From contig CACWNQ010000001.1 in the NCBI GenBank assembly GCA_902762385.1, positions 372,001-436,000 on the forward strand: a stretch of 64,000 nucleotides of DNA, given 5' to 3'. How positions within the stretch are numbered: position 1 is the first letter of the stretch; every line of letters starts with the position of its first letter. This document shows, in pieces, positions 1 to 64,000 of this stretch. The DNA is from an uncultured Bacteroidales bacterium (GTDB lineage Bacteria; Bacteroidota; Bacteroidia; Bacteroidales; Muribaculaceae). The notes under the pieces are model-generated. The model was given only the letters and a program-made list of their open reading frames with translations, ran no database searches and was not told the origin of the DNA. Made by a program: the position numbers and the translations under genes.

Positions 1-597
1 GATATGCAGGACACATTCTTCATCAATGAAGACAAGAGTGGTGACGTGACCCGCAACATCGTGTTGCGCAGCCACACCAGTTCGGTTCAGTCACGCGTGA
101 TGAAGAGCACACAGCCTCCCATCCGCATTATCTGCCCAGGACGCGTCTATCGCAACGAGGCTATCACCGCCCGTGCCCACTGCTTCTTCCACCAGATTGA
201 GGGACTCTATATCGACAAGAACGTTTCATTTGCCGACCTCAAGCAAGTGCTGTTGTACTTCGCAAAGGAGCTCTTTGGACCCGACACCAAGATTCGTTTG
301 CGTCCCAGTTACTTCCCATTCACCGAGCCCAGTGCCGAAATGGATGTATCATGCATGCTATGTGGCGGCGAGGGCTGTGGCTTCTGTAAGCACACTGGTT
401 GGGTAGAAATCCTCGGCTGTGGCATGGTCGACCCCAATGTGCTTGAGCTTTGCGGCATCGACAGCAAGGTCTACACTGGTTATGCATTTGGTGTGGGCGT
501 TGAGCGCATTACCAACCTCAAGTATATGGTAAAAGATTTGCGCATGTTCAGCGAGAACGATGTGCGCTTCTTGCGAGAATTCGAGCATACTCACTAA
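1..597 (+). CDS. pheS: Phenylalanine--tRNA ligase alpha subunit, C-terminal part (5' end outside window)
   Basis: This is the catalytic alpha subunit of phenylalanyl-tRNA synthetase, which charges tRNA-Phe in the cytoplasm as an alpha2beta2 enzyme. Only the last 198 codons are present; the reading frame is open to the first base, so the gene is cut by the window edge rather than truncated. The visible part is the class II aminoacyl-tRNA synthetase core. It contains the QDTFF block, the motif 2 region with GRVYRNE followed by FHQIEG, the FTEPSAE segment, and the motif 3 glycine-rich GVGVERI near the end. A small Cys-rich loop ([12 protein letters not shown]) lies before the last motif. It is followed after 70 bases by nth on the same strand. 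The family assignment is secure. Confidence 0.96.
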
Positions 598-625
598 GTA
601 TAGTTGAACAATTGATTCTATCAAC

Positions 626-652
626 AAGGGGAGTTGCACAACAGCTCCCCTT
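626..652 (+). terminator. Hairpin between pheS and nth
   Basis: An 11-base stem (AAGGGGAGTTG pairing with CAGCTCCCCTT, one G-T pair) with a 5-base loop lies 29 bases after the pheS stop. There is no clear T run after it, so it may be only a weak or partial terminator and nth may still be read through from pheS. Confidence 0.4.
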
Positions 653-667
653 TCAAATAAAGACCAC

Positions 668-1300
668 ATGACTATAAAAGAACGCTACGAGTCAATACTC
701 CAGTATTTCAAGCAGGCAAATCCTAATCCTACCACCGAATTGAATTTCACTAATGCATTCGAAACGCTGGTGGCAGTGATTCTGTCGGCACAATGCACCG
801 ACAAGCGAGTCAACATGGTTACGCCAGCCCTCTTCGAGGCCTACCCCACTCCCGAAGCTATGGCGGCCGCAACAACCGAAGACCTGTTACGATACATCTC
901 GAGCGTTTCTTATCCAAACAACAAGGCGCGCCACTTGCAAGCTATGGCAGCAATGCTAGTCGATGAGTTTCACAGTGAAGTTCCAAGCACAATGGAAGAA
1001 CTTACTCGATTGCCTGGTGTAGGTCGCAAGACTGCCAATGTAATAATGGGAGTAGTGTTCCATAAAGCTGCTATTGCTGTTGATACGCATGTGTTCCGTG
1101 TAGCCAATCGCACTGGTCTTGCTAATGGCAAAACTCCACTAGAGGTCGAGAAGGCTCTAACACGTCACATCCCCGAGGAAGATCGTTACAACGCGCACCA
1201 CTGGTTGCTATTGCATGGCCGCTACGTGTGCAAAGCACTAAAACCCGACTGCATGAACTGTGGCATAAAGGATTCCTGCAAACATTACAACAAAAAATGA
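668..1300 (+). CDS. nth: Endonuclease III (DNA glycosylase/AP lyase)
   Basis: Base-excision repair enzyme that removes oxidised pyrimidines and cleaves the abasic site by beta-elimination. The 210-residue protein has the normal length for the family. The helix-hairpin-helix LPGVGRKTA is at residues 115-123, with the catalytic lysine at 121. The catalytic aspartate is in VDTHV (139). The C-terminal [4Fe-4S] loop has the canonical C-x6-C-x2-C-x5-C spacing at residues 188, 195, 198 and 204. The stop overlaps the start of the next gene as ATGA, so the two are translationally coupled. The partner carries a DNA alkylation repair domain, which fits a repair context. Confidence 0.96.
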   Translation: MTIKERYESILQYFKQANPNPTTELNFTNAFETLVAVILSAQCTDKRVNMVTPALFEAYPTPEAMAAATTEDLLRYISSVSYPNNKARHLQAMAAMLVDEFHSEVPSTMEELTRLPGVGRKTANVIMGVVFHKAAIAVDTHVFRVANRTGLANGKTPLEVEKALTRHIPEEDRYNAHHWLLLHGRYVCKALKPDCMNCGIKDSCKHYNKK

Positions 1301-3219
1301 ACACCAGCAAAGAAAACATATTAGAGCATATGTCTCACCCCGTGTTTAAGCTCGTGGGTGAAGTCGCCGATTCTCTGCACCGTGAGTGCTATGTGGTGGG
1401 AGGTTATGTGCGCGACATCTTTCTTGAGCGTAAGTCGAAGGATATTGACTTTGTGACTGTGGGCAGCGGCATCGAAGTAGCAAAGGCTGTGGCTCGAAAG
1501 CATGGCAACAACAAGTCACACTTGGCTGTGTTTAAGACTTATGGCACAGCACAAGTCAAAATAATGGGATTGGAGCTCGAGTTTGTTGGTGCTCGTCGTG
1601 AATCCTACATGCACAGTAGCCGTAACCCTATTGTCGAAGATGGGACCCTTCACGATGACCAGTTGCGACGCGATTTCACTATCAATGCAATGGCTATTTG
1701 TGTTAACCACGACAGTTGGGGGAAAGTGCTCGATCCATTTAATGGAATCGAGGACATGGAGCGGAGACTCATTCGCACACCTCGCAATCCCGACATCACA
1801 TTCAGCGATGATCCACTGCGCATGATGCGAGCAGTGAGGTTCGCAACTCAGCTTGGCTTTGAGATTGAAGAAGAAACCTTTGAGGCAATCAAGCGTAATG
1901 CTAATCGCATTAAGATAATCACTCGTGAGCGAATAGCCGATGAGTTGATGAAGATTATGGGTTCGCCCAAGCCATCAAGAGGATTCTTCTTGCTCGATAA
2001 GAGTGGATTGCTGCAACTCATTTGTCCTGAGTTGGCTAATCTCAAAGGAGTAGAAACAGTTAACGGCCGAGGTCATAAAGACAACTTCCTACACACCATG
2101 CAAGTACTTGATAATGTTGCTGCTGAAAGCGACAAAGAATGGCTGCGCTGGGCTGCATTGTTCCATGATATCGGCAAGCCGGCCACTAAGCATTGGGATG
2201 ACAAACAGGGATGGACCTTTCATAACCACAATTTCATTGGCGAGAAGATGGTTCCTCGCATCTTTGCCAAAATGCGATTGCCACTCAACGAGCACATGAA
2301 GTATGTAAAGAAACTCGTTGGGCTTCACATGCGGCCAATTGCTCTTGTCGAGGAGGAGGTAACCGACTCGGCAGTTCGCCGCATGTTATTTGAAGCTGGT
2401 GATGACGTTGACGACCTGATGATACTGTGTCGCGCCGATATTACAAGCAAGAATCAGGAAAAAGTAAAGCGTTTCCGTGAAAACTACGAGCTTGTAAAAC
2501 AAAAAATCATCGACATTGAAGAGAAAGACCGAGTTCGTAACTTTCAGCCTCCTGTCGATGGCAAGGAGATTATGGACACTTTCGGTCTCACCCCATCACG
2601 ACCTGTGGGTGAGATTAAAGAAGCAATAAAAGATGCCATTCTCGACGGTGTAATAGGCAACGACTACACACAGGCTCACCATTTTATGATTGAGAAAGCC
2701 AATGAACTAGGTCTTAAACCTATAAATGAAGGAAAGTTATGCTCTATTGTGACAGAAAGCCCATTGGGCTTGCTTTCAATTGCTGCCACAAGTACAGGCA
2801 TTGCGGCTATTGAGTTTGGTGAAATGGATTTCACTGCCATCGCAAAGAAAATGAAGTTGCAATTAGTTTCTGGCTCTACCCCATTGCTCGAGAACTGCAT
2901 AGCACAACTTCATGAATACTTCGCTGGTAAGCGACGCAATTTCTCACTTCCACTATATCTAGTAGGCACCGATTTCCAACAGAAAGTGTGGAAAACGTTG
3001 ATGACAATACCTTATGGAACCACCATTAGTTACAAGGAAGAAGCACAACGTGCAGGCAATGAAAAAGCCATTAGAGCCGTTGCTCAAGCCAATGGTGCTA
3101 ATCCCATTCCAATCATCATTCCTTGTCATCGAGTCATCAATGCCAACGGCACCTTAGGCGGTTACTCAAGTGGCATTGACAAGAAACAGTTCTTGCTTGA
3201 TTTGGAACAAAAACACTAG
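1297..3219 (+). CDS. Fusion: CCA-adding tRNA nucleotidyltransferase + O6-alkylguanine-DNA alkyltransferase
   Basis: A single 640-residue open frame joins two enzymes. Residues 1 to about 478 form a CCA-adding tRNA nucleotidyltransferase: the class II nucleotidyltransferase signature GGYVRD (35-40) with metal-binding aspartates 49 and 51, the RRDFTINAM motif, the TRERI region, and an HD-type domain (LFHDIGKP, His290-Asp291). Residues about 482-640 form a complete Ogt/MGMT-type domain with the IPCHRVI active-site motif (Cys610), the upstream helix-turn-helix region (IPYGTTISY) and the GGYSSG loop. The chosen ATG overlaps the nth stop (ATGA); an in-frame ATG 23 codons upstream lies inside nth and is less likely. 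I see no internal stop, and no in-frame ATG marks a separate second gene. Either half alone has ordinary length for its family. A frameshift or sequencing artefact joining two genes cannot be excluded without reads. Confidence 0.9.
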   Translation: MNTSKENILEHMSHPVFKLVGEVADSLHRECYVVGGYVRDIFLERKSKDIDFVTVGSGIEVAKAVARKHGNNKSHLAVFKTYGTAQVKIMGLELEFVGARRESYMHSSRNPIVEDGTLHDDQLRRDFTINAMAICVNHDSWGKVLDPFNGIEDMERRLIRTPRNPDITFSDDPLRMMRAVRFATQLGFEIEEETFEAIKRNANRIKIITRERIADELMKIMGSPKPSRGFFLLDKSGLLQLICPELANLKGVETVNGRGHKDNFLHTMQVLDNVAAESDKEWLRWAALFHDIGKPATKHWDDKQGWTFHNHNFIGEKMVPRIFAKMRLPLNEHMKYVKKLVGLHMRPIALVEEEVTDSAVRRMLFEAGDDVDDLMILCRADITSKNQEKVKRFRENYELVKQKIIDIEEKDRVRNFQPPVDGKEIMDTFGLTPSRPVGEIKEAIKDAILDGVIGNDYTQAHHFMIEKANELGLKPINEGKLCSIVTESPLGLLSIAATSTGIAAIEFGEMDFTAIAKKMKLQLVSGSTPLLENCIAQLHEYFAGKRRNFSLPLYLVGTDFQQKVWKTLMTIPYGTTISYKEEAQRAGNEKAIRAVAQANGANPIPIIIPCHRVINANGTLGGYSSGIDKKQFLLDLEQKH

Positions 3220-3227
3220 TAAAAAAC

Positions 3228-3261
3228 AACATCCAGTTGCACAGCTGTGCAACTGGATGTT
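3228..3261. terminator. Perfect 34-base palindrome, bidirectional terminator
   Basis: AACATCCAGTTGCAC is followed by its exact reverse complement around a central AGCT, with an A run on the left and a T-rich stretch on the right. It sits between the convergent ends of the CCA/MGMT fusion (+) and the 20-residue-repeat gene (-), so it can terminate transcription from both sides. Confidence 0.85.
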
Positions 3262-3267
3262 TTATCA

Positions 3268-3726
3268 TTACATTATTGTGAGGAGCACTGGTATGGGAAT
3301 TCTACCAGATATTGTGAAAATAATGTCACTTGTGTAAGTGCTGCGGCCTCGATAAATGTGCTTGCCGGTAACGGTGTTCATGATATCACTACTATAAGTA
3401 CTGCGACCGTCGTAAACGTATTGTCCATCCCATGTTGCAATTATGTCATTGCTGTAACTGCTGCGTCCTTGATATAGGTAACGACCATCCCAAGTGCCCA
3501 TTATGTCACTATTATAGGTGCTACGGCCAGCATACAGATATTTGCCATCATAAGTGAGCAAGATATCGCTACTATAGGTACTATTGCCACGATATAGATA
3601 GCGTCCGTCCCAAGTTGCTAGAATATCGCTAGTATAAGTGCTGTTGCCACGATATAAGTGAGACACAGCATGCGATTGCGTTGCCATGGCAATTATTGCC
3701 ACCAGCATAATCAATGTCTTTTTCAT
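3268..3726 (-). CDS. Secreted protein of six tandem 20-residue repeats, unknown function
   Basis: The 152-residue protein opens with a signal peptide (lysines at 2-3, hydrophobic core, cleavage likely after SHA at residue 20). Nearly all the rest, residues 24-142, is six consecutive 20-residue units with the pattern [LVI]Y-x-G-[NR]-S-[TS]-Y-x-[SN]-D-I-[LIM]-x-T-W-D-G-[RK]-Y. The last two units are less exact. A ten-residue hydrophobic tail follows. The regular Y-G-S-Y-D-G spacing resembles short beta-strand repeats of toroidal 'beta-flower' or propeller-like proteins in Bacteroidales; that comparison is from memory of such repeats, not a match. It is the last gene of a tight minus-strand run, 12 bases after the GtrA gene. 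It is probably periplasmic or exported. I do not assign a function. Confidence 0.8.
   Translation of the reverse strand: MKKTLIMLVAIIAMATQSHAVSHLYRGNSTYTSDILATWDGRYLYRGNSTYSSDILLTYDGKYLYAGRSTYNSDIMGTWDGRYLYQGRSSYSNDIIATWDGQYVYDGRSTYSSDIMNTVTGKHIYRGRSTYTSDIIFTISGRIPIPVLLTIM
3301..3657 (-). repeat. Six tandem 60-base repeats
   Basis: The DNA encoding residues 24-142 of the secreted repeat protein is a head-to-tail array of 60-base units in frame with the codons. Units 1 and 2 are the most alike; units 5 and 6 have diverged. Confidence 0.85.
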
Positions 3727-3738
3727 AATAGTTAAGAA

Positions 3739-4218
3739 TTATACCGTTTCATTGCCTTCGGCTACTTCTTCGTTTTGCTTGAAAGTCACAGTACGGTTAT
3801 ACACATAGTTGGCAATTGTGTAGACAACCATCGATATTATCATGACTATGTTCTGACCTGCTTTCTCCATGGGCAGGAATGGAATGGTATCGACAGGCAA
3901 GTGCTTCCACCCGAAACCTTCAAGCAGCAGCAGGCTCACACCACCTTGAAGTATCCAGCACACAATGAAGCCACAACCGAACAGTAATGCCTGTCGCTTG
4001 AGGTTCTTTTTGTTCTTGAAAACCCAATTACGATTCCATATGAAGCTGTTTATCACACCCAGTACATATCCTATTATGTTTGCCGGTCCATAAGGCACTC
4101 CGAGCCAAGTGTTGAGCAAATAGAATGACACAGCTGTAATAAGAGTGTTCATAACTCCTATCACACCATACTTAAACAGCTGGACTATAGTTTTCTTTGC
4201 TTCGCTTCTGGTTATCAT
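3739..4218 (-). CDS. GtrA family membrane protein
   Basis: A 159-residue inner membrane protein with four predicted hydrophobic segments, beginning with the typical LFKYGVIGVMNTLI helix of the GtrA family. It also has the conserved NFxxxRxWVF-like stretch (here SFIWNRNWVFK) after the second helix and TFKQ near the end. GtrA-like proteins are linked to moving undecaprenyl-linked sugars across the membrane or to cell-surface glycosylation; the substrate here cannot be read from sequence. It starts 14 bases after the HAD phosphatase and ends 12 bases before the repeat protein, so all three are probably co-transcribed. Confidence 0.85.
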   Translation of the reverse strand: MITRSEAKKTIVQLFKYGVIGVMNTLITAVSFYLLNTWLGVPYGPANIIGYVLGVINSFIWNRNWVFKNKKNLKRQALLFGCGFIVCWILQGGVSLLLLEGFGWKHLPVDTIPFLPMEKAGQNIVMIISMVVYTIANYVYNRTVTFKQNEEVAEGNETV

Positions 4219-4232
4219 CTTATAGATTCAAT

Positions 4233-4901
4233 TTAGGTAGTAATGGTTTCGGAATTCAAAAAATTACATGCAAAGTCACGAATAGTGGCAAATCGCCAAT
4301 CGGCATTATTGCAACAGCCAAAGCCCCAATCGGCATGGACAAAAAGCATACCAGCTTCATGAGCCTGGTCACAGTCGGCTTGGGTGTCACCCACATATAC
4401 AGGGCATTTAAGTGAATACTTACTTGCCATGTAACGCAAGTTTTCCGACTTGCTTACTTGGCGTTCTCCTTGAGTAAGAAGCCCATCAAAAAAATGGGCA
4501 GTTCCAGTATAGTTCACAAAATTAACAAGTCCACGCGGCGAGCAATTACTAAGCATGAAAAGGCGAAAATTACCATGAAGCCTTTCGAGAGCATCTTTCA
4601 CTCCAGGGTATAGGACACCACCTAGTGTTGGCATCATTTCTTCCTCTTTCTTACCCAACAGACTCAAGAATGTTGACCTATCTACTATCATATTATTCCC
4701 AAGTAAATGCTCCATAATGCTCTCGATACTCATGCCCATAAAATGCTCCAAATCGCTACCCTTGAAGTCGGCCTCCATATCAAACTCATGGCAAGTGGCA
4801 TTCCAAACCTTTGCATAAGACTCTGTAGCATTCCATAGAGTGCCGTCCATGTCGAAGATTAGAGAGTCGATATGTGAGATGTCATGGGTCATAGCATCCA
4901 A
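4233..4901 (-). CDS. HAD superfamily hydrolase
   Basis: A 222-residue haloacid-dehalogenase-type phosphatase, cytoplasmic. Motif I is FDMDGTLW with the nucleophile Asp and the general acid two residues later. Motif II is MLSNCS, motif III is the lysine in VSKSENL, and motif IV is VGDTQAD. A helical cap lies between motif I and motif II, as in phosphoglycolate phosphatase or beta-phosphoglucomutase relatives. The substrate is not predictable. It lies one base downstream of gldH and 14 bases upstream of the GtrA gene in the same run. Confidence 0.88.
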   Translation of the reverse strand: MDAMTHDISHIDSLIFDMDGTLWNATESYAKVWNATCHEFDMEADFKGSDLEHFMGMSIESIMEHLLGNNMIVDRSTFLSLLGKKEEEMMPTLGGVLYPGVKDALERLHGNFRLFMLSNCSPRGLVNFVNYTGTAHFFDGLLTQGERQVSKSENLRYMASKYSLKCPVYVGDTQADCDQAHEAGMLFVHADWGFGCCNNADWRFATIRDFACNFLNSETITT

Positions 4902-4902
4902 C

Positions 4903-5403
4903 TTATTTACTTGGAGTCACAATTATTCCGATGTCAAGAATATTCTTTACCACATCACAATTATTCATCGCTTGCCAAACTACAATTGATGACACTTGCG
5001 ATGGAGATATGCCCTGTGCAATCACAACACTCGACTGGTAGATTGCTCCAAATCCAGAGCCCTTCCAGTTGCCATATCCATCACTGAGTTCAAAATCAAT
5101 ATTAGTGCGATTAACGTTCTTTACACTGTCGATTAGATCAACAACTAGACTCAAGTTGCTATACTGATAATCATTGTTGTGACGAACGGCAAGTGCAATG
5201 TCATAAGTTGATGAAGAATCGGAATACTCAGGCGTGAACTCAATCGACATAGCCTTATTCCACCCCTCATCAGGAAGAGTCTTAAAATGAGCCGACGAGT
5301 CTTGCCCAAACGAACATCCATTCAGGCAAGACACGGCACACATTAAAATTGTCGCAAGAACAACAAAGTGTCGCGAAAATATTTTATCTAATCTAGTTAT
5401 CAC
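4903..5403 (-). CDS. gldH: GldH-type lipoprotein
   Basis: A 166-residue predicted lipoprotein. A charged N-terminus and hydrophobic helix lead to a lipobox-like LNGC, with alternative cysteines just before. The mature part has the features of GldH, including the W-N-K region, a YDIALAVRHNNDYQYSNL stretch and a late GxGFGAIYQS-like segment. GldH was named for gliding motility in Flavobacterium, but the gene is kept in non-gliding Bacteroidales next to the PSP1/RicT gene. Its presence is therefore not evidence for gliding or for type IX secretion. It overlaps the ricT stop by 11 bases. Confidence 0.85.
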   Translation of the reverse strand: MITRLDKIFSRHFVVLATILMCAVSCLNGCSFGQDSSAHFKTLPDEGWNKAMSIEFTPEYSDSSSTYDIALAVRHNNDYQYSNLSLVVDLIDSVKNVNRTNIDFELSDGYGNWKGSGFGAIYQSSVVIAQGISPSQVSSIVVWQAMNNCDVVKNILDIGIIVTPSK

Positions 5404-6805
5404 TTTTGTTATTAGAATGTTGAGAGTGGTCGGAACGAGAAGCCGAATTACTCTTAGGCCGTTTATCTGGATTACGTGGACGGAACTCCTTCAACCCTGT
5501 TGGATGAGAAGTTGGTGGTCCTGCGAAACGACGGTTGTCACGTCCCCTGCGCTGACGATCTTGTGGTATGCCACCTTTCTTAGGTCGCTCCTTATCCTTA
5601 GGTGCAGGTTGTGGTTGAGTGCTCTTGTCACTGACAGGTGGTTGAGTGCTCTTGCCACTGGCAAGTGGTTGAGCTAATTTATTACGGTTCTTCTTTTTCT
5701 TCTTTTTCTTGGTGTTGTCAAAACGACTAATGCTATCTTGACCCACAAGGTCACCGTAGGCACTACGCTCAACCTTGACCTCATAGTCAGAACCTTGCAA
5801 ATGCTCAGGCTTCACCCCTTGGTTATTGAGGGCAATCACCTCCTTAACTCTTTCGGGTGAAATTGTAACCAAGTCGGTTGGTATTCCTTTCTCGGTTGAA
5901 TAGGACATCTCATGCTTCAAGATATCGGTCTTAAAGTGATAGTATGTCTTATCGACTGTTTCAAGTACGACCTCTCGCTTGGGCAACGACTTAGAAGCTT
6001 CCACATAGGTATCAACCTCAAAGTTAATACAGCACTTAAGTTTTGCACATTGGCCAGCAAGCTTCTGAGGATTAAGTGAAACCTCTTGATATCTTGCGGC
6101 ACTAGTAGCCACTGATACAAATGTACTCATCCAACTTGCACAACACAATGGTCGGCCACATGGGCCAATACCACCAATGCGTCCAGCCTCCTGACGAGCA
6201 CCAATCTGTTTCATCTCAACGCGAATTTTGAACACATCAGCCAGCACCTTGATGAGCTGACGGAAGTCGACACGTCCATCGGCAATATAATAGAAAATTG
6301 CCTTATTGCCATCGCCTTGATATTCAACATCGCCTATCTTCATCTCAAGGCCTAAATCCTTAGCAATCTTGCGAGAACGAATCATAGTATCGATTTCCTT
6401 AGCTTTGGCCTGCTCGAATCGCTCGATATCGGCAGGTTTTGCCTTACGGAAAACGCGCAAGATTTCAGCATCGGGCCTCAGACGAGTGCGTTTCATCTGC
6501 AACTTCACCAGGTTGCCAGTAAGGGCCACGGTTCCTATATCATGGCCAGGGTTAGCCTCCACTGCAACAACGTCACCCTGCTTAAGATCAAGCTTGGCCG
6601 AGTTGCGATAGAATCCACGCCTGGTGTTCTTGAAGTGGACTTCCACAATGTCGAAGTCATTCTTTCCACCGGGCACGTCATCAAGCCAGTTGTAGCTGTT
6701 GAGATTGCAACGGGTGTTGCACCCATTGCCACATCCCTCACAATTCACGCACTGACTAGTGCTTGGCTGTTCCTGTGAAGTTACTTGCTTGTTAATGTCT
6801 TCCAT
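5393..6805 (-). CDS. ricT: PSP1-domain protein, RicT-like, with basic C-terminal tail
   Basis: A 470-residue cytoplasmic protein. The PSP1 core covers roughly residues 50-300 and includes the conserved GGIGPCGRPLCCASW motif and CAKLKCC, cysteines that in Bacillus RicT take part in an iron-sulphur complex with RicA and RicF. An N-terminal Cys cluster (CVNCEGCGNGCNTRC, residues 19-33) is present as in other Bacteroidetes members. The last about 100 residues are low complexity, with a run of seven lysines and repeats of S-TQPPVSDK-type sequence, then Arg/Gly-rich. The partner in Bacillus helps RNase Y act; here it directly follows rny (9-base gap), which supports a link to RNA decay. Confidence 0.85.
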   Translation of the reverse strand: MEDINKQVTSQEQPSTSQCVNCEGCGNGCNTRCNLNSYNWLDDVPGGKNDFDIVEVHFKNTRRGFYRNSAKLDLKQGDVVAVEANPGHDIGTVALTGNLVKLQMKRTRLRPDAEILRVFRKAKPADIERFEQAKAKEIDTMIRSRKIAKDLGLEMKIGDVEYQGDGNKAIFYYIADGRVDFRQLIKVLADVFKIRVEMKQIGARQEAGRIGGIGPCGRPLCCASWMSTFVSVATSAARYQEVSLNPQKLAGQCAKLKCCINFEVDTYVEASKSLPKREVVLETVDKTYYHFKTDILKHEMSYSTEKGIPTDLVTISPERVKEVIALNNQGVKPEHLQGSDYEVKVERSAYGDLVGQDSISRFDNTKKKKKKKNRNKLAQPLASGKSTQPPVSDKSTQPQPAPKDKERPKKGGIPQDRQRRGRDNRRFAGPPTSHPTGLKEFRPRNPDKRPKSNSASRSDHSQHSNNKSDN

Positions 6806-6814
6806 GTGAGTACA

Positions 6815-8356
6815 TTATTTAGCAAAGCTCACTGCACGAGTCTCACGGATAACAGTGATGCGCACCTGTCCTGGATAAGTCATCTCATCCTGAATCTTCT
6901 GTGCTATCTCGGTCGATAGTTGTTCTGTTTCCTGATCGCTGATCTTATCAGCACCAACAATTACGCGCAACTCACGTCCTGCTTGGATGGCATAGGTCTT
7001 GACAACTCCAGGATAAGACATTGCAAGCTTCTCAAGGTCGTTAAGACGCTTGATGTAAGCTTCTACAACCTCTCGACGTGCACCTGGACGAGCACCTGAT
7101 ATGGCATCACACACTTGAACGATAGGAGCATAAAGGCTGGTAGCCTCCTCCTCATCGTGGTGAGCACCAATAGCATTGCAGATATCACCTTTTTCCTTAT
7201 ACTTCTCGGCGAGTTTCATACCAAGCTGAGCATGTGGCAGTTCGGGCTCATCATCGGGCACTTTACCAATATCGTGAAGCAGTCCTGCACGGCGAGCTTT
7301 CTTTGGATTTAAACCAAGTTCACTAGCCATAACAGCACACAGGTTAGCAGTCTCACGAGAGTGCTGCAACAAGTTCTGGCCATAACTTGAGCGATATTTC
7401 ATCTTACCAATGAGACGAATGAGCTCGGGATGCAAGCCATGGATACCCAAGTCAATTGCAGTGCGTTTGCCAGTCTCAATGATTTCATCCTCAACTTGGC
7501 GACGAACCTTAGCTACAACTTCCTCAATGCGTGCAGGATGGATGCGACCATCAGCAACCAGTTGATGAAGCGCCAATCGAGCAATCTCGCGACGCACAGG
7601 GTCAAAACTTGAAAGCACAATTGCCTCAGGAGTATCGTCAACGATAATCTCAATGCCAGTAGCAGCCTCTAGAGCACGTATATTTCGACCTTCACGGCCA
7701 ATGATACGTCCCTTCATCTCATCATTATCGATGTGGAACACAGTCACGGCATTCTCAATAGCAGTCTCGGTTGCAACACGCTGAATAGTTGCCACGATAA
7801 TGCGCTTGGCTTCCTTATTGGCAGTCAGTTTGGCATCATCCATGATATCATTGATATAGCTAGCTGCAGCAGTCTTAGCTTCGTCTTTTAGCGACTCCAC
7901 TAATTTCTCTTTAGCCTCTTCGGCCGAAAGACCACTAACGTGTTCCAGAGTGTCACGCACCTTCATTTCCATCTTGTCAACCTCTTTCTTGCGGTCTTCA
8001 AGCACGGCAAGCTGATTATCAAGATTTATTTTGAGGTTATCGGTCTCGGTTTTCTTGCGCTGCAACTCCTGTTGCTGCTGATTGAGTTGTATCTCTCGCT
8101 GTTTGAGTTTAGCCTCACTCGACTGTACCTTAGCTAAGCGTGCATTGGCCTGTTTCTCACTCTCACTCTTGATAGCAAGACCTTCTTCTTTGCCTTTCAG
8201 CACTTCATTGTTCTTGAGAACTTCAGCCTCGAGTTTCGCTTTCTCTACAATCGTGTTTGCTTGAGATTTAGCACTACGTTTCGATAGCATATTAGCTATG
8301 ATTGCACCAATAATCAAAGCCACGATTGCAACTACAATATAAATTACTATTTCCAT
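6815..8356 (-). CDS. rny: Ribonuclease Y
   Basis: Membrane-anchored endoribonuclease that starts mRNA decay. From the preferred ATG the protein has 513 residues; an upstream in-frame ATG would add 12 hydrophobic residues that break the usual short N-terminus. The order is an N-terminal transmembrane helix, a long coiled coil rich in K/E/Q (about residues 25-190), a KH domain ([15 protein letters not shown]), an HD domain with LLHDIGK and the later metal-binding positions, and a conserved C-terminus ([15 protein letters not shown]). It is followed at 9 bases by the ricT-like gene. Confidence 0.95.
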
Positions 8357-8379
8357 TATTAAAAAATAAATTATAAATA

Positions 8380-8525
8380 AAAAAAGCACCACTCAATTCA
8401 AGTCCACCGCCAATTGCGGCACTTGATAAAGAGAAGTGCAGGAACCTATTAATTCAATATCTCACAATGCATTGAGCCAATATCATTGCTGGATAAGACA
8501 CCACACAATATGACTCAAACCCTAT
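8380..8525 (-). ncRNA. Possible 6S-like RNA in the zapA-rny gap
   Basis: The 173-base gap between zapA and rny can fold on the minus strand. A 10-base closing stem joins 8512-8521 to 8395-8404. Inside lie a 6-base hairpin at 8419-8439 (GCACTT/AAGTGC) and a central AT-rich arm with CTCA/TGAG pairing. The minus strand ends in GTGGTGC followed by seven T. A long closed stem around a bulged centre and a place beside zapA match 6S RNA (ssrS is next to zapA in enterobacteria), but sequence similarity was not tested. It could instead be an ordinary processed spacer or 5' leader of rny. Confidence 0.35.
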
Positions 8526-8529
8526 TGTA

Positions 8530-8829
8530 TCATATCTTCACTACCACATCGTTGAGCTGTTGCTCAAATGTGGTAAGGAACTTGTTAACAGCGACATTTT
8601 GATTATAAGACTTAGAATAAAGCCTTGCAAACTGGAATGCAACCATTGCCATGACGCGTTGAGATGAGTTGTCACCTTCAAATTTGTCAACCCACTTGTT
8701 CCATAAGGTATTAACAAGCTTTTCGGCTTCACGATAGCTTGCTTCCTCATCGCTTGGAATGGTGAGCGCAATAGGCTCAACATCGGCAATTCTTATCTTT
8801 ATATTTAGGTTGTTCTCGTCAGTTGCCAT
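8530..8829 (-). CDS. zapA: Cell division protein ZapA
   Basis: A 99-residue protein of the ZapA family, which binds FtsZ and bundles protofilaments at the division ring. The N-terminal half has the typical beta-strand start (NLNIKIRIADVEPIALTIP) followed by the helix with EEASYREAEKLVN. The C-terminal half is the dimerising coiled coil. It starts 9 bases downstream of a coiled-coil gene that may encode its partner. Confidence 0.85.
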   Translation of the reverse strand: MATDENNLNIKIRIADVEPIALTIPSDEEASYREAEKLVNTLWNKWVDKFEGDNSSQRVMAMVAFQFARLYSKSYNQNVAVNKFLTTFEQQLNDVVVKI

Positions 8830-8838
8830 AATCGTGCA

Positions 8839-9132
8839 TCATTCATTTAGTTGAGCGATGCATTTGTCAATGTCCCGCACTAATGTGGAGATTGTGGATC
8901 TGGCATTTTCCACATCGTCAAGATTGGGAGCCAGAGCGCGCGCCATTTTCAGATATTGAATCTCTTGACTCAAACGCTCATTTTCTCTCTTTATTTGCTC
9001 TATCTCTTCAACTAGTTGCTCTTTTTCACTGACAAGCTTGCTGTTTGTGCTCTCAAGCACATGATATTTCTCAACTAAGATATTGCTCTTGTTGATAATG
9101 CGTGCCAGCGTTTGTTGCAACTCATTTGCCAT
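8839..9132 (-). CDS. Coiled-coil protein upstream of zapA
   Basis: From the ATG at 9132 the protein has 97 residues; the longer open frame upstream runs through the promoter and is rejected. Residues about 15-65 are a strong heptad-patterned coiled coil rich in E, K, Q and L. A short tail with STISTLVRDIDKCI follows. The position directly before zapA and the coiled-coil nature recall ZapA-associated partners such as ZapB or Caulobacter ZauP; this is inference from context and not a sequence match. It is the first gene of the run that continues to rny. Confidence 0.7.
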   Translation of the reverse strand: MANELQQTLARIINKSNILVEKYHVLESTNSKLVSEKEQLVEEIEQIKRENERLSQEIQYLKMARALAPNLDDVENARSTISTLVRDIDKCIAQLNE

Positions 9133-9151
9133 AGTTCTCCAAAAATTCACA

Positions 9152-9159
9152 CAAAGGTA
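9152..9159 (-). promoter_or_regulatory. Bacteroidetes -7 element (TACCTTTG) for the coiled-coil/zapA run
   Basis: The minus strand reads TACCTTTG, matching the TAnnTTTG -7 consensus, 20 bases before the chosen ATG at 9132. This supports the shorter start. Confidence 0.7.
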
Positions 9160-9254
9160 CAAATAATTTCTATACTGCAACAAATATTAATTCTTTTTTT
9201 ATATAATTTTTTTAAAATAATATCTTTATATAGTATACAAGAAAGAAAAATACT

Positions 9255-9262
9255 TACTTTTG
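9255..9262 (+). promoter_or_regulatory. Bacteroidetes -7 element (TACTTTTG)
   Basis: TAnnTTTG match 16 bases before the ThiE-like start; a T-rich tract lies upstream. It is divergent from the zapA promoter. Confidence 0.65.
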
Positions 9263-9278
9263 CACAAAAAAGAGACCA

Positions 9279-9872
9279 ATGCTACAATACATAGTAACAG
9301 GAAAAAATGCAAGTGAGATTATCGACATTGCTAGCGAAGCCCTCGCTAACGGCTGCCGATGGATTAGACTAGATCTTTGTGCTTTAAAAACAAAAGAGAT
9401 TGAAACTACAGTGAAATCACTGCAAGAGAAATGCACACAAGTTGAAGCATTTATGACAATTGAAAACGATGTGGACACTGCATCCTCCATGAAGATGGCC
9501 GGAGTCCACTTAGGTATCGACAGCAATATTAAGGCTGTTGATGCCCGAAAACAACTTGGCGAGGAACCAATCATTGGCATCACAATAGCTGAAGCTGCCG
9601 AAGTACCTTTTGTGCCACGCAGTGCTATCGACTATATTGCAGTTGCCAGCGATGATCTCCACACATGCAACAGAGTGATTGAACAAATGAAAGCTACTGG
9701 CCTCGAAGAACCTGTAATAGCCCCCTACTCACACTCAACATCGCTCAGCACCTTGATGGCCACTGGCATTAACGGCATTGCAGTAAATAACAACACTACC
9801 CCACCTACCAAGCTACAAGAACTCCTCAAGGAGCTCAACACACTGGTCAAGCAACGCCTTGAGGTTTTATAA
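9279..9872 (+). CDS. Thiamine phosphate synthase-like (ThiE/TenI-type) protein
   Basis: A 197-residue TIM-barrel-type protein with the layout of ThiE/TenI. It has an initial strand and helix (LQYIVTGKN...), an END segment where ThiE has N-D-[DR], then the family's AGVHLG motif, IIGITI, and IDYIAVA near the expected pyrophosphate site. Several ThiE positions are changed: the early R-x-K pyrimidine-binding segment is not evident, GVHLGQxD reads GVHLGIDS, and the late Gly-Gly-I is replaced by ATGINGIAVNNN. It may be a degenerate or repurposed paralogue, not an active synthase. No other thiamine gene is next to it. Confidence 0.65.
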   Translation: MLQYIVTGKNASEIIDIASEALANGCRWIRLDLCALKTKEIETTVKSLQEKCTQVEAFMTIENDVDTASSMKMAGVHLGIDSNIKAVDARKQLGEEPIIGITIAEAAEVPFVPRSAIDYIAVASDDLHTCNRVIEQMKATGLEEPVIAPYSHSTSLSTLMATGINGIAVNNNTTPPTKLQELLKELNTLVKQRLEVL

Positions 9873-9904
9873 AACGGCAATAGCTGATTTTAATATCATA
9901 AAAC

Positions 9905-9944
9905 AACACAGGCAGTATCCTATTTGTGAGACACCGCCTGTGTT
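9905..9944. terminator. Terminator between ThiE-like gene and nrdJ
   Basis: AACACAGGC and GCCTGTGTT form a 9-base stem around a 22-base loop in the 92-base gap between convergent genes. Confidence 0.65.
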
Positions 9945-9964
9945 ATTAATAGAAATTATATTTT

Positions 9965-12514
9965 CTAACCACAGCGAGAAGTACCGCAATTTGTGCAAAT
10001 CAGGCAGCCCTCCTGATATACCAGGCTCTCCTGACCACAGTTAGGACATGTCTGTCCACTGAGCTTTGTGCCGTTGGGTAAATACTTCTTAAGAGCACGC
10101 TCAACGCCCATTTTCCAGGTGTTAATGCTCTTGTTATCAAGCTCAAGACTTGCAACAAGTTTAAGCACTTGTTCAATAGGCATTCCGTAACGCAAAACAC
10201 CCGAGATAAGTTTTGCATAATTCCAGAATTCTGGATTAAACTTCTCACTTAGACCCTCGATAGTAGTCTTAAATCCACGCTTGTTGATAAACTGGAAGTC
10301 ATAACGCTTCTCCCCGTTCTCCTTAACCTTAATAATTTTACCCTTGGTAACCGACTTTGGACAGAATATTCCCTCCTCATCATCAGCAATACCAGTAAAG
10401 ATTTCATAAGGACGATTGTCGATAAGACCAATGAAGGCTATCCATTTCTCCTTATTATTCTGGAAGCGAACCACATCGGCCTCAAGTTCTACTGGGCGTT
10501 TGAGAATGTGTTCTTCCTCGGCCATGTAGTGAGCTGTCTCCTTCTTCTTTTTGTTCTTACCATCGCCCGAGAGAGAAATCAGCACGCCACTTCGAGAACC
10601 GTCGCGATAAACAGTACACCCCTTGCAACCTGAACGCCAAGCTTCAACATAGAGTTTGCCTACCATTTCCTCGCTGATATCATTAGGCAGATTGATGGTC
10701 ACACTAATGCTGTGATCAACCCATTTTTGCACAGCACCTTGCATACGCACCTTGTTAAGCCAATCCACATCATTGCTTGTAGCCTTGTAATAAGGAGAAC
10801 GAGCCACCAAATCCTCTATTTGCTCTTGGGTGTAATCATGGCGAACCTCGATTCCATTGGTCTCCATCCAAGTTATAAACTTATGATGGTAAACGATGTA
10901 TTCCTCGAATGAGTCGCCCGACTCGTCGACATAGTCAACCCTTACATCCTTATCACTTGGATTCACCTTGCGGCGACGCTTGTAAACAGGCAGGAACACA
11001 GGTTCAATGCCCGAAGTGGTTTGAGTCAATATACTTGTAGTGCCAGTGGGGGCTATAGTGAGACAAGCTATGTTACGACGGCCATATTTAACCATCATTT
11101 CATAAAGCTCAGGATCAGCCTCCTTGATGCGTTGAATGAATGGATTGTTCGCTTCACGCTTGGCATCATAAATCTCAAAAGCACCTCGTTCGCGTGCCAT
11201 GTTGACCGACGAGCGGTAAGCTGCAAGAGCAAGCGCCTTGTGAACCGAAACTGAGAACTCAGTAGCTTCATCGGTACCATATGTAAGACCCATAGCAGCA
11301 ACCATATCACCCTCGGCAGTGGTGCCAACGCCAGTACGACGTCCTTTAAGTGTCTTGTTGCGAATCTTCTTCCAAAGGTTTAACTCTGTATTTTTAACCT
11401 CTTCGGTTTCAGGGTCTTGTTTTATCTTCGAAAGTATAGCTTCAATCTTTTCCATCTCAAGATCAATGATGTCATCCATCATGCGTTGAGTATATCCAAT
11501 GTGCTCAGCAAACTTTTCGAAGTCGAAGTATGCATCTTTGGTAAATGGGTTAACAACATAGCTGTAAAGATTCACAGCAATGAGTCGGCAACTATCGTAA
11601 GGGCATAAAGGAATCTCTCCACAAGGATTAGTGGAGATTGTTCGGAACCCGAGGTCGGCATAACAATCGGGCACAGCCTCACGAGTGATGGTATCCCAAA
11701 AGAGGACTCCTGGTTCAGCGCTCTTCCATGCGTTGTGAACAATCTTGTTCCAAAGTTTTGAAGCATCAATTTTCTTTGTGTAAGTAGGATTCTCTGCATC
11801 AATTGGATACTGCTGAGTATACTCACTACCATCGACAGCCGCTTGCATGAAAGCATCATCAATGCGCACCGACACATTGGCTCCGGTCACCTTGCCCTCA
11901 GTCATCTTGGCATCGATAAACGACTCACTGTCGGGGTGCTTAATGCTCACTGTAAGCATGAGGGCACCTCGACGTCCATCCTGTGCAACCTCACGTGTAG
12001 AATTGCTGTAACGTTCCATAAATGGGACAAGGCCAGTAGAGGTCAATGCCGAATTCTTAACTGGTGAGCCCATAGGACGAATGTGAGACAAGTCATGCCC
12101 AACTCCACCACGGCGCTTCATGAGCTGTACTTGCTCTTCATCTATCTTGATAATGCCGCCATAAGAGTCGGGTTGACCGTCAAGACCAATCACAAAGCAG
12201 TTGCTGAGTGAACCAACCTGGAAATTGTTGCCAATTCCTGCCATAGGACTTCCTTGTGGCACTATATAGCGAAAGTTCTTGAGCAAATCAAAGATCAGTT
12301 GTTCACTCATTGGGTTTGGATACTTCTTCTCAATGCGTGCAATCTCGCTAGCGATGCGGTGATGCATATCGTCGGGTGTCAACTCATAAAGATGCCCGAA
12401 TGAGTCTTTAAGCGCATATTTAGTTGCCCAAACTCTCGCAGCCAACTCATCGCCTTTAAAGTATTTCAACGAGGCATGGTATGCCTCATCATAAGTGTAG
12501 GTTTTCTTTTCCAC
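9965..12514 (-). CDS. nrdJ: Adenosylcobalamin-dependent (class II) ribonucleotide reductase
   Basis: An 849-residue enzyme that makes deoxyribonucleotides using coenzyme B12, with or without oxygen. The visible features are the family opening KTYTYDEAY, GSLSNCF with an active-site cysteine, the NPCGEIPLCPYDSCRL block, the SGIEPVFLPVYKRRRKVNP stretch, and a C-terminal zinc-type tail with two CxxC pairs (CPNCG...CTNCG) ending in CG, which relays electrons to the active site. The start codon is GTG; no better ATG is nearby and the N-terminus matches the family. Use of B12 implies cobalamin uptake or synthesis elsewhere. No cobalamin riboswitch is visible upstream. Confidence 0.95.
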   Translation of the reverse strand: MEKKTYTYDEAYHASLKYFKGDELAARVWATKYALKDSFGHLYELTPDDMHHRIASEIARIEKKYPNPMSEQLIFDLLKNFRYIVPQGSPMAGIGNNFQVGSLSNCFVIGLDGQPDSYGGIIKIDEEQVQLMKRRGGVGHDLSHIRPMGSPVKNSALTSTGLVPFMERYSNSTREVAQDGRRGALMLTVSIKHPDSESFIDAKMTEGKVTGANVSVRIDDAFMQAAVDGSEYTQQYPIDAENPTYTKKIDASKLWNKIVHNAWKSAEPGVLFWDTITREAVPDCYADLGFRTISTNPCGEIPLCPYDSCRLIAVNLYSYVVNPFTKDAYFDFEKFAEHIGYTQRMMDDIIDLEMEKIEAILSKIKQDPETEEVKNTELNLWKKIRNKTLKGRRTGVGTTAEGDMVAAMGLTYGTDEATEFSVSVHKALALAAYRSSVNMARERGAFEIYDAKREANNPFIQRIKEADPELYEMMVKYGRRNIACLTIAPTGTTSILTQTTSGIEPVFLPVYKRRRKVNPSDKDVRVDYVDESGDSFEEYIVYHHKFITWMETNGIEVRHDYTQEQIEDLVARSPYYKATSNDVDWLNKVRMQGAVQKWVDHSISVTINLPNDISEEMVGKLYVEAWRSGCKGCTVYRDGSRSGVLISLSGDGKNKKKKETAHYMAEEEHILKRPVELEADVVRFQNNKEKWIAFIGLIDNRPYEIFTGIADDEEGIFCPKSVTKGKIIKVKENGEKRYDFQFINKRGFKTTIEGLSEKFNPEFWNYAKLISGVLRYGMPIEQVLKLVASLELDNKSINTWKMGVERALKKYLPNGTKLSGQTCPNCGQESLVYQEGCLICTNCGTSRCG

Positions 12515-12553
12515 TGTATTATTGTATTAGTTTTTGATTTTGCGAATAACGTG

Positions 12554-12561
12554 CAAAATTA
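12554..12561 (-). promoter_or_regulatory. Bacteroidetes -7 element (TAATTTTG) for nrdJ
   Basis: The minus strand reads TAATTTTG 40 bases before the nrdJ GTG start. Confidence 0.65.
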
Positions 12562-12587
12562 AGCACAATAAGATATCTAAAAAACAA

Positions 12588-12622
12588 TTGTTAATAACTT
12601 TATTGATAAAAGTTATCAACAA
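12588..12622 (-). terminator. Terminator after the 5'-nucleotidase gene
   Basis: TTGTTAATAACTT and AAGTTATCAACAA form an almost perfect stem (one G-T pair). On the minus strand it is followed by TTGTTTTTTAG, typical of an intrinsic terminator, 19 bases after the nucleotidase stop. Confidence 0.7.
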
Positions 12623-12640
12623 CCCTACTCTCGCAGGATG

Positions 12641-14068
12641 TCACCACTTCTCAGTAAAGCTAGTGCGACCACTATAATCGACTGTGCCTACTTTCTCGAG
12701 CCAATCAATTATGATGCTAGCTGTTGTGGCCGTTCCGCTCTCGCCCTGGTCTTGTCGAGGAGAATCGGCGATAGAGGCGACATAGTTATTTGCCATCACC
12801 TTATACTTCTTTTTCATGTCAAGCTTCTTTCCATCACTACCGTAAAGCTCAAGTTTCTTAATTTGCGACTTCGAGGAGTCAGTATAGGTAACCACTGCAG
12901 TGCAACCGCTAGTTATAGGGAAGCGATTTCGATCATATTTATAACATGCTATGAGCATATCGCTAAGTTCTTTTCCTGTAATGTTCATAACCACAGCCGT
13001 GTTCATGAAGGGATCAAGGTTGAGTATGTCTTTTACTGTGATAGGGCCCGAAGGAAACACATCATAACGAACACCACCATAGTTTTCGATAGCAATATCG
13101 CAACCAAGCTCTTCTCTCCATGCATCACACATCATCACGCCAAGAGCATCATAGGTTGTAATTCCAGTAGCCATATTACCAACTACACGTTCCATCTCAG
13201 GACTACTCTTAAAGTGCTTTACAAGAGCGTCGGCTACTTCGTTGTGGTCTGAAAACCGGTCCAAGAAGATATTTTCAGCCTTTTTATTCACCACTTTACC
13301 ATTTTCCACCTCAAGTGTAGTGAGAGTGACACGTGGCAACTGATAGCCATTTTGTGTTATCAAAACACCATTATGCGTTTCACCTCCCTCAAGCTGGGTG
13401 TGAGAGTGACTGCTAACAATCAAGTCATAATAGGGAAAATGCTTTGACAATTCTACATCGTTCTCAAAACCAACGTGAGTGAGCAAAACATTAACATCGC
13501 ACTGATCGATAAGCCATTTATATTTTGGTATAACCTCTTCAGGCATCTGAAATGATAGGCCTTTAACATTGTCGGGGTGAGTATCGGGGATGCCTAATCC
13601 GCCCACTTGTGTGATACCTAAAACCCCAACCATAATGCCATTGACATCAAATATCTCATAAGGTCTGACCTTTATTCCCGACTCTGGTGGACAAGTAATA
13701 TTGGCAGCAAGATAACGGAAATTAGACAGTGCAGTCATTGAGGCAAGGCCATCAATCTTCGAGTCATATTCGTGATTGCCTAATGCCGAAGCATCAAAAC
13801 CAATAAAGTTCATCAAAGCTATCATTGGGTAGGAAACTGGCTCATATAGGTCATTGTAAGGATTGCCAGTGCGATTATCGCCAGCCGAGAGCACAAGCAG
13901 GCCAGGATCGATAGCACGCAGACTGTCGACTATAGCAGCGAGTTTAGGCATTTTCTCTATTGCAGCATGCATGTCGTTGGTCGATAGAATCCTTACTGTT
14001 TCACCACGAGCAACAAACAAAAATGAGACAATTATTAATGTAATAATTGACAAAAAAAACTTTTTCAT
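12641..14068 (-). CDS. Secreted 5'-nucleotidase / metallophosphatase
   Basis: A 475-residue exported enzyme of the UshA/CD73 family that dephosphorylates nucleotides or related phosphate esters in the periplasm. A signal peptide covers about residues 1-22. The calcineurin-like metallophosphatase domain follows with NDMHA, the GDN of the second metal motif (AGDNRTGNP), GNHEYD, and SSHSHTQ. The C-terminal nucleotide-binding domain has the family's ENYGGVRYDVFPSGPIT and the ITSGCTAVV region. It starts 4 bases after a 66-codon gene, and both appear to be one transcript ended by the hairpin at 12588-12622. Confidence 0.9.
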   Translation of the reverse strand: MKKFFLSIITLIIVSFLFVARGETVRILSTNDMHAAIEKMPKLAAIVDSLRAIDPGLLVLSAGDNRTGNPYNDLYEPVSYPMIALMNFIGFDASALGNHEYDSKIDGLASMTALSNFRYLAANITCPPESGIKVRPYEIFDVNGIMVGVLGITQVGGLGIPDTHPDNVKGLSFQMPEEVIPKYKWLIDQCDVNVLLTHVGFENDVELSKHFPYYDLIVSSHSHTQLEGGETHNGVLITQNGYQLPRVTLTTLEVENGKVVNKKAENIFLDRFSDHNEVADALVKHFKSSPEMERVVGNMATGITTYDALGVMMCDAWREELGCDIAIENYGGVRYDVFPSGPITVKDILNLDPFMNTAVVMNITGKELSDMLIACYKYDRNRFPITSGCTAVVTYTDSSKSQIKKLELYGSDGKKLDMKKKYKVMANNYVASIADSPRQDQGESGTATTASIIIDWLEKVGTVDYSGRTSFTEKW

Positions 14069-14072
14069 AATT

Positions 14073-14273
14073 TTATAGGTTTATTATTTTTATAATTTGC
14101 TTTTCAGTTAATGGTGCAGCATGGTCAAGCTCATGTCCCCATCTGTCAGCCACTTTTATAGAACGAACAGCACTGAGGTCAAGGCCATTACGCACAGAAT
14201 ATCGAAGCAATGCATCGCCTACTGTAGCTCCACGGAATATCCTGATTCGGCAATCATTTACTCTCACTATCAT
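14073..14273 (-). CDS. Small beta-grasp-like protein, 66 residues
   Basis: A 66-residue protein of unknown function. The pattern of an initial hairpin (MIVRVNDCRIRIFRGAT), one helix (VGDALLRYSV) and later strands ending IIKIINL resembles beta-grasp folds such as ThiS/MoaD or the N-terminal strand of plant-type ferredoxins. The C-terminus lacks the Gly-Gly of sulphur carriers, and there are too few cysteines for a cluster. It is 4 bases upstream of the 5'-nucleotidase and has its own -7 element, so I trust it as a real gene. The role may be tied to the nucleotidase, but this is inference only. Confidence 0.7.
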   Translation of the reverse strand: MIVRVNDCRIRIFRGATVGDALLRYSVRNGLDLSAVRSIKVADRWGHELDHAAPLTEKQIIKIINL

Positions 14274-14319
14274 TGCAACATATATAATAATGTGAAACTA
14301 TTTTAGAAATTTTCAGTCG

Positions 14320-14327
14320 CAAATTTA
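14320..14327 (-). promoter_or_regulatory. Bacteroidetes -7 element (TAAATTTG) for the 66-residue gene
   Basis: The minus strand reads TAAATTTG 47 bases before the start at 14273. Confidence 0.6.
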
Positions 14328-14410
14328 CAAAAAGTTTCACAACCAGTCAAGCTGTCACAATAAAAAAATAAAAAGATAATCAAAGATTAAATAGACAAAA
14401 TGAATGCATA

Positions 14411-16258
14411 TTATTCTATATGCTTGAGGATGTTGTAACTGTGAAATACTCCTAATTCACCAGCCTTGCTCAAATCAAGTTTTGCTTTTTCCTTGTCACC
14501 TAGCATTAACATAATCAAGCCACGGTTGAAATATGCCTCTCCCAGGTCGGGCTTGAGTACTATTGCATGAGAGTAATTAATGAGAGCATTAGCATAGTCG
14601 GCAATCTTTGCTTGAACAAAAGCCAAATTATAGTAAGCGTATGGATTATTTGCTGATAACCGAATGACAGCATTTATATCGGCAATGATGTTGCCAAAAT
14701 TAACATTACGCTTTTGTCTGTAAATCATCATCTCGCTCTCACGAGTATCATCAAGTGAACCCTCATTAAGCATTATGAGTTCTTTTTCATGTGCCATCTC
14801 GGCCTCAAGCTTCAAAAGACGTGCATTGAAACGTAAGAAATAGGCAAGTGTAAAAGTCGAATCCATTTCAATTGCTTGACTGGCATCATTAATTGCCTCA
14901 TCAAAGTTTCTAATAAGCAGGAAATCCATTGCACGGCCAAAGAGATTTACTGGCGATTTATCGGCATTGGATAATAGACTGTTGAAATAATCAAGACTAA
15001 CAAAACGCTCACTAGCCTCATAAGCCGATAGGCTTCGGGGCCTACTCAAGAGCGTCAAATTGGATTTAAGAAGATGCTTATCGTTAAGCTCTGTCATTTC
15101 CTTAAAGAAAGCCAGTCGTCCACTATGGTTATTTTCATCCTTATAATATGACAAATAGAACATCGACGCTGGCGCAAAATTAACTTTTACAGAATTAACG
15201 TCAACAGGAACAATTCCATATGACCGCCTGAACGACTTTTCATGGAAGAAGAAATCATTATCAGGCACAACCTCGGGAGAAATATCTGTGCTAAGATTTA
15301 CATCAAGAAGTTCGCCAAAAGGAACATTACGACTTTTAAGCAATGATGATAATTCATGCATATGTTCCTCAACAAAAGTTTGATCTTTCTTATTTATTCT
15401 ACCCGATTGTATTTGCCGTTGAAGCATTGCCCTATCATATCTTGCAATAACATTTTCGGCATCCAAAGCAATAGCGTAATCTAAATCGCTAATTGCACCA
15501 CCATTATTGTTTAGCCGGTGGCGAATAATTGCTCGCCTAATGTGATAAGCAACATTGTTTGGATCAATACTAATCAGTTGATCTAAATCTGCTACTGCTT
15601 TACTCAAATCCTTGTCCCCACTACGGTATAATTCACTACGAAACAAGATAGCATTTACATTTCCTTGATTCAGCGCTAAAGCATCATCTAAATCATGGAT
15701 GGCAGCTATTGTATCACATTGTGACATATGCAGCAGCGTCATCAATAGCATTAAGCGTTCGTTTCGTTTCCTCTCTACTTTCAACAGTTGCAAGCAACTG
15801 TCGGCAATCTGATAGTTATTCAATGCCAGCTGGCACTGCGCAATGTTAAGTAAGGCATCTATGTTTTGTGGATTTTGCTCAAGGCAATGACGATAATCAT
15901 CAATTGCATCAACCCATTGTCCCGACTTTTGCCTAGATACTGCACGAAGCCAATAAGCCCCATGCACAAAGGGGTTAAGCTCAACACATTGTGTGAGGTC
16001 TGTTTCTGCTCCAGTCCAGTCGCCAAGAGCACTTTTCGCTACAGCTCGGCAATAATAAGGCTCAGCAAGATATGGCTTTTGGTTAATAACTTGATTAAAG
16101 TACTGTATTGAAAGCAGATAGTCATCAAAATATAATGCATTTCGTCCTATCTTCATGACTTGGGCCGTATTAACTTGAGCGATGACAACACTATTACCCA
16201 TCGCCATTAAAAAGACGAAGAATAGTATGAAATTAATTATGCGTGCTAGCCGTAACAT
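14411..16258 (-). CDS. Secreted tetratricopeptide-repeat protein
   Basis: A 615-residue protein with an N-terminal signal peptide or anchor (hydrophobic residues about 8-27). It then has many TPR units: an N-terminal block (residues about 30-290) with repeated [AL]-x-x-D-[WY]-x-x-A-I-x-D-[LY]-x-x-x-[LI]-x-x-[ND]-P-x patterns, a middle linker without repeats (about 300-420), and a C-terminal TPR block ending in YFNRGLIMLMLGDKEKAKLDL. TPR proteins act as protein-binding scaffolds; this one would act in the periplasm. It stands alone, divergent from tsaB. Function beyond scaffolding is unknown. Confidence 0.85.
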   Translation of the reverse strand: MLRLARIINFILFFVFLMAMGNSVVIAQVNTAQVMKIGRNALYFDDYLLSIQYFNQVINQKPYLAEPYYCRAVAKSALGDWTGAETDLTQCVELNPFVHGAYWLRAVSRQKSGQWVDAIDDYRHCLEQNPQNIDALLNIAQCQLALNNYQIADSCLQLLKVERKRNERLMLLMTLLHMSQCDTIAAIHDLDDALALNQGNVNAILFRSELYRSGDKDLSKAVADLDQLISIDPNNVAYHIRRAIIRHRLNNNGGAISDLDYAIALDAENVIARYDRAMLQRQIQSGRINKKDQTFVEEHMHELSSLLKSRNVPFGELLDVNLSTDISPEVVPDNDFFFHEKSFRRSYGIVPVDVNSVKVNFAPASMFYLSYYKDENNHSGRLAFFKEMTELNDKHLLKSNLTLLSRPRSLSAYEASERFVSLDYFNSLLSNADKSPVNLFGRAMDFLLIRNFDEAINDASQAIEMDSTFTLAYFLRFNARLLKLEAEMAHEKELIMLNEGSLDDTRESEMMIYRQKRNVNFGNIIADINAVIRLSANNPYAYYNLAFVQAKIADYANALINYSHAIVLKPDLGEAYFNRGLIMLMLGDKEKAKLDLSKAGELGVFHSYNILKHIE

Positions 16259-16273
16259 TACTTTTTCGAATCA

Positions 16274-16281
16274 CAAAATTA
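16274..16281 (-). promoter_or_regulatory. Bacteroidetes -7 element (TAATTTTG) for the TPR gene
   Basis: The minus strand reads TAATTTTG 16 bases before the start at 16258. Confidence 0.6.
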
Positions 16282-16367
16282 ATCATTATAATAACACCAA
16301 AAACACAACAACAAGAGTTGGCCATAAATATTTAAGGTAGTTTAACTGCATATTCAGCGATTTTTTG

Positions 16368-16375
16368 TAATTTTG
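16368..16375 (+). promoter_or_regulatory. Bacteroidetes -7 element (TAATTTTG) for tsaB
   Basis: TAnnTTTG match followed by TGCC, 20 bases before the tsaB ATG. Confidence 0.7.
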
Positions 16376-16394
16376 TGCCAACTTTTAATCATCA

Positions 16395-17087
16395 ATGGCA
16401 AATATATTAAACATAGAGACATCGACAATAGTATGCTCGGTGGCATTAAGCTGTGACGGTCAGATTTTAGACCATCATGAGAATTATGATGGACTCTCCC
16501 ATGCAACACTGCTAAGTCAATTCATTGACAATGCGCTTGAGACTGCTCATCGCAAAGAATTGCAGCTTGATGCTATAGCGGTGAGCATAGGTCCAGGTTC
16601 ATATACAGGTCTAAGAATCGGGTTGTCGCAAGCAAAGGGGTTGGCATTTGGACTTGACTTGCCGTTGATAGGTGTAAACACCTTGCAACTGCTTACTGTA
16701 ACTGCAATGTTCCAGGAGTTCTTTGACGACGACGTGCTCTTTGTGCCGATGATTGACGCTCGCCGCATGGAAGTATACACTGCAGTCTACAACAGCGCTC
16801 TTGAGCCTATCGTCTCACCACAACCAATGATACTTGATGAGAACTCATTCGGTGACCTAATCGCTGAGCATCAGCTAGTGTTTTTGGGAAATGGTTCCGA
16901 AAAGGCAAAAAACGTGATAAAACATCACAATGCTCATTTTCTTGACAACATCAAACCCGAAGCAGTAAACATGCTGGCGCTAGCCGAAAAGCATTATAGA
17001 GAACAACGCTTTATTGATGTTGCCTACTCCACACCTCTATACTTGAAAGACTTTCAAGCCACAACACCAAAGAAAAAAGTGCTATGA
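16395..17087 (+). CDS. tsaB: tRNA threonylcarbamoyladenosine biosynthesis protein TsaB
   Basis: A 230-residue ASKHA-fold protein that partners with TsaD and TsaE to make the t6A modification at position 37 of ANN-decoding tRNAs. The N-terminus has ILNIETSTIVCSVAL, then the family's GLSHATLLS and AIAVSIGPGSYTGLRIGLS, and later VPMIDARRMEVYTA. The length is normal for the family. It begins a plus-strand run towards proS, but DUF4290 has its own -7 element right after it. Confidence 0.94.
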   Translation: MANILNIETSTIVCSVALSCDGQILDHHENYDGLSHATLLSQFIDNALETAHRKELQLDAIAVSIGPGSYTGLRIGLSQAKGLAFGLDLPLIGVNTLQLLTVTAMFQEFFDDDVLFVPMIDARRMEVYTAVYNSALEPIVSPQPMILDENSFGDLIAEHQLVFLGNGSEKAKNVIKHHNAHFLDNIKPEAVNMLALAEKHYREQRFIDVAYSTPLYLKDFQATTPKKKVL

Positions 17088-17112
17088 GACCCCTCATCTC
17101 GGCAATTATTTG

Positions 17113-17120
17113 TAACTTTG
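17113..17120 (+). promoter_or_regulatory. Bacteroidetes -7 element (TAACTTTG) for DUF4290-rimM run
   Basis: TAACTTTGCAC matches the -7 consensus, 23 bases before the DUF4290 ATG. Confidence 0.7.
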
Positions 17121-17142
17121 CACCCCAATTACATATAACATT

Positions 17143-17736
17143 ATGCTTACTTACAATTCACAACTAAAGAAACTGGCACTGCCAGAATATGGGCGCAACA
17201 TCCAGCAGATGGTAGACTATTGCTGCACCATCGAGGACCGCGAGGAGCGAAACAAGTGCGCCTACTCAATCATCAACACGATGAGCAATCTTTTCCCACA
17301 ACTGCGCGATGAGACCGATTACAAGCATAAATTATGGGACCACTTAGCAATCATGAGCGACTTTAAGCTTGATGTTGACTATCCTTATGATGTGGTAAAA
17401 CCCGAAAGTCTCGACACCAAGCCAATTCCTGTTCAATACAAGCTTGAACCAATCAAGATGCGCCATTACGGGAAAATTGTTGACCAGATGATTCAACGTG
17501 CTTGCGAGTATCCCGACGGAGAAGAGAAAGATGCACTGGTGATGCTTATCGCCAATCACATGAAAAAACTCATCTACCAAATCAACAATGAGGACGTTGA
17601 TGATGCAAAGATTTTCAAAGATCTAGAATTCTACTCTAAAGGACGCATAAAGCTCAGCACTGCAACCCACTCGCTGCATGAGTTTAAAGTTGCACCTACT
17701 CAACAACAAACATCAAAGAAGAAAAAGAAAAAATAA
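17143..17736 (+). CDS. DUF4290 family protein
   Basis: A 197-residue cytoplasmic protein of a Bacteroidetes-specific family of unknown function. Recognisable features are the opening MLTYNSQLKKLALPEYGRNI, an RNKCAYSIINTM helix, KLWDHLA, and EEKDALVMLIANHMKK, followed by a lysine-rich tail (SKKKKKK). In other Bacteroidales it often lies directly before murA and rimM; here murA is absent and rimM follows after 15 bases. The family assignment is confident; the function is not known. Confidence 0.85.
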   Translation: MLTYNSQLKKLALPEYGRNIQQMVDYCCTIEDREERNKCAYSIINTMSNLFPQLRDETDYKHKLWDHLAIMSDFKLDVDYPYDVVKPESLDTKPIPVQYKLEPIKMRHYGKIVDQMIQRACEYPDGEEKDALVMLIANHMKKLIYQINNEDVDDAKIFKDLEFYSKGRIKLSTATHSLHEFKVAPTQQQTSKKKKKK

Positions 17737-17751
17737 TCCCACCACACAACA

Positions 17752-18276
17752 ATGATTACACGCGAGGAGATATCACTAATTGGCAAGTTCAACAAACCTC
17801 ACGGCATCAACGGCGAAATCTCGGCAACTATCAATGCCCCGCTCGATGTCAAGGAAGACTGCTCGTGCATCGTGTGTGACATCGACGGCATATACGTCCC
17901 CTTTTTCATCAATGAAGTGAGAAGAAAATCACAGGATAACCTGTTAATCACTGTTGACGGCATTAACAATGAGCAAGAAGCAATGACATTGGTCAACCGC
18001 GATATCTATGCACTAAGTCGTGACTACAATGCGGCTATTACCAATGAGGACGAGCTTCCTGTAAATTTCTTCACTAACTTTAAAACAGTTATAAATTCTG
18101 ATTATAAAGGCAGCATTATTGATATTGACGACAGCACTGCCAATGTTCTATTTGTCATATCACTCGACAACGGACACCAAGTTCTAATTCCTGCTGTCGA
18201 CAATTTCATCAGAGACATTGACATCGACAATAAAATAATAGAGTTCAATGTGCCACATGATCTTTTAGACTTATAA
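17752..18276 (+). CDS. rimM: Ribosome maturation factor RimM
   Basis: A 174-residue 16S rRNA processing factor that binds the 30S head through S19. The N-terminal RimM domain starts with IGKFNKPHGINGEI, the family hallmark for the GxxxGxxGxx loop. It continues to a PRC-barrel C-terminal domain with LIPAVDNFIRDIDIDNKIIE, which ends with the usual acidic ILFNVPHDLLDL-type tail. It starts 15 bases after the DUF4290 gene and 11 bases before the OmpA-like gene. Confidence 0.92.
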   Translation: MITREEISLIGKFNKPHGINGEISATINAPLDVKEDCSCIVCDIDGIYVPFFINEVRRKSQDNLLITVDGINNEQEAMTLVNRDIYALSRDYNAAITNEDELPVNFFTNFKTVINSDYKGSIIDIDDSTANVLFVISLDNGHQVLIPAVDNFIRDIDIDNKIIEFNVPHDLLDL

Positions 18277-18287
18277 TAACGACAACT

Positions 18288-18923
18288 ATGATAAAAAAGA
18301 TTTACTTTTTAGTTCTCATAATGTTCATGTCCTCGGCAGCAAGTGTGTCAATGCTGGCGCAGAACATAAAGAGACCCATTTCGATTGAAGAGATAGAGGA
18401 AGCAATAAATACTCCAGCTATCAAAGACAAAGACAAGAAAGGCCGAAATGACATCGCTAACTACCAAGTGGACATTGCACGCAGGCTCTACAATGAGCTG
18501 AAAGTAGATGTCGACATGAGACGTGACGATGAAGTAATCAAGGTGACAATTCCTGCCGACTTGCTATTTGGTCCTAACAGCACCTCTTTGCTCGACAATA
18601 GCCGTTACAACAAAGACCTAATGCAGTTCTCAAGGTTATTAGATTCGTCCGACTTGTATAGAATGGTTCTTGTCATGCACCACGAGACAGGTTCAGAGCA
18701 ATACTGTAAGACAATAACTGATCGCCGCTTGCAGAGCATCATTGATTGGTTTACATTGCACTCACGTGGCGCAAAATACATATCGGCATTTTCGATGGGC
18801 AACTCAAATCCCATACTGAAAAACGACTCGATGCAGAACAGGCGACACAACCGCCGCCTTGAGATTTACCTCGTTCCTGGAACAGTAATGATTGAGAATG
18901 CAAAAAAAGGAAAATTAAAATGA
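18288..18923 (+). CDS. Exported OmpA-C-like protein
   Basis: A 211-residue protein with a signal peptide (about residues 1-23, ending SMLAQ). Residues about 75-200 look like an OmpA C-terminal (peptidoglycan-associating) domain. There is a beta-strand IKVTIPADLLFGPNSTSL in place of the usual F-x-x-x-S-x-x-L start, a helix with SRYNKDLMQFSRLL, a strand LVMHHETGSEQY, and NRRHNRRLEIYL near the end with the conserved Asn-Arg-Arg. The usual Asp of the TDxxG loop is Glu here. It probably sits in the periplasm contacting peptidoglycan. It lies in the rimM-proS run. Confidence 0.72.
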   Translation: MIKKIYFLVLIMFMSSAASVSMLAQNIKRPISIEEIEEAINTPAIKDKDKKGRNDIANYQVDIARRLYNELKVDVDMRRDDEVIKVTIPADLLFGPNSTSLLDNSRYNKDLMQFSRLLDSSDLYRMVLVMHHETGSEQYCKTITDRRLQSIIDWFTLHSRGAKYISAFSMGNSNPILKNDSMQNRRHNRRLEIYLVPGTVMIENAKKGKLK

Positions 18924-18947
18924 AATCATCACTAAATCACTGATAAA

Positions 18948-20429
18948 ATGGCAATAGAAATCAAAGATTTGACAAAAAGAAGCGTAAACTATTCGCAATG
19001 GTATAACGATCTCGTAATTAAAGCCGACCTTGCCGAGCAATCGGCAGTACGTGGCTGCATGGTAATCAAGCCCTATGGTTATGCCATTTGGGAGAAGATG
19101 CAGCAACAGCTCGACAAGATGTTTAAAGAAACTGGTGTACAGAATGCCTATTTCCCATTGCTCATACCTAAATCGTTCCTGAGCCGTGAGGCCGAACACG
19201 TTGAAGGGTTTGCAAAAGAATGTGCTGTAGTGACTCACCACAGGCTCATGAACGCTCCCGATGGAAGCGGTGTGGTAGTTGACCCTGAAGCCCGACTTGA
19301 AGAAGAACTCATCATTCGCCCCACTAGTGAAACAATCATATGGAACACATATCGCAACTGGATTAATTCCTATCGTGACCTCCCACTGCTTATCAACCAG
19401 TGGGCTAATGTCATGCGATGGGAAATGCGCACGCGCATGTTCCTACGCACCGCTGAGTTCTTGTGGCAAGAGGGACACACTGCCCATGCCACAAAGGAAG
19501 AGGCACAAGAAGAAGCAATCAGAATGCTTAATGTTTACAGCGACTTTGCCGAGAAATATATGGCAGTTCCTGTAGTTAAAGGTGTAAAGTCAGCTAACGA
19601 ACGATTCGCCGGTGCACTTGAAACCTACACCATTGAAGCCATGATGCAAGATGGAAAAGCTCTACAGTCAGGTACTTCTCACTTCCTTGGGCAGAACTTT
19701 GCCAAAGCATTCGACGTGAAGTTTGTAAATAAAGAAAACCAGCTCGACTTTGTATGGGCAACTTCTTGGGGCGTTTCTACCCGCTTAATGGGAGCACTTA
19801 TCATGACACACAGCGACGACAATGGTCTGGTTCTTCCTCCAAAGTTGGCTCCTATCCAGGTTGTTATTGTTCCTATCTACAAAACTCAAGAGCAACTTGA
19901 CGAGATTAACGCCAAAGTCAACCCCATTGTCGAGAACCTTCGAAATATGGGTATCTCGGTTAAATATGACAATGCCGACAACAAGCGTCCCGGCTTCAAG
20001 TTTGCCGATTATGAGCTAAAGGGTGTGCCAGTACGCCTCGTGCTTGGAGCGCGTGATATCGCTAATGGCACTATCGAAGTTATGCGTCGCGACACACTCG
20101 AAAAATCAAGCACGTCTCTTGATGGAATTGAGGACACCGTTAAGAACTTGCTCGATGATATTCAGGCTAATATCTTTAAGAAAGCCTATGACTTCCGTCA
20201 GAGCATGACCTATAAGGTTGACACTTATGAGGAATTCAAGGAACAAATCGAGAAGGGTGGATTTGTGCTCGCACCTTGGGATGGTACTCCTGAAACTGAA
20301 GATCGCATCAAAGAGGAGACTAAAGCAACAATCCGCTGCATCCCATTGGATGCTGAGCCCGAAGATGGCGTCGACATGCTCACCGGTAAGCCATCTAAGT
20401 GCCGCGTTGTCTTTGCCCGCAACTATTAA
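18948..20429 (+). CDS. proS: Proline--tRNA ligase (eukaryote/archaeal-like type)
   Basis: A 493-residue class II aminoacyl-tRNA synthetase that charges tRNA-Pro. It is the shorter form without the bacterial editing insertion. The features are the opening [20 protein letters not shown], motif 2 region with [33 protein letters not shown], the [15 protein letters not shown] strand, motif 3 [19 protein letters not shown], and the anticodon-binding domain with a final zinc-type C-terminal domain. It is the last gene of the tsaB-proS run and is followed by a strong hairpin. Confidence 0.95.
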
Positions 20430-20454
20430 TGCATTCAAGCATTTTTGACATATT

Positions 20455-20482
20455 AAGGTCGCAGCAGTGATGTTGCGACCTT
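20455..20482. terminator. Terminator after proS, overlapping the helicase stop
   Basis: AAGGTCGCA and TGCGACCTT form a 9-base stem followed by ATTTTTTC. The right arm runs into the stop codon of the convergent helicase gene. Confidence 0.8.
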
Positions 20483-22568
20483 ATTTTTTCTTACGGCGTG
20501 ACTTTTTAGCTTGTTGCTGTTGCTTCATCTGCCTAGCTATGTCACGATACTCATCAGCAACGTCGTCAAGGCCAATCTTATCGTAAACCCTAGCCAGAGC
20601 AACATATGGCTCGACAGCAGTGCGCGATGCTCGTGAAGCACGTTTGTAAGCTTTAACAGCTGCCGAGATGTCCTTTTCTTTCTCATGAATATTGCCTAAA
20701 GCCATTAAAGCTTCATAGCAGTTTTTATTCTTGTCAAGGATTTTCTCAAGTTGCGAAATTGCCTGATCGATTTCCCCTATTGCCTCCATCAGTCGTGCTT
20801 TACCCATCATTGCTGGGACAAAGCCATCACACAAGCGTAATGCTTTATTATAATTGGCCATTGCCGATTTAATGGCGATTTCATCAAGTCGCGGTTTGGC
20901 GTTTCCATAAGTCACTTCCTCCTCCTGAGCTAATTCCCCTACCCCCATCGACTGGTCACCCATTGCTGTATATTCCGAAGCTAGTTCAAGCAGCAACTTG
21001 TTTTGAGAATCAATGACATCTTCTAGATTCTTTATTTTTTGATTCAAACGGTGAAACTTATTGAACTTTATCTTAATAAGCCGCTTGGCAACAGGATCGG
21101 TTATCACATTGTGGATTTCCATGGCCTGAACAAAACAGTCGACACATCTTGAGAAATCATCATGCTCAAATGCAATCGACGCCATTGTGTATAGGCCATT
21201 AGCCTTCTCTACTAGCATAGCATCATTGATTGCCGCCTGGTTATTGAACTGACGGCTGAAATCGACTATTGCTGTATTGACGATTATGTCACGTTGCGAC
21301 AAGGGCTTGAGCAATGTTATTCCCTCAAGAGAGGTGCACCTCGACAAGGCCACATAAGCTTGACCACTAGAAAAAGCACCTCCAGCAAAATCAACAACGA
21401 TGTTGCTGAAAGTAAGGCCTTGGCTCTTGTGTACTGTAAGAGCCCAAGCGGGTTTTATGGGATATTGCCTAAATACACCCACAACATTCTCTATGACTTT
21501 CTTTTCCTTTTCATCGTAGGAATACTGCACATTTTCCCATATTTCCTGCTCAATCACATATTTCTCTCCATTCTCAAGCTCAACCACAATATTATCACTG
21601 TCGAGTTTCGACACTCTGCCAAGAGTGCCATTAACCCAGCGGCCCTCCTTATCATTGCGAATAAATATCACCTGCGCACCTTGCTTAAGCACCAATTCTT
21701 TATTAGTGGGAAGATCATTATCAGGAAAAACATCTATTACATCACCCACAAAAACATACTCAGGAGTATCAAGTGCCTGCATGTGGGCGTCGTTAATTGA
21801 ATCAACTGTGTCGCGACGAGTTGCCAAAGTCATCACTAGACCATTGCTTGGTTCTTGATAATTTAAGTCACAATGACTGTTGAGATGCTGCAAATCGGTG
21901 GCTGTTGCATGGCTCACGCGAATCCTATCGAGCATTGAAATAAAGGAACTATCGGTCTGTCGATAAATTTTGCGCAACTCAATTGGAATAAGACCAAGCT
22001 TATTGAATACTCTTGCATTGAAGAAGAAAAACTGCTGGTAATAACGCCTAAGAATGTCGCGCATGTCGCGTGTGACAACAGGTTCAAGCTGGAAAATATC
22101 ACCAACGAAAAGTAACTGCTTACCACCAAAGGGCTCTCGCATATTGCCGGAGTAGATGCGTAACACCTTATCAATAAAATCTATTATGTCACAACGCACC
22201 ATCGAAATCTCATCGATTATAATGAGCTGCAGTTTCTTGATGAGTTTCACCTTCTGGGCCGAGTACCTCAAAGTCTTGCGAATTCGACGTGGTGAGAAAT
22301 CGGGGTCATCAGGCAGCAAAGGTTTGAATGGTATTTTGAAGAACGAGTGCATTGTCTGTCCACCAACATTAACAGCAGCGATTCCAGTAGGAGCAAGCAC
22401 CACGTGTTCCTTATCAGTATTGGCACAAATGTACTTCAAGAAGGTACTCTTTCCTGTTCCAGCCTTCCCAGTCAAGAACACCGAGCGACGAGTGTTACGT
22501 ATCAAGTTCCATGCATTTTGGAACTCGAGATTGTCGAGGTCTATATTTTCAAGACTAACAGCATTCAT
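20481..22568 (-). CDS. PIF1/RecD-like helicase with C-terminal TPR domain
   Basis: A 695-residue cytoplasmic protein when started at the internal ATG near 22568, which places a -7 element just upstream; the longer frame adds 26 unlikely residues. The N-terminal half is a superfamily 1 DNA helicase: Walker A GKAGTGKST, Walker B IIDEISMV, GDIFQLEPV (motif III), and the UvrD_C_2-type motif LTVHKSQGLTF with YVALSRCTS. A coiled linker (KFHRLNQKIKNLEDVI) leads to C-terminal TPR-like helices with ANYNKALRL and ALMALGNIHEKEKD. Such helicases act in recombination or replication restart; the TPRs suggest a protein partner. The role in this organism is unknown. Confidence 0.85.
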   Translation of the reverse strand: MNAVSLENIDLDNLEFQNAWNLIRNTRRSVFLTGKAGTGKSTFLKYICANTDKEHVVLAPTGIAAVNVGGQTMHSFFKIPFKPLLPDDPDFSPRRIRKTLRYSAQKVKLIKKLQLIIIDEISMVRCDIIDFIDKVLRIYSGNMREPFGGKQLLFVGDIFQLEPVVTRDMRDILRRYYQQFFFFNARVFNKLGLIPIELRKIYRQTDSSFISMLDRIRVSHATATDLQHLNSHCDLNYQEPSNGLVMTLATRRDTVDSINDAHMQALDTPEYVFVGDVIDVFPDNDLPTNKELVLKQGAQVIFIRNDKEGRWVNGTLGRVSKLDSDNIVVELENGEKYVIEQEIWENVQYSYDEKEKKVIENVVGVFRQYPIKPAWALTVHKSQGLTFSNIVVDFAGGAFSSGQAYVALSRCTSLEGITLLKPLSQRDIIVNTAIVDFSRQFNNQAAINDAMLVEKANGLYTMASIAFEHDDFSRCVDCFVQAMEIHNVITDPVAKRLIKIKFNKFHRLNQKIKNLEDVIDSQNKLLLELASEYTAMGDQSMGVGELAQEEEVTYGNAKPRLDEIAIKSAMANYNKALRLCDGFVPAMMGKARLMEAIGEIDQAISQLEKILDKNKNCYEALMALGNIHEKEKDISAAVKAYKRASRASRTAVEPYVALARVYDKIGLDDVADEYRDIARQMKQQQQAKKSRRKKK

Positions 22569-22589
22569 GATGGGGTATCGAAAAGTGTT

Positions 22590-22597
22590 CAAAGTTA
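22590..22597 (-). promoter_or_regulatory. Bacteroidetes -7 element (TAACTTTG) for the helicase
   Basis: The minus strand reads TAACTTTG 22 bases before the preferred ATG at 22568, supporting that start over the longer open frame. Confidence 0.65.
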
Positions 22598-22626
22598 ACC
22601 AAAAAGCACGACTTGACAAAAACAAA

Positions 22627-22654
22627 AGGAGGCATTTTATTAACAATGCCTCCT
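22627..22654 (-). terminator. Terminator after the FadL-like gene
   Basis: AGGAGGCATT and AATGCCTCCT form a 10-base perfect stem with an 8-base loop. On the minus strand it is followed by TTTTGTTTTTG, as expected 38 bases after the FadL-like stop. Confidence 0.8.
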
Positions 22655-22691
22655 CAATTTCACTATTTCTTTGCGCTCAATGGCGCGAGAA

Positions 22692-24290
22692 TCAGAATCG
22701 GAATCCCAATGTGAGTGAAACTTTATTATTGTTGTCTTTAATCTCCTCTCCCATCTCGCCAGGATAAGCGTGATACTGGCTTGTGCGAGTCTGATGTACG
22801 TAGGCCGCGTCGGCATAGAACTTCTTGTAACGATAGCCAAGACCACAAGTGATGTACTGGTTGCTCTTGTCATACTGATACATATAGTTGCTTGAAACCA
22901 CATCTACATTATCGTTGGCAACTTCCTTCACAGCATCCTTAACTGGAGATGTCTGGTAAGAATAACCGGCACGAACACTAAAGTTTGGAGTCACGCGATA
23001 TTCACCACCCACGCGCAAGATGTGTGATGCCTGAAGCTGGTCTTTAATCTTATACTCAGTATCACCATAATTGTAGCCACCTTCATCGCCACAACGCATA
23101 GTGTTAGCACCAACGTACTCGTAATCAAAACTGATCATACCCTTGCTTGTTGGAACTACAGCCAAACTACCAATGAAGCGCCATGGAGTCTTGATGGTAT
23201 AGCGATACTCGTCATAGTAGCCCTCCTCACCAGTCTCGGTGTTACCTTGGAACATTTCTGATTCGCCATTAACTAGCAAGTCAAATCCACTCTGCACCTT
23301 GTAAAGGTCCTTCATGTCGTAGTAAGTTGGAGTGTGGAAAGCAGCACCAATGCGCAACTGGTTAATAGGCTTAACTATAACACCCATCTTGAAATTGTAA
23401 CCAGTTCCACGAGTCTCCTGGAATGTCTGGAAGTCATATCCTGCATAACCCAGCGTTGTGCTACCGTCACCATATCGATAGTCAAAAATCTCAGCATTGT
23501 CGAGATCCTCGCCGTAGTACTGATAGCTATCGAAACGAAGGTCAGTGATTCCAAAATTCAAACCCCAGAACACTGTGTTCTTGAAGTTACCACCTAGTGT
23601 GATGTTATACTCATCGGTGTGTCCTTGCTCTTCAACATAGTAGTTGGCAGTACCGGTAGTACCATTGTTTGCAAGGCCAAATAATGAACCATCGGTGTTC
23701 TCATTCAACAAGTAAGACTGATAAGCGAGAATACCAAGCCATGGTGCACTAGTCTCATAATATGGATTTCTATCATAATAGTCACCATGATCATAGTATG
23801 AAACCGAAAGATCATCATTAATCCAACCTCCTTCTCTCAAATTATCAGCGATTTTATTGGTCAGTGAATAGTTGCTAATGCCATAACCACCCTGATAACG
23901 GCGATTAAATGATTTAATGCGATTAAACGAGAATCCCCAGTTGAAATATCTGAAGAAATCATTGTCAATCTTCATTGAGCCAACATATGCTACATTATTA
24001 AACCAGAACTTAGTGTCGGTAAGATTGTCACCACTATTGCTCTTTGTAGAAAGGAAGTTGAGGTTCATTGTAGCTGAGATGTCGCTGCTACGGTAAACAC
24101 CTATGCCACCAGGGTTGATATTAACCGACGAAGCGTCGCCACCCAGAGCGCCAAAGGCACCAGCCATTGACATGTATCGAGATGTACCACTCAATTCTGT
24201 TTCCGATAATTTAAGAACATCAAATGTAGCCTGTGCGCTAGCCATTAGTGAAGCACCTGCAAGCAGAAATGCAATATATATTTTTTTCAT
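22692..24290 (-). CDS. FadL/OMPP1-type outer membrane protein
   Basis: A 532-residue outer membrane beta-barrel transporter. The signal peptide ends ASLMASAQ. The N-terminal plug region has TSRYMSMAGAFGALGGDASSVNINPGGIGVYRSS, which matches the FadL-family start where small residues line the plug. The rest alternates short aromatic strands with loops and ends in a final strand SLTLGFRF, as expected for BAM-dependent insertion. FadL relatives take up hydrophobic compounds; the substrate here is not predictable. It lies 55 bases after the Gly-rich secreted protein and probably shares its transcript. Confidence 0.88.
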   Translation of the reverse strand: MKKIYIAFLLAGASLMASAQATFDVLKLSETELSGTSRYMSMAGAFGALGGDASSVNINPGGIGVYRSSDISATMNLNFLSTKSNSGDNLTDTKFWFNNVAYVGSMKIDNDFFRYFNWGFSFNRIKSFNRRYQGGYGISNYSLTNKIADNLREGGWINDDLSVSYYDHGDYYDRNPYYETSAPWLGILAYQSYLLNENTDGSLFGLANNGTTGTANYYVEEQGHTDEYNITLGGNFKNTVFWGLNFGITDLRFDSYQYYGEDLDNAEIFDYRYGDGSTTLGYAGYDFQTFQETRGTGYNFKMGVIVKPINQLRIGAAFHTPTYYDMKDLYKVQSGFDLLVNGESEMFQGNTETGEEGYYDEYRYTIKTPWRFIGSLAVVPTSKGMISFDYEYVGANTMRCGDEGGYNYGDTEYKIKDQLQASHILRVGGEYRVTPNFSVRAGYSYQTSPVKDAVKEVANDNVDVVSSNYMYQYDKSNQYITCGLGYRYKKFYADAAYVHQTRTSQYHAYPGEMGEEIKDNNNKVSLTLGFRF

Positions 24291-24345
24291 TGTAAAAATC
24301 GTTTTCTTAATTATTTGTTACATTACAGTTCTCACACTCTTGAGT

Positions 24346-25539
24346 TTATCGACGACCTCCATGGCCACCGCCACTGCGGCCACCGCCGCCCGAGAAGCCA
24401 CCGCCACCACCGTGGCTACCACCAGAGAAGCCGCCGTGACTGCCACCCGAGAAGCCACCGCTACTGCGGCCACCACCTGAATAGCCACCACTACTGCGGC
24501 TACCGCCTGAATAGCTGCGACCGCCTGAAGATGGAGAGCTGTAAGTTCGTCCAGTTGTTGATGGAGTGTAACTGCGTCCACGTGAAGTGCCACCACTATA
24601 TCCACCATTGTAAGTGCCCGAAGAACGTCCACCTGCAGTGATGCCGCTCGATGAGCGACGACCAGGTGTAATAGGGTTGCCACCCGCATAACCACCATTG
24701 CTTCTTACATTACCAATATTTCCATGATTGATTGTACGTCCACCATTTCTCGAAGCAATTCCGTTACGACCACTAATACGGCCAGGAACGCCAGCATAAC
24801 CATGATTGTTTGTATTTGCACGATTACCGTGATAGTTCATGCCAGGACGACGTCCGTTGTACCCACTGTTGTAGTGATGTCCATACCATCCATTATTCCA
24901 GCGATGAGAACCACCCCAGTAGCCAGCCCAATAGCCGCCCCAGTAGCCGCCCCAGTAGCCGCCCCAAGGACGTCCCCAATAGGACCATGGGTGATAGCGA
25001 TAACCATACCAACCCCAATCATACCAACTGCTGTAGTACCAAGGGCTATGCCAACCCCATGACCAGCTGTACCAAGGATCATAGTAGCGATATCCCCATC
25101 CCCAGTATGGGCCCCAACTCCAATCGGTGCCAACAATAAGATTAACTGTTGGAGTGTTATCGAAGTAATACTCAATAAGTTCGGGATCATTTGAACGTAT
25201 CACGATATCAGGATTGTGGAAACGCTCAATGCGCTTTGTGTTGGCAAACGATTCGTTATCAAGGTAAACGGTATCGTCTTCCATGTAATAACGATCGGTG
25301 TGACGATTGTACTCATCAACATCACGACCATTAACAACACCACTTAATGGAGTAACAGTAGTCGACAATTCACCATAGTAATTACCCATATTTTGACGCT
25401 GGGTAACCACCTTGGTTGGTCTTGTCGTCTTCACCTCTGATTTTCCATCATAATAGATGTCGTCCTCATAGTCTTGTGCAATTGCCAAACCCGAGCCGAG
25501 CAACAATGCGGTGATTAAAGACAAAAATTTGTAGTTCAT
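24346..25539 (-). CDS. Secreted Gly/Tyr/Trp/Ser-rich low-complexity protein
   Basis: A 397-residue exported protein with a signal peptide ending AIAQ (about residue 22). Residues about 22-135 are of mixed composition. Residues about 135-230 are extremely rich in Trp, Tyr and Gly, with four WGGYW-type units in tandem. The remainder is Gly/Ser/Arg-rich with SGG and GGR patterns, ending GGHGGRR. It has almost no cysteine and few recognised motifs. Such sequence often forms disordered, adhesive or condensate-like material, but I assign no function. It lies immediately before the FadL-like gene in the same transcript. Several overlapping open frames on both strands here are artefacts of the GC-rich low-complexity code. 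Confidence 0.8.
   Translation of the reverse strand: MNYKFLSLITALLLGSGLAIAQDYEDDIYYDGKSEVKTTRPTKVVTQRQNMGNYYGELSTTVTPLSGVVNGRDVDEYNRHTDRYYMEDDTVYLDNESFANTKRIERFHNPDIVIRSNDPELIEYYFDNTPTVNLIVGTDWSWGPYWGWGYRYYDPWYSWSWGWHSPWYYSSWYDWGWYGYRYHPWSYWGRPWGGYWGGYWGGYWAGYWGGSHRWNNGWYGHHYNSGYNGRRPGMNYHGNRANTNNHGYAGVPGRISGRNGIASRNGGRTINHGNIGNVRSNGGYAGGNPITPGRRSSSGITAGGRSSGTYNGGYSGGTSRGRSYTPSTTGRTYSSPSSGGRSYSGGSRSSGGYSGGGRSSGGFSGGSHGGFSGGSHGGGGGFSGGGGRSGGGHGGRR
24911..24968 (-). repeat. Short tandem repeats encoding WGGY units
   Basis: The plus strand carries the 12-base unit AGTAGCCGCCCC and near copies in tandem (AATAGCCGCCCC, AGTAGCCAGCCC). They encode consecutive GGYW units in the Gly-rich protein. Confidence 0.8.
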
Positions 25540-25625
25540 AGCTATAAATAATTTAAATTAATAATCTTGCTTCTATTAATCTTTAGACTTATATAATAGT
25601 ATAAAGTTTAATTCGTTCCAAATTG

Positions 25626-25633
25626 CAAAACTA
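25626..25633 (-). promoter_or_regulatory. Bacteroidetes -7 element (TAGTTTTG)
   Basis: The minus strand reads TAGTTTTG 87 bases before the start of the Gly-rich gene, giving a long 5' leader that is AT-rich with no clear fold. Confidence 0.5.
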
Positions 25634-25793
25634 CATAAACTTTTTGAAAAAGAACGATATAACTGTTATCAAAATTCATGGAAAAGGGGATTTTTCCCAT
25701 CTTTTTCACCGACTAAACACTTTTGGCCATAAAATACTGCATTGGCACCGATAAAATTAACCAACTTTAACAATTTCTTGAATCAATTATTCT

Positions 25794-25801
25794 TACTTTT
25801 G
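25794..25801 (+). promoter_or_regulatory. Bacteroidetes -7 element (TACTTTTG) for the CvfB-like gene
   Basis: TACTTTTGCATC matches the consensus 27 bases before the ATG at 25828. Confidence 0.7.
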
Positions 25802-25827
25802 CATCAATCAATTCAATTTAAATAACA

Positions 25828-26655
25828 ATGAAGATAGGACAATACAACAAGTTAACAATAAACCGGTTTGTGGATTTCGGCGCTTACCTTATAGATGACG
25901 AAGACAATGAAGTGTTGATGCCTAAAAGATATCTTACAGGTGACGAAGAACTTGACGACACAATCGAAGTGTTCGTCTATAACGACTCTGAGAACCGTCC
26001 TGTTGCAACCACCGAGCATCCTCATGCAACAGTTGGCCAGTTCTGCCTGCTGCGTGTAAAAGCTGTCAATGCTGTAGGTGCATTCCTCGATTGGGGACTA
26101 GTTGCAAAAGACCTGCTAGTGCCATTCCGAGAGCAACGCGTGCGCATGCAGGCTGGTCGCAGCTATATTGTGTATGTGCACATCGACCCCAGCAGTGGGC
26201 GCATTGTGGCTAGCGCCAAGCTTGACCGCTTCTTAAATAAAACAAACCCCGATTATTATCATCGCCAAAAGATTGATGTGCTAATCGTGCAACAACTTGA
26301 AATAGGTTATCGCATAATCGTTGACGGAAAGCACTGGGGAATGATTTATAACAACGAACTTTATCAGCAAGTAAATGTGGGTGAGCATCACATGGGGTTT
26401 GTCAAGCAAGTGCGTGACGATGGCAAGATCGATGTGACTCTAGCAAAGATTGAGAAAATGCGCATCGATGATGTAGCCGACGAGATTCTCAACTATCTGC
26501 AAGAAAATGGTGGCACAATGACACTCAGCGACAAGTCGTCGCCCGAGGATATCCTCAACACATTCAATTGCAGTAAGAAAGACTTCAAGAAAGCTTTAGG
26601 ACTACTATACAAGCAACACAAGGTAACACTAGGCGATAAGGTGAAACTCGTCTGA
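25828..26655 (+). CDS. CvfB-type S1 RNA-binding protein
   Basis: A 275-residue cytoplasmic protein of the CvfB/YitL family. The N-terminal S1-like domain has the opening YNKLTINRFVDFGAYLIDDE, then a second S1 unit with AVGAFLDWGLVAKDLLVPF, a third S1-like segment (IIVDGKHWGMIYNNE and FVKQVRDDGKIDVTL), and a C-terminal winged helix (MTLSDKSSPEDILNTFNCSKKDFKKALG). CvfB in Staphylococcus binds RNA and affects virulence gene expression; the role in Bacteroidales is not defined. It is a single-gene unit between divergent and convergent neighbours. Confidence 0.88.
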   Translation: MKIGQYNKLTINRFVDFGAYLIDDEDNEVLMPKRYLTGDEELDDTIEVFVYNDSENRPVATTEHPHATVGQFCLLRVKAVNAVGAFLDWGLVAKDLLVPFREQRVRMQAGRSYIVYVHIDPSSGRIVASAKLDRFLNKTNPDYYHRQKIDVLIVQQLEIGYRIIVDGKHWGMIYNNELYQQVNVGEHHMGFVKQVRDDGKIDVTLAKIEKMRIDDVADEILNYLQENGGTMTLSDKSSPEDILNTFNCSKKDFKKALGLLYKQHKVTLGDKVKLV

Positions 26656-26679
26656 AAAACAAAGAAAACATATAACGAA

Positions 26680-26706
26680 GAACCAGCGCCAAATTGACGC
26701 TGGTTC
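26680..26706. terminator. Terminator between the CvfB-like gene and the cohesin-like gene
   Basis: GAACCAGCG and CGCTGGTTC form a 9-base perfect stem with TTTTC following, between convergent genes. Confidence 0.8.
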
Positions 26707-26735
26707 TTTTCATAGTAGATATTCTTTATATTTAG

Positions 26736-29486
26736 TTAATTGCCCATAAGTATTGAGTAAACCATCGTCACATCAGCACTAGTGATTGCACCGTCGCCAT
26801 TCACATCACTAGTTGCAATGAAGGTCTCATCACTATTAAGCAGATAGTTGTAGAGTGCTGTAATATCAGCACTAGTGACAACACCATCGCAGTTTACGTC
26901 ACCAATAACATGATTGGCTCCTTTGACAACTGTAACAACAACCACAAAGTCTGGAACCGAAATCTCAGTATGTGCGTCAGCTGTAGTCATAACGACGTTT
27001 TTCACAATAAACTCGGTAGTACCAGTAAAGTTCTCAATAGCCTGAATGTCAATGTTCATGACTGAACCACTATTGCCTGAGAAATCAGATGGAGGAAAAC
27101 TCACTGCAACCACACGTATATCTCCATTGTCCTTTGAATTTGCAATAACGTAGTGGTTATCGCTCATTCGGTCAGTTAGTGTGATGCTATAGTCTCCATT
27201 GCCTGCTTGAGGAATAGAAAGCTCAGTAGGCATAACAATGTCAAACTGCACCGCCGCAACATTGGTAATCTCATTATCCATAATCACAGGCACGTTCAGT
27301 GTTTTACCTGATTCTATGCTGAAGTCATCGATATAGAGAGTATCGACAGGCACATATGGCCCACTTGCTGTAACTACCACGGAAAAGTCATCGATAGTGA
27401 TGTCACCTCCACTGGTCTTAAGCACCACATTCTTAACATTGATGACTGTTGAGCTAACAAACTCTCTTGAAGCTCTGACTTTCAGATACATGATATTACC
27501 ATTATCACCAGTAAATGCTGCCAGAGGATTGCTCGATTCCACAATATGTATCAAATCCCCTTGTTGAGTGATAGTAACCACATGTCCATTGGCACGCTCT
27601 CCAAGTCGTGCCTGGTTAGAGACAGTAAGCATCTGAGGCACTTCAAGATCAAATTCAACTGCGTTGACCTCAACGGTCTCGTTAGTAAGTACCACAGGAA
27701 CTTGAACTGAACGTCCTGGAGCAATAGCAAAATCGCTGATGATAAGGTTGTCACTTGGCACATATACACCATTGGCTGTTACATCAACATCGAAGTTATC
27801 AATCACAGTCTCAACTTCATCTGCACTTGTAAGGACCACATCGGTAGCATGAATTACAGCTGTTCCTGAATAATCGCGGCTAGCAATAACATTAATGAAC
27901 ATCACCTCGCCAGTATTGCCCGAAAAATTGACTGGTGGAAAACTGAAAGCAGCAATTGAAAGAGTGCTGCCATTCACATTTGCAACCACTTGATGAGTCT
28001 CGCTCTTGCGATCACTCAGAGTAACACCTTGTGGTGAAACTGTGAGGCCTGTGGGCAGTTCTAATTTTAACTGGAAAGCAGCAACTGGTGTTGCCTCGTT
28101 ATCCATAATCACTGGAACTTGCAACGTTTGACCAGGAGTGATCTCAAAGTCATTGATATAGAAGAGATTCTCAGGCACGAACACACCATCGGCAGTTACT
28201 GTTACATCAAAGTCTTCGAGTGTAGTGACATCACTATTAGGCTCTATAAGACGCACATTGCTCACATTGATAACAGCCTGGCCTTCAAAAGTTCGGTCAG
28301 CAGCCACCTCAATATCAAGGACAGAGCCCTCGGTACCAGTGAAAAGTCGCCCATATTTCCCTTTGACTTCCACTTTATAGATGCCATCATCGAGTGTTGT
28401 GACAATCAAATTATGATTAGGCGCTCTATTGGTAAGAGTAAATGCATCCTCTGAAACTGACAATCCCTGTGGCAATGTCATTTCGAAACTAAAAGAGCAA
28501 AACTGAGTTACTTCGTTTTCAAGAAGCACAGGCATGATTTTCTTTTTACCTGGCTTGATGACAAAGTCTTCAATAGTCAAACGATCTGTAGGCACATAAA
28601 CACCATTGGCAATTACGTTGACATCAAAGTCCTCAACCGGGCTCTCATGTGCATCACTCGTAGAGAGCATCACATTGCAAAACGAAATCACTGCACTATC
28701 TGTAAATGATTTGCTCGCAGTGAAATCGATATACATTATATCGCCACTGTCACTACTGAAATCAGCAGTAGGGAAACCAAATGCCACCACGCTCCAATGA
28801 TCACCGTTGTAGTTGGCGGCCAACTGGTGAGTCTCGCCCTTGCGGTCGCTAAGGGTAAACGAGCCGGCAGTAGTGGAAATCCCCGCAGGCAGATACATAT
28901 CAAACTGGAAACCAGCAATGGCGCTAGCATGATTGTCAAGAACCACGGGCACTCGCAACGTACTGCCTGGCGCAATCTCAAAATCGTTCATATAGAACTC
29001 GTTGCCAAGCACGATAAACCCTTCTGCAGTTACAGTGACCGCAATGTCAGGACAACTATGCTCATGAGCATCGGCTGTAGTAAGCGCAATGTTCTTAACG
29101 TTGATAGTGGCCTGACCATCAAAGTCGGTCGCGGCCACCACATCGATGGTCAGCACTGCCCCACTCTGTCCTGAGAAATTAGTGGCAGGGAAACTGAATG
29201 CCATTACCGTTATGTGGTCGCCATTAACCTTTGTCATAAGTTGGTGTGAGTTCGAAGCACGTTCGCCCAACCTGAAACCACCATCGGCAACACTAAGGTC
29301 CGACGGAATATAAAGGTCAAATTGGAAAGCAGCAAAATCGGTATCGGGATTATCGAGCAAGACTGGCACAGTGATTGTGTCGCCAGCCTTAACCGAGAAG
29401 TCGTCGATGCGCAACACATTAGCCGCCTGAGCATGTAAAGCTCCAGTCACCAACAATAGAGTTAAAACATGAAATAGCTTTTTCAT
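26736..29486 (-). CDS. Secreted protein of six cohesin-like modules with C-terminal dockerin
   Basis: A 916-residue exported protein, signal peptide about 1-21. Six modules of about 135 residues follow, at about 23-156, 163-295, 302-434, 441-573, 580-709 and 717-855. Each opens with the pattern D-F-x-[IV]-x-x-G-x-x-x-x-[VM]-P-V-x-[LM]-[DTE]-N, passes through F-x-[LM]-x-[LVM]-P and a G-x-[IV]-[ML] turn, and ends in N-V-x-L-x-x-x-D-type strands. This is the order of strands in type I cohesin domains. Residues 860-916 are a type I dockerin with two calcium loops (DVNCDGVVTSAD and DVNGDGAITSAD), each followed by a helix. There is no enzyme or sorting tail. Multi-cohesin plus dockerin is the layout of a scaffold, but partner binding is inferred. 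Confidence 0.82.
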   Translation of the reverse strand: MKKLFHVLTLLLVTGALHAQAANVLRIDDFSVKAGDTITVPVLLDNPDTDFAAFQFDLYIPSDLSVADGGFRLGERASNSHQLMTKVNGDHITVMAFSFPATNFSGQSGAVLTIDVVAATDFDGQATINVKNIALTTADAHEHSCPDIAVTVTAEGFIVLGNEFYMNDFEIAPGSTLRVPVVLDNHASAIAGFQFDMYLPAGISTTAGSFTLSDRKGETHQLAANYNGDHWSVVAFGFPTADFSSDSGDIMYIDFTASKSFTDSAVISFCNVMLSTSDAHESPVEDFDVNVIANGVYVPTDRLTIEDFVIKPGKKKIMPVLLENEVTQFCSFSFEMTLPQGLSVSEDAFTLTNRAPNHNLIVTTLDDGIYKVEVKGKYGRLFTGTEGSVLDIEVAADRTFEGQAVINVSNVRLIEPNSDVTTLEDFDVTVTADGVFVPENLFYINDFEITPGQTLQVPVIMDNEATPVAAFQLKLELPTGLTVSPQGVTLSDRKSETHQVVANVNGSTLSIAAFSFPPVNFSGNTGEVMFINVIASRDYSGTAVIHATDVVLTSADEVETVIDNFDVDVTANGVYVPSDNLIISDFAIAPGRSVQVPVVLTNETVEVNAVEFDLEVPQMLTVSNQARLGERANGHVVTITQQGDLIHIVESSNPLAAFTGDNGNIMYLKVRASREFVSSTVINVKNVVLKTSGGDITIDDFSVVVTASGPYVPVDTLYIDDFSIESGKTLNVPVIMDNEITNVAAVQFDIVMPTELSIPQAGNGDYSITLTDRMSDNHYVIANSKDNGDIRVVAVSFPPSDFSGNSGSVMNIDIQAIENFTGTTEFIVKNVVMTTADAHTEISVPDFVVVVTVVKGANHVIGDVNCDGVVTSADITALYNYLLNSDETFIATSDVNGDGAITSADVTMVYSILMGN
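26922..29420 (-). repeat. Six tandem cohesin-like modules (about 400 bases each)
   Basis: The coding DNA for residues 23-855 is six diverged direct repeats in frame, separated by linkers that mostly read G-[VF]-[YF]-V-P. Modules 2 and 4 share the longest similar stretches. Confidence 0.75.
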
Positions 29487-29519
29487 ATCTAAAAGAGCTT
29501 TTTCAATTAAGGACCGCCA

Positions 29520-31238
29520 TTATTTCACAAGCACCTTCTTACCGTTAATTACATAAACACCTGTAGGAAGCCCCTTTGTTGCCTCAACTGGATTTGCGTT
29601 ATGACGCAGAAGTATTCCTCGCATGTCATAAACATCAACGCTCATTGCGTTATTACCCACTTGAGAAATAGCAGTGACTACAGGAGCAGCATTAACATTG
29701 GGCAGCACGCTTTCAACTTCATTACTCTGAGTGAAGAAGATATCGCTGATAATCATGTTACTACTTGCATCGATCGAAGCATCGGTTTTCACCTTAAGAG
29801 TAATAATAGCATCGTTGCCAGCAGCTATCTCTGTGTTACCGATAGAGAACCCAAGCAGACGGATAGAACCGTCGGGGTTAACACCGGTCATCAACGTGTG
29901 AGAAGCAGCACGACCAGTGAGAGATGCACTCTCAAGTGTGAGACCCTGTGGCAAGGTAACATCCATCTGGAAACCAGCATAAGGTGTTGCATTGTCAAGA
30001 ACGATAGCGATAGTTCCGGTTGCTGGGTCGAAGTCGCCAAGGCTTAGCACATCGTTCGTAATTGCCTTCGACATCCGCAACATTGGAGCAGCACTGTTAC
30101 CCACTGCGATATTGGCAATAGCAATAAGGTCGGTGATATTGATAGAACCGCTTGCATTTACGTCGGCAGCCTCTTCAACAAACACCTCGGGAGTGATGCC
30201 CACAATATAGTTGGCTACGCACATCACATCGGTGACATTAACCTTCTTGTCGGCATTCACATCACCAGGAATTGGGAGTTCCTCAAATGGTAATGTACCT
30301 GTATTGAGAATAATCTTAGCGTTGCCGCCAATGAATCCCATGCCGTCGCGAACAGGGTCAGCAAGGGTTATGTTGCCCATATCAAACTCAGTCTCAGAAG
30401 TAACAAAAGCCTTTGCATCCTCATTAGTTAGCACATCGGCATAACCATCAGCGTTCTGCTCCCAATTATAGAGGCCAAAATGATAAGTGATTCCCGTTTG
30501 GTTGTCCTTATAATCGGTTAATACTTGATTGGGGTTCACCCATGAGTTTTTATCATCACCAGGGGCATACTCTGGAACAAAACCATAGTCTAGGAAGTTA
30601 TAAATTGTTATCTTGTTATTATAGTAATATAGATATACTGGGAATAATGCCACCTCGCCAGTGTTATAAACATGGTCATTACTGTCGAAATCGACCTCGT
30701 CGTAGGTCATAGTGGCATTGCTGGCAATGAACTGAGTGAACATGCCATTCTCATACATCGCACCAGCATTCACGTAGGTATCATTGTCAGGGTCATAATA
30801 GATTAAAGCCAAATTCCATGTGGTAGAAATAGTGAAGCCACTGGAATTCACACGACCAGAGAGACTGGTGTTAAGAACAGTATTCACATTCTCATTATTC
30901 ACAACCGACTGAGCAACCACATAGAGGTAGCACGTATATTGCTCATATTGATAGGTGTAAACACTCTGAGGCAAGAACTGGATAGTATTGGCTCCCCAGT
31001 TTACGCTAAAAGTAAGGTCACTACCTTGAGCGAAATAGTTTGACACCGTCACACGACTTGTGCCTCCAGTATACGCCATCTCCACACGGTTAGAGCCTAT
31101 AGTGGCACCGGTCTGGATGTCACGGTCCATCTCAATGTTGATGCTTGCAAGTTTTTCGGCAGTGAAAGCCGAAGCAGCCCACGACACATTGGGCATCATT
31201 AAAGCAAGCAAAAATGTTGCTAAAAAATATTTTTTCAT
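29520..31238 (-). CDS. Secreted protein with dockerin, one cohesin-like module and sorting-type C-terminus
   Basis: A 572-residue exported protein; the signal peptide ends near residue 22. Residues about 25-320 are an unrecognised beta-rich domain with many Tyr, Asn and Asp. Residues 324-380 form a type I dockerin with two loops (DVNADKKVNVTD and DVNASGSINITD). Residues about 397-520 form one cohesin-like module related to those of the neighbouring six-module protein (AGFQMDVTLPQGL, TGRAASHTLM). Residues 525-572 look like a C-terminal sorting domain of the type IX secretion type A kind: VDVYDMRGILL, then LPTGVYVINGKKVLVK. It lies 33 bases before the six-module gene. The dockerin-then-cohesin order with a sorting tail suggests an adaptor on the cell surface; that is inference. 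Confidence 0.8.
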   Translation of the reverse strand: MKKYFLATFLLALMMPNVSWAASAFTAEKLASINIEMDRDIQTGATIGSNRVEMAYTGGTSRVTVSNYFAQGSDLTFSVNWGANTIQFLPQSVYTYQYEQYTCYLYVVAQSVVNNENVNTVLNTSLSGRVNSSGFTISTTWNLALIYYDPDNDTYVNAGAMYENGMFTQFIASNATMTYDEVDFDSNDHVYNTGEVALFPVYLYYYNNKITIYNFLDYGFVPEYAPGDDKNSWVNPNQVLTDYKDNQTGITYHFGLYNWEQNADGYADVLTNEDAKAFVTSETEFDMGNITLADPVRDGMGFIGGNAKIILNTGTLPFEELPIPGDVNADKKVNVTDVMCVANYIVGITPEVFVEEAADVNASGSINITDLIAIANIAVGNSAAPMLRMSKAITNDVLSLGDFDPATGTIAIVLDNATPYAGFQMDVTLPQGLTLESASLTGRAASHTLMTGVNPDGSIRLLGFSIGNTEIAAGNDAIITLKVKTDASIDASSNMIISDIFFTQSNEVESVLPNVNAAPVVTAISQVGNNAMSVDVYDMRGILLRHNANPVEATKGLPTGVYVINGKKVLVK

Positions 31239-31256
31239 TGGCTTATAGGACTTATG

Positions 31257-33236
31257 TTATTTAAAAAGTTTCTTAGTATTGCTGCGAGTGCCATTGTCAT
31301 AAGTAGTGACAACAATATTCACACCATTAAACGGTGTGCTGCTCTCAATACCCATCATGTTGTAGTACTTCACGTCAACAACCTTGCCAGTCGCCTGAAC
31401 TGTGTTGATTGCAGTGGGCACATCGTAGAGACGCAGAGGATATACAATATATTCGGTCGAGAGGTCATCAGTAACAGGATTACTTTGGTTACCATCTTTC
31501 AAAAGTGGTGCGCTACTTGTAGCAGGTGCGACTTTTCTCAAAATAGCATCAAACTCATAAACATATCCATCCTGCGGGTTGCCAGATGGAAAGTAATCCC
31601 AGTTAACCTTGATGCCGCCAGAAAGATTATCAACATTACCATCACTCATTGTATAGAAATTGCCGTCGGCAGCATTATAGCATGCCCAAGTGATGTAGGC
31701 ATATTCCTGCACCTTTGGAGCCACGAAGAAGAAATGGCTATTAGGCGCATAATACTCTTCGTTGAAGCTTGGCATTATATAGATGTTGGGGTCGTAAGGC
31801 TTAGGATCTCCAACCTCGGGTGTTGAGGTAACCGCAATAGTGGGGTTAACCTTGTCAACCAGTTTACCAGTTATGCTCTTACTCTTGATTATCTTTCCCA
31901 CATAGTTGTCGGCATTGGCAACGCCTGTAAGCATTACCCAGTTGCTTTGGTCAAAATCAACAACAGGCTGCACCTTGGTGTTGCCCATATATTCTGCCTC
32001 AACTCGACCCAAGAAGTCAATCTGTCCTTCACCAATCTGCGATGGATATTTATACTTGCCTATATCTTTTGCAAAGAGCACGTTACCCAAAGTGATTGGA
32101 AAGTTATTGCTTGACGGTCCGTAACGCCTTCCATTGACATAACTCCATCCACCGCTATCATTATTTTGTGCCAAGTCGGTTGTGATACTAAAATAACTAT
32201 AACCATCACTTCTGTCATAAAAATTCACAATGGCACTATAATGTACTCCATCAGTTGTTTCCATACGTTGCCCTTGAGTGGGATCCCACCCATTAATGTT
32301 ATAGTCGTTTACCTGTCCAAAAATATGAACTCTTGTGACACCATCTTCAAAATCAACATTCCATGGTGTTAATTGCTCTGTAGAAGATGCTTGTGACACC
32401 CTAAGAGATACAGGCTTTTTATTGTCGTCTAAATCTACTTCTAATTTATATCTTCCAGGAGCAATTTTGAAAGTATTTTCAGTAGTATAATCCGCAAACT
32501 GAATACCCTCAGCTGGCACATTATCAATAACCTTTACACCTACAAGATCATCGTAAACCTCATATTCCTCACCTACGGTGCCATCGTTGACAATATCAAC
32601 CAATTCGGTCTTGTAAGGAGTTAATACTGAACTTTCAAAATATTCAACGACACCAACATATCCAGCAGAACGTTCAGTTCTGATAAAATGTCCCCATGGA
32701 GTCATAGAAAAAGAATCATTCTCCATATCGTAAGTAACGTTCACATAACCTTGTGAAAGACCATATGCAGGTCTTGTTCCATCAAATGCATCGAGGTATG
32801 GATTACTAGTATTTGTATTTGGCATGGCTGGAGAAACAAAACCAAAGAACCATTTTGTAGCAGTGTAATGTCTTCTATTAAAGTCTACAAATACACTTTT
32901 TTGCATATTACAATAGAAATGTTCTCTCCATTTAAAGGTTGCAATTGTATTTGTCTCATCCCAAGAGGTCATACTTGGAATAGATACAATTGTAATAGGA
33001 CCTGTAGTAGCATCATAAGGATATGCAGTCTGATAAAAGTTCGCAAAAGAAAACGTGTTAGCTGTTACATCCCATGTCACAGTCACTTTCCATGAACTCA
33101 CAACTTCACCACCTCGATAATTATTCATAATATAGTCCTTAGTGAAAGAAGCTGGTTGAGCTTTTGCGGTATTATTTGTAGCTAGCGTGGTGAACATTGC
33201 AACAAATAATACTGATAGAGTTAGAAATTTTCTCAT
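31257..33236 (-). CDS. Secreted protein sharing N- and C-terminal domains with its neighbour
   Basis: A 659-residue exported protein, signal peptide ending about residue 26 (TAKAQ). Residues about 27-210 form a domain also present in the 271-residue protein upstream: QPASF start, then a GxVV-x-x-W segment, FxNFY, and a PWG followed 15-20 residues later by VVEYFESS. The central about 400 residues are beta-rich and unrecognised. Residues about 605-659 carry the tail VVDVKYYNMMGIESS, PFNGVNIVVTTYDNGT and KKLFK, a variant of sorting-type C-termini. It is 18 bases before the dockerin gene. Probably surface-exposed; function unknown. Confidence 0.75.
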   Translation of the reverse strand: MRKFLTLSVLFVAMFTTLATNNTAKAQPASFTKDYIMNNYRGGEVVSSWKVTVTWDVTANTFSFANFYQTAYPYDATTGPITIVSIPSMTSWDETNTIATFKWREHFYCNMQKSVFVDFNRRHYTATKWFFGFVSPAMPNTNTSNPYLDAFDGTRPAYGLSQGYVNVTYDMENDSFSMTPWGHFIRTERSAGYVGVVEYFESSVLTPYKTELVDIVNDGTVGEEYEVYDDLVGVKVIDNVPAEGIQFADYTTENTFKIAPGRYKLEVDLDDNKKPVSLRVSQASSTEQLTPWNVDFEDGVTRVHIFGQVNDYNINGWDPTQGQRMETTDGVHYSAIVNFYDRSDGYSYFSITTDLAQNNDSGGWSYVNGRRYGPSSNNFPITLGNVLFAKDIGKYKYPSQIGEGQIDFLGRVEAEYMGNTKVQPVVDFDQSNWVMLTGVANADNYVGKIIKSKSITGKLVDKVNPTIAVTSTPEVGDPKPYDPNIYIMPSFNEEYYAPNSHFFFVAPKVQEYAYITWACYNAADGNFYTMSDGNVDNLSGGIKVNWDYFPSGNPQDGYVYEFDAILRKVAPATSSAPLLKDGNQSNPVTDDLSTEYIVYPLRLYDVPTAINTVQATGKVVDVKYYNMMGIESSTPFNGVNIVVTTYDNGTRSNTKKLFK

Positions 33237-33302
33237 AATAGTATAAATAAAATGACTATCTAAATATTTAATTTGATATCGATGTTTTTAGTTTATGTTT
33301 AT

Positions 33303-33327
33303 ACCCTCTTATCAGCAAGAAGAGGGT
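33303..33327. other. Hairpin in the gap between the two paralogous secreted genes
   Basis: ACCCTCTT and AAGAGGGT form an 8-base stem with a 9-base loop. There is no strong T run in either direction, so it may be a weak terminator, an RNA stabiliser, or nothing. The rest of the 148-base gap shows no gene. Confidence 0.4.
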
Positions 33328-33384
33328 GTAACAAAATGCGTAGTGTACGGCATTCTGAGACACCCTCCTATTGCTAAAACTATT

Positions 33385-34200
33385 TTATCTCATAAATTGT
33401 TTTAAAACTGTTTTCTGCCCATTGCTAAATTCCTTAACAACGATGTTTACACCGTTAAAAGGCTTAGCCGATTCAACTCCTAGGCTGTTGTAGTAACGAG
33501 TGTTAACCACTTGAGCATTAGAGTTTACATCCTGAATTGCTGTGCTAGTATGATTCATTTCTGATCTCTCAAAATACTCAATCACGATAGATGCGCTCAT
33601 GGTGTTCCAATTGTTATTGCCAACAACGCATCCCCAGGGGTCAGAAATCTCGATTGTGCCAGCTGCAACATCGATAGTGCCGTGGCAATCCTGACCACCA
33701 TAATAGGCATAATAGCTACCAGGATCTACGTTATTGTTGATTGGGTCATAAATTCTTACAGGTGAACTTACATGCTGAAAACGAGACACCACAGCAGCCT
33801 TATATGTACGGAATGAGGCATATGAGAACGGTAGATTGGCAAAAACATCGCTCTGTCCCATAGAGCTGGCACGCCAAGTAAAGTTTGCCTTTGTGTCGCT
33901 TACCCAAGTCAGTGTTGTTGGGCTAGAAGTATCAGTGGCATAAGAAGGAAACATCAGGTTAACAACCTCATCATTCACTAAGGCATTAGAATAGAAATTG
34001 TTAAACGTCAAAACACCGGCATCCTTGTCCCACACTACATTGAGGATGTTAGTCCTTACAACATCGCCATCACGAAAGTCTTGCTGAGTGAAATTGTAGT
34101 TAAACGATTCGGGTTGTGCACTTGCTGTAAAACCCACAATCTTGCCCCCAGCAACAAGCAATAGGGCTATTAATCCAGAAAGAGTAATTAATCTTTTCAT
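33385..34200 (-). CDS. Secreted protein, short paralogue with the shared N-terminal domain and C-terminal tail
   Basis: A 271-residue exported protein; the signal peptide ends around SAQ near residue 29. Residues about 30-215 match the N-terminal domain of the downstream 659-residue protein (QPESF start, GDVVRTN, FNNFY, late DPWG and IVIEYFERS). Residues about 220-271 match its tail (TRYYNSLGVESAKPFNGVNIVV, then QKTVLKQF). It thus looks like the long protein without its central region. It is the first gene of the minus-strand secreted cluster, with its own -7 element. Function unknown. Confidence 0.78.
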   Translation of the reverse strand: MKRLITLSGLIALLLVAGGKIVGFTASAQPESFNYNFTQQDFRDGDVVRTNILNVVWDKDAGVLTFNNFYSNALVNDEVVNLMFPSYATDTSSPTTLTWVSDTKANFTWRASSMGQSDVFANLPFSYASFRTYKAAVVSRFQHVSSPVRIYDPINNNVDPGSYYAYYGGQDCHGTIDVAAGTIEISDPWGCVVGNNNWNTMSASIVIEYFERSEMNHTSTAIQDVNSNAQVVNTRYYNSLGVESAKPFNGVNIVVKEFSNGQKTVLKQFMR

Positions 34201-34256
34201 ATTACGATATTTTTTTAGTTAGTAAAGTAATTAATAGTATTATCGGTATTATGGAG

Positions 34257-34264
34257 CAAATTTA
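34257..34264 (-). promoter_or_regulatory. Bacteroidetes -7 element (TAAATTTG) for the secreted cluster
   Basis: The minus strand reads TAAATTTG 57 bases before the 271-residue protein's start. Confidence 0.6.
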
Positions 34265-34397
34265 TAACAATTTATCATAATATACAAGCAAACACGATAT
34301 AAAAATGACAAATTGCAATTATTATTCCAAGACATCTACAAAAATGCATATCAATAACAAAAATTGCCTTTTTCATTGATTTCTCAACGTTTTGTAG

Positions 34398-34405
34398 TAA
34401 CTTTG
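34398..34405 (+). promoter_or_regulatory. Bacteroidetes -7 element (TAACTTTG) for trpS
   Basis: TAACTTTGCAAT lies 39 bases before the trpS ATG. Confidence 0.7.
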
Positions 34406-34443
34406 CAATTCATTTAGAACTATTTTGTACAAATAATAATATT

Positions 34444-35532
34444 ATGAAAAAAGTTATTTTGACTGGCGACCGTCCCACAGGTAAGCTCCACTTGGGACAT
34501 TATGTAGGGTCGTTGCGCCGACGCGTGGAACTGCAAAATGCAGGTGATTATGAGAAAATGTTTGTCTTTATGGCCGATGTTCAAGCGCTCACCGATAATG
34601 CCGACAACCCTGAGAAGATTCGTCAAAACATTATAGAAGTAGCTCTCGACTACCTCTCGGCAGGCCTTGATCCCGAAAAATGCATTATCTTTATTCAAAG
34701 CCATATACCCGAACTCGCTGAGCTCACCACCTACTTGATGAACCTCATTACAGTGAGCCGAGTGGAACGCAACCCAACTGTGAAGACCGAGATAAAAATG
34801 CGTAATTTTGAGGCAAACATACCTCTCGGATTCTTCTGCTATCCCGTGAGTCAAGCTGCCGACATAACTCTTTTCAAGGCCGATATAGTACCTGCCGGCG
34901 AAGACCAGAAACCAATGATTGAAATAACTCGCGAACTTGTTCGCCGCTTCAATGGAACTTACGGCGAAGTGCTCGTCGAGCCTGATATCATGCTGCCCGA
35001 GAACGAAACAGCACGCCGTCTGCCGGGTACCGACGGCAAGGAGAAGATGAGCAAGAGTCTTGGCAACTGCATCTACCTGAGCGACGATGCCGACACCGTT
35101 TGGCAAAAGGTTCGCTCCATGTTTACCGACCCTAACCATTTGAACGTTAGTGACCCAGGTAATGTGGAAGGCAATGCCGTATTCACCTATCTTGATGCTT
35201 TCTCTTGCGACGAGCATTTTGCTAAATATCTCCCCGACTACCAGAATCTCGATGAAATGAAGGATCACTACCGTCGCGGAGGCCTTGGTGACATGAAGTG
35301 CAAGAAGCTATTGAATAGCATTCTCAACGAGATGCTCGAGCCAATTCGCCAGCGCCGTCATGAGTTGGAACAAGATATCCCCGAAATTTACAATATCTTG
35401 CGCCGTGGAACTGAGAAAGCCCGTGAAACCGCTTCTCAAACTATGGACGAAGTGCGCAACGCGATGAAGATAAACTACTTTGAAGACACTGAGTTAATAC
35501 GCCAACAATCAGAGTTTTTCAAGGCTAAATGA
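34444..35532 (+). CDS. trpS: Tryptophan--tRNA ligase
   Basis: A 362-residue class I aminoacyl-tRNA synthetase that charges tRNA-Trp. The HIGH-type motif is [13 protein letters not shown] near residue 12, and the KMSKS motif is [10 protein letters not shown] near residue 200. [25 protein letters not shown] covers the substrate-binding strand. The length is slightly above the bacterial norm. It is a single-gene unit ended by a strong hairpin. A long open frame on the opposite strand is a shadow. Confidence 0.96.
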
Positions 35533-35555
35533 CACAACTCTTATAGCTTATTCCT

Positions 35556-35586
35556 ATCAGCCCTCACAATGTTGTGCAGGGCTGAT
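35556..35586 (+). terminator. Terminator after trpS
   Basis: ATCAGCCCT and AGGGCTGAT form a 9-base stem, with CACAA/TTGTG pairing continuing inside. It is followed by TTTTTT. Confidence 0.85.
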
Positions 35587-35620
35587 TTTTTAGGTACTGG
35601 TCTAAACTCGAAAAAAAGTA

Positions 35621-35653
35621 GATGACTCAATGCAGTCACTGCGTTGAGTCATC
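35621..35653 (-). terminator. Terminator after gpmI
   Basis: GATGACTCAA and TTGAGTCATC form a 10-base perfect stem, with GCAG/CTGC extending it inside. On the minus strand it is followed by TACTTTTTTTC, as expected downstream of gpmI. Confidence 0.82.
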
Positions 35654-35721
35654 ATAGTAAAACGAGTATATGAAATGAAAAAAATGTGTGTTGTATATCG
35701 ATTATTGTTTATTTAAAGATT

Positions 35722-37236
35722 TCATTTTATAAGACCTGTGCCAGTCATCTCAGCAGGTTGCTCTAGACCCATTATTTGAAGTATTGATGGAGCAACATCA
35801 GCAAGACGACCACAGTCGACCTTTGCATCCTTATTGTCAGTAACATAAATGCATGGCACAGGATTCAATGAGTGAGCAGTATTGGGAGTCCCATCTTCAT
35901 TGATAGCATGGTCGCAATTGCCATGATCAGCGATGATAATCACCTCATAACCAGCTGAGCGAGCAGCCTCAACGGTGTCATGCACACACACATCAATGGT
36001 CTCAACAGCCTTCACTATTGCAGGATAAACACCTGTGTGTCCCACCATGTCACCATTGGCATAGTTGACCACGATGAAATCATACTTCTTCTCTCCTATT
36101 GCCTCAACAAGTTTATCCCTAACTTCAGGAGCACTCATCTCGGGCTTGAGGTCATAAGTAGCCACCTTTGGTGAAGGCACGAGAATGCGATCTTCACCTT
36201 CAAACGGTTCCTCACGACCACCATTGAAGAAGAATGTGACATGAGCATATTTCTCAGTTTCTGCAATGTGCAACTGTTTCTTACCCTGCGACGACAAGTA
36301 TTCGGCAAGCGTGTTGTCGACATTCTCTTTCTTGAAAATGACGTGTACGCCAGTAAACGAAGCGTCATAAGGTGTCATGCAATAATACTGCAATCCAGGT
36401 ATAGTCATCATTCCTTGTTCAGGCATATCTTGCTGAGTAAGGACGATTGTGAGCTCCTTAGCACGGTCATTGCGATAGTTAAAGAAGATTACCACATCGC
36501 CTTCTTTAATTCTACCATCAACAGTTGTGTTAACAATAGGTTTAATGAACTCATCGGTAACACCTTCGTCGTAACTTTCCTGAATTGCACGCACCATATT
36601 GTCACTTTGGCGTCCCTCACCCTTCACGAGCTGGTCGTAAGCGAGCTTTATGCGTTCCCAACGCTTGTCGCGGTCCATTGCATAATAACGACCAGTAACG
36701 GTTGCAACTACTCCAGCACTATGGGCGCAATATTCTTCGAGTTGTGCAACAAATCCCTTACCGCTCTCAGGATCAGTGTCACGACCATCCATGAAGCAGT
36801 GAATGAACACATCACTTAGCTCATATTCTTTTGCAATATCGCATAGTGCAAAAAGATGCTCTAGTGAGCTATGCACTCCACCGTTGCTGGTAAGCCCCAT
36901 AAAATGGACAGCTTTGCCTGTCTCCTTAGCATAAGTGAAAGCATTCACTATCTCAGCATTCTGCAAAATTGACTTGTCTTGAATAGCTTTATTAATCTTA
37001 ACTAAATCTTGATACACGACGCGACCACCACCAATGTTAAGGTGGCCTACTTCGCTATTACCCATCTGACCATCGGGCAAACCAACATTTTCACCACTAG
37101 CCTGCAATTGACTGTGTGGATATGTAGCAAGCAAATAGTCCCAATAAGGGGTCGGAGTGGAAAAAATGGCATCGCTCTTTGAGTGGTCACCTATCCCCCA
37201 TCCGTCAAGAATCATCAATAAAGCTCTGTTACTCAT
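35722..37236 (-). CDS. gpmI: 2,3-bisphosphoglycerate-independent phosphoglycerate mutase
   Basis: A 504-residue glycolytic enzyme that interconverts 3- and 2-phosphoglycerate using two manganese ions and a phosphoserine. It has the opening MILDGWGIG metal motif, the phosphorylated serine in [12 protein letters not shown] near residue 62, [32 protein letters not shown] and [10 protein letters not shown], all diagnostic. It is a single-gene unit with its own promoter and terminator. Confidence 0.96.
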
Positions 37237-37303
37237 TTATTTATTCAAAACTAAAATAAAAGAAACAAGTCATTTTTTATCCTCAAAAACATTTTGAGGA
37301 CTG

Positions 37304-37311
37304 CAAATATA
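37304..37311 (-). promoter_or_regulatory. Bacteroidetes -7 element (TATATTTG) for gpmI
   Basis: The minus strand reads TATATTTG 68 bases before the gpmI start. A second match (TAGTTTTG at 37246-37253) lies only 10 bases before the start and would give an almost leaderless message. Confidence 0.5.
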
Positions 37312-37468
37312 CATTAATTTAAGCGCAAAACAAAATAATATTTACACTTTTTTTACATTAATATCAATAATGTCAAACGAATTGTTCAGGATATGGCACA
37401 TAAATCATCACGCCGAGCATTTAGCCCGAGCGACATTGTTGTGAACAAAAAGTACGAAAACCTAGAAT

Positions 37469-37681
37469 CTACTTCTCGGGAGTATCTTTCTTGGTCAGCT
37501 TGTCGGTCAAGAAGTCAACAGCACTATCAACAACGCCCTCTACCTTGTCGTCGAGCGAGTCGGGAGCGATTTTCTTGCCAATCTCGGTGGCTTTCTTCTT
37601 AATCTCCTCAGGATTCTTCAAAAGTTCACCTGCTTTGTCCTGGATAAATTCCTTGGCCTGATCCATTAAATTTTCTGCCAT
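37469..37681 (-). CDS. Small charged helical protein, 70 residues
   Basis: A 70-residue Lys/Asp/Glu-rich protein, probably two or three amphipathic helices (ENLMDQAKEFIQDKAGELL, then KVEGVVDSAVDFLTDKL). There is no signal peptide, and the composition recalls small stress-associated or antitoxin-like helical proteins, but I recognise no family. It starts 22 bases after the stop of the lipoprotein upstream on the same strand, so the two may be co-transcribed. Confidence 0.65.
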   Translation of the reverse strand: MAENLMDQAKEFIQDKAGELLKNPEEIKKKATEIGKKIAPDSLDDKVEGVVDSAVDFLTDKLTKKDTPEK

Positions 37682-37703
37682 AATTCAATGATTTTAAGGG
37701 TTA

Positions 37704-38186
37704 TTATTTATTCTTGAGCATGTTGTAGGCATCATTTGTGACCTTAAACAGCTCCTTTTGAGTTTCGCTTAATTTACCACTTTTTTCGAGAGCCTCAAGC
37801 TCACTATGTAGCTCAAGAAACTTCTTATTAGCTGCTTCATCAATTTTACCACCCTTTGATGCCTCGATAAGCGATACCATTGCGTCACTATACTGCTTTA
37901 CCAACTTGTCGGTCTCGCTCTCGGGCTTGGGTTGTACTTTTGGTTCAACTGGTTTGTCCGATTTAGCAGCAATATCCTTGCTTACTGGAAGCATCGATTG
38001 GGTATTTGCATCTTGTGTCACCTGCGCATTAGAACTGATAACTGAATCGGTGCTCACGCTATCGGCTACAGCTTCTTCAACTTGTGATGTCGATTCACCC
38101 GACGTAGTCGAGGTGTTTCCCGAACCATTGCACGATGTTGCAGCTACTGCCAACATCAATGCTGAAATATAAAATAATTTCTTCAT
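37704..38186 (-). CDS. Predicted lipoprotein of unknown function
   Basis: A 160-residue protein with a lipoprotein signal peptide (AVAATSC; Cys at residue 19). A long Ser/Thr/Glu/Gln-rich linker (residues about 20-90) follows, then a helical C-terminal region (DKLVKQYSDAMVSLIEA through LEALEKSGKLSETQKELF). The linker could span the periplasm or lift the domain off the membrane. I recognise no family. Confidence 0.75.
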   Translation of the reverse strand: MKKLFYISALMLAVAATSCNGSGNTSTTSGESTSQVEEAVADSVSTDSVISSNAQVTQDANTQSMLPVSKDIAAKSDKPVEPKVQPKPESETDKLVKQYSDAMVSLIEASKGGKIDEAANKKFLELHSELEALEKSGKLSETQKELFKVTNDAYNMLKNK

Positions 38187-38250
38187 TTTTAATAAAAATA
38201 TCTTTTCAAATTAATTACACAACGTATACTGAGACAAAAAATGCGCAACT

Positions 38251-39033
38251 TTACTTCATAGCTCGTATTCGCACCTCAATTCCAGAGTCTTTAAGCAAGT
38301 CGTTAATTTGCTCTACTGGAGTCTCGCTATAGTGATAAGGATATACAACCTTTGGGCTAAACATCTTAGCGGCATTGGCCAACTGTTCAGGTGTCATTGT
38401 ATAAGGCTGGTTGCATGGCAAGAATGCGATGTCAATGCCGCTGAGTTGCGCCATCTCGGGGATGTCCTCGGTGTCGCCAGCGATATAGATGCGCAAGCCA
38501 TCAAGGTCGAGCACATAGCCATTGTCGCGACCCTTGGGGTGGAACTGTGTGCGATCGGGGGTGATGTTATAAGCCGGCACTGCCTCAACCGAAATGTCGT
38601 CGCGCAGCTTCATTGACTCGCCATTGCTCATTGCGGAAACTTCATCATAATGTTTTAAAAATTCATAATCACTGCCAAGCATGTCGGCACAACGCTTGTT
38701 AAGTACAACTTTTGTTTGTTCATTACTCAGCGCTGCTATAGCATCCGTGTCGAAGTGATCGAAATGCTCGTGAGTAACAAAAATGAAATCAGCTTTGCCA
38801 AACCTTGAGTAATCGGTCTCAGGTGGCAACTTTTGCACTGGGTCAATTTGGATTGACAAGCCGTCATATTTGATTTCCAGACTTGCATGCTTTATAAAGG
38901 TGAAAGACACCTGCTTGCCTGAGCGAGTAGTATAAACATCGTCATTAGCACTATTGCCACTTGATGCCTGCTGTGAGTTACACGAGAGGCATGTTAACAT
39001 TGTAAGTATCACTGCTATAAAGTTTTTAATCAT
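38251..39033 (-). CDS. Metallo-beta-lactamase-fold lipoprotein (UlaG-like)
   Basis: A 260-residue predicted lipoprotein; the signal ends LTCLSC with Cys near 18. The rest is a metallo-beta-lactamase fold: IKHASLEIKYDG, the metal motif THEHFDHFD near residue 88, NGYVLDLDGLRIYIAGDTED with the bridging aspartate, and a late HYSE. This resembles the UlaG/YtnP-type MBL hydrolases (L-ascorbate-6-phosphate lactonase relatives). Attachment to a membrane implies an extracytoplasmic substrate, which is unusual for UlaG itself. The substrate is unknown. Confidence 0.82.
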   Translation of the reverse strand: MIKNFIAVILTMLTCLSCNSQQASSGNSANDDVYTTRSGKQVSFTFIKHASLEIKYDGLSIQIDPVQKLPPETDYSRFGKADFIFVTHEHFDHFDTDAIAALSNEQTKVVLNKRCADMLGSDYEFLKHYDEVSAMSNGESMKLRDDISVEAVPAYNITPDRTQFHPKGRDNGYVLDLDGLRIYIAGDTEDIPEMAQLSGIDIAFLPCNQPYTMTPEQLANAAKMFSPKVVYPYHYSETPVEQINDLLKDSGIEVRIRAMK

Positions 39034-39056
39034 GATTAAATATAATATTTTGTGTG

Positions 39057-40880
39057 TTAATCAATAGGCAAAATGTTTTTGAAATCCTTCCAAGGCTTTG
39101 TATTCTTGTAGGCATCAACTGAGCTTGCAGGAACATAAAGGGGAGTTTTCTTTTCGCTCAATTTCTTCAGTACGGGTGGCACAATGGCAAGGCAAACGAT
39201 TCTTTGCATCTTGCATTTCTCAACAATCTTATCACCAATCTGCAGCATTGTAGATGGGAGCGTTAGCTCAGTTAAAGAAGTGCCACGGAAGGCGTTGTTG
39301 TTTATAGTAGTTAGTCCATTGGGCAGTTCTACAGCAGTGAACGACTTACAGTCACGGAAGGCATTCTCTCCTATTATATTAGCATTCTCAGGTAGAGTTA
39401 CCTTAACAAGATTCTCACAACCACGAAACAGCTCTTTCTCGACCACATCAAGATTACTTGGCAAGACAATCGAACGCATGCTCTTACAATCACGGAATGC
39501 ATTCTCGCCTATCATAGTCACACCATCAGGAACCTCAACTTGAGCAAAACCACATTTTCTAAAAGCCTCTTTCATTATGGTCATCAACGAACCGCCCCAT
39601 TCTATATTTTGCAATGACTTGCAATCGTTGAAGCACTTCTCACCTATCGTCTCAAGGTTTTGAGGCAAAACTACCGATTGCAAAGAGCTGCAATTTTCAA
39701 ATGTTCGAGCCATCAAAGTACGTATGTTACCATCTATTGTAACTGTGGTTAAGCGTTTGCAACCCGAGAATGCACCAGCACCCAACGAAATGACATTCTC
39801 AGGAATAATTATATTTCCTAAAGAACTACAATCGCTAAAAGCATTAGTGCCTATAGTAGTGAGAGATTCTGGAAATGTTAATAATGTAAGTGAAGAACTT
39901 CCTGCAAAACTGCCATCCATCAATGTAGTAACTCCCGATGGCACAGAAAAAGAGCCTGTCCTGGCTTGAGGATAATAGATAAGAATTTCACCTGTAGCGT
40001 CATATAGCACACCATCCTCAGTTGTATAATAGCGATTGCCACGTTCTACCTGAAATTCCTTAAGCTTCGGCATTGAACCAAATGAGTTGTTTTCAACTTG
40101 CAAATCACGTGGAAGAAAAAGACTGACAAGCTTAGTACCCTTGAATGCCTTACTGCCCAAGAATGTTAGCCCATATGGCAAGCGCACGTCAGTGATTGGC
40201 ACATCGCAGAAGGCTTCTTTACCAATCTCTCGCAATGTAGATGGCAACTCGATGCGCCTCAGGCTATTACAATTGTAAAAACATTCAGCGCCGATTACTT
40301 CTAAGCCTTCGGGTAAGTTGATTCGTGTAAGTCTTGTACAACTGTTGAAAGCATTATCACCTATCTCACGAACATTACCACGTCCCACAAAGCGAACCTC
40401 TTCCAGATTATGACAGCCATAGAATGCATAGTTGCCTATCTTACGCAGGTCGCGAGGCAGAGAAACATATCTCAGACAACTACAACCACTGAACATCGAA
40501 TTTGATATAACATCATGCTCACTTCGGTTAGAATAAGAACCTCCTCCCACTATCCTCACGCGGTCCAATTCTAGATCAATATAGTTATCAACACTACGGT
40601 CGTTCTCATCTACAGCTTTGGAGCGTTCACACAACCGTTTTATAAACTTAGCGTCATCGCCGTTCATAACACCACTTATGCGCAGGCAACGCACTCGGCG
40701 ATCTTCACCCGGACCAAGATATTCGCTCAGTTTACCAGCATCGCGCAAGTCTATATCCAGAACATCTCCTCGCAAGAACGAGCGTCTTTGCACTTCACGC
40801 TGAGGTGTGAGTGAGGGAGAGGCATAAGCTACCCCCAACCACGTAATTACTATCAAAAAAGTAACAAGTTGTTTCTTCAT
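39057..40880 (-). CDS. BspA-type leucine-rich repeat protein
   Basis: A secreted protein of 607 residues when started at the MKKQ methionine; an ATG four codons upstream is less likely. The signal peptide ends about residue 22 (VAYAS). From about residue 110 onward it is built of BspA/LRR_5 units with the pattern I-G-x-x-A-F-x-x-C-x-x-L-x-x-[IV]-x-L-P-x-x-[LV]-x-x-I, at least fifteen copies. It ends in PLYVPASSVDAYKNTKPWKDF, the usual end of these proteins in Bacteroidales, where it likely caps the solenoid. BspA-like LRR proteins bind host matrix or other bacteria. Ordinary for gut Bacteroidales. Confidence 0.9.
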   Translation of the reverse strand: MKKQLVTFLIVITWLGVAYASPSLTPQREVQRRSFLRGDVLDIDLRDAGKLSEYLGPGEDRRVRCLRISGVMNGDDAKFIKRLCERSKAVDENDRSVDNYIDLELDRVRIVGGGSYSNRSEHDVISNSMFSGCSCLRYVSLPRDLRKIGNYAFYGCHNLEEVRFVGRGNVREIGDNAFNSCTRLTRINLPEGLEVIGAECFYNCNSLRRIELPSTLREIGKEAFCDVPITDVRLPYGLTFLGSKAFKGTKLVSLFLPRDLQVENNSFGSMPKLKEFQVERGNRYYTTEDGVLYDATGEILIYYPQARTGSFSVPSGVTTLMDGSFAGSSSLTLLTFPESLTTIGTNAFSDCSSLGNIIIPENVISLGAGAFSGCKRLTTVTIDGNIRTLMARTFENCSSLQSVVLPQNLETIGEKCFNDCKSLQNIEWGGSLMTIMKEAFRKCGFAQVEVPDGVTMIGENAFRDCKSMRSIVLPSNLDVVEKELFRGCENLVKVTLPENANIIGENAFRDCKSFTAVELPNGLTTINNNAFRGTSLTELTLPSTMLQIGDKIVEKCKMQRIVCLAIVPPVLKKLSEKKTPLYVPASSVDAYKNTKPWKDFKNILPID

Positions 40881-41024
40881 GTAATAGTTCATTAGTTATA
40901 TCTCTATTAATTGTCAAAACAGATTACAAAATTGAGAAAAATAATTGATAAAAACAACACTAATGAAAATTATTTATATCATATTACCAAGCACATGTAA
41001 AAAAAGAGATGACAAAAAAAATTG

Positions 41025-42422
41025 TCATCTCAGTTCATTCTCAATCATTTCCACCTCATGCCTGAATTTCTTCTCTATCGAGAGGCGTTGCTCTATTTGC
41101 TTGCATGCATGCAGCACAGTGGCATGATCGCGCGACAGCTTCTGGCCAATGTTGGTCGACGACATTTGGGTCGATTTCTTAGCAAGGTACATCACAAGTT
41201 GACGAGCGTCGCTGATTTCTCGTTTTCGAGACTTGCCATATAGCAACCCTATATCAAGATTATAGAATCGCGAGACAGTCTCGGCAATGAGCTCAAACGA
41301 CATTTGCTTCTTGTTTACCTTAACCGTGTTACCAACAACCGAGCGTGCCAACTCGATATCAATCTCCTGATTGAGCATAGTGGCATGCGCAAGCAATGCA
41401 ACAACAATTCCCTCCAGGTCACGAACACTCTCAACAACATTATCGGCAATAAACTCAATAACTTCATCGCTCAACGACAGACCATCTTGAGCAGCCTTCA
41501 TCTGAAGCACACCACGGCGCAACTCATAGTCAGGCTTGTAGAGCTCAACAGTCATGCCCCATTTAAAGCGAGAAATAAGACGAGGAACCATGCCATCCAT
41601 GTCTGAAGGACGACGGTCGCTCGACATGATAAGTTGTTTCTGGTTCTGATGTAAATGGTTGAAAATGTGGAAGAAAGTGTTTTGAGTAGCAGTTTTTCCA
41701 GCTAATTCTTGAATATCGTCGAGAATGAGCACGTCGATACTCTGATAGAAGCTGATGAAGTCATTCACCTTATTGCTCTTTACAGCTGTAGTGTACTGCA
41801 TCTCAAAAATGCGTGCAGTTGTGTAAAGTACACGCGTACGAGGACGAAGCTCTTTTATCCTTATGCCAATAGCCTGAATGAGGTGAGTCTTTCCCACTCC
41901 AGTAGGGCCAAAAACAAACATAGGATTGAACGTTTTGCAGTTAGGATCTTCAGCTATAGCCTTACCAACACTCACTGCGAGCTTATTGCTCATGCTGCAG
42001 CAATAGTTCTCAAAAGTGTAGCGAGGATTGAGCTGAGGATCGATGTCATCCATCTCAACTGGTGCAAATGGGTTTGCAACCTGCTGAGTCTGACGAGCCA
42101 TCTGGCTAGCCACTTTAGTGCTGGAGTTATCCTGAGCTAACGTTACCGATGAACTTGGAGTGTCCTCTATTATATTATAGGTGTAGAATAACTTCACGTC
42201 ATTGCCATACACTCGCTGAAGTGTAGCTCTGAACAATACCAAGAAATTATTCTCAATCTGTTGAACAAAGAACTGAGAAGGCAACTTGAGTGTGAGCTTG
42301 TTATCCACGAAACTTAATGCAACAATAGGCTCGAACCAAGCATTAAACTGCTCGGCCGAGAGATTGTCGCGGAGAATCGTAAGACACTTTTCCCACATAG
42401 TTATAGTTTTCTCTTCATTCAT
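41025..42422 (-). CDS. dnaA: Chromosomal replication initiator protein DnaA
   Basis: A 465-residue AAA+ ATPase that opens the replication origin. Domain I covers about residues 1-90 (WEKCLTILRDNLSAEQFNAW). Domain III has Walker A GPTGVGKTH, Walker B VLILDDIQ and sensor regions. Domain IV carries the DNA-binding signature NIGQKLSRDHATVLHACKQI. The gene stands alone. I see no cluster of DnaA boxes in the flanking gaps, so this window gives no evidence for an adjacent origin. Confidence 0.97.
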   Translation of the reverse strand: MNEEKTITMWEKCLTILRDNLSAEQFNAWFEPIVALSFVDNKLTLKLPSQFFVQQIENNFLVLFRATLQRVYGNDVKLFYTYNIIEDTPSSSVTLAQDNSSTKVASQMARQTQQVANPFAPVEMDDIDPQLNPRYTFENYCCSMSNKLAVSVGKAIAEDPNCKTFNPMFVFGPTGVGKTHLIQAIGIRIKELRPRTRVLYTTARIFEMQYTTAVKSNKVNDFISFYQSIDVLILDDIQELAGKTATQNTFFHIFNHLHQNQKQLIMSSDRRPSDMDGMVPRLISRFKWGMTVELYKPDYELRRGVLQMKAAQDGLSLSDEVIEFIADNVVESVRDLEGIVVALLAHATMLNQEIDIELARSVVGNTVKVNKKQMSFELIAETVSRFYNLDIGLLYGKSRKREISDARQLVMYLAKKSTQMSSTNIGQKLSRDHATVLHACKQIEQRLSIEKKFRHEVEMIENELR

Positions 42423-42836
42423 TTGTTAACAGTATAACATCATTTACCCTATAAGGGCTTGTTTTAGCAGTACAAATTTCGGTCTATATTTTCTAAAAAA
42501 AAACTGACAAAAAATTTGTTTTTTTTGTTTTGACTATAAGTGTATTGATTATCAATATCTTATAATCATTGTAATTTTAATTGCTCAACATCAATATTCA
42601 CCAATCTATTTCTCAACGATTTAGGCCATCAGCATTTTTCAATATACCCAGATTTTAACCCGTGCGAAACCACCCATCTGCTTATTTGACTGATGTTAGG
42701 ACAATCTAGATAAAAAACAAAAAATATTTTATTTGGAATCGTTCCTAATAAGCATTTTTTGCGCGAGAAATTTATTCCCCCATTATTAAAGATAGGGGCC
42801 AAAATTTGTTTGTTATAAGGTTCTAAATATTTGGTA
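42423..42836. other. 414-base AT-rich gap with no gene
   Basis: No open frame of any length is convincing here. A G/C hairpin (CCCC and GGGG with a short AT loop) lies at about 42776-42798. There are long A and T runs (42495-42540). I found no DnaA-box pairs, no -7 element for dnaA that I trust, and no tRNA. Confidence 0.6.
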
Positions 42837-43832
42837 TCAGAACACTTTAATCGTGATGTATCGCTTGGGGTTAGCCTTGATGTCGTTAAGCAATGAGTCG
42901 AGGCTCATGACAGCGCCATTTGCATTATCATAGAGCTGTCTGTCATTTAGCAACAAACCAAGTGATGAATTGCGGTCGTTAAGTTTCGATTTCAAGTCGG
43001 TCATTAACCCATGCATTTCCTGAATTGTGCTATTGAGCTCATTTATCGTAGTCTCTAGCTTATGGGTGGGCAATTCATTCACTTTGTTATTTAGGTTGCC
43101 AGCAAGATTGTTCAATGAACCCGACAAGTTGTTCAAGTTGGAGTGAAGATCGTTGACAGTACCGTTTACGTTATTCTCAATGCCGACAAATCCATCAATC
43201 ACACCAGGAACACTAGAGCTAAGACCTCCTGATATTTGATTCAAATTGCCCAACAGCGTGTTCAAGTCTTGAGCACTATTATTAATCTTGGCTACAAGGT
43301 CGTCGAGCTGTGATACCGAGCCATGAAGCGCCGGATTAGCTACGAGAGAATTCACATTAGTCAATATATCATTGACATGAGGCATTATCTCATTAACTTG
43401 AGGCATAAGCTCTGAGCCCACCTTGTCAAGGATTCCACCCACTTTCATGCTTGGTATCTCATCGCCCACCTTGTAATATGCTGTCGATTTAGCCAAATTT
43501 ATTGATAATGATGGTGAACCAAGTAATTCATTCGACAACTGCACTGTAGAGCCCACAGGAATCTTCAGTTCCTTATCCAAACTCATCTTTACAGTAATTT
43601 GATTTGTCTTGTAGTCAAAATCCAGTTCCTTAACAAGGCCCACATTATAACCATTTACTGTTACTGGTGTCGAAACGTTTAGGCCATTAACATTATCAAA
43701 TTTTGTGATATAGTAATTGGCGGGCTCAAAAAGATTTGCCCCTTTCAAGAACTCAATTCCCCAATAGAGCAAGCCCAAACCTAGCACTATCACAAGTGCT
43801 ATTATTACATTTTTATTAAATATCGATTTCAT
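42837..43832 (-). CDS. MCE/MlaD-family lipid transport protein
   Basis: A 331-residue protein when started at the internal ATG (MKSIFNK), which puts a -7 element a fitting distance upstream; the longer frame is rejected. One N-terminal transmembrane helix (IIALVIVLGLGLLYWGI), a single MCE domain with NVNGLNVSTPVTVNGYNVGLV, then a long helical region with many Asn/Leu (INELNSTIQEMHGLMTDLK). This is the MlaD layout: a substrate-binding subunit of an ABC system that moves phospholipids between the membranes. The partner permease and ATPase are not in this window. Confidence 0.88.
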   Translation of the reverse strand: MKSIFNKNVIIALVIVLGLGLLYWGIEFLKGANLFEPANYYITKFDNVNGLNVSTPVTVNGYNVGLVKELDFDYKTNQITVKMSLDKELKIPVGSTVQLSNELLGSPSLSINLAKSTAYYKVGDEIPSMKVGGILDKVGSELMPQVNEIMPHVNDILTNVNSLVANPALHGSVSQLDDLVAKINNSAQDLNTLLGNLNQISGGLSSSVPGVIDGFVGIENNVNGTVNDLHSNLNNLSGSLNNLAGNLNNKVNELPTHKLETTINELNSTIQEMHGLMTDLKSKLNDRNSSLGLLLNDRQLYDNANGAVMSLDSLLNDIKANPKRYITIKVF

Positions 43833-43862
43833 TAATATTTGTTTTTCTATGATTTCAACTTG

Positions 43863-43870
43863 CAAAGTTA
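43863..43870 (-). promoter_or_regulatory. Bacteroidetes -7 element (TAACTTTG) for the MCE gene
   Basis: The minus strand reads TAACTTTG 31 bases before the preferred start at 43832; the longer open frame would begin inside this element. Confidence 0.7.
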
Positions 43871-43976
43871 TAAAAAAAATCGAACTACAAGCTATTCCAT
43901 TTTAATGAAAATAATGTCAGAAAGGCATTTTTATGCTATTACACGATAGCTAATGTCATAACCTTAGCCATTAATT

Positions 43977-45434
43977 CTATTCCCAAGCATCAATATCTTT
44001 CTCTATCTCGCTGAGTGTTGAACGCTTGAACTCAGGGCTCTTAATACCTTGCCTACGCTGCGATTTATAATCCTTTAGCAAAACAAATGCATACTTTCCT
44101 AGTATCACAATAGCCACTAAGTTACACAATGTAATGAGAGCCATGAACACCTCACCCAGATTCCAAACGATTTTCAAACTTGCCAGTGCGCCGAGCATTA
44201 CCATGAAACCTCCCGAGAGCAAGCGATAAACGGTTAGAACCCATTTCTTTTTCGTAAGGAATACTATATTTGATTCACCATAATAATAGTTACCTATTAT
44301 GCTGCTGAATGCAAAGAAGAAAATAGCTATTGCAACATATATTTTGCCTGAAGATCCAACCTGTGTCTCCAGCGCCGATTGTGTTAAGGTAATGCCTTCC
44401 AATGTTCCGTTATCATACAAACCACTAAGCAGGATTATAAAAGCCGTGCATGAACACACAATAAGCGTATCGGTAAACACACCCAAAGCCTGGATTAGGC
44501 CCTGCTTCACGGGGTGAGAAACCGAAGCAGTGGCAGCAACATTTGGAGCCGAGCCCTCGCCGGCCTCGTTGCTAAAGAGACCACGTCTCACGCCTTCACG
44601 CATTGCGACTCCCACCATACCACCAGCCATAGGGCCAATGCCGAAAGCATTGTCAACAATCAGCCTGAACACGTCGGGAATAAGACTATAGTTCATCACA
44701 ATGACAACAAGAGCCAAGACAAAATAGCCAATTGCCATTAGTGGCACCATCACGCTGCTTACAATAGCAATTCGGTGTATGCCACCAAAAACTATCACCA
44801 GTGCCAGCACAGTTAGCACAATGCCTACAATTGTGGTATCGAAACCAAATGCACTATGCATAGCCTCGGCAATGGTATTACTCTGAATAGAGTTGTAACT
44901 CAATCCAAATGTAAGGATCATGAGGACAGCAAACAGTGATGCCATCCAACGCCAATGGGTACCATGAAGGATGTAATATGCCGGACCTCCTATAAATGAC
45001 TCACCATTACGACGTTTATAGAGCTGGGCTAGAGTCGACTCTACAAAAGCAGTTGCCGAACCAAGCAACGCAATCATCCACATCCAGAAAACCGCACCAG
45101 GACCGCCCACAGCAATAGCACCAGCTACACCTGCTAGATTCCCAGTACCAACTCGTGTAGCAAGCGAAACGGCAAATGCCTGGAACGATGAAACCTGATT
45201 TTTCTTTTTGTTAAGAGGTGCCGATTCGCAAAGCAGTCTGAACATCTCAGGAACCATTCGAAACTGCACAAAACGAGTGCGAATGGTGAAATAAACACCA
45301 CACACAGCAAGCACAATCAAAATACTATGCCAATGCCATCCCCATAAAAACTCATTAATGCTTGAAAGGGTCTGGTTGAGCCAACCCTCAGGCGACAGTA
45401 ATTCTGAAATTGTCAACAGAGGCATACTCCACAT
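43977..45434 (-). CDS. Sodium:alanine symporter (AGCS family)
   Basis: A 485-residue inner membrane transporter with about ten or eleven hydrophobic helices. The AGCS signature is clear: VGTGNLAGVAGAIAVGGPGAVFWMWM, then VGVAMREGVRRGLFSNEAGEGSAPN. It imports alanine or glycine with sodium. The first ATG may be 9 bases downstream (M-P-L-L). It begins 5 bases after the stop of the solute-binding protein, so the two are likely co-transcribed, although AGCS carriers do not normally need a binding protein. Confidence 0.9.
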   Translation of the reverse strand: MWSMPLLTISELLSPEGWLNQTLSSINEFLWGWHWHSILIVLAVCGVYFTIRTRFVQFRMVPEMFRLLCESAPLNKKKNQVSSFQAFAVSLATRVGTGNLAGVAGAIAVGGPGAVFWMWMIALLGSATAFVESTLAQLYKRRNGESFIGGPAYYILHGTHWRWMASLFAVLMILTFGLSYNSIQSNTIAEAMHSAFGFDTTIVGIVLTVLALVIVFGGIHRIAIVSSVMVPLMAIGYFVLALVVIVMNYSLIPDVFRLIVDNAFGIGPMAGGMVGVAMREGVRRGLFSNEAGEGSAPNVAATASVSHPVKQGLIQALGVFTDTLIVCSCTAFIILLSGLYDNGTLEGITLTQSALETQVGSSGKIYVAIAIFFFAFSSIIGNYYYGESNIVFLTKKKWVLTVYRLLSGGFMVMLGALASLKIVWNLGEVFMALITLCNLVAIVILGKYAFVLLKDYKSQRRQGIKSPEFKRSTLSEIEKDIDAWE

Positions 45435-45439
45435 CCCAT

Positions 45440-46276
45440 TTATAGTGAGAAATACTTTTTCAGTAATTCATTATACTGTGGCATCTTTTTCACTTTTAGG
45501 ATTGCCTCATTGAGCTGGTCGCACAGCTCAATATTTCCTTTATCAAGTGTCAACGACTGGAACTGCGTGAAACTGATTGCTTGAGAAACATCGACGTTGG
45601 GATGTGATGATGCCAGTTTCTTGGCTATCGACTCATTAATAACAGCATATTTGATGTCACCAGTCGATACCATCAAGAAGAGCTGTTCGGGACCATAAAC
45701 CGAATCTTGAACCACATAAATCGTATCACCAATCTCACGTGACAGGCTCATTATGCGTTCACGCATTGGTGAACCCTTTACAATATTGACAGTATCACCG
45801 GCCAAGTCAAGCTGACTGGTTATTGTAATGCCATCTTCGTTGCGCTGAACAAGCACCTGATTGTCGAGATACAAGGCCGAAGTAAACAAATAATGCTCCT
45901 TGTTCTCACGAGTGACAGGAAATTGTGCGGCAAGCACATCATAGGTTCCTAACTTTAGCCCATCAAGGCCATTCTGAAGACTCACGATGGGATGATACTT
46001 GAAATGCATGCCACAAGTTTTGCTCAAAAGCTGCAAAAACTCATAGTTAAAGCCACCCAGGGTGTCGCCATATGTGTAATACGACAGAGGCGAATATTCA
46101 ATTGCAACATCTATTGTGTCGCCACCACTTGCTTTGTCAACTCGGCTATGAGCACCCAACAAGCCTTCATCGCTGCCACAATTGCGCAGCAACACCATCA
46201 GCACTATTACTGCCACAAGCAGTATCGCATATAGTGCCAGTTGCCATTTCTTGGTCTGTGATATCTTCTTGAGCAT
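45440..46276 (-). CDS. Membrane-anchored solute-binding (family 3-like) protein
   Basis: A 278-residue protein with an N-terminal hydrophobic anchor (LALYAILLVAVIVLMVLL). From residue about 53 it has a bacterial extracellular solute-binding family 3 fold (TIDVAIEYSPLSYYTYGD, then GFNYEFLQLLSK and GLKLGTYDVLAAQFPVTRE, where family 3 has G-x-[FY]-D and the arginine that binds amino acids). There is no lytic transglycosylase domain, so it is not a complete MltF. It may sense or deliver an amino acid; the neighbouring alanine symporter fits this loosely. Confidence 0.78.
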   Translation of the reverse strand: MLKKISQTKKWQLALYAILLVAVIVLMVLLRNCGSDEGLLGAHSRVDKASGGDTIDVAIEYSPLSYYTYGDTLGGFNYEFLQLLSKTCGMHFKYHPIVSLQNGLDGLKLGTYDVLAAQFPVTRENKEHYLFTSALYLDNQVLVQRNEDGITITSQLDLAGDTVNIVKGSPMRERIMSLSREIGDTIYVVQDSVYGPEQLFLMVSTGDIKYAVINESIAKKLASSHPNVDVSQAISFTQFQSLTLDKGNIELCDQLNEAILKVKKMPQYNELLKKYFSL

Positions 46277-46314
46277 TGTCGTCTATTCTAGTTATAGAAG
46301 TTAATATTTCAATA

Positions 46315-48342
46315 TCAATTCACAAAATCAACCGATATGCCAAACTGGAAACGGCCAGGATTCAATGGATAATGTGGCATTGAGAAATAATTGTCGCCAC
46401 CCACAAGACCTTTATTAGCATGGCTGTACATTACATAAAAGCGCGCCTTTTTTAGTTTGAAGTTAGCATACACGTCGGCAAAAGCAAAGTTTCCGCATTC
46501 CATATCGCGTTGGTTATAAAATACCATGGTCGCGGGACTGTAATTGGGGGCGAAATACTTGGTATAGTAATTGCAGTCGACACCAATCTGCACATCAAGC
46601 ACACGTGCCACCTTGAATTTCAGGTATATATTGCTAAATATTGCAAACTTTGGCAATGGCAGCACATCATCGTTCGAAGAGGTTTGGTAATTAACATCAT
46701 TGTCCCAGTTGAAGATACCAAAACCTAAGTGATTGCTCAATGATGCATGGAGCACATGAACAGCACTACCCGCCTGTTGTGGAAGGGCATCTGAGTTAAA
46801 ATAGACATAATTATTCAATGTCTCATAGCCCACATTGATTTTGGTGAAAATCCATGGCAGCTCCAAGATTCCACCCAACCTGAAACGCTGGGTCTTAGAA
46901 AAATCGTTGTCCCATGCATAGTGGTTTGATATAAACTTCTTGAGCAGATAGGGAGGAGCCAGATTTTTGAAATAACCATATGCCGTGAGAGAAACAGTGT
47001 CACCAAATAGCTTAAATCGTGTGCGCACCTTTCCTTCTACATCAATATCTCCTGCCACATCGCCAAGCACACCAAATTGTGCTGTGGCACTATAGGTCAA
47101 GATCGACCCTCGTTGCTTCGTGAGTTGGCCACCTAGCCAAAAGAGTTGTTGTGTTGTTGAAGCATCAATCGACACAGGCAACACCTGCAATCCTTCAGGC
47201 AGCACAGTGCCAGTTACAGTATCGGCAACCTGCTTGTAGTGGCGCATCTCATGAGTACCATAAACTGCAAAACCAAATTTAGCATACTTGTTGAAGCCCT
47301 CCAGTAATGATATGCCCACAGTATTACGCAAGCGCCAGTAGCGAGTTGACTCATCTGTACCACCAAGGCCCAAATAAGTATTAGGGAACTGTGATATATC
47401 CTGTGCCGCATTCTGGTTCTTGAATGTATGTCTAACATTTTTGAAATCAAATGTCCATATAAACCTTGTTACAGGTATATAAGTGCGACCTATAATTGTG
47501 TCGGTCACCGAGTCGCGTTGATAACGGTAATGCCCCACATTATAACTATGGTTCATATAGAATTCCTGACCCAGCAGCTTGCTATGGGCTGCAGTTAGAT
47601 TTGTGGGGATACTCTTGTTGTCCACTTTGTTTTCTCCGCCCTGAACACTGGCTGGATCGGTGATATATAAATCATCAGTAATACCACCATTCTCCTTAGC
47701 CAAGTAATTATAGCTATTGAAGAAGGTCTGCATCTCATAGCGGTCGCCTATATAACTGCCAAAGAGGCTCCACCTGAAATTTTTATCGGCCTGATAGTTA
47801 TATGATCCTTTTGAGTAAATGTAGTCAATCGCCCCACCAAGTTGCAGTGGCTTTCCCACATTGCCCGAGAATGTCACCTTTGTGCGGTCTTGATTACTGT
47901 ATTTGTTTCCACCTGTTGTGTGTGAGATGAGAGTCATGGGGATACGAGTGTTGTAGTAACGCTGAGTGGCAATACTCGAAAGCCAGCTCTCAATGGCATC
48001 TTCAAAGAAGAAATCACTTGTTGGTTTTCTATCAAAGAAAATTTGATTCTGACCAGAAGCACCAAAGTTGCCAGTAGTGGCCCAAGCATTACTCTGATGC
48101 GACGGAATCGACTCCTTGTGATAATTCAGGAACAAGGTGTCAATTGTTGACTCATAATGCAACCCTAGTGGTTCGCTAATCGACCATGCATAGCTTGGCT
48201 CAACCTTAACAGCCTTCCCTTGGGGTGTAGTTTTAGTGTTGACACCGCCTTTAGGTGTCAAAGTGCGCTGAGCACTAACGGGCAGCACCATCAACATGGC
48301 CAAAACCACAATTATATTATATATAATGTGTAATCGTCTCAT
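46315..48342 (-). CDS. Putative porin, outer membrane beta-barrel
   Basis: A 675-residue outer membrane protein of the Bacteroidetes 'putative porin' family. The signal peptide ends VSAQ. A Pro/Thr/Lys-rich stretch precedes the barrel. The barrel shows alternating aromatic strands and loops, including QIFFDRKPTSDFFFEDAIESW and a final strand FQFGISVDFVN ending in Asn, as in outer membrane proteins. It likely lets small solutes through. It stands alone with a -7 element close to the start. Confidence 0.85.
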   Translation of the reverse strand: MRRLHIIYNIIVVLAMLMVLPVSAQRTLTPKGGVNTKTTPQGKAVKVEPSYAWSISEPLGLHYESTIDTLFLNYHKESIPSHQSNAWATTGNFGASGQNQIFFDRKPTSDFFFEDAIESWLSSIATQRYYNTRIPMTLISHTTGGNKYSNQDRTKVTFSGNVGKPLQLGGAIDYIYSKGSYNYQADKNFRWSLFGSYIGDRYEMQTFFNSYNYLAKENGGITDDLYITDPASVQGGENKVDNKSIPTNLTAAHSKLLGQEFYMNHSYNVGHYRYQRDSVTDTIIGRTYIPVTRFIWTFDFKNVRHTFKNQNAAQDISQFPNTYLGLGGTDESTRYWRLRNTVGISLLEGFNKYAKFGFAVYGTHEMRHYKQVADTVTGTVLPEGLQVLPVSIDASTTQQLFWLGGQLTKQRGSILTYSATAQFGVLGDVAGDIDVEGKVRTRFKLFGDTVSLTAYGYFKNLAPPYLLKKFISNHYAWDNDFSKTQRFRLGGILELPWIFTKINVGYETLNNYVYFNSDALPQQAGSAVHVLHASLSNHLGFGIFNWDNDVNYQTSSNDDVLPLPKFAIFSNIYLKFKVARVLDVQIGVDCNYYTKYFAPNYSPATMVFYNQRDMECGNFAFADVYANFKLKKARFYVMYSHANKGLVGGDNYFSMPHYPLNPGRFQFGISVDFVN

Positions 48343-48354
48343 TTATTTAAAATG

Positions 48355-48362
48355 CAAATATA
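48355..48362 (-). promoter_or_regulatory. Bacteroidetes -7 element (TATATTTG) for the porin
   Basis: The minus strand reads TATATTTG 13 bases before the start, giving a very short leader. A TACCTTTG match at 48452-48459 is an alternative with a longer leader. Confidence 0.5.
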
Positions 48363-48658
48363 GCAACTTTAATTAAATCAACTGCGATATCTAATTAATA
48401 TTTATCACTTTTTAAATTTAAAGCTACACTAGCGACATATAAACATAACAACAAAGGTACTATTCACGCACAAGTATCTTACAAATCGACAAATGTGACA
48501 AAAACGACTTTTTTGGCATTCCCAATATTAAAGAATTTAAAAACTAACACAATTGGTATTAATTTAGTTTAAAATAAAGGCTTCCGGCATTGTTTATGTA
48601 ATATTTGGATGTACTTTTACGTTCAAATCTCAAAAGTTAATTTTAACGATTGCAGTTT

Positions 48659-48666
48659 TAAATTTG
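48659..48666 (+). promoter_or_regulatory. Bacteroidetes -7 element (TAAATTTG) for degQ
   Basis: TAAATTTGACC lies 25 bases before the degQ ATG. Confidence 0.6.
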
Positions 48667-48691
48667 ACCACAATTTTAACATATAAAGATT

Positions 48692-50266
48692 ATGAATAAC
48701 ACTAAAAAAATTGCTTTAATGATGGTTGCAGCCTCTATTTTGGGCTCAGCCACGACGCTACTCGCAACTTCAGGAGTAGAGAAAATTCGCGACATCTATA
48801 TCCAGTCGGCCGCCGACACTACTGCAGCCCAACAAGTCAAGGATGACGGTTTTGTAAAATCTTCAGCACGAAACGCTGTCAATACCGGACGCTACGGAAA
48901 TGCGCTCGACTTCACTAAAGCCGCCGAGAGCACAATCAACTCGGTTGTCAGTATCAAGTCATTTGCGACACCACGCCAGCAACAATATTATGGTGGCGAC
49001 TTCGATCCATTTGAGTTCTTCTTTGGCCCAGGCTTTGGAGGACAAGGTGGCTCTCAACGTCGACAGCAGCAACAGCAACAACAGCAACAGCAACAAGAGC
49101 CTCAGGCCAGAGGCCAAGGCTCGGGCGTAATCATCAGTGATGATGGATATATCGTGACCAACAATCACGTCATCGATGGCGCCGAAAAACTTGAGGTCAC
49201 CCTCAACGACAATCGCAAATTTAATGCACGTGTTATTGGTACCGACCCCAACACTGATATCGCACTCCTTAAAATATCGGCAACAAAGCTCAGCCCAATT
49301 GTCTTTGGCAACAGCGACAACGTGAAGGTTGGTGAATGGGTTCTTGCAGTAGGCAATCCTTTTGGACTCAACTCTTCGGTAACAGCCGGTATCGTCAGCG
49401 CCAAGGCTCGTGGCATCAACAAGGGCAACAACGTTGGCATCGAGTCGTTCATTCAGCACGATGCAGCAGTCAACCCTGGCAACAGTGGCGGTGCACTCGT
49501 CAATGTTGATGGAGAACTTATTGGCATCAACACCATGATTTACTCGCAGACTGGCAACTACGCCGGACACTCATTTGCCATTCCATCTTCAGTGGTCAAG
49601 AAAATCATCACCGACATCAAGCAATATGGCAGCGTGCAACGAGCCGTACTTGGTATCCAATTCACTGAGCTCGACGCCGAGAAGGCCAAAGAAAACAATA
49701 TAACCCAAACTACCGAGGGCATTTATGTTAATAAGGTGAGCGATCGAAGCGCCGCCAAAGAGGCTGGCATGCGCGAAGGCGATGTTATCGTTGGACTCAA
49801 CGATGCAACCATCAAGAACGGCGCTCAAATGCTAGAAGAGATGAGCAAGCTGCGCCCAGGCGACAAGGCCACTGTCAAGTTCTATCGCGACAACAAACTT
49901 AAGACAGCCGATGTTGTCTTCAAGAACGACCAAGGCACCACTCGCATCACTAAGAGCAGCGACTTCACCTCATTAGGATGCGCCTTCACTTCCCTCACTG
50001 CCGAGGAAAAGGAAGAACTGGGTATTAGCAACGGCGTCAAAGTAAGTGGCATTAAGAATGGCAAATTTAAAGATGCTGGCATCACCAACGGCTTCATCAT
50101 TACCGACATCAACAACATTCGCGTCAACAACCAGGACGAGGTCGAGGACATCTACAATGCCATCATGCGCGACAAGGAAAGCGACAAAGTCATGTTCATC
50201 ACTGGCATTACCACTACCGGTAAGAAGGTTTACCGCGCCGTTGACCTAGCCGATACCGAAGAATAA
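48692..50266 (+). CDS. degQ: Periplasmic serine endoprotease, Do/DegQ family
   Basis: A 524-residue HtrA-type protease and chaperone for misfolded envelope proteins. The signal peptide or anchor ends near ATTLLATSG. The trypsin-like domain has the triad His159 (NNHVIDG), Asp189 (TDIALLKI) and Ser265 (NPGNSGGAL). Two PDZ domains follow (about residues 320-410 and 430-515), the first with AVLGIQFTEL. An oddity is an uninterrupted run of 11 glutamines at residues 125-135 just before the protease domain, in the loop that in Deg proteins often controls assembly. It stands alone and ends in a strong hairpin. Confidence 0.94.
   Translation: MNNTKKIALMMVAASILGSATTLLATSGVEKIRDIYIQSAADTTAAQQVKDDGFVKSSARNAVNTGRYGNALDFTKAAESTINSVVSIKSFATPRQQQYYGGDFDPFEFFFGPGFGGQGGSQRRQQQQQQQQQQQEPQARGQGSGVIISDDGYIVTNNHVIDGAEKLEVTLNDNRKFNARVIGTDPNTDIALLKISATKLSPIVFGNSDNVKVGEWVLAVGNPFGLNSSVTAGIVSAKARGINKGNNVGIESFIQHDAAVNPGNSGGALVNVDGELIGINTMIYSQTGNYAGHSFAIPSSVVKKIITDIKQYGSVQRAVLGIQFTELDAEKAKENNITQTTEGIYVNKVSDRSAAKEAGMREGDVIVGLNDATIKNGAQMLEEMSKLRPGDKATVKFYRDNKLKTADVVFKNDQGTTRITKSSDFTSLGCAFTSLTAEEKEELGISNGVKVSGIKNGKFKDAGITNGFIITDINNIRVNNQDEVEDIYNAIMRDKESDKVMFITGITTTGKKVYRAVDLADTEE
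49064..49096 (+). repeat. CAG/CAA run encoding eleven glutamines
   Basis: A microsatellite-like CAGCAACAG stretch codes residues 125-135 of DegQ. The mix of CAG and CAA codons should limit slippage but the length could still vary between strains. Confidence 0.85.
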
Positions 50267-50308
50267 AATATAAGAAATCTCATAAGCACAAGTTTTTGTT
50301 AAAAACCC

Positions 50309-50338
50309 AAACGGGTGGCACATTTAAGCCACCCGTTT
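50309..50338 (+). terminator. Terminator after degQ
   Basis: AAACGGGTGGC and GCCACCCGTTT form an 11-base perfect stem with an 8-base loop, 42 bases after the stop, followed by ATTTGCTTTTGG. Confidence 0.82.
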
Positions 50339-50414
50339 ATTTGCTTTTGGTTAAACTTTGTTAATAGATTAAACTTTTCAATGCATTCATACATCATATT
50401 AGAGTAAAATTTTG

Positions 50415-50422
50415 TAATTTTG
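50415..50422 (+). promoter_or_regulatory. Bacteroidetes -7 element (TAATTTTG) for rpoD
   Basis: TAATTTTGCAAG lies 24 bases before the sigma factor ATG. Confidence 0.7.
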
Positions 50423-50446
50423 CAAGCTTAAACTCTACAATTCAGT

Positions 50447-51304
50447 ATGAGACAACTAAAAATCACAAAATCCATCACCAATCGTGAGAGCGCTTCGCTC
50501 GACAAGTACTTGCAGGAGATAGGCCGTAAAGACCTTATTACCGTCGACGAGGAAGTTGAGCTCGCTCAGCGAATTAAACAAGGTGATCAAGCAGCTCTCG
50601 ACAAACTTGTAAGCGCCAACTTGCGTTTCGTTGTTTCTGTAGCAAAGCAGTACCAAAACCAGGGATTGAGTCTTCCCGACTTAATCGACGAGGGTAATTT
50701 AGGCCTGATTAAGGCTGCACAGAAATTTGACGAAACTCGTGGCTTCAAGTTTATCTCCTACGCAGTTTGGTGGATTCGTCAGTCTATCCTCCAAGCTCTA
50801 GCCGAGCAGTCGCGCATTGTGCGATTGCCACTCAATCAGGTAGGCTCGCTGAACAAGATCAGCAAGGCACAATCAAGGTTTGAGCAAGAGCATGAGAGAA
50901 GACCATCGGCTGCCGAGTTGGCCGAACAGCTCGACATGGATGTCACCAAAATTGGCGACGCCATGAAGGTTAGTGGCCGTCATGTATCGGTCGATGCGCC
51001 TTTTGTCGATGGTGAAGACAACAGTCTTCTCGACGTTCTGCCCAATGAGGACTCTCCTATGGCCGACTCGTCGCTCAATCAGGAGTCGCTTTCCAAGGAG
51101 GTAAACCGAGCTCTCGATCAGCTCAATCCTCGTGAGCGCGACATCCTTAAGATGTTCTTCGGCATAGGATGCCAGGAGATGACCCTCGAGGAGATAGGCG
51201 CAAAGTTTGACCTAACTCGCGAGCGAGTGCGCCAAATCAAGGAGAAAGCAATTCGACGCCTCAAGGGTCAAAAGAGCAAGCTGCTAAAATCTTATCTGGG
51301 CTAA
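50447..51304 (+). CDS. rpoD: Primary RNA polymerase sigma factor (RpoD/SigA, short Bacteroidetes form)
   Basis: A 285-residue housekeeping sigma factor that directs RNA polymerase to the TAnnTTTG promoters seen in this window. Region 1.2 ([13 protein letters not shown]), region 2 ([33 protein letters not shown] and [16 protein letters not shown]), region 3 ([12 protein letters not shown]) and region 4 ([21 protein letters not shown]) are all present. Region 1.1 is missing, which is usual in Bacteroidetes and gives the short length. It stands alone. Confidence 0.95.
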
Positions 51305-51318
51305 CCCAGAGAATCTCA

Positions 51319-51338
51319 ACGGCTCCCAACCGAGCCGT
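51319..51338 (+). terminator. First hairpin after rpoD
   Basis: ACGGCTC and GAGCCGT form a 7-base stem, 14 bases after the stop; the following sequence is A-rich and not T-rich, so it is weaker than the next one. Confidence 0.5.
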
Positions 51339-51371
51339 ATTATTAAAAAAAAACGAAAAAGAATCATTACT

Positions 51372-51409
51372 AAAAAACTCAACCCGCAATCATGCCGGTT
51401 GAGTTTTTT
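51372..51409. terminator. Second, strong terminator after rpoD
   Basis: AAAAAACTCAACC and GGTTGAGTTTTTT form a 13-base stem, bounded by A and T runs, so it can act in both directions. Confidence 0.85.
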
Positions 51410-51435
51410 GTTTATTCAAGAACTACACACATTAC

Positions 51436-51474
51436 AAAAAGAGAGGTTGTCCACAGTAGACAACCTCTCTTTTT
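51436..51474. terminator. Bidirectional terminator next to tRNA-Ser
   Basis: A 16-base perfect stem (51436-51451 with 51459-51474; core GAGAGGTTGTC) and 7-base loop, with T5 on both strands. It lies just 3' of the tRNA on the minus strand. Confidence 0.88.
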
Positions 51475-51477
51475 CAG

Positions 51478-51564
51478 CGGAAAGACAGGGATTCGAACCC
51501 TGGAACCCCGAAAGGGGTTAACGGTTTTCGAGACCGCCCCGTTCGACCACTCCGGCATCTTTCC
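51478..51564 (-). tRNA. tRNA-Ser, anticodon CGA
   Basis: Read on the minus strand, an 87-base cloverleaf without encoded CCA. The acceptor stem is GGAAAGA with TCTTTCC and G as discriminator. The anticodon stem-loop holds CTCGAAA, giving the anticodon CGA (decodes UCG). A long variable arm (CCCC-GAAA-GGGG) is the hallmark of serine tRNAs, and the TpsiC loop is GGTTCGAATCC. It has its own -7 element and a bidirectional terminator. Confidence 0.95.
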
Positions 51565-51590
51565 AATGGTCAATTTTCGATTTGCGGGTG

Positions 51591-51598
51591 CAAAGATA
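51591..51598 (-). promoter_or_regulatory. Bacteroidetes -7 element (TATCTTTG) for tRNA-Ser
   Basis: The minus strand reads TATCTTTGCACC 26 bases before the tRNA 5' end. Confidence 0.7.
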
Positions 51599-51640
51599 GA
51601 TATTTTTTCTTAAACCGCGAAACTTTTGTCGACAAAATCT

Positions 51641-52285
51641 TTACAAATTCACCAATGTATCAATAGCAGCAAGTGGGTCGGCTGCCTTAAACACATAGTT
51701 ACCTGCCACGAGTACATCGGCACCAGCTTCGGCAAGCTGTCGTCCAGTCTCGGCATTAACGCCACCGTCCACCTCTATAACAGCCTTCGAGCCAGTCTCA
51801 GTAATCAGCTCACGCAATTGCCTAACTTTATTGAGAGTGTTAGGTATAAACTTCTGACCACCAAAACCAGGATTTACCGACATAAGCAATACAAGGTCGA
51901 GTTGCTCAACAATGTCGCGAAGCAAGCATACCGGTGTGGCAGGATTAATAGTTACACCTGCTTTCATGCCAGCGTTGTGAATCTGTTGAACCACACGGTC
52001 AAGATGATCACACACTTCGTAATGCACATTCATAATCTCGGTGCCACAGTCACGCACTTCATTGATAAACTTCTGCGGTTCCACAATCATCAAGTGTACA
52101 TCAAGAGGTTTCTTGCACAACTGCTGCACATACTTTATTACTGGGAAACCAAATGAGATGTTAGGCACAAACACGCCATCCATAACATCTAAGTGCAGCA
52201 TCTGAGCTTTGCTCTTGTTAATCATCTCTATGTCGCGTGCCAGGTTTCCAAAATCGGCACTAAGCAAAGAAGGTGAAACAATCAT
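51641..52285 (-). CDS. rpe: Ribulose-phosphate 3-epimerase
   Basis: A 214-residue TIM-barrel enzyme of the pentose phosphate pathway, converting ribulose 5-phosphate to xylulose 5-phosphate. Diagnostic blocks are SPSLLSADFGNL, MLHLDVMDGVFVPNISFG with metal-binding Asp, HLMIVEP, MSVNPGFGGQKFI and AVIEVDGGVN with the second catalytic Asp. The start overlaps the dedA stop as ATGA, so the two are translationally coupled. Confidence 0.96.
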   Translation of the reverse strand: MIVSPSLLSADFGNLARDIEMINKSKAQMLHLDVMDGVFVPNISFGFPVIKYVQQLCKKPLDVHLMIVEPQKFINEVRDCGTEIMNVHYEVCDHLDRVVQQIHNAGMKAGVTINPATPVCLLRDIVEQLDLVLLMSVNPGFGGQKFIPNTLNKVRQLRELITETGSKAVIEVDGGVNAETGRQLAEAGADVLVAGNYVFKAADPLAAIDTLVNL

Positions 52286-53046
52286 GATTCTTGAGATTTA
52301 TTTTTCTTGTTTTTATATACTTTATAAACAATGTAGAGCACCACACAACCCAGTAGCGCGAAGCCTGCAATTTTCAGGTAATGATTGTAATGCTCAAGTT
52401 GGGCAAAAAACTGGCTATCATCAGGCACAACACGATATAAAAGATAGCCCAACCCTGCGAGAACCACATTCCAGATGCCTGCACCAATGATTGTGAAGAA
52501 ACTGAAAGTGCCAAAGTTCATGCGCGACAGGCCAGCAGGGATCGAAATCAAGTGCCTTACTGCAGGGAGCAAACGGCCAAAGAATATAGAAATAGATCCT
52601 TTCTTCTGGAAATACTGCTCTGCCTTCTCCATTTTCTCCTTAGAAAGATGCAGAAAATGTCCAACTTTACTATCAGCAAATGCATAGATAATGGGGCGGC
52701 CTATAATCATCGACAGCACGTAATTAATTGCCGAGCCAAGATAGGCACCAGCAGTAGCTACCAGTATCACCACCCAAAAGTCAAGGCTAGAGTTTGCCTG
52801 CAATGAGAAATAGGCGGCCGGAGGCACCACAACCTCGCTTGGCAAGGGAATAACTGAACTCTCTATTGCCATAAGCACTAAAATAGTCCAATAGTTCATA
52901 TGATCTTTGAACCAGTAATACAAATTCTCGGCCCAAGATGGTTCTGCTGCTACTGCTTGCGCGGTGTCTTGTGCTAAACAAGCATTGCCCATCAGCACCA
53001 CAGCCATCACAACAAATGATATAAATAGTATCGTTCTTTTATTCAT
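52282..53046 (-). CDS. DedA-family membrane protein
   Basis: A 254-residue inner membrane protein of the DedA/SNARE-associated family, proposed flippases for undecaprenyl phosphate or phospholipid. An extra N-terminal hydrophobic segment resembling a signal peptide (residues about 7-25) precedes the DedA core. The core has SSVIPLPSEVVVPPAAY, GAYLGSAINYVLSMIIGRP, and the FFGRLLPAVRHLISIPAGLSRM amphipathic re-entrant motif. A Lys/Asn-rich tail ends the protein. It is translationally coupled to rpe. Confidence 0.9.
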   Translation of the reverse strand: MNKRTILFISFVVMAVVLMGNACLAQDTAQAVAAEPSWAENLYYWFKDHMNYWTILVLMAIESSVIPLPSEVVVPPAAYFSLQANSSLDFWVVILVATAGAYLGSAINYVLSMIIGRPIIYAFADSKVGHFLHLSKEKMEKAEQYFQKKGSISIFFGRLLPAVRHLISIPAGLSRMNFGTFSFFTIIGAGIWNVVLAGLGYLLYRVVPDDSQFFAQLEHYNHYLKIAGFALLGCVVLYIVYKVYKNKKNKSQES

Positions 53047-53071
53047 TTCGTTAAATCAAAATTTGCGACCG

Positions 53072-53079
53072 CAAAGATA
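53072..53079 (-). promoter_or_regulatory. Bacteroidetes -7 element (TATCTTTG) for dedA-rpe
   Basis: The minus strand reads TATCTTTGCGGT 26 bases before the dedA start. Confidence 0.7.
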
Positions 53080-53090
53080 CGAAGAATCTT

Positions 53091-53693
53091 TCACACTTCA
53101 TAACCTAATTTGCGAAACATATTACGATAAGCGTCAGCCTTTTTCTCTAGTGAAAGTGGATAGGCACGTGACGACGATGGCATGCGAAACAAATCAAAGT
53201 CGTGTCCATGGCAAGTGCAGTGAACCACCTCTCCAGTCTTAGGCACCTCTACCCCGGCTTTCGTGGCAATCACGCCTGTTGCTTTCTCGCCAGCTGTAAC
53301 TATTGCACGAATTGTGGGGCGAGCCACAAAGAATTCATCAAGATTGATAGTCTCAATGATGTCAAGAAACTTGTCGCTTGCATTATCCATAAGGCGACGC
53401 ACCCGTGTAGCCGTGTCATATAGGGCAATCTTGCGCTCAATGAGAAACTTCTTGAGTTGAGGTAAATCAAAGCGTTTCTCATCTTCTAACCAAAAGTGAT
53501 TCTTATCATCATAGAAAATAACTCCCATGATTCTCCACATATCATTGATTTTGTTGGGATAATAAAATTCCATCGACCACCGTTCTGGCTTTGGCGGAAA
53601 AGTTCCAAGCATCAGCACTTGTGCCCCATCTGGAAGAAATGGTTCGAAAGGATGTTTCTCTATCTTAATCTCTTTGGTCAAATCTTGTTTCAT
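53091..53693 (-). CDS. Uracil-DNA-glycosylase-superfamily protein (hypoxanthine glycosylase-like)
   Basis: From the ATG at 53693 (MKQDL) the protein has 200 residues. It has LMLGTFPPKPERWSMEFYYPNKINDMWRIMG in its first third, which matches the uracil-DNA-glycosylase superfamily motif 1 region with the YY-P-x-N pattern seen in the deoxyinosine/hypoxanthine-type branch. IRAIVTAGEKA and RMPSSSRAYP stand at the places of the second and third conserved regions. This likely repairs deaminated bases, but catalysis is unproven. It is divergent from hydE. Confidence 0.78.
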   Translation of the reverse strand: MKQDLTKEIKIEKHPFEPFLPDGAQVLMLGTFPPKPERWSMEFYYPNKINDMWRIMGVIFYDDKNHFWLEDEKRFDLPQLKKFLIERKIALYDTATRVRRLMDNASDKFLDIIETINLDEFFVARPTIRAIVTAGEKATGVIATKAGVEVPKTGEVVHCTCHGHDFDLFRMPSSSRAYPLSLEKKADAYRNMFRKLGYEV

Positions 53694-53697
53694 ACTG

Positions 53698-53705
53698 CAA
53701 AAATA
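53698..53705 (-). promoter_or_regulatory. Bacteroidetes -7 element (TATTTTTG)
   Basis: The minus strand reads TATTTTTGCAG only 5 bases before the glycosylase ATG, so the transcript would be nearly leaderless. The next in-frame ATG lies downstream in the conserved domain, so the start call stands. Confidence 0.45.
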
Positions 53706-53776
53706 CAATTAATTCTATTAACAAAAAAGATTGAAAAGAAAATCAATATATATTTGTCTTATAAGTTGCTTTTTTG

Positions 53777-53784
53777 TAATTTTG
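53777..53784 (+). promoter_or_regulatory. Bacteroidetes -7 element (TAATTTTG) for hydE
   Basis: TAATTTTGCAG lies 9 bases before the hydE ATG at 53793. It rules out the longer open frame that begins inside the glycosylase gene on the opposite strand. Confidence 0.65.
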
Positions 53785-53792
53785 CAGATTGC

Positions 53793-54833
53793 ATGAAAAA
53801 GCTTGTAAACATACTGCGCACCGAGCATCACTTGGATAACAGTGGATACAAAGCACTACTCGAGAGCGATGACCACGAGATTATCACCTACCTTCATGAG
53901 CAGGCGCATGAGGTCGCTATCGAGATGTTTGGTAAAGGGATCTTTGTCAGGGGACTCGTTGAGTTGACCAATGTATGCCGAAACGACTGCTACTACTGTG
54001 GCATACGCAAGAGCAACAGCAATGTGAAGCGCTATATCCTTTCTACTGAACAGGTGCTACACAGTTGTCAGCAAGGATATAACCTTGGCTTCAGGACCTT
54101 TGTGCTTCAAGGAGGTGAGTTGCCTCAAGAGAAAGCGTCATGGCTTGTCGACTTGGTAAGTGAAATAAGGCAACGCTGGAGCGACTGTGCTATCACATTG
54201 TCGCTTGGCGAGTGGCCATGGGAAGTGTATGAGAGGTTGCGCCAGGCTGGTGCCGACCGTTATCTGCTTCGCCACGAGAGCCACAATGCCGAGCACTACA
54301 GCAAGCTTCATCCTACCAAGATGTCGCTTGCTAACCGCCTCCAGTGCCTAATGTGGCTTAAAGAGCTGGGATATCAAGTTGGCACAGGCATTATGGTGGG
54401 AAGTCCATGGCAATCGCTCAACAACATTGTCGAAGACATCGAGTTCATTGAGAATTTTGAGCCAGAGATGATAGGATTGGGGCCATTTGTGCCTCAGCAC
54501 GACACTCCACTTGGTAACCACCCTGCTGGAAGCGCCGATCTCACTTGCAAGCTCTACTCCATCTTTCGCTTGATGTTCCCCAATGCTTTGATTCCAAGCA
54601 CCACAGCGCTCAACAGCATCTCACCTAATGGTAGGATTTTGGGAATAATGGCTGGTGCTAATGTGGTTATGCCCAACCTCTCCCCTAATGAATATCGTGC
54701 CAATTATGCACTCTACGACGGTAAAGCCATCACTAATGCCGAAGCTGCCGAGGGCATTAAGCAACTCGAGGCCCAACTCGCCACCATTGGCTACCACATT
54801 AACTGGTCACGTGGCGACTACAATCAATGCTAA
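53793..54833 (+). CDS. hydE: [FeFe] hydrogenase maturase HydE (radical SAM)
   Basis: A 346-residue radical SAM enzyme that helps build the dithiolate-bridged diiron subcluster of [FeFe] hydrogenase. The SAM-binding cluster motif CRNDCYYC gives Cys62, Cys66 and Cys69. RTFVLQGGE and TGIMVGSPWQS fit the TIM barrel, and FVPQHDTPL is conserved in the HydE/PylB group. A much longer open frame upstream is ignored because it begins inside the opposite-strand gene and crosses the promoter. It is followed by hydG after a 61-base AT-rich gap. Confidence 0.93.
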   Translation: MKKLVNILRTEHHLDNSGYKALLESDDHEIITYLHEQAHEVAIEMFGKGIFVRGLVELTNVCRNDCYYCGIRKSNSNVKRYILSTEQVLHSCQQGYNLGFRTFVLQGGELPQEKASWLVDLVSEIRQRWSDCAITLSLGEWPWEVYERLRQAGADRYLLRHESHNAEHYSKLHPTKMSLANRLQCLMWLKELGYQVGTGIMVGSPWQSLNNIVEDIEFIENFEPEMIGLGPFVPQHDTPLGNHPAGSADLTCKLYSIFRLMFPNALIPSTTALNSISPNGRILGIMAGANVVMPNLSPNEYRANYALYDGKAITNAEAAEGIKQLEAQLATIGYHINWSRGDYNQC

Positions 54834-54894
54834 ATAACTATTAATTAATAAATAACCAACTAATAACTAAGAACTTAAAACTAACAACTAGAAT

Positions 54895-56310
54895 ATGTAT
54901 AACCCGAAATCATCTCATGCCGAGGAGTTTATCGACCACGGCGAAATAATGGAGACGCTGGAATATGCTGCCAAGAATCGTAGCAATCGCGCCTTGATTG
55001 AAGAAATTATAAACAAAGCCGCCACCTGCAAAGGCCTAACTCATCGCGAGGCTGCTGTGCTGCTCGAGTGTGACCAGCCCGACCTTGTAGAACGATTTGA
55101 GAACCTTGCACGCGAGGTGAAACAGAAACTCTATGGCAACCGAATAGTGCTATTTGCCCCACTTTATTTGTCAAACTATTGCGTGAATGGCTGTGTTTAT
55201 TGCCCTTATCATGGCAAGAACCACACGATTCCTCGCAAGAAGCTCTCACAAGACGAGATACGTCAAGAGGTCATCGCCCTGCAGCAGATGGGACACAAGC
55301 GCCTTGCACTCGAAGCTGGTGAGCATCCTAAGATGAATCCCATAGAGTATATCCTTGAGTCTATTAAGACTATTTATGACACCAAGGTTGGAAATGGTGC
55401 TATTCGCCGTGTGAATGTTAACATCGCCGCCACTACAGTCGAGAACTATCGCAAACTTAAGGAAGCAGGCATTGGTACATATATCCTGTTCCAGGAGACT
55501 TACAATAAAGAGAACTACGAGAAACTACATCCCACCGGCCCCAAGAGCGACTATTGCTATCACACCGAGGCTATGGACCGTGCCATGGAAGGTGGCTGCG
55601 ATGACGTTGGCATTGGCGTGCTCTATGGCTTGACAACCTATCGCTACGACCTCGTGGGACTGCTCATGCATGCAGAGCATCTCGAAGCTCGTATGGGGGT
55701 GGGGCCACACACCATCAGTGTGCCACGCATTTGCCCTGCCGACGACATTTCGCTCGATCAGTTCCCCGACACACTTCCCGACGACATATTCTGCAAAATT
55801 GTAGCTATCATACGTCTGGCAGCCCCCTATACCGGCATGATTATCTCTACACGCGAGTCACAGAAAGTGAGAGAAAAAGTGCTTGACCTAGGCATTTCGC
55901 AAATAAGTGGAGGCTCACGCACCAGCGTTGGAGGTTATACTACTGAGGAACGCCATGACGACACAGCGCAGTTCGACGTGAGTGATCAGCGCAGCCTCGA
56001 CGAGGTGATATCATGGCTGCTCGATATCAACTTCCTGCCCAGCTTCTGCACAGCATGTTATCGTGAGGGCCGCACTGGAGACCGCTTCATGTCGCTCGTT
56101 AAGCGCGGCAAGATTAGCTACTGCTGTACACCAAATGCCATGATAACTCTAAAAGAGTATCTTGAAGACTATGCCAGCCCCGAAACCCAAGAGAAAGGTG
56201 AAGCACTTATTCGCCGCGAGCTCGAGAAGCTGCCCGATGAGCGCATACGCAACCTCGCCAACCGCCGCTTGATTGACATTGCCAACGGAGAGCGCGACTT
56301 CAGGTTCTAA
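54895..56310 (+). CDS. hydG: [FeFe] hydrogenase maturase HydG (tyrosine lyase, radical SAM)
   Basis: A 471-residue radical SAM enzyme that cleaves tyrosine to release CO and cyanide, which become ligands of the H-cluster iron atoms. The N-terminal SAM cluster motif is C96-x3-C100-x2-C103 (NYCVNGCVYCPYHG). The C-terminal second cluster motif is C385-x2-C388-x22-C411, exactly the HydG spacing that binds the dangler-iron cluster and separates HydG from ThiH. It is followed by hydF 51 bases downstream; hydE-hydG-hydF form one transcriptional unit. Confidence 0.95.
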   Translation: MYNPKSSHAEEFIDHGEIMETLEYAAKNRSNRALIEEIINKAATCKGLTHREAAVLLECDQPDLVERFENLAREVKQKLYGNRIVLFAPLYLSNYCVNGCVYCPYHGKNHTIPRKKLSQDEIRQEVIALQQMGHKRLALEAGEHPKMNPIEYILESIKTIYDTKVGNGAIRRVNVNIAATTVENYRKLKEAGIGTYILFQETYNKENYEKLHPTGPKSDYCYHTEAMDRAMEGGCDDVGIGVLYGLTTYRYDLVGLLMHAEHLEARMGVGPHTISVPRICPADDISLDQFPDTLPDDIFCKIVAIIRLAAPYTGMIISTRESQKVREKVLDLGISQISGGSRTSVGGYTTEERHDDTAQFDVSDQRSLDEVISWLLDINFLPSFCTACYREGRTGDRFMSLVKRGKISYCCTPNAMITLKEYLEDYASPETQEKGEALIRRELEKLPDERIRNLANRRLIDIANGERDFRF

Positions 56311-56361
56311 AACAGGTTCTGTATGTTGCGTTTTCAACGCAATTAAAAACACATTTAGATT

Positions 56362-57549
56362 ATGAACAACTCACCACAGTCGCTCAGGCGTCATATCGCC
56401 ATCTATGGCCGCCGCAACGTGGGCAAATCCTCGTTGCTAAATGCCTTAACGGGGCAACAGGTTGCCATTGTCTCGCCTGAGGCAGGCACTACCACCGACC
56501 CCGTTAATCGTGCGATGGAGATTCTGCCACTGGGACCATGCCTGCTTATCGACACTGCGGGCTTTGATGATGAGGGCAATGTGGGCAACCTGCGCAATGA
56601 GCGCACACACAAGGTGCTTGACCAAACCGACATGGCAATTCTTGTCATGGACCAGCCAGAAGACTCTAGCTACGAAAAAAAGTGGCTTGACGAGCTAAAT
56701 CGCCTTGAGATTCCAACAGTGGTGGTGCTTAACAAAGCCGATGCAATTGACGACATTGAAGTTGCTATCGAGAAGATTAATAGCGCTCTTGGCATAAAGC
56801 CTATCTCTGTAAGCGCCAAGTGCCATGAAGGCATTGACACGTTGCGCAAAGCATTGGCACATGCTGCTGGTGATGACGAGAAAACGAGTTTGACTGCAGG
56901 GCTTGCCAAACCTGGCGACACCGTTTTGCTAGTGATGCCACAAGACCCACAAGCACCCAAAGGACGACTCATTTTGCCACAGGTACAAACCATTCGTGAC
57001 CTTCTCGACAAGGGTTGCATAATCACTTGTTGTAGTGTTGACACTCTTGAGCAAAGCCTCAACACAATGACAGAACCACCTACTCTTATTATAACTGACT
57101 CGCAAGTATTTTCTCAAGTCTATCAAAAAAAGCCTGAAAGTAGCCTCCTTACTTCATTTTCGGTGCTGATGGCTGCAACAAAAGGCAATATTGAAATGCT
57201 GATTGAGGGGGCAAAAGCTATTGACCGACTAACCCCACAATCAAGCGTACTAATAGCCGAAGCATGCACCCATGCTCCTATGAGCGAGGACATAGGCCGT
57301 GAGAAGATTCCACGCATGATTCGTAAAAAATATGGTGAAAGCATTTCCTTCGACATTCATGCCGGAAAGGACTACCCTACCGACCTGAAAAAATATGACC
57401 TGATAGTGCACTGTGGTGCGTGCATGTTTAATCGCCGTCTTATGCTATCGCGCATTGTGCGTGCACAAGAGCAAGGTGTACCAATCACCAACTATGGCTT
57501 AGCCATCGCTCATCTGCAAGGTATTCTTGACAAAGTATCACTACCATAA
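56362..57549 (+). CDS. hydF: [FeFe] hydrogenase maturation GTPase HydF
   Basis: A 395-residue scaffold that receives the diiron precursor made by HydE and HydG and delivers it to apo-hydrogenase. The N-terminal GTPase domain has the P-loop GRRNVGKSS (16-24), switch region TTTDPVN and the DTAGFDDEG and NKAD motifs. The C-terminal cluster-binding motif is CTH (302-304) with HCGAC (350-354), as required for the [4Fe-4S] cluster. It ends at a bidirectional terminator facing the second hydrogenase. Confidence 0.94.
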   Translation: MNNSPQSLRRHIAIYGRRNVGKSSLLNALTGQQVAIVSPEAGTTTDPVNRAMEILPLGPCLLIDTAGFDDEGNVGNLRNERTHKVLDQTDMAILVMDQPEDSSYEKKWLDELNRLEIPTVVVLNKADAIDDIEVAIEKINSALGIKPISVSAKCHEGIDTLRKALAHAAGDDEKTSLTAGLAKPGDTVLLVMPQDPQAPKGRLILPQVQTIRDLLDKGCIITCCSVDTLEQSLNTMTEPPTLIITDSQVFSQVYQKKPESSLLTSFSVLMAATKGNIEMLIEGAKAIDRLTPQSSVLIAEACTHAPMSEDIGREKIPRMIRKKYGESISFDIHAGKDYPTDLKKYDLIVHCGACMFNRRLMLSRIVRAQEQGVPITNYGLAIAHLQGILDKVSLP

Positions 57550-57555
57550 ACGCAA

Positions 57556-57587
57556 AAAAAGTAACCAAAAAATTTTGGTTACTTTTT
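57556..57587. terminator. Bidirectional terminator between hydF and the second hydrogenase
   Basis: AAAAAGTAACCAAAA and TTTTGGTTACTTTTT form a 15-base perfect stem around AA, with A/T runs on both sides. Confidence 0.9.
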
Positions 57588-57591
57588 CTTT

Positions 57592-59409
57592 TTAATCTGA
57601 AAGAATTGACTTGTCACGGAAGTGAGTGTGAAGGAGTTTGTGCGCCATCTTACCCAATGGTTCACCAAGGAACTCGTCATACACCTTTTTCACGCCTGGA
57701 CTCTCGTGACTCTTGCGCACCAACTTGGTGACATCGGTAGCATACATAGCACGTTGACGTGCCTCCAGCACACTAATGTCGCCTTCGTGATAAGGTTGAC
57801 CAGTACCTCCTATGCAACCGCCAGGACACGACATAACCTCAATTAGATGGTAGTCAAGCTCTCCCGCACGAAGCTTGTCCATTACGATTCGCGCATTGTT
57901 CAAAGTGTGAACAACGCACACTTTCAGCTCAAAGCCATCCATATCGACTGTCGCCTCACGAATACCGTCCATGCCACGCACCTGAGTGAATTCCAATTTT
58001 TGCAATGTCTTACCCGTGAAATGTTCATAGGCTGTGCGCAACACGGCTTCTGTCACACCTCCAGTTGTTCCAAATATAGTTCCAGCACCAGTGGCATTGC
58101 CAAGTGGGTCATCAAAAGAACCATCGGGTAAGTTGACAAAGTCAATTCCATGATTCCTAATCATCTCGGCCAACTCCAGTGTAGTGATACTACAATCCAC
58201 ATCGGGGATACCATCATAGATAAACTCGTCACGCGCACACTCATATTTCTTGGCTACACAAGGCATAATTGAGATCACCGAGATATTCTCACTCGGGATT
58301 CCTATCTTCTCTGCCCAATATGATTTAGCAAGAGTTCCAAACATCTGCGCTGGCGACTTGCAAGTCGATGGATATTCACGCAAGTCGGGATAATCATTCT
58401 CAAAGAAATTAACCCATGCCGGGCAGCATGAGGTGGTCATTGGCAGCTTAACATCAGAATCACCGGCCATGTGGCGCTTTAGCCTATCGATGAGTTCGGC
58501 ACTTTCTTCCATGATGGTAAAGTCAGCACCAAAATTGGTGTCAAACACATAGTCAAATCCCAATTCTCGAAGTGCCGTTACCATCTTTCCTGTCACGACC
58601 GTGCCTGGCGCCAAACCGAATTCCTCGCCTAGTGCAAAACGCACGGCTGGGGCAGTCTGAGCGACAACAAGCTTGTCGGTGTCTTTGATGTCGGCAAGCA
58701 CATCGTTGATAGAATTGCGCTCATCGAGCACACCTATGGGACCTTCTATAGCGCCAAACTTGCATTTAGTCTTACATTTACCACAGCAAGTGCATTTATA
58801 TGGATTAATAACATGTGGCTGTTTTACAACACCACTTATGGCATTTACCGGGCAGTTGCGTTTACATGCCGTGCAACCACGGCATTTCTCTGAGTCAATG
58901 ACGTACGATAGCACATTCAAGAACGGCTTGCCACCAATCTCATAAATATAGTGATTAAGCATGGAGTCGAGCGACACAGGTCGCTTAAAAGAGCTCCACT
59001 GTTGCGACTCTACCTCAAGGTGATGCACAGCTGCCTCCACATATCTCAATTCATCAACAAGTTCTCCCCTTACAACATGTTTCTCAACAATCACGTTCAC
59101 ATCCTCGGGCTTGACGTGAGTGTAAGTAATATTGTCAGGAAGAATGCGGACTATAGGACCTTTGGCACAGAAACCGAAGCATCCCGATGTCACCACATCA
59201 ACCATATCGTCGATGCCGTGGGCGTGCAACATCATCTTAAAGAGATTAATGATGCGCTCGCTATCGTTTTTTCGGCAACCCTTTCCCGAGCAACACTGCA
59301 CCTGCACATAGTCATGTGCTTTTAGGCCATAGTTCTGTACACTATCGGTCGCAGTCTCAATATTTGGCATTTGTTGTGCCGAAGTTTTAGGGCTATTGTT
59401 TTCAGGCAT
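57592..59409 (-). CDS. Second [FeFe] hydrogenase with HydB-like N-terminus
   Basis: A 605-residue soluble hydrogenase. Residues about 32-130 are a thioredoxin-like [2Fe-2S] domain (Cys40, 45, 77, 81) closely matching the N-terminus of HydB. Residues 176-186 and 206-216 are two [4Fe-4S] motifs, linked by PHVINPYKC, again like HydB's C-terminus. Residues about 245-600 are the H-domain: TSCCPAW (Cys328 proton-relay position and Cys329 ligand), MPCVAKKYE (Cys384), and the MSCPGGCIGG motif (Cys528, Cys532). There is no flavin or NAD-binding domain and no PAS sensor. It therefore probably exchanges electrons with ferredoxin or another carrier. It has its own promoter and lies after the hydBAC terminator. 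Confidence 0.9.
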   Translation of the reverse strand: MPENNSPKTSAQQMPNIETATDSVQNYGLKAHDYVQVQCCSGKGCRKNDSERIINLFKMMLHAHGIDDMVDVVTSGCFGFCAKGPIVRILPDNITYTHVKPEDVNVIVEKHVVRGELVDELRYVEAAVHHLEVESQQWSSFKRPVSLDSMLNHYIYEIGGKPFLNVLSYVIDSEKCRGCTACKRNCPVNAISGVVKQPHVINPYKCTCCGKCKTKCKFGAIEGPIGVLDERNSINDVLADIKDTDKLVVAQTAPAVRFALGEEFGLAPGTVVTGKMVTALRELGFDYVFDTNFGADFTIMEESAELIDRLKRHMAGDSDVKLPMTTSCCPAWVNFFENDYPDLREYPSTCKSPAQMFGTLAKSYWAEKIGIPSENISVISIMPCVAKKYECARDEFIYDGIPDVDCSITTLELAEMIRNHGIDFVNLPDGSFDDPLGNATGAGTIFGTTGGVTEAVLRTAYEHFTGKTLQKLEFTQVRGMDGIREATVDMDGFELKVCVVHTLNNARIVMDKLRAGELDYHLIEVMSCPGGCIGGTGQPYHEGDISVLEARQRAMYATDVTKLVRKSHESPGVKKVYDEFLGEPLGKMAHKLLHTHFRDKSILSD

Positions 59410-59496
59410 ATATCAAATGATATTTCTTATTTGGATAATTCTCTGTATTTCAACAACATTGCCACATCACATCAGATGCATCACAACTTGTCACCA

Positions 59497-59504
59497 CAAA
59501 GTTA
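59497..59504 (-). promoter_or_regulatory. Bacteroidetes -7 element (TAACTTTG) for the second hydrogenase
   Basis: The minus strand reads TAACTTTGTGG 88 bases before the start, just after the hydC terminator. It indicates separate transcription. Confidence 0.6.
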
Positions 59505-59544
59505 AGAAAAAAACTTCATTGTTGAATGATTGACACTAATAAAA

Positions 59545-59576
59545 AAACGGTCATAACCATTAAGGTATGACCGTTT
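59545..59576 (-). terminator. Terminator after hydC
   Basis: AAACGGTCAT and ATGACCGTTT pair, with ACC/GGT continuing inside. On the minus strand it is followed by a run of T, 21 bases after the hydC stop. Confidence 0.82.
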
Positions 59577-59596
59577 ATTATTATAAGGTGTGAAAA

Positions 59597-60085
59597 TTAG
59601 TTGTCCACCTCTTCAAGAATCTTTTGTACGTCCTTAGGTTGGAGGCGTCCGTAAACTTTCTCACCGATTGTTACAACGGGAGCAAGACCGCAGGCACCCA
59701 CGCAGCGCAAGCAGTCGAGTGAAAACTTGCCGTCGGGAGTTGTCTCACCTACCTCAATGTTAAGAACACGCTTAATCTCCTCAAGCAGTTTCTCCGAACC
59801 ACGCACGTAGCAAGCGGTACCCAAGCACACCGAAATTGGGTGCTTACCCTTAGGAGTCATGGTGAAGAACGAATAGAATGTCACAACACCATAAACCTTT
59901 GAAGCGGGGATGTTAAGCTTGCGGGCAATGATGCGCTGCATCTCCTCAGGGAGATATCCGTGCATCGACTGAGCCTCGTGAAGAATATTGATGAGCTCAC
60001 CTGGTTTGTTACCATGCTTGTCGCAGATGGCCTCCACCTGCTCAATGACATTACATGCCAATTTCATTTCTTTTGCTTTTGCCAT
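59597..60085 (-). CDS. hydC: NuoE-like [2Fe-2S] subunit of the NAD-linked hydrogenase
   Basis: A 162-residue thioredoxin-like ferredoxin subunit of the HydABC/HndA type. The N-terminal helical region has GELINILHEAQSMHGYLPEEMQRIIA, and the cluster ligands are CLGTAC (first pair) and CLRCVGAC (second pair). It passes electrons between HydB and HydA. It starts 24 bases after the hydA stop in the hydB-hydA-hydC operon. Confidence 0.94.
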   Translation of the reverse strand: MAKAKEMKLACNVIEQVEAICDKHGNKPGELINILHEAQSMHGYLPEEMQRIIARKLNIPASKVYGVVTFYSFFTMTPKGKHPISVCLGTACYVRGSEKLLEEIKRVLNIEVGETTPDGKFSLDCLRCVGACGLAPVVTIGEKVYGRLQPKDVQKILEEVDN

Positions 60086-60109
60086 AATATATAGAGGTTT
60101 TAGCCAAGA

Positions 60110-61870
60110 TTACTTAATAGATTTGTCTGAATAGTGAGTGTGCAGCAAGTGATGTGCCTTCTCACTCAGAGGCTCGCCCAGGAATTCCTTGTAGAGCTTC
60201 TGGATGTCGGGATTCTCGTGGCTCTTACGGATGGGCTTGCCATCGTCCTCAGCATAGAGGGCGTCGCAACGTTGCTGAATCACATCGAAGTTACCATGAT
60301 GGTAAGGCTGACCTGCACCACCAATGCAGCCACCAGGACATGCCATAACCTCAACTACATGGTAGTCGAGCTCGCCAGCGCGAAGCTTGTCCATTATGAT
60401 GCGGGCGTTGCTCAGTGTGTGAGCCACACAAACCTTGAGGTCAAAACCGTTGATATCGATAGTAGCTTCACGAATGCCATCGAAACCACGCACCTGATCG
60501 AAGTTGATGCGAGGCAGAGTCTTACCTGTGTAAACCTCATAAACGGTACGCAGAGCAGCTTCCATCACGCCACCAGTAACACCAAAGATTGCGGCAGCAC
60601 CAGTTGACTCACCGAGAGGACTATCAAAGTCACTTTCGGGCAAGTTAGCAAAGTTGATGTTCGCACGCTTGATGAGTCGAGCAAGCTCACGGGTCGAGAT
60701 GCTGTAGTCAACGTCAGGATTTCCGTTAACCTTGAACTCGTCGCGAGTGCACTCATACTTCTTAGCCAAGCAAGGCATGATTGAAACAACCACAAGTTTC
60801 TCGCGTGGAATACCCATCTTCTCTGCCCAGTAAGTCTTGGCAACAGCACCAAACATCTGAGCAGGCGACTTAGCGCTTGAAGGATAGTCGAGCAAGTCGG
60901 GATAGTTGTGCTCAAAGAAGTTAACCCATGCAGGGCAGCACGAAGTCATGATAGGCAGCTTCACGCTCTTGTCACCAGCAAGGTATTTCTTGAGACGGTC
61001 AAGAATCTCGGCACCTTCCTCCATGATTGTGAGGTCGGCAGCAAAATCGGTATCAAATACATAGTCAAAGCCCAAATCACGCAATGCGGTTGCCAGCTTA
61101 CCAGTAACAATGCCTGGCACGCCAAACTCCTCGCCAAGTGCGAAGCGCACTGCTGGAGCAGGCTGAGCAACAACCACCTTGTCAGGATTGGTGATATCGG
61201 CCATGAGTTGGTCGGTATAGTCACGCTCGGTAAGAGCACCAACGGGGCACACTGCCACACACTGACCGCAGTAAGTACAGTCGGTGTCGATGAACATGCG
61301 GTCGAAGGTTGGAGCGATAGTGGTGTCGAATCCACGACGAATAGCGCCAAGCACACCTACGCTCTGCACCTCGTTACAAACGCTCTCGCAACGGCGGCAG
61401 TATATACACTTCTCCATGTTACGAGTGATAGCAGGTGTAACCTCGTTCTTACGCTCGCTCTTCTCACCATCATTGTAGGGCATTGTACGAATGTTCAAAC
61501 GCATTACCAAACGCTGAAGCTCACAATCGCTACACTTGGGGCAAGTGAGGCAATCGTTGGGATGGTCACTCAGAATAAGCTCAGCAATTGTCTTGCGAGC
61601 GCGGATAACGCGAGCCGAGTTGGTGTAAACCACCATATCAGGCATACATGCAGTTGCGCAAGCAGGAGCCAAATTACGACGTCCTTCTACCTCAACCACA
61701 CACAAGCGGCATGAAGCTGGTTTATTCTTCACACAAGTGCCTTTAAGGTCAATGTGACACAATGTGGGAATCTCGATGCCGACAAGTTTGCCGGCCTCCA
61801 GAAGTGTAGTACCTTTGGGCACTTCCACTTCATGATTATCTATTGTAAGTTTTATCAATTTCTCTTCCAT
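60110..61870 (-). CDS. hydA: [FeFe] hydrogenase catalytic subunit of the NAD-linked complex
   Basis: A 586-residue catalytic subunit (group A, NADH-dependent type). Residues 1-80 are a plant-type [2Fe-2S] ferredoxin (Cys38, 54, 57, 71). H103 with Cys107, 110, 113/116 form the His-Cys [4Fe-4S] site. Two [4Fe-4S] motifs follow at 155-165 and 198-208. The H-domain has TSCCPAW (Cys311 relay position, Cys312 ligand), MPCLAKKYE (Cys367), and MACPGGCIGG (Cys511, Cys515). It accepts electrons from the hydB/hydC flavin arm and probably from reduced ferredoxin and makes H2. It starts 18 bases after the hydB stop. Confidence 0.96.
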   Translation of the reverse strand: MEEKLIKLTIDNHEVEVPKGTTLLEAGKLVGIEIPTLCHIDLKGTCVKNKPASCRLCVVEVEGRRNLAPACATACMPDMVVYTNSARVIRARKTIAELILSDHPNDCLTCPKCSDCELQRLVMRLNIRTMPYNDGEKSERKNEVTPAITRNMEKCIYCRRCESVCNEVQSVGVLGAIRRGFDTTIAPTFDRMFIDTDCTYCGQCVAVCPVGALTERDYTDQLMADITNPDKVVVAQPAPAVRFALGEEFGVPGIVTGKLATALRDLGFDYVFDTDFAADLTIMEEGAEILDRLKKYLAGDKSVKLPIMTSCCPAWVNFFEHNYPDLLDYPSSAKSPAQMFGAVAKTYWAEKMGIPREKLVVVSIMPCLAKKYECTRDEFKVNGNPDVDYSISTRELARLIKRANINFANLPESDFDSPLGESTGAAAIFGVTGGVMEAALRTVYEVYTGKTLPRINFDQVRGFDGIREATIDINGFDLKVCVAHTLSNARIIMDKLRAGELDYHVVEVMACPGGCIGGAGQPYHHGNFDVIQQRCDALYAEDDGKPIRKSHENPDIQKLYKEFLGEPLSEKAHHLLHTHYSDKSIK

Positions 61871-61888
61871 GATGATTATAGTGAATTG

Positions 61889-63796
61889 TTAGAAGATTTG
61901 AATTGCGTCGAAGCGGCAACGCGACTGACACATACCGCAACGGATGCACTTGAATGGATTAATAACATGTGGCTTACGCACATCGCCCATAATAGCGTCG
62001 GCAGGACAGTTGCGAGCGCAAGCTCCACAGCCTTTACACTTATCGGGGTTAACTGTGTAGGTCAAGAGTGCCTTACACTGTTTAGCACGGCAAGTGTGTT
62101 GTTTAACGTGCTCCACATATTCATCATAGAAATTGTCGATAGTCGACAAAATAGGATTTGGCGAAGTCTGACCAAGTCCGCACAGTGCAGTATCCTTAAT
62201 GGTTGCTGCAAGCGACTTCAGGTGATCGATGTCGTCCATAGTTCCCTTGCCCTCGGTAATGCGAGTCAAGATCTCAAGCATACGTTTGTTACCGATGCGG
62301 CAAGGTGTACACTTACCACACGACTCACCAACGGTAAACTCAAGGTAGAACTTGGCAACCGATACCATACAGTCGTCCTCGTCCATAACAATCATACCAC
62401 CCGAGCCCATCATAGAGCCAGCAGCTCCAAGACTCTCGTAGTCGATAGGTATATCAAGATGTTTCTCGGTCAAGCAACCTCCCGAAGGACCACCAGTTTG
62501 AACAGCCTTGAACTTCTTGCCGTTCTTCACGCCACCACCAATGTCGTAGATAATCTCACGCAAGGTAGTTCCCATTGGAACCTCGATAAGACCAACATTA
62601 TTAATCTTACCTGCAAGGGCAAATACTTTTGTTCCATTTGACTTCTCGGTACCGATTGAAGCAAACCAGTCGGCGCCCTTAGTAAGGATAATGGGAACGT
62701 TGGCTAGAGTTTCAACGTTGTTAACATTGGTTGGGTAGCCCATATAACCACTCTCGGCAGGGAAAGGAGGCTTAAGGGTTGGCTCACCACGCTTGCCTTC
62801 CATTGAGTGAATAAGAGCAGTCTCCTCACCACAAACGAATGCGCCAGCACCATAGCGAATCTCGATATCGAAATCAAAGTCACTACCCATGATTTGCTTG
62901 CCAAGCATGCCATATTCACGAGCCTGCTCGATAGCAATTTTCAGGCGGTGTACGGCAAGTGGATACTCGGCACGAATGTAGATAAGGCCCTCGTTGGCGC
63001 CAATACAGTAGCCACACAGTGCCATAGCCTCAATTACTGAATGGGGGTCACCCTCCATGATTGAGCGATCCATGAATGCTCCAGGGTCGCCTTCATCAGC
63101 ATTACAAACTACATACTTGTGCTCAGCCTGATAGTTACGGGCAAAGCCCCACTTCATACCTGTTGGGAAACCTGCACCACCACGTCCACGGAGTCCCGAC
63201 TTCTTGATGATGTCGATAACCTCCTCTGGAGTCTGGTTCTGTAAAGCATTTGAAAGTGCTGCATAACCATCGCGTGCGATGTACTCGGCAATGTTCTCTG
63301 GATCGATAAAGCCGCAGTTACGCAAAGCAACACGCTTCTGCTTGCGGTAGAAGTCCATGTGCTTCGAGTCACTTACATGCTCTGAGGTCTTTGGGTCAAC
63401 ATAGAGCAAGCGCTCAACGCGACGACCACCAATCACGTGCTCTTTAACGATCTCATCGGCATCCTCAGGTTTTACCTGAGTGTAGAAAGTATTGTCAGGC
63501 ATCACCTTAACAATAGGGCCTTTCTCACAGAAGCCAAAGCAACCGGTTACAATCACATCAACCTTATTGGCAATGCCATTTGCTTCAATGGCTGCCTTGA
63601 GGTTCTCGACAATTTTCGCACTGCTTGAAGCTTTACAGCCGGTACCGCCGCAGCACAGCAACTCAATGTGCTCAGTGCCAACAGCCAATCCACAGCTCTT
63701 TTCACTCACAGCAGCATAGCTCAATTCACGAACGTTCAAGTTCGCTTGAGCCTTTTTCCTGAATTGAATCAAGTCTTCAAAGTTCAAGGTTTTCAC
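61889..63796 (-). CDS. hydB: NuoF-like flavin/NAD subunit of the NAD-linked hydrogenase
   Basis: A 635-residue diaphorase subunit. Residues about 44-130 are a thioredoxin-like [2Fe-2S] domain (Cys49, 54, 86, 90). The FMN/NAD(H) fold is at about 190-400 (GLRGRGGAGFPTG and NADEGDPGAF). SLBB and the NuoF [4Fe-4S] motif follow (SCGKCTPCRIG, 492-502, with a later cysteine at 539). The C-terminal two [4Fe-4S] motifs are at 587-597 and 617-627. This is the HydB/HndC type of electron-bifurcating hydrogenases. The start codon is GTG; no nearby ATG fits. It is the first gene of the operon and its -7 element is about 100 bases upstream. Confidence 0.94.
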   Translation of the reverse strand: MKTLNFEDLIQFRKKAQANLNVRELSYAAVSEKSCGLAVGTEHIELLCCGGTGCKASSSAKIVENLKAAIEANGIANKVDVIVTGCFGFCEKGPIVKVMPDNTFYTQVKPEDADEIVKEHVIGGRRVERLLYVDPKTSEHVSDSKHMDFYRKQKRVALRNCGFIDPENIAEYIARDGYAALSNALQNQTPEEVIDIIKKSGLRGRGGAGFPTGMKWGFARNYQAEHKYVVCNADEGDPGAFMDRSIMEGDPHSVIEAMALCGYCIGANEGLIYIRAEYPLAVHRLKIAIEQAREYGMLGKQIMGSDFDFDIEIRYGAGAFVCGEETALIHSMEGKRGEPTLKPPFPAESGYMGYPTNVNNVETLANVPIILTKGADWFASIGTEKSNGTKVFALAGKINNVGLIEVPMGTTLREIIYDIGGGVKNGKKFKAVQTGGPSGGCLTEKHLDIPIDYESLGAAGSMMGSGGMIVMDEDDCMVSVAKFYLEFTVGESCGKCTPCRIGNKRMLEILTRITEGKGTMDDIDHLKSLAATIKDTALCGLGQTSPNPILSTIDNFYDEYVEHVKQHTCRAKQCKALLTYTVNPDKCKGCGACARNCPADAIMGDVRKPHVINPFKCIRCGMCQSRCRFDAIQIF

Positions 63797-63893
63797 TGGG
63801 TAAATTGTTGTTTTAGTTATTAGTTATTAGTTGAAATTTATTAATTTTTCTTTATTTTGCTACCACAAAAGGTAGTTGGTAAAAAAAGTTCCA

Positions 63894-63901
63894 CAAAATT
63901 A
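63894..63901 (-). promoter_or_regulatory. Bacteroidetes -7 element (TAATTTTG) for hydBAC
   Basis: The minus strand reads TAATTTTGTGG 98 bases before the hydB GTG. The rest of the region to the window end is AT-rich with no gene. Confidence 0.6.
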
Positions 63902-64000
63902 CGTACATTATTTTAATATATTATAAAAGTATAATAAAAGAATATTGTGTTTTAACAACTTTTTAGTATTACTCATATCATGCATTCCCACAACTGATAA

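Follow-up and report, generated by a model that had tools for sequence, protein, structure and literature searches.

The six-cohesin protein P0001, encoded in a 64,000-nucleotide stretch of DNA from an uncultured Bacteroidales bacterium (the window), is rather likely to be a Gram-negative multi-cohesin scaffold for dockerin-bearing cargo, docked on surface-bound single-cohesin proteins with T9SS-type tails. Its six cohesins would hold members of a set of ~100 exported proteins that share a near-uniform type I dockerin, situated at the end of the protein or, less often, at its start; these include peptidases, leucine-rich-repeat proteins, CotH proteins, starch-binding and amylase proteins, and FGE-like proteins. 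The C-terminal dockerin of P0001 would in turn dock onto single-cohesin proteins such as the product of the adjacent gene, P0002, which carry T9SS-like tails and so would sit on the cell surface. Such an arrangement would give not a cellulosome but a digestive and adhesive complex bound to the surface and serving protein and storage polysaccharide.

P0001 begins with a hydrophobic N-terminus, recognized by a simple hydropathy rule rather than by a dedicated signal-peptide predictor, followed by six modules (residues 23–855) and a C-terminal type I dockerin (Table 1). The modules are 136–141 aa each, form a ~139-residue repeat, and align with module 1 at 36–45% identity. The dockerin matches PF00404 with 49 bits in the protein scan and 55.4 bits in the genome search (cut-off 22.9), and as both P0001 and P0002 score over this cut-off their dockerins are classed as type I. 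The earlier note, made from the sequence alone, had described six repeated modules ending in a two-loop calcium-binding dockerin, and this layout is upheld in full. Several cohesins in one protein with an export-like N-terminus is the arrangement that defines a scaffoldin. No visible outer-membrane export signal is seen in P0001 or in the cargo. A stem-loop lies 3′ of the gene, although terminator-like sites occur in the region at about chance level (6 found versus 5.4 expected), and a promoter scan of the region likewise gives a result at about chance level.

Table 1. Features of P0001, P0002 and the conserved gene block (window coordinates).
Feature	Coordinates	Strand	Details and evidence
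P0001, putative six-cohesin scaffold protein	26736..29486	-	916 aa, ATG start
P0001 putative signal peptide, residues 1–21	29424..29486	-	Hydrophobic N-terminus; cleavage site is a guess from sequence
Cohesin module 1 of P0001	29004..29420	-	PF00963 26.0 bits, over cut-off; predicted fold
Cohesin module 2 of P0001	28587..29003	-	PF00963 21.3 bits, below cut-off; module profile
Cohesin module 3 of P0001	28170..28586	-	Module profile; alignment
Cohesin module 4 of P0001	27753..28169	-	Module profile; alignment
Cohesin module 5 of P0001	27345..27752	-	PF00963 17.5 bits, below cut-off; module profile
Cohesin module 6 of P0001	26922..27344	-	Module profile; alignment
P0001 type I dockerin, cargo class, residues 862–910	26757..26903	-	PF00404
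Terminator-like stem-loop, 14 pairs, 3′ of P0001	26678..26708	-	
P0002, candidate anchor protein with dockerin, cohesin and T9SS-like tail	29520..31238	-	572 aa
Divergent dockerin of P0002	30114..30269	-	PF00404 40.5 bits (protein scan), 45.9 bits (genome search)
Cohesin of P0002	29688..30050	-	51.4 bits with module profile; modelled part matches cohesins first
T9SS-type-A-like tail of P0002	29523..29681	-	TIGR04183 18.9 bits, below cut-off 23
659-aa gene of conserved block	31257..33236	-	Pfam at E≤1: no match
271-aa gene of conserved block	33385..34200	-	Pfam: no match over a cut-off

The modules are divergent, and PF00963 (Cohesin) is not reported when the whole of P0001 is scanned with plain Pfam, as might be expected if they were an unrelated Ig-like fold merely resembling cohesin. 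A genome-wide PF00963 search places module 1 over the curated cut-off of 24.1 bits and modules 2 and 5 under it, with modules 3, 4 and 6 unreported. When a 92-row profile of the modules is compared with PDB sequences, cellulosomal scaffoldin cohesins rank first (best 5n5p_A, E 6.6e-4). As modelled by AlphaFold2, module 1 (pLDDT 95.1, pTM 0.87) returns from the PDB only cohesins, cohesin-like modules or cohesin-bearing chains among the best 50 matches listed, led by 6kgd_A (E 4e-8, TM 0.80). Since cohesins come first in the sequence searches and in the fold search alike, the Ig-like alternative is rejected as extremely improbable, and by sequence and model the modules are cohesins, the type that the earlier note had assigned to them from their predicted strand order. 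Both the binding of dockerins by these cohesins and its specificity are predictions.

P0002 combines a divergent dockerin, a cohesin and a T9SS-type-A-like tail. In its full-length model the dockerin and cohesin are fair to good and the N-terminal domain is below pLDDT 50, perhaps as a result of an alignment that mixes unlike N-terminal domains. Cohesins fill the first 14 places among the PDB matches of the model, although this search is informative for the cohesin part only because of the poorly modelled N-terminal domain. The order of P0001, P0002 and the two further upstream genes is kept in G010, G011 and G030, all from the same genus, where the full-length P0001 orthologues are 71–83% identical and P0002 is 74–88% identical. 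An NCBIfam scan of the neighbour genes was uninformative. The view that no carbohydrate-active enzyme is encoded nearby holds for the 17 other ORFs scanned between 18.9 and 50.3 kb (seven at E≤1 and ten at E≤1e-8), with at least the ORFs at 42837–43865 and 45440–46276 lying outside the scan. The accompanying view that there is no sorting tail is correct for P0001 itself, but the adjacent P0002 has a T9SS-type-A-like tail, which scores below the family cut-off. Two observations go beyond the earlier note: a candidate surface anchor is encoded next door, and the cargo is not classically cellulolytic.

The genome contains 15 cohesin modules according to a box profile (some partial, in the retrieved stretches) or 14 according to the whole-genome search with the 92-row profile. 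The 15 are spread over six genes: P0001, P0002, D039, D040, and one gene on each of contigs C32 and C13. D039 and D040 are P0002 paralogues located side by side on contig C3, with TIGR04183 tail scores of 24.1 bits (over the cut-off of 23) and 21.9 bits (below it), respectively. The C32 and C13 genes are similar to each other and have three cohesins each, with the reading frame interrupted in the C13 copy. Elsewhere in the genus, other species encode small cohesin-dockerin, cohesin-dockerin-cohesin and dockerin-cohesin proteins, and several of their cohesin proteins have T9SS-like ends as judged by eye. SprA, the sole T9SS machinery protein searched for, is present in the genome (TIGR04189 2711 bits, cut-off 200). 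The scaffold is thus probably anchored to the surface through T9SS substrates.

The dockerin of P0001 belongs to the cargo class and so could equally bind P0001's own cohesins, which would allow head-to-tail chains. P0001 and P0002 also adjoin in four species, and it is conceivable, if improbable, that the P0001 cohesins bind the dockerin of P0001 or P0002 to build a surface polymer or layer in which cargo is minor. Such self-assembly leaves the large set of dockerin cargo unexplained, and no polymer-type repeats or pilin families are found in P0001 with Pfam.

That set is extensive. At E≤1, 105 dockerin matches are found in 103 reading frames of the genome (2.89 Mb, 96.6% complete), and 103 of the matches are marked as exceeding the family cut-off; the match in D089 (TonB-receptor-like) is below the cut-off and is probably due to chance. 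In 75 of the 103 frames no more than 13 residues separate the dockerin from the frame end, 72 of these being firm C-terminal dockerins and the other three (D086, D088 and D103) ending at a stop inside the match or at a contig end; in 13 frames the dockerin starts at or before residue 40. By the simple hydropathy rule, 100 of the 103 frames have an export-like N-terminus, and the three exceptions are two frames marked as cut and one with an internal start. Clustering of the 99 aligned dockerins that exceed 45 residues places 94 in a single cluster, including that of P0001, with a second cluster containing P0002, D072 and D099, and with D015 and D067 each alone. Both loops have Asp at calcium positions 1, 5 and 12 in 95 or 96 of 96 dockerins, a count that leaves out the second cluster. 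The genome search for further dockerin proteins had been set beforehand as a check on the scaffoldin layout, which this large set elsewhere in the genome supports. The earlier note had named two outcomes that would tell against it, and neither arose: module 1 models as a cohesin, and dockerin proteins are plentiful beyond the neighbour.

Counted at E≤1e-4, the Pfam families of the 103 dockerin ORFs are Dockerin_1 (99), LRR_5 (17, in BspA-like proteins), Peptidase_C10 (11), CBM26 (8), CotH (6), FGE-sulfatase (6), Peptidase_S8 (5), Peptidase_M6 (4), alpha-amylase (4), GHL10 (2), NAGPA (2), GH53 (1) and GH113 (1). From these family assignments the cargo is not classically cellulosomal, being rich in predicted peptidases, repeat proteins and starch-related proteins in place of cellulases. 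A cellulosome of the classical type, directed at plant cell walls, would be in line with the published dockerin count for Sodaliphilus, whose MAGs from goat kids, with 63–107 dockerins per genome, are named in the available part of PMC10872696 as candidates for cellulose degradation; the genome examined is probably of the same genus. Dockerins are indeed present here on one GH53 protein, one GH113-like protein and two GHL10 proteins. GH5, GH9 and GH48, however, are absent from the families listed for the 103 dockerin ORFs, lists in which four weak families are not displayed and which cover dockerin ORFs, not cellulases elsewhere in the genome, and Pfam at E≤1 finds no carbohydrate-binding module in P0001. 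Such a module is absent from some known scaffoldins too. With dockerin ORF lists of this composition, a classical cellulosome is rejected as very improbable.

The C10 peptidases allow the dockerin to be compared with the tails of related proteins. They are present in 57 of 59 family genomes, and the 30 best-matching loci (27 outside the genus and three inside) were retrieved. Only L156, from a genus member, matches the dockerin profile, and none of the 27 outside loci do. The retrieved ends are cut before the C-terminus in six of the outside loci and in the two genus loci other than L156. All 21 complete outside C-termini resemble T9SS tails by eye, with TIGR04183 matching 11 of them at E≤0.05 and the other 10 giving no match, whereas in the genome examined 11 of 13 C10 matches are within dockerin ORFs; the dockerin thus occupies the position of the relatives' secretion tail. 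That the genus has lost T9SS tails in general is rejected, as the counts of 9, 15 and 11 per genus genome fall inside the family range (median 16.5, n=56).

These C10 ends raise the possibility, which we regard as doubtful, that in this genus the dockerin replaced the T9SS tail for many secreted peptidases and adhesins, and that a handful of cohesin-bearing T9SS substrates export or retain them. The dockerin would then substitute for the sorting tail and act as a secretion ticket first and a scaffold tag second, an order of roles that is unlikely. Cargo and cohesin would have to pair in the periplasm, with outer-membrane crossing or retention achieved only via the cohesin-bearing T9SS substrates, a route that is no more than modestly plausible. 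It accords with cargo that has signal peptides and mostly terminates at the dockerin, and with the T9SS-like tails on cohesin proteins. It is weakened by the genus tail counts, which are inside the family range, by the single complete C10 end (L156) from the genus beyond the genome examined, and by P0001 itself having no tail. No T9SS is known to export partners by docking. If the dockerin did act in this way, a single secretion signal would serve ~100 proteins. In the scaffold that we prefer, P0001 and its cargo would be held at the surface by docking.

Dockerins are present in all 31 genomes of a genus sample, with 16 to at least 144 each, and the module is matched in 30 of them. The full six-cohesin protein is found in only four of the 31 (G000, G010, G011 and G030), and therefore other scaffolds must serve elsewhere in the genus; a family-wide module search finds it also in G090. 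Among 119 family genomes, all seven of the same genus have at least 48 dockerins each, 86 genomes have none, and outside the genus one genome of genus g2 has 31 and 25 others have 1–7. Module matches occur in 35 of the 119. In the 112 family genomes outside the genus, 26 have dockerins and 28 have cohesins, and 17 have both versus 6.5 expected (Fisher p 4e-7, uncorrected for relatedness). In the family as a whole there are exceptions in both directions: of the 33 genomes with dockerins nine have no cohesin match, and of the 35 with cohesins 11 have no dockerins. In particular G031, a sister-genus genome that is 85% complete, has no cohesin match despite its 31 dockerins. These exceptions count against the scaffold explanation. 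Across the order, dockerins are present in 68 of 247 genomes and reach at least 25 matches in five; as four of these five belong to three other families, a dockerin expansion confined to this genus is rejected.

P0001 resembles the cellulosome scaffoldins known from Clostridia and Ruminococcus, with their type I and III cohesins, in having tandem cohesins and a terminal dockerin, and its cohesin fold is closest to solved scaffoldin cohesins. It differs in belonging to a Gram-negative member of the Bacteroidales with a T9SS, in having no detected carbohydrate-binding module, and in that peptidases and leucine-rich-repeat proteins replace cellulases. According to the accessible text of PMC12484212, known cellulosomes include proteases, inhibitors and CotH proteins as accessory components, so cargo of this kind is familiar from cellulosomes too. 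In the Ruminococcus bromii amylosome, as covered by the available part of PMC6118326, cohesin-dockerin assembly likewise serves a substrate other than cellulose and starch-related proteins carry dockerins; that organism is Gram-positive, and here LRR_5 (17) and C10 (11) proteins outnumber alpha-amylases (4) in the dockerin ORFs.

Another parallel is described, in the portion available, in PMC8542988: Candidatus Stygibacter (Cloacimonadota) encodes a 3,755-aa tandem-cohesin scaffoldin-like protein with CBM2/CBM3 and its own C-terminal surface-attachment domain, for which the authors cite a T9SS review, and the few dockerin enzymes named include S8 and C25 peptidases. Both are diderm systems with a tandem-cohesin scaffold, dockerin-bearing peptidases and a C-terminal domain predicted to attach to the surface, but here there are ~100 dockerin frames, the scaffold is tail-less, and the tails are on separate single-cohesin proteins. 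As far as these sources extend, the abundance of dockerins in Sodaliphilus (PMC10872696) and a T9SS-type scaffoldin in Cloacimonadota (PMC8542988) are already in print. The available part of PMC10872696 names no scaffold, whereas a scaffold, a likely anchor and cargo families are described here, and in the literature searched only dockerin counts and passing mentions, not a described scaffold, were found for the genus.

Excerpts of other studies report that certain rumen Bacteroidetes have cohesins and that enzymes unrelated to fibre carry dockerins (PMC6071333), and call the role of the dockerin module in Bacteroidetes loci undefined (PMC7480376). With P0001 the unexplained dockerins of rumen Bacteroidota gain a testable candidate partner, and with a divergent scaffold that plain Pfam misses, a likely anchor and a list of cargo the question of dockerin role becomes directly testable. 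If the scaffold explanation is true, cohesin-dockerin assembly in a Gram-negative gut genus serves adhesion and the digestion of protein and starch, and a dockerin count by itself should not be taken as a sign of cellulose degradation. The available part of PMC5830445 lists multi-cohesin proteins in 15 genomes from cow rumen; a relative of P0001 (L147) is present in RUG378, which is not one of the genomes named there. Eleven loci are in named genomes, all of them MAGs (Muribaculaceae 4, Prevotellaceae 3, Bacteroidales 4), and goat reticulum, water buffalo omasum and red deer are among the sources given for them.

The source genome contains a 75-kb region on contig C3 with 19 dockerin-bearing open reading frames (D020–D038), several of which encode C10 peptidases. 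Another group of proteins combines a dockerin with FGE-sulfatase-like domains (loci L038, L046, L048, L049, L062, L079 and L099; among reading frames D051, D053, D057, D079, D082, D092 and D102), and the dockerin is mostly located directly behind the signal peptide rather than at the C-terminus. Within one scanned subset of the dockerin reading frames, 6 of 28 contain an FGE-sulfatase-like domain.

Coordinates of features in the window and on contig C3
Feature	Sequence	Coordinates	Loci
Two genes without family assignment	Window	31257–34200	
BspA-like LRR_5 protein	Window	39057–40892	
Dockerin gene region	Contig C3	150.9–225.4 kb	L052–L057

The two window genes without family assignment are similar to each other in the sequence patterns at their starts and ends, and their position before the gene for P0002, the neighbouring dockerin-cohesin protein, is kept in four species. 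The BspA-like LRR_5 protein gene adjoins dnaA, and its product had no match in the dockerin search of the genome.

Elsewhere in the order, three further families include dockerin-rich genomes (G150, G194, G240 and G341, with at least 25 matches each). A genome of genus g2 (G031; 85% complete) has 31 dockerin matches and no cohesin match, reflecting either missing data or the presence of dockerins without cohesins. Two distant relatives (loci L152 and L153) contain two cohesins and, by eye, a T9SS-like end, with no dockerin match in either.

Contigs C13 (L087) and C32 (L096) of the source genome carry a near-duplicate pair of loci, in each of which a three-cohesin gene adjoins the gene for an S8-type protease of ~1,340 residues. 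The dockerin of this protease is divergent and its tail is T9SS-like; the frame of the cohesin gene is interrupted in the C13 copy.
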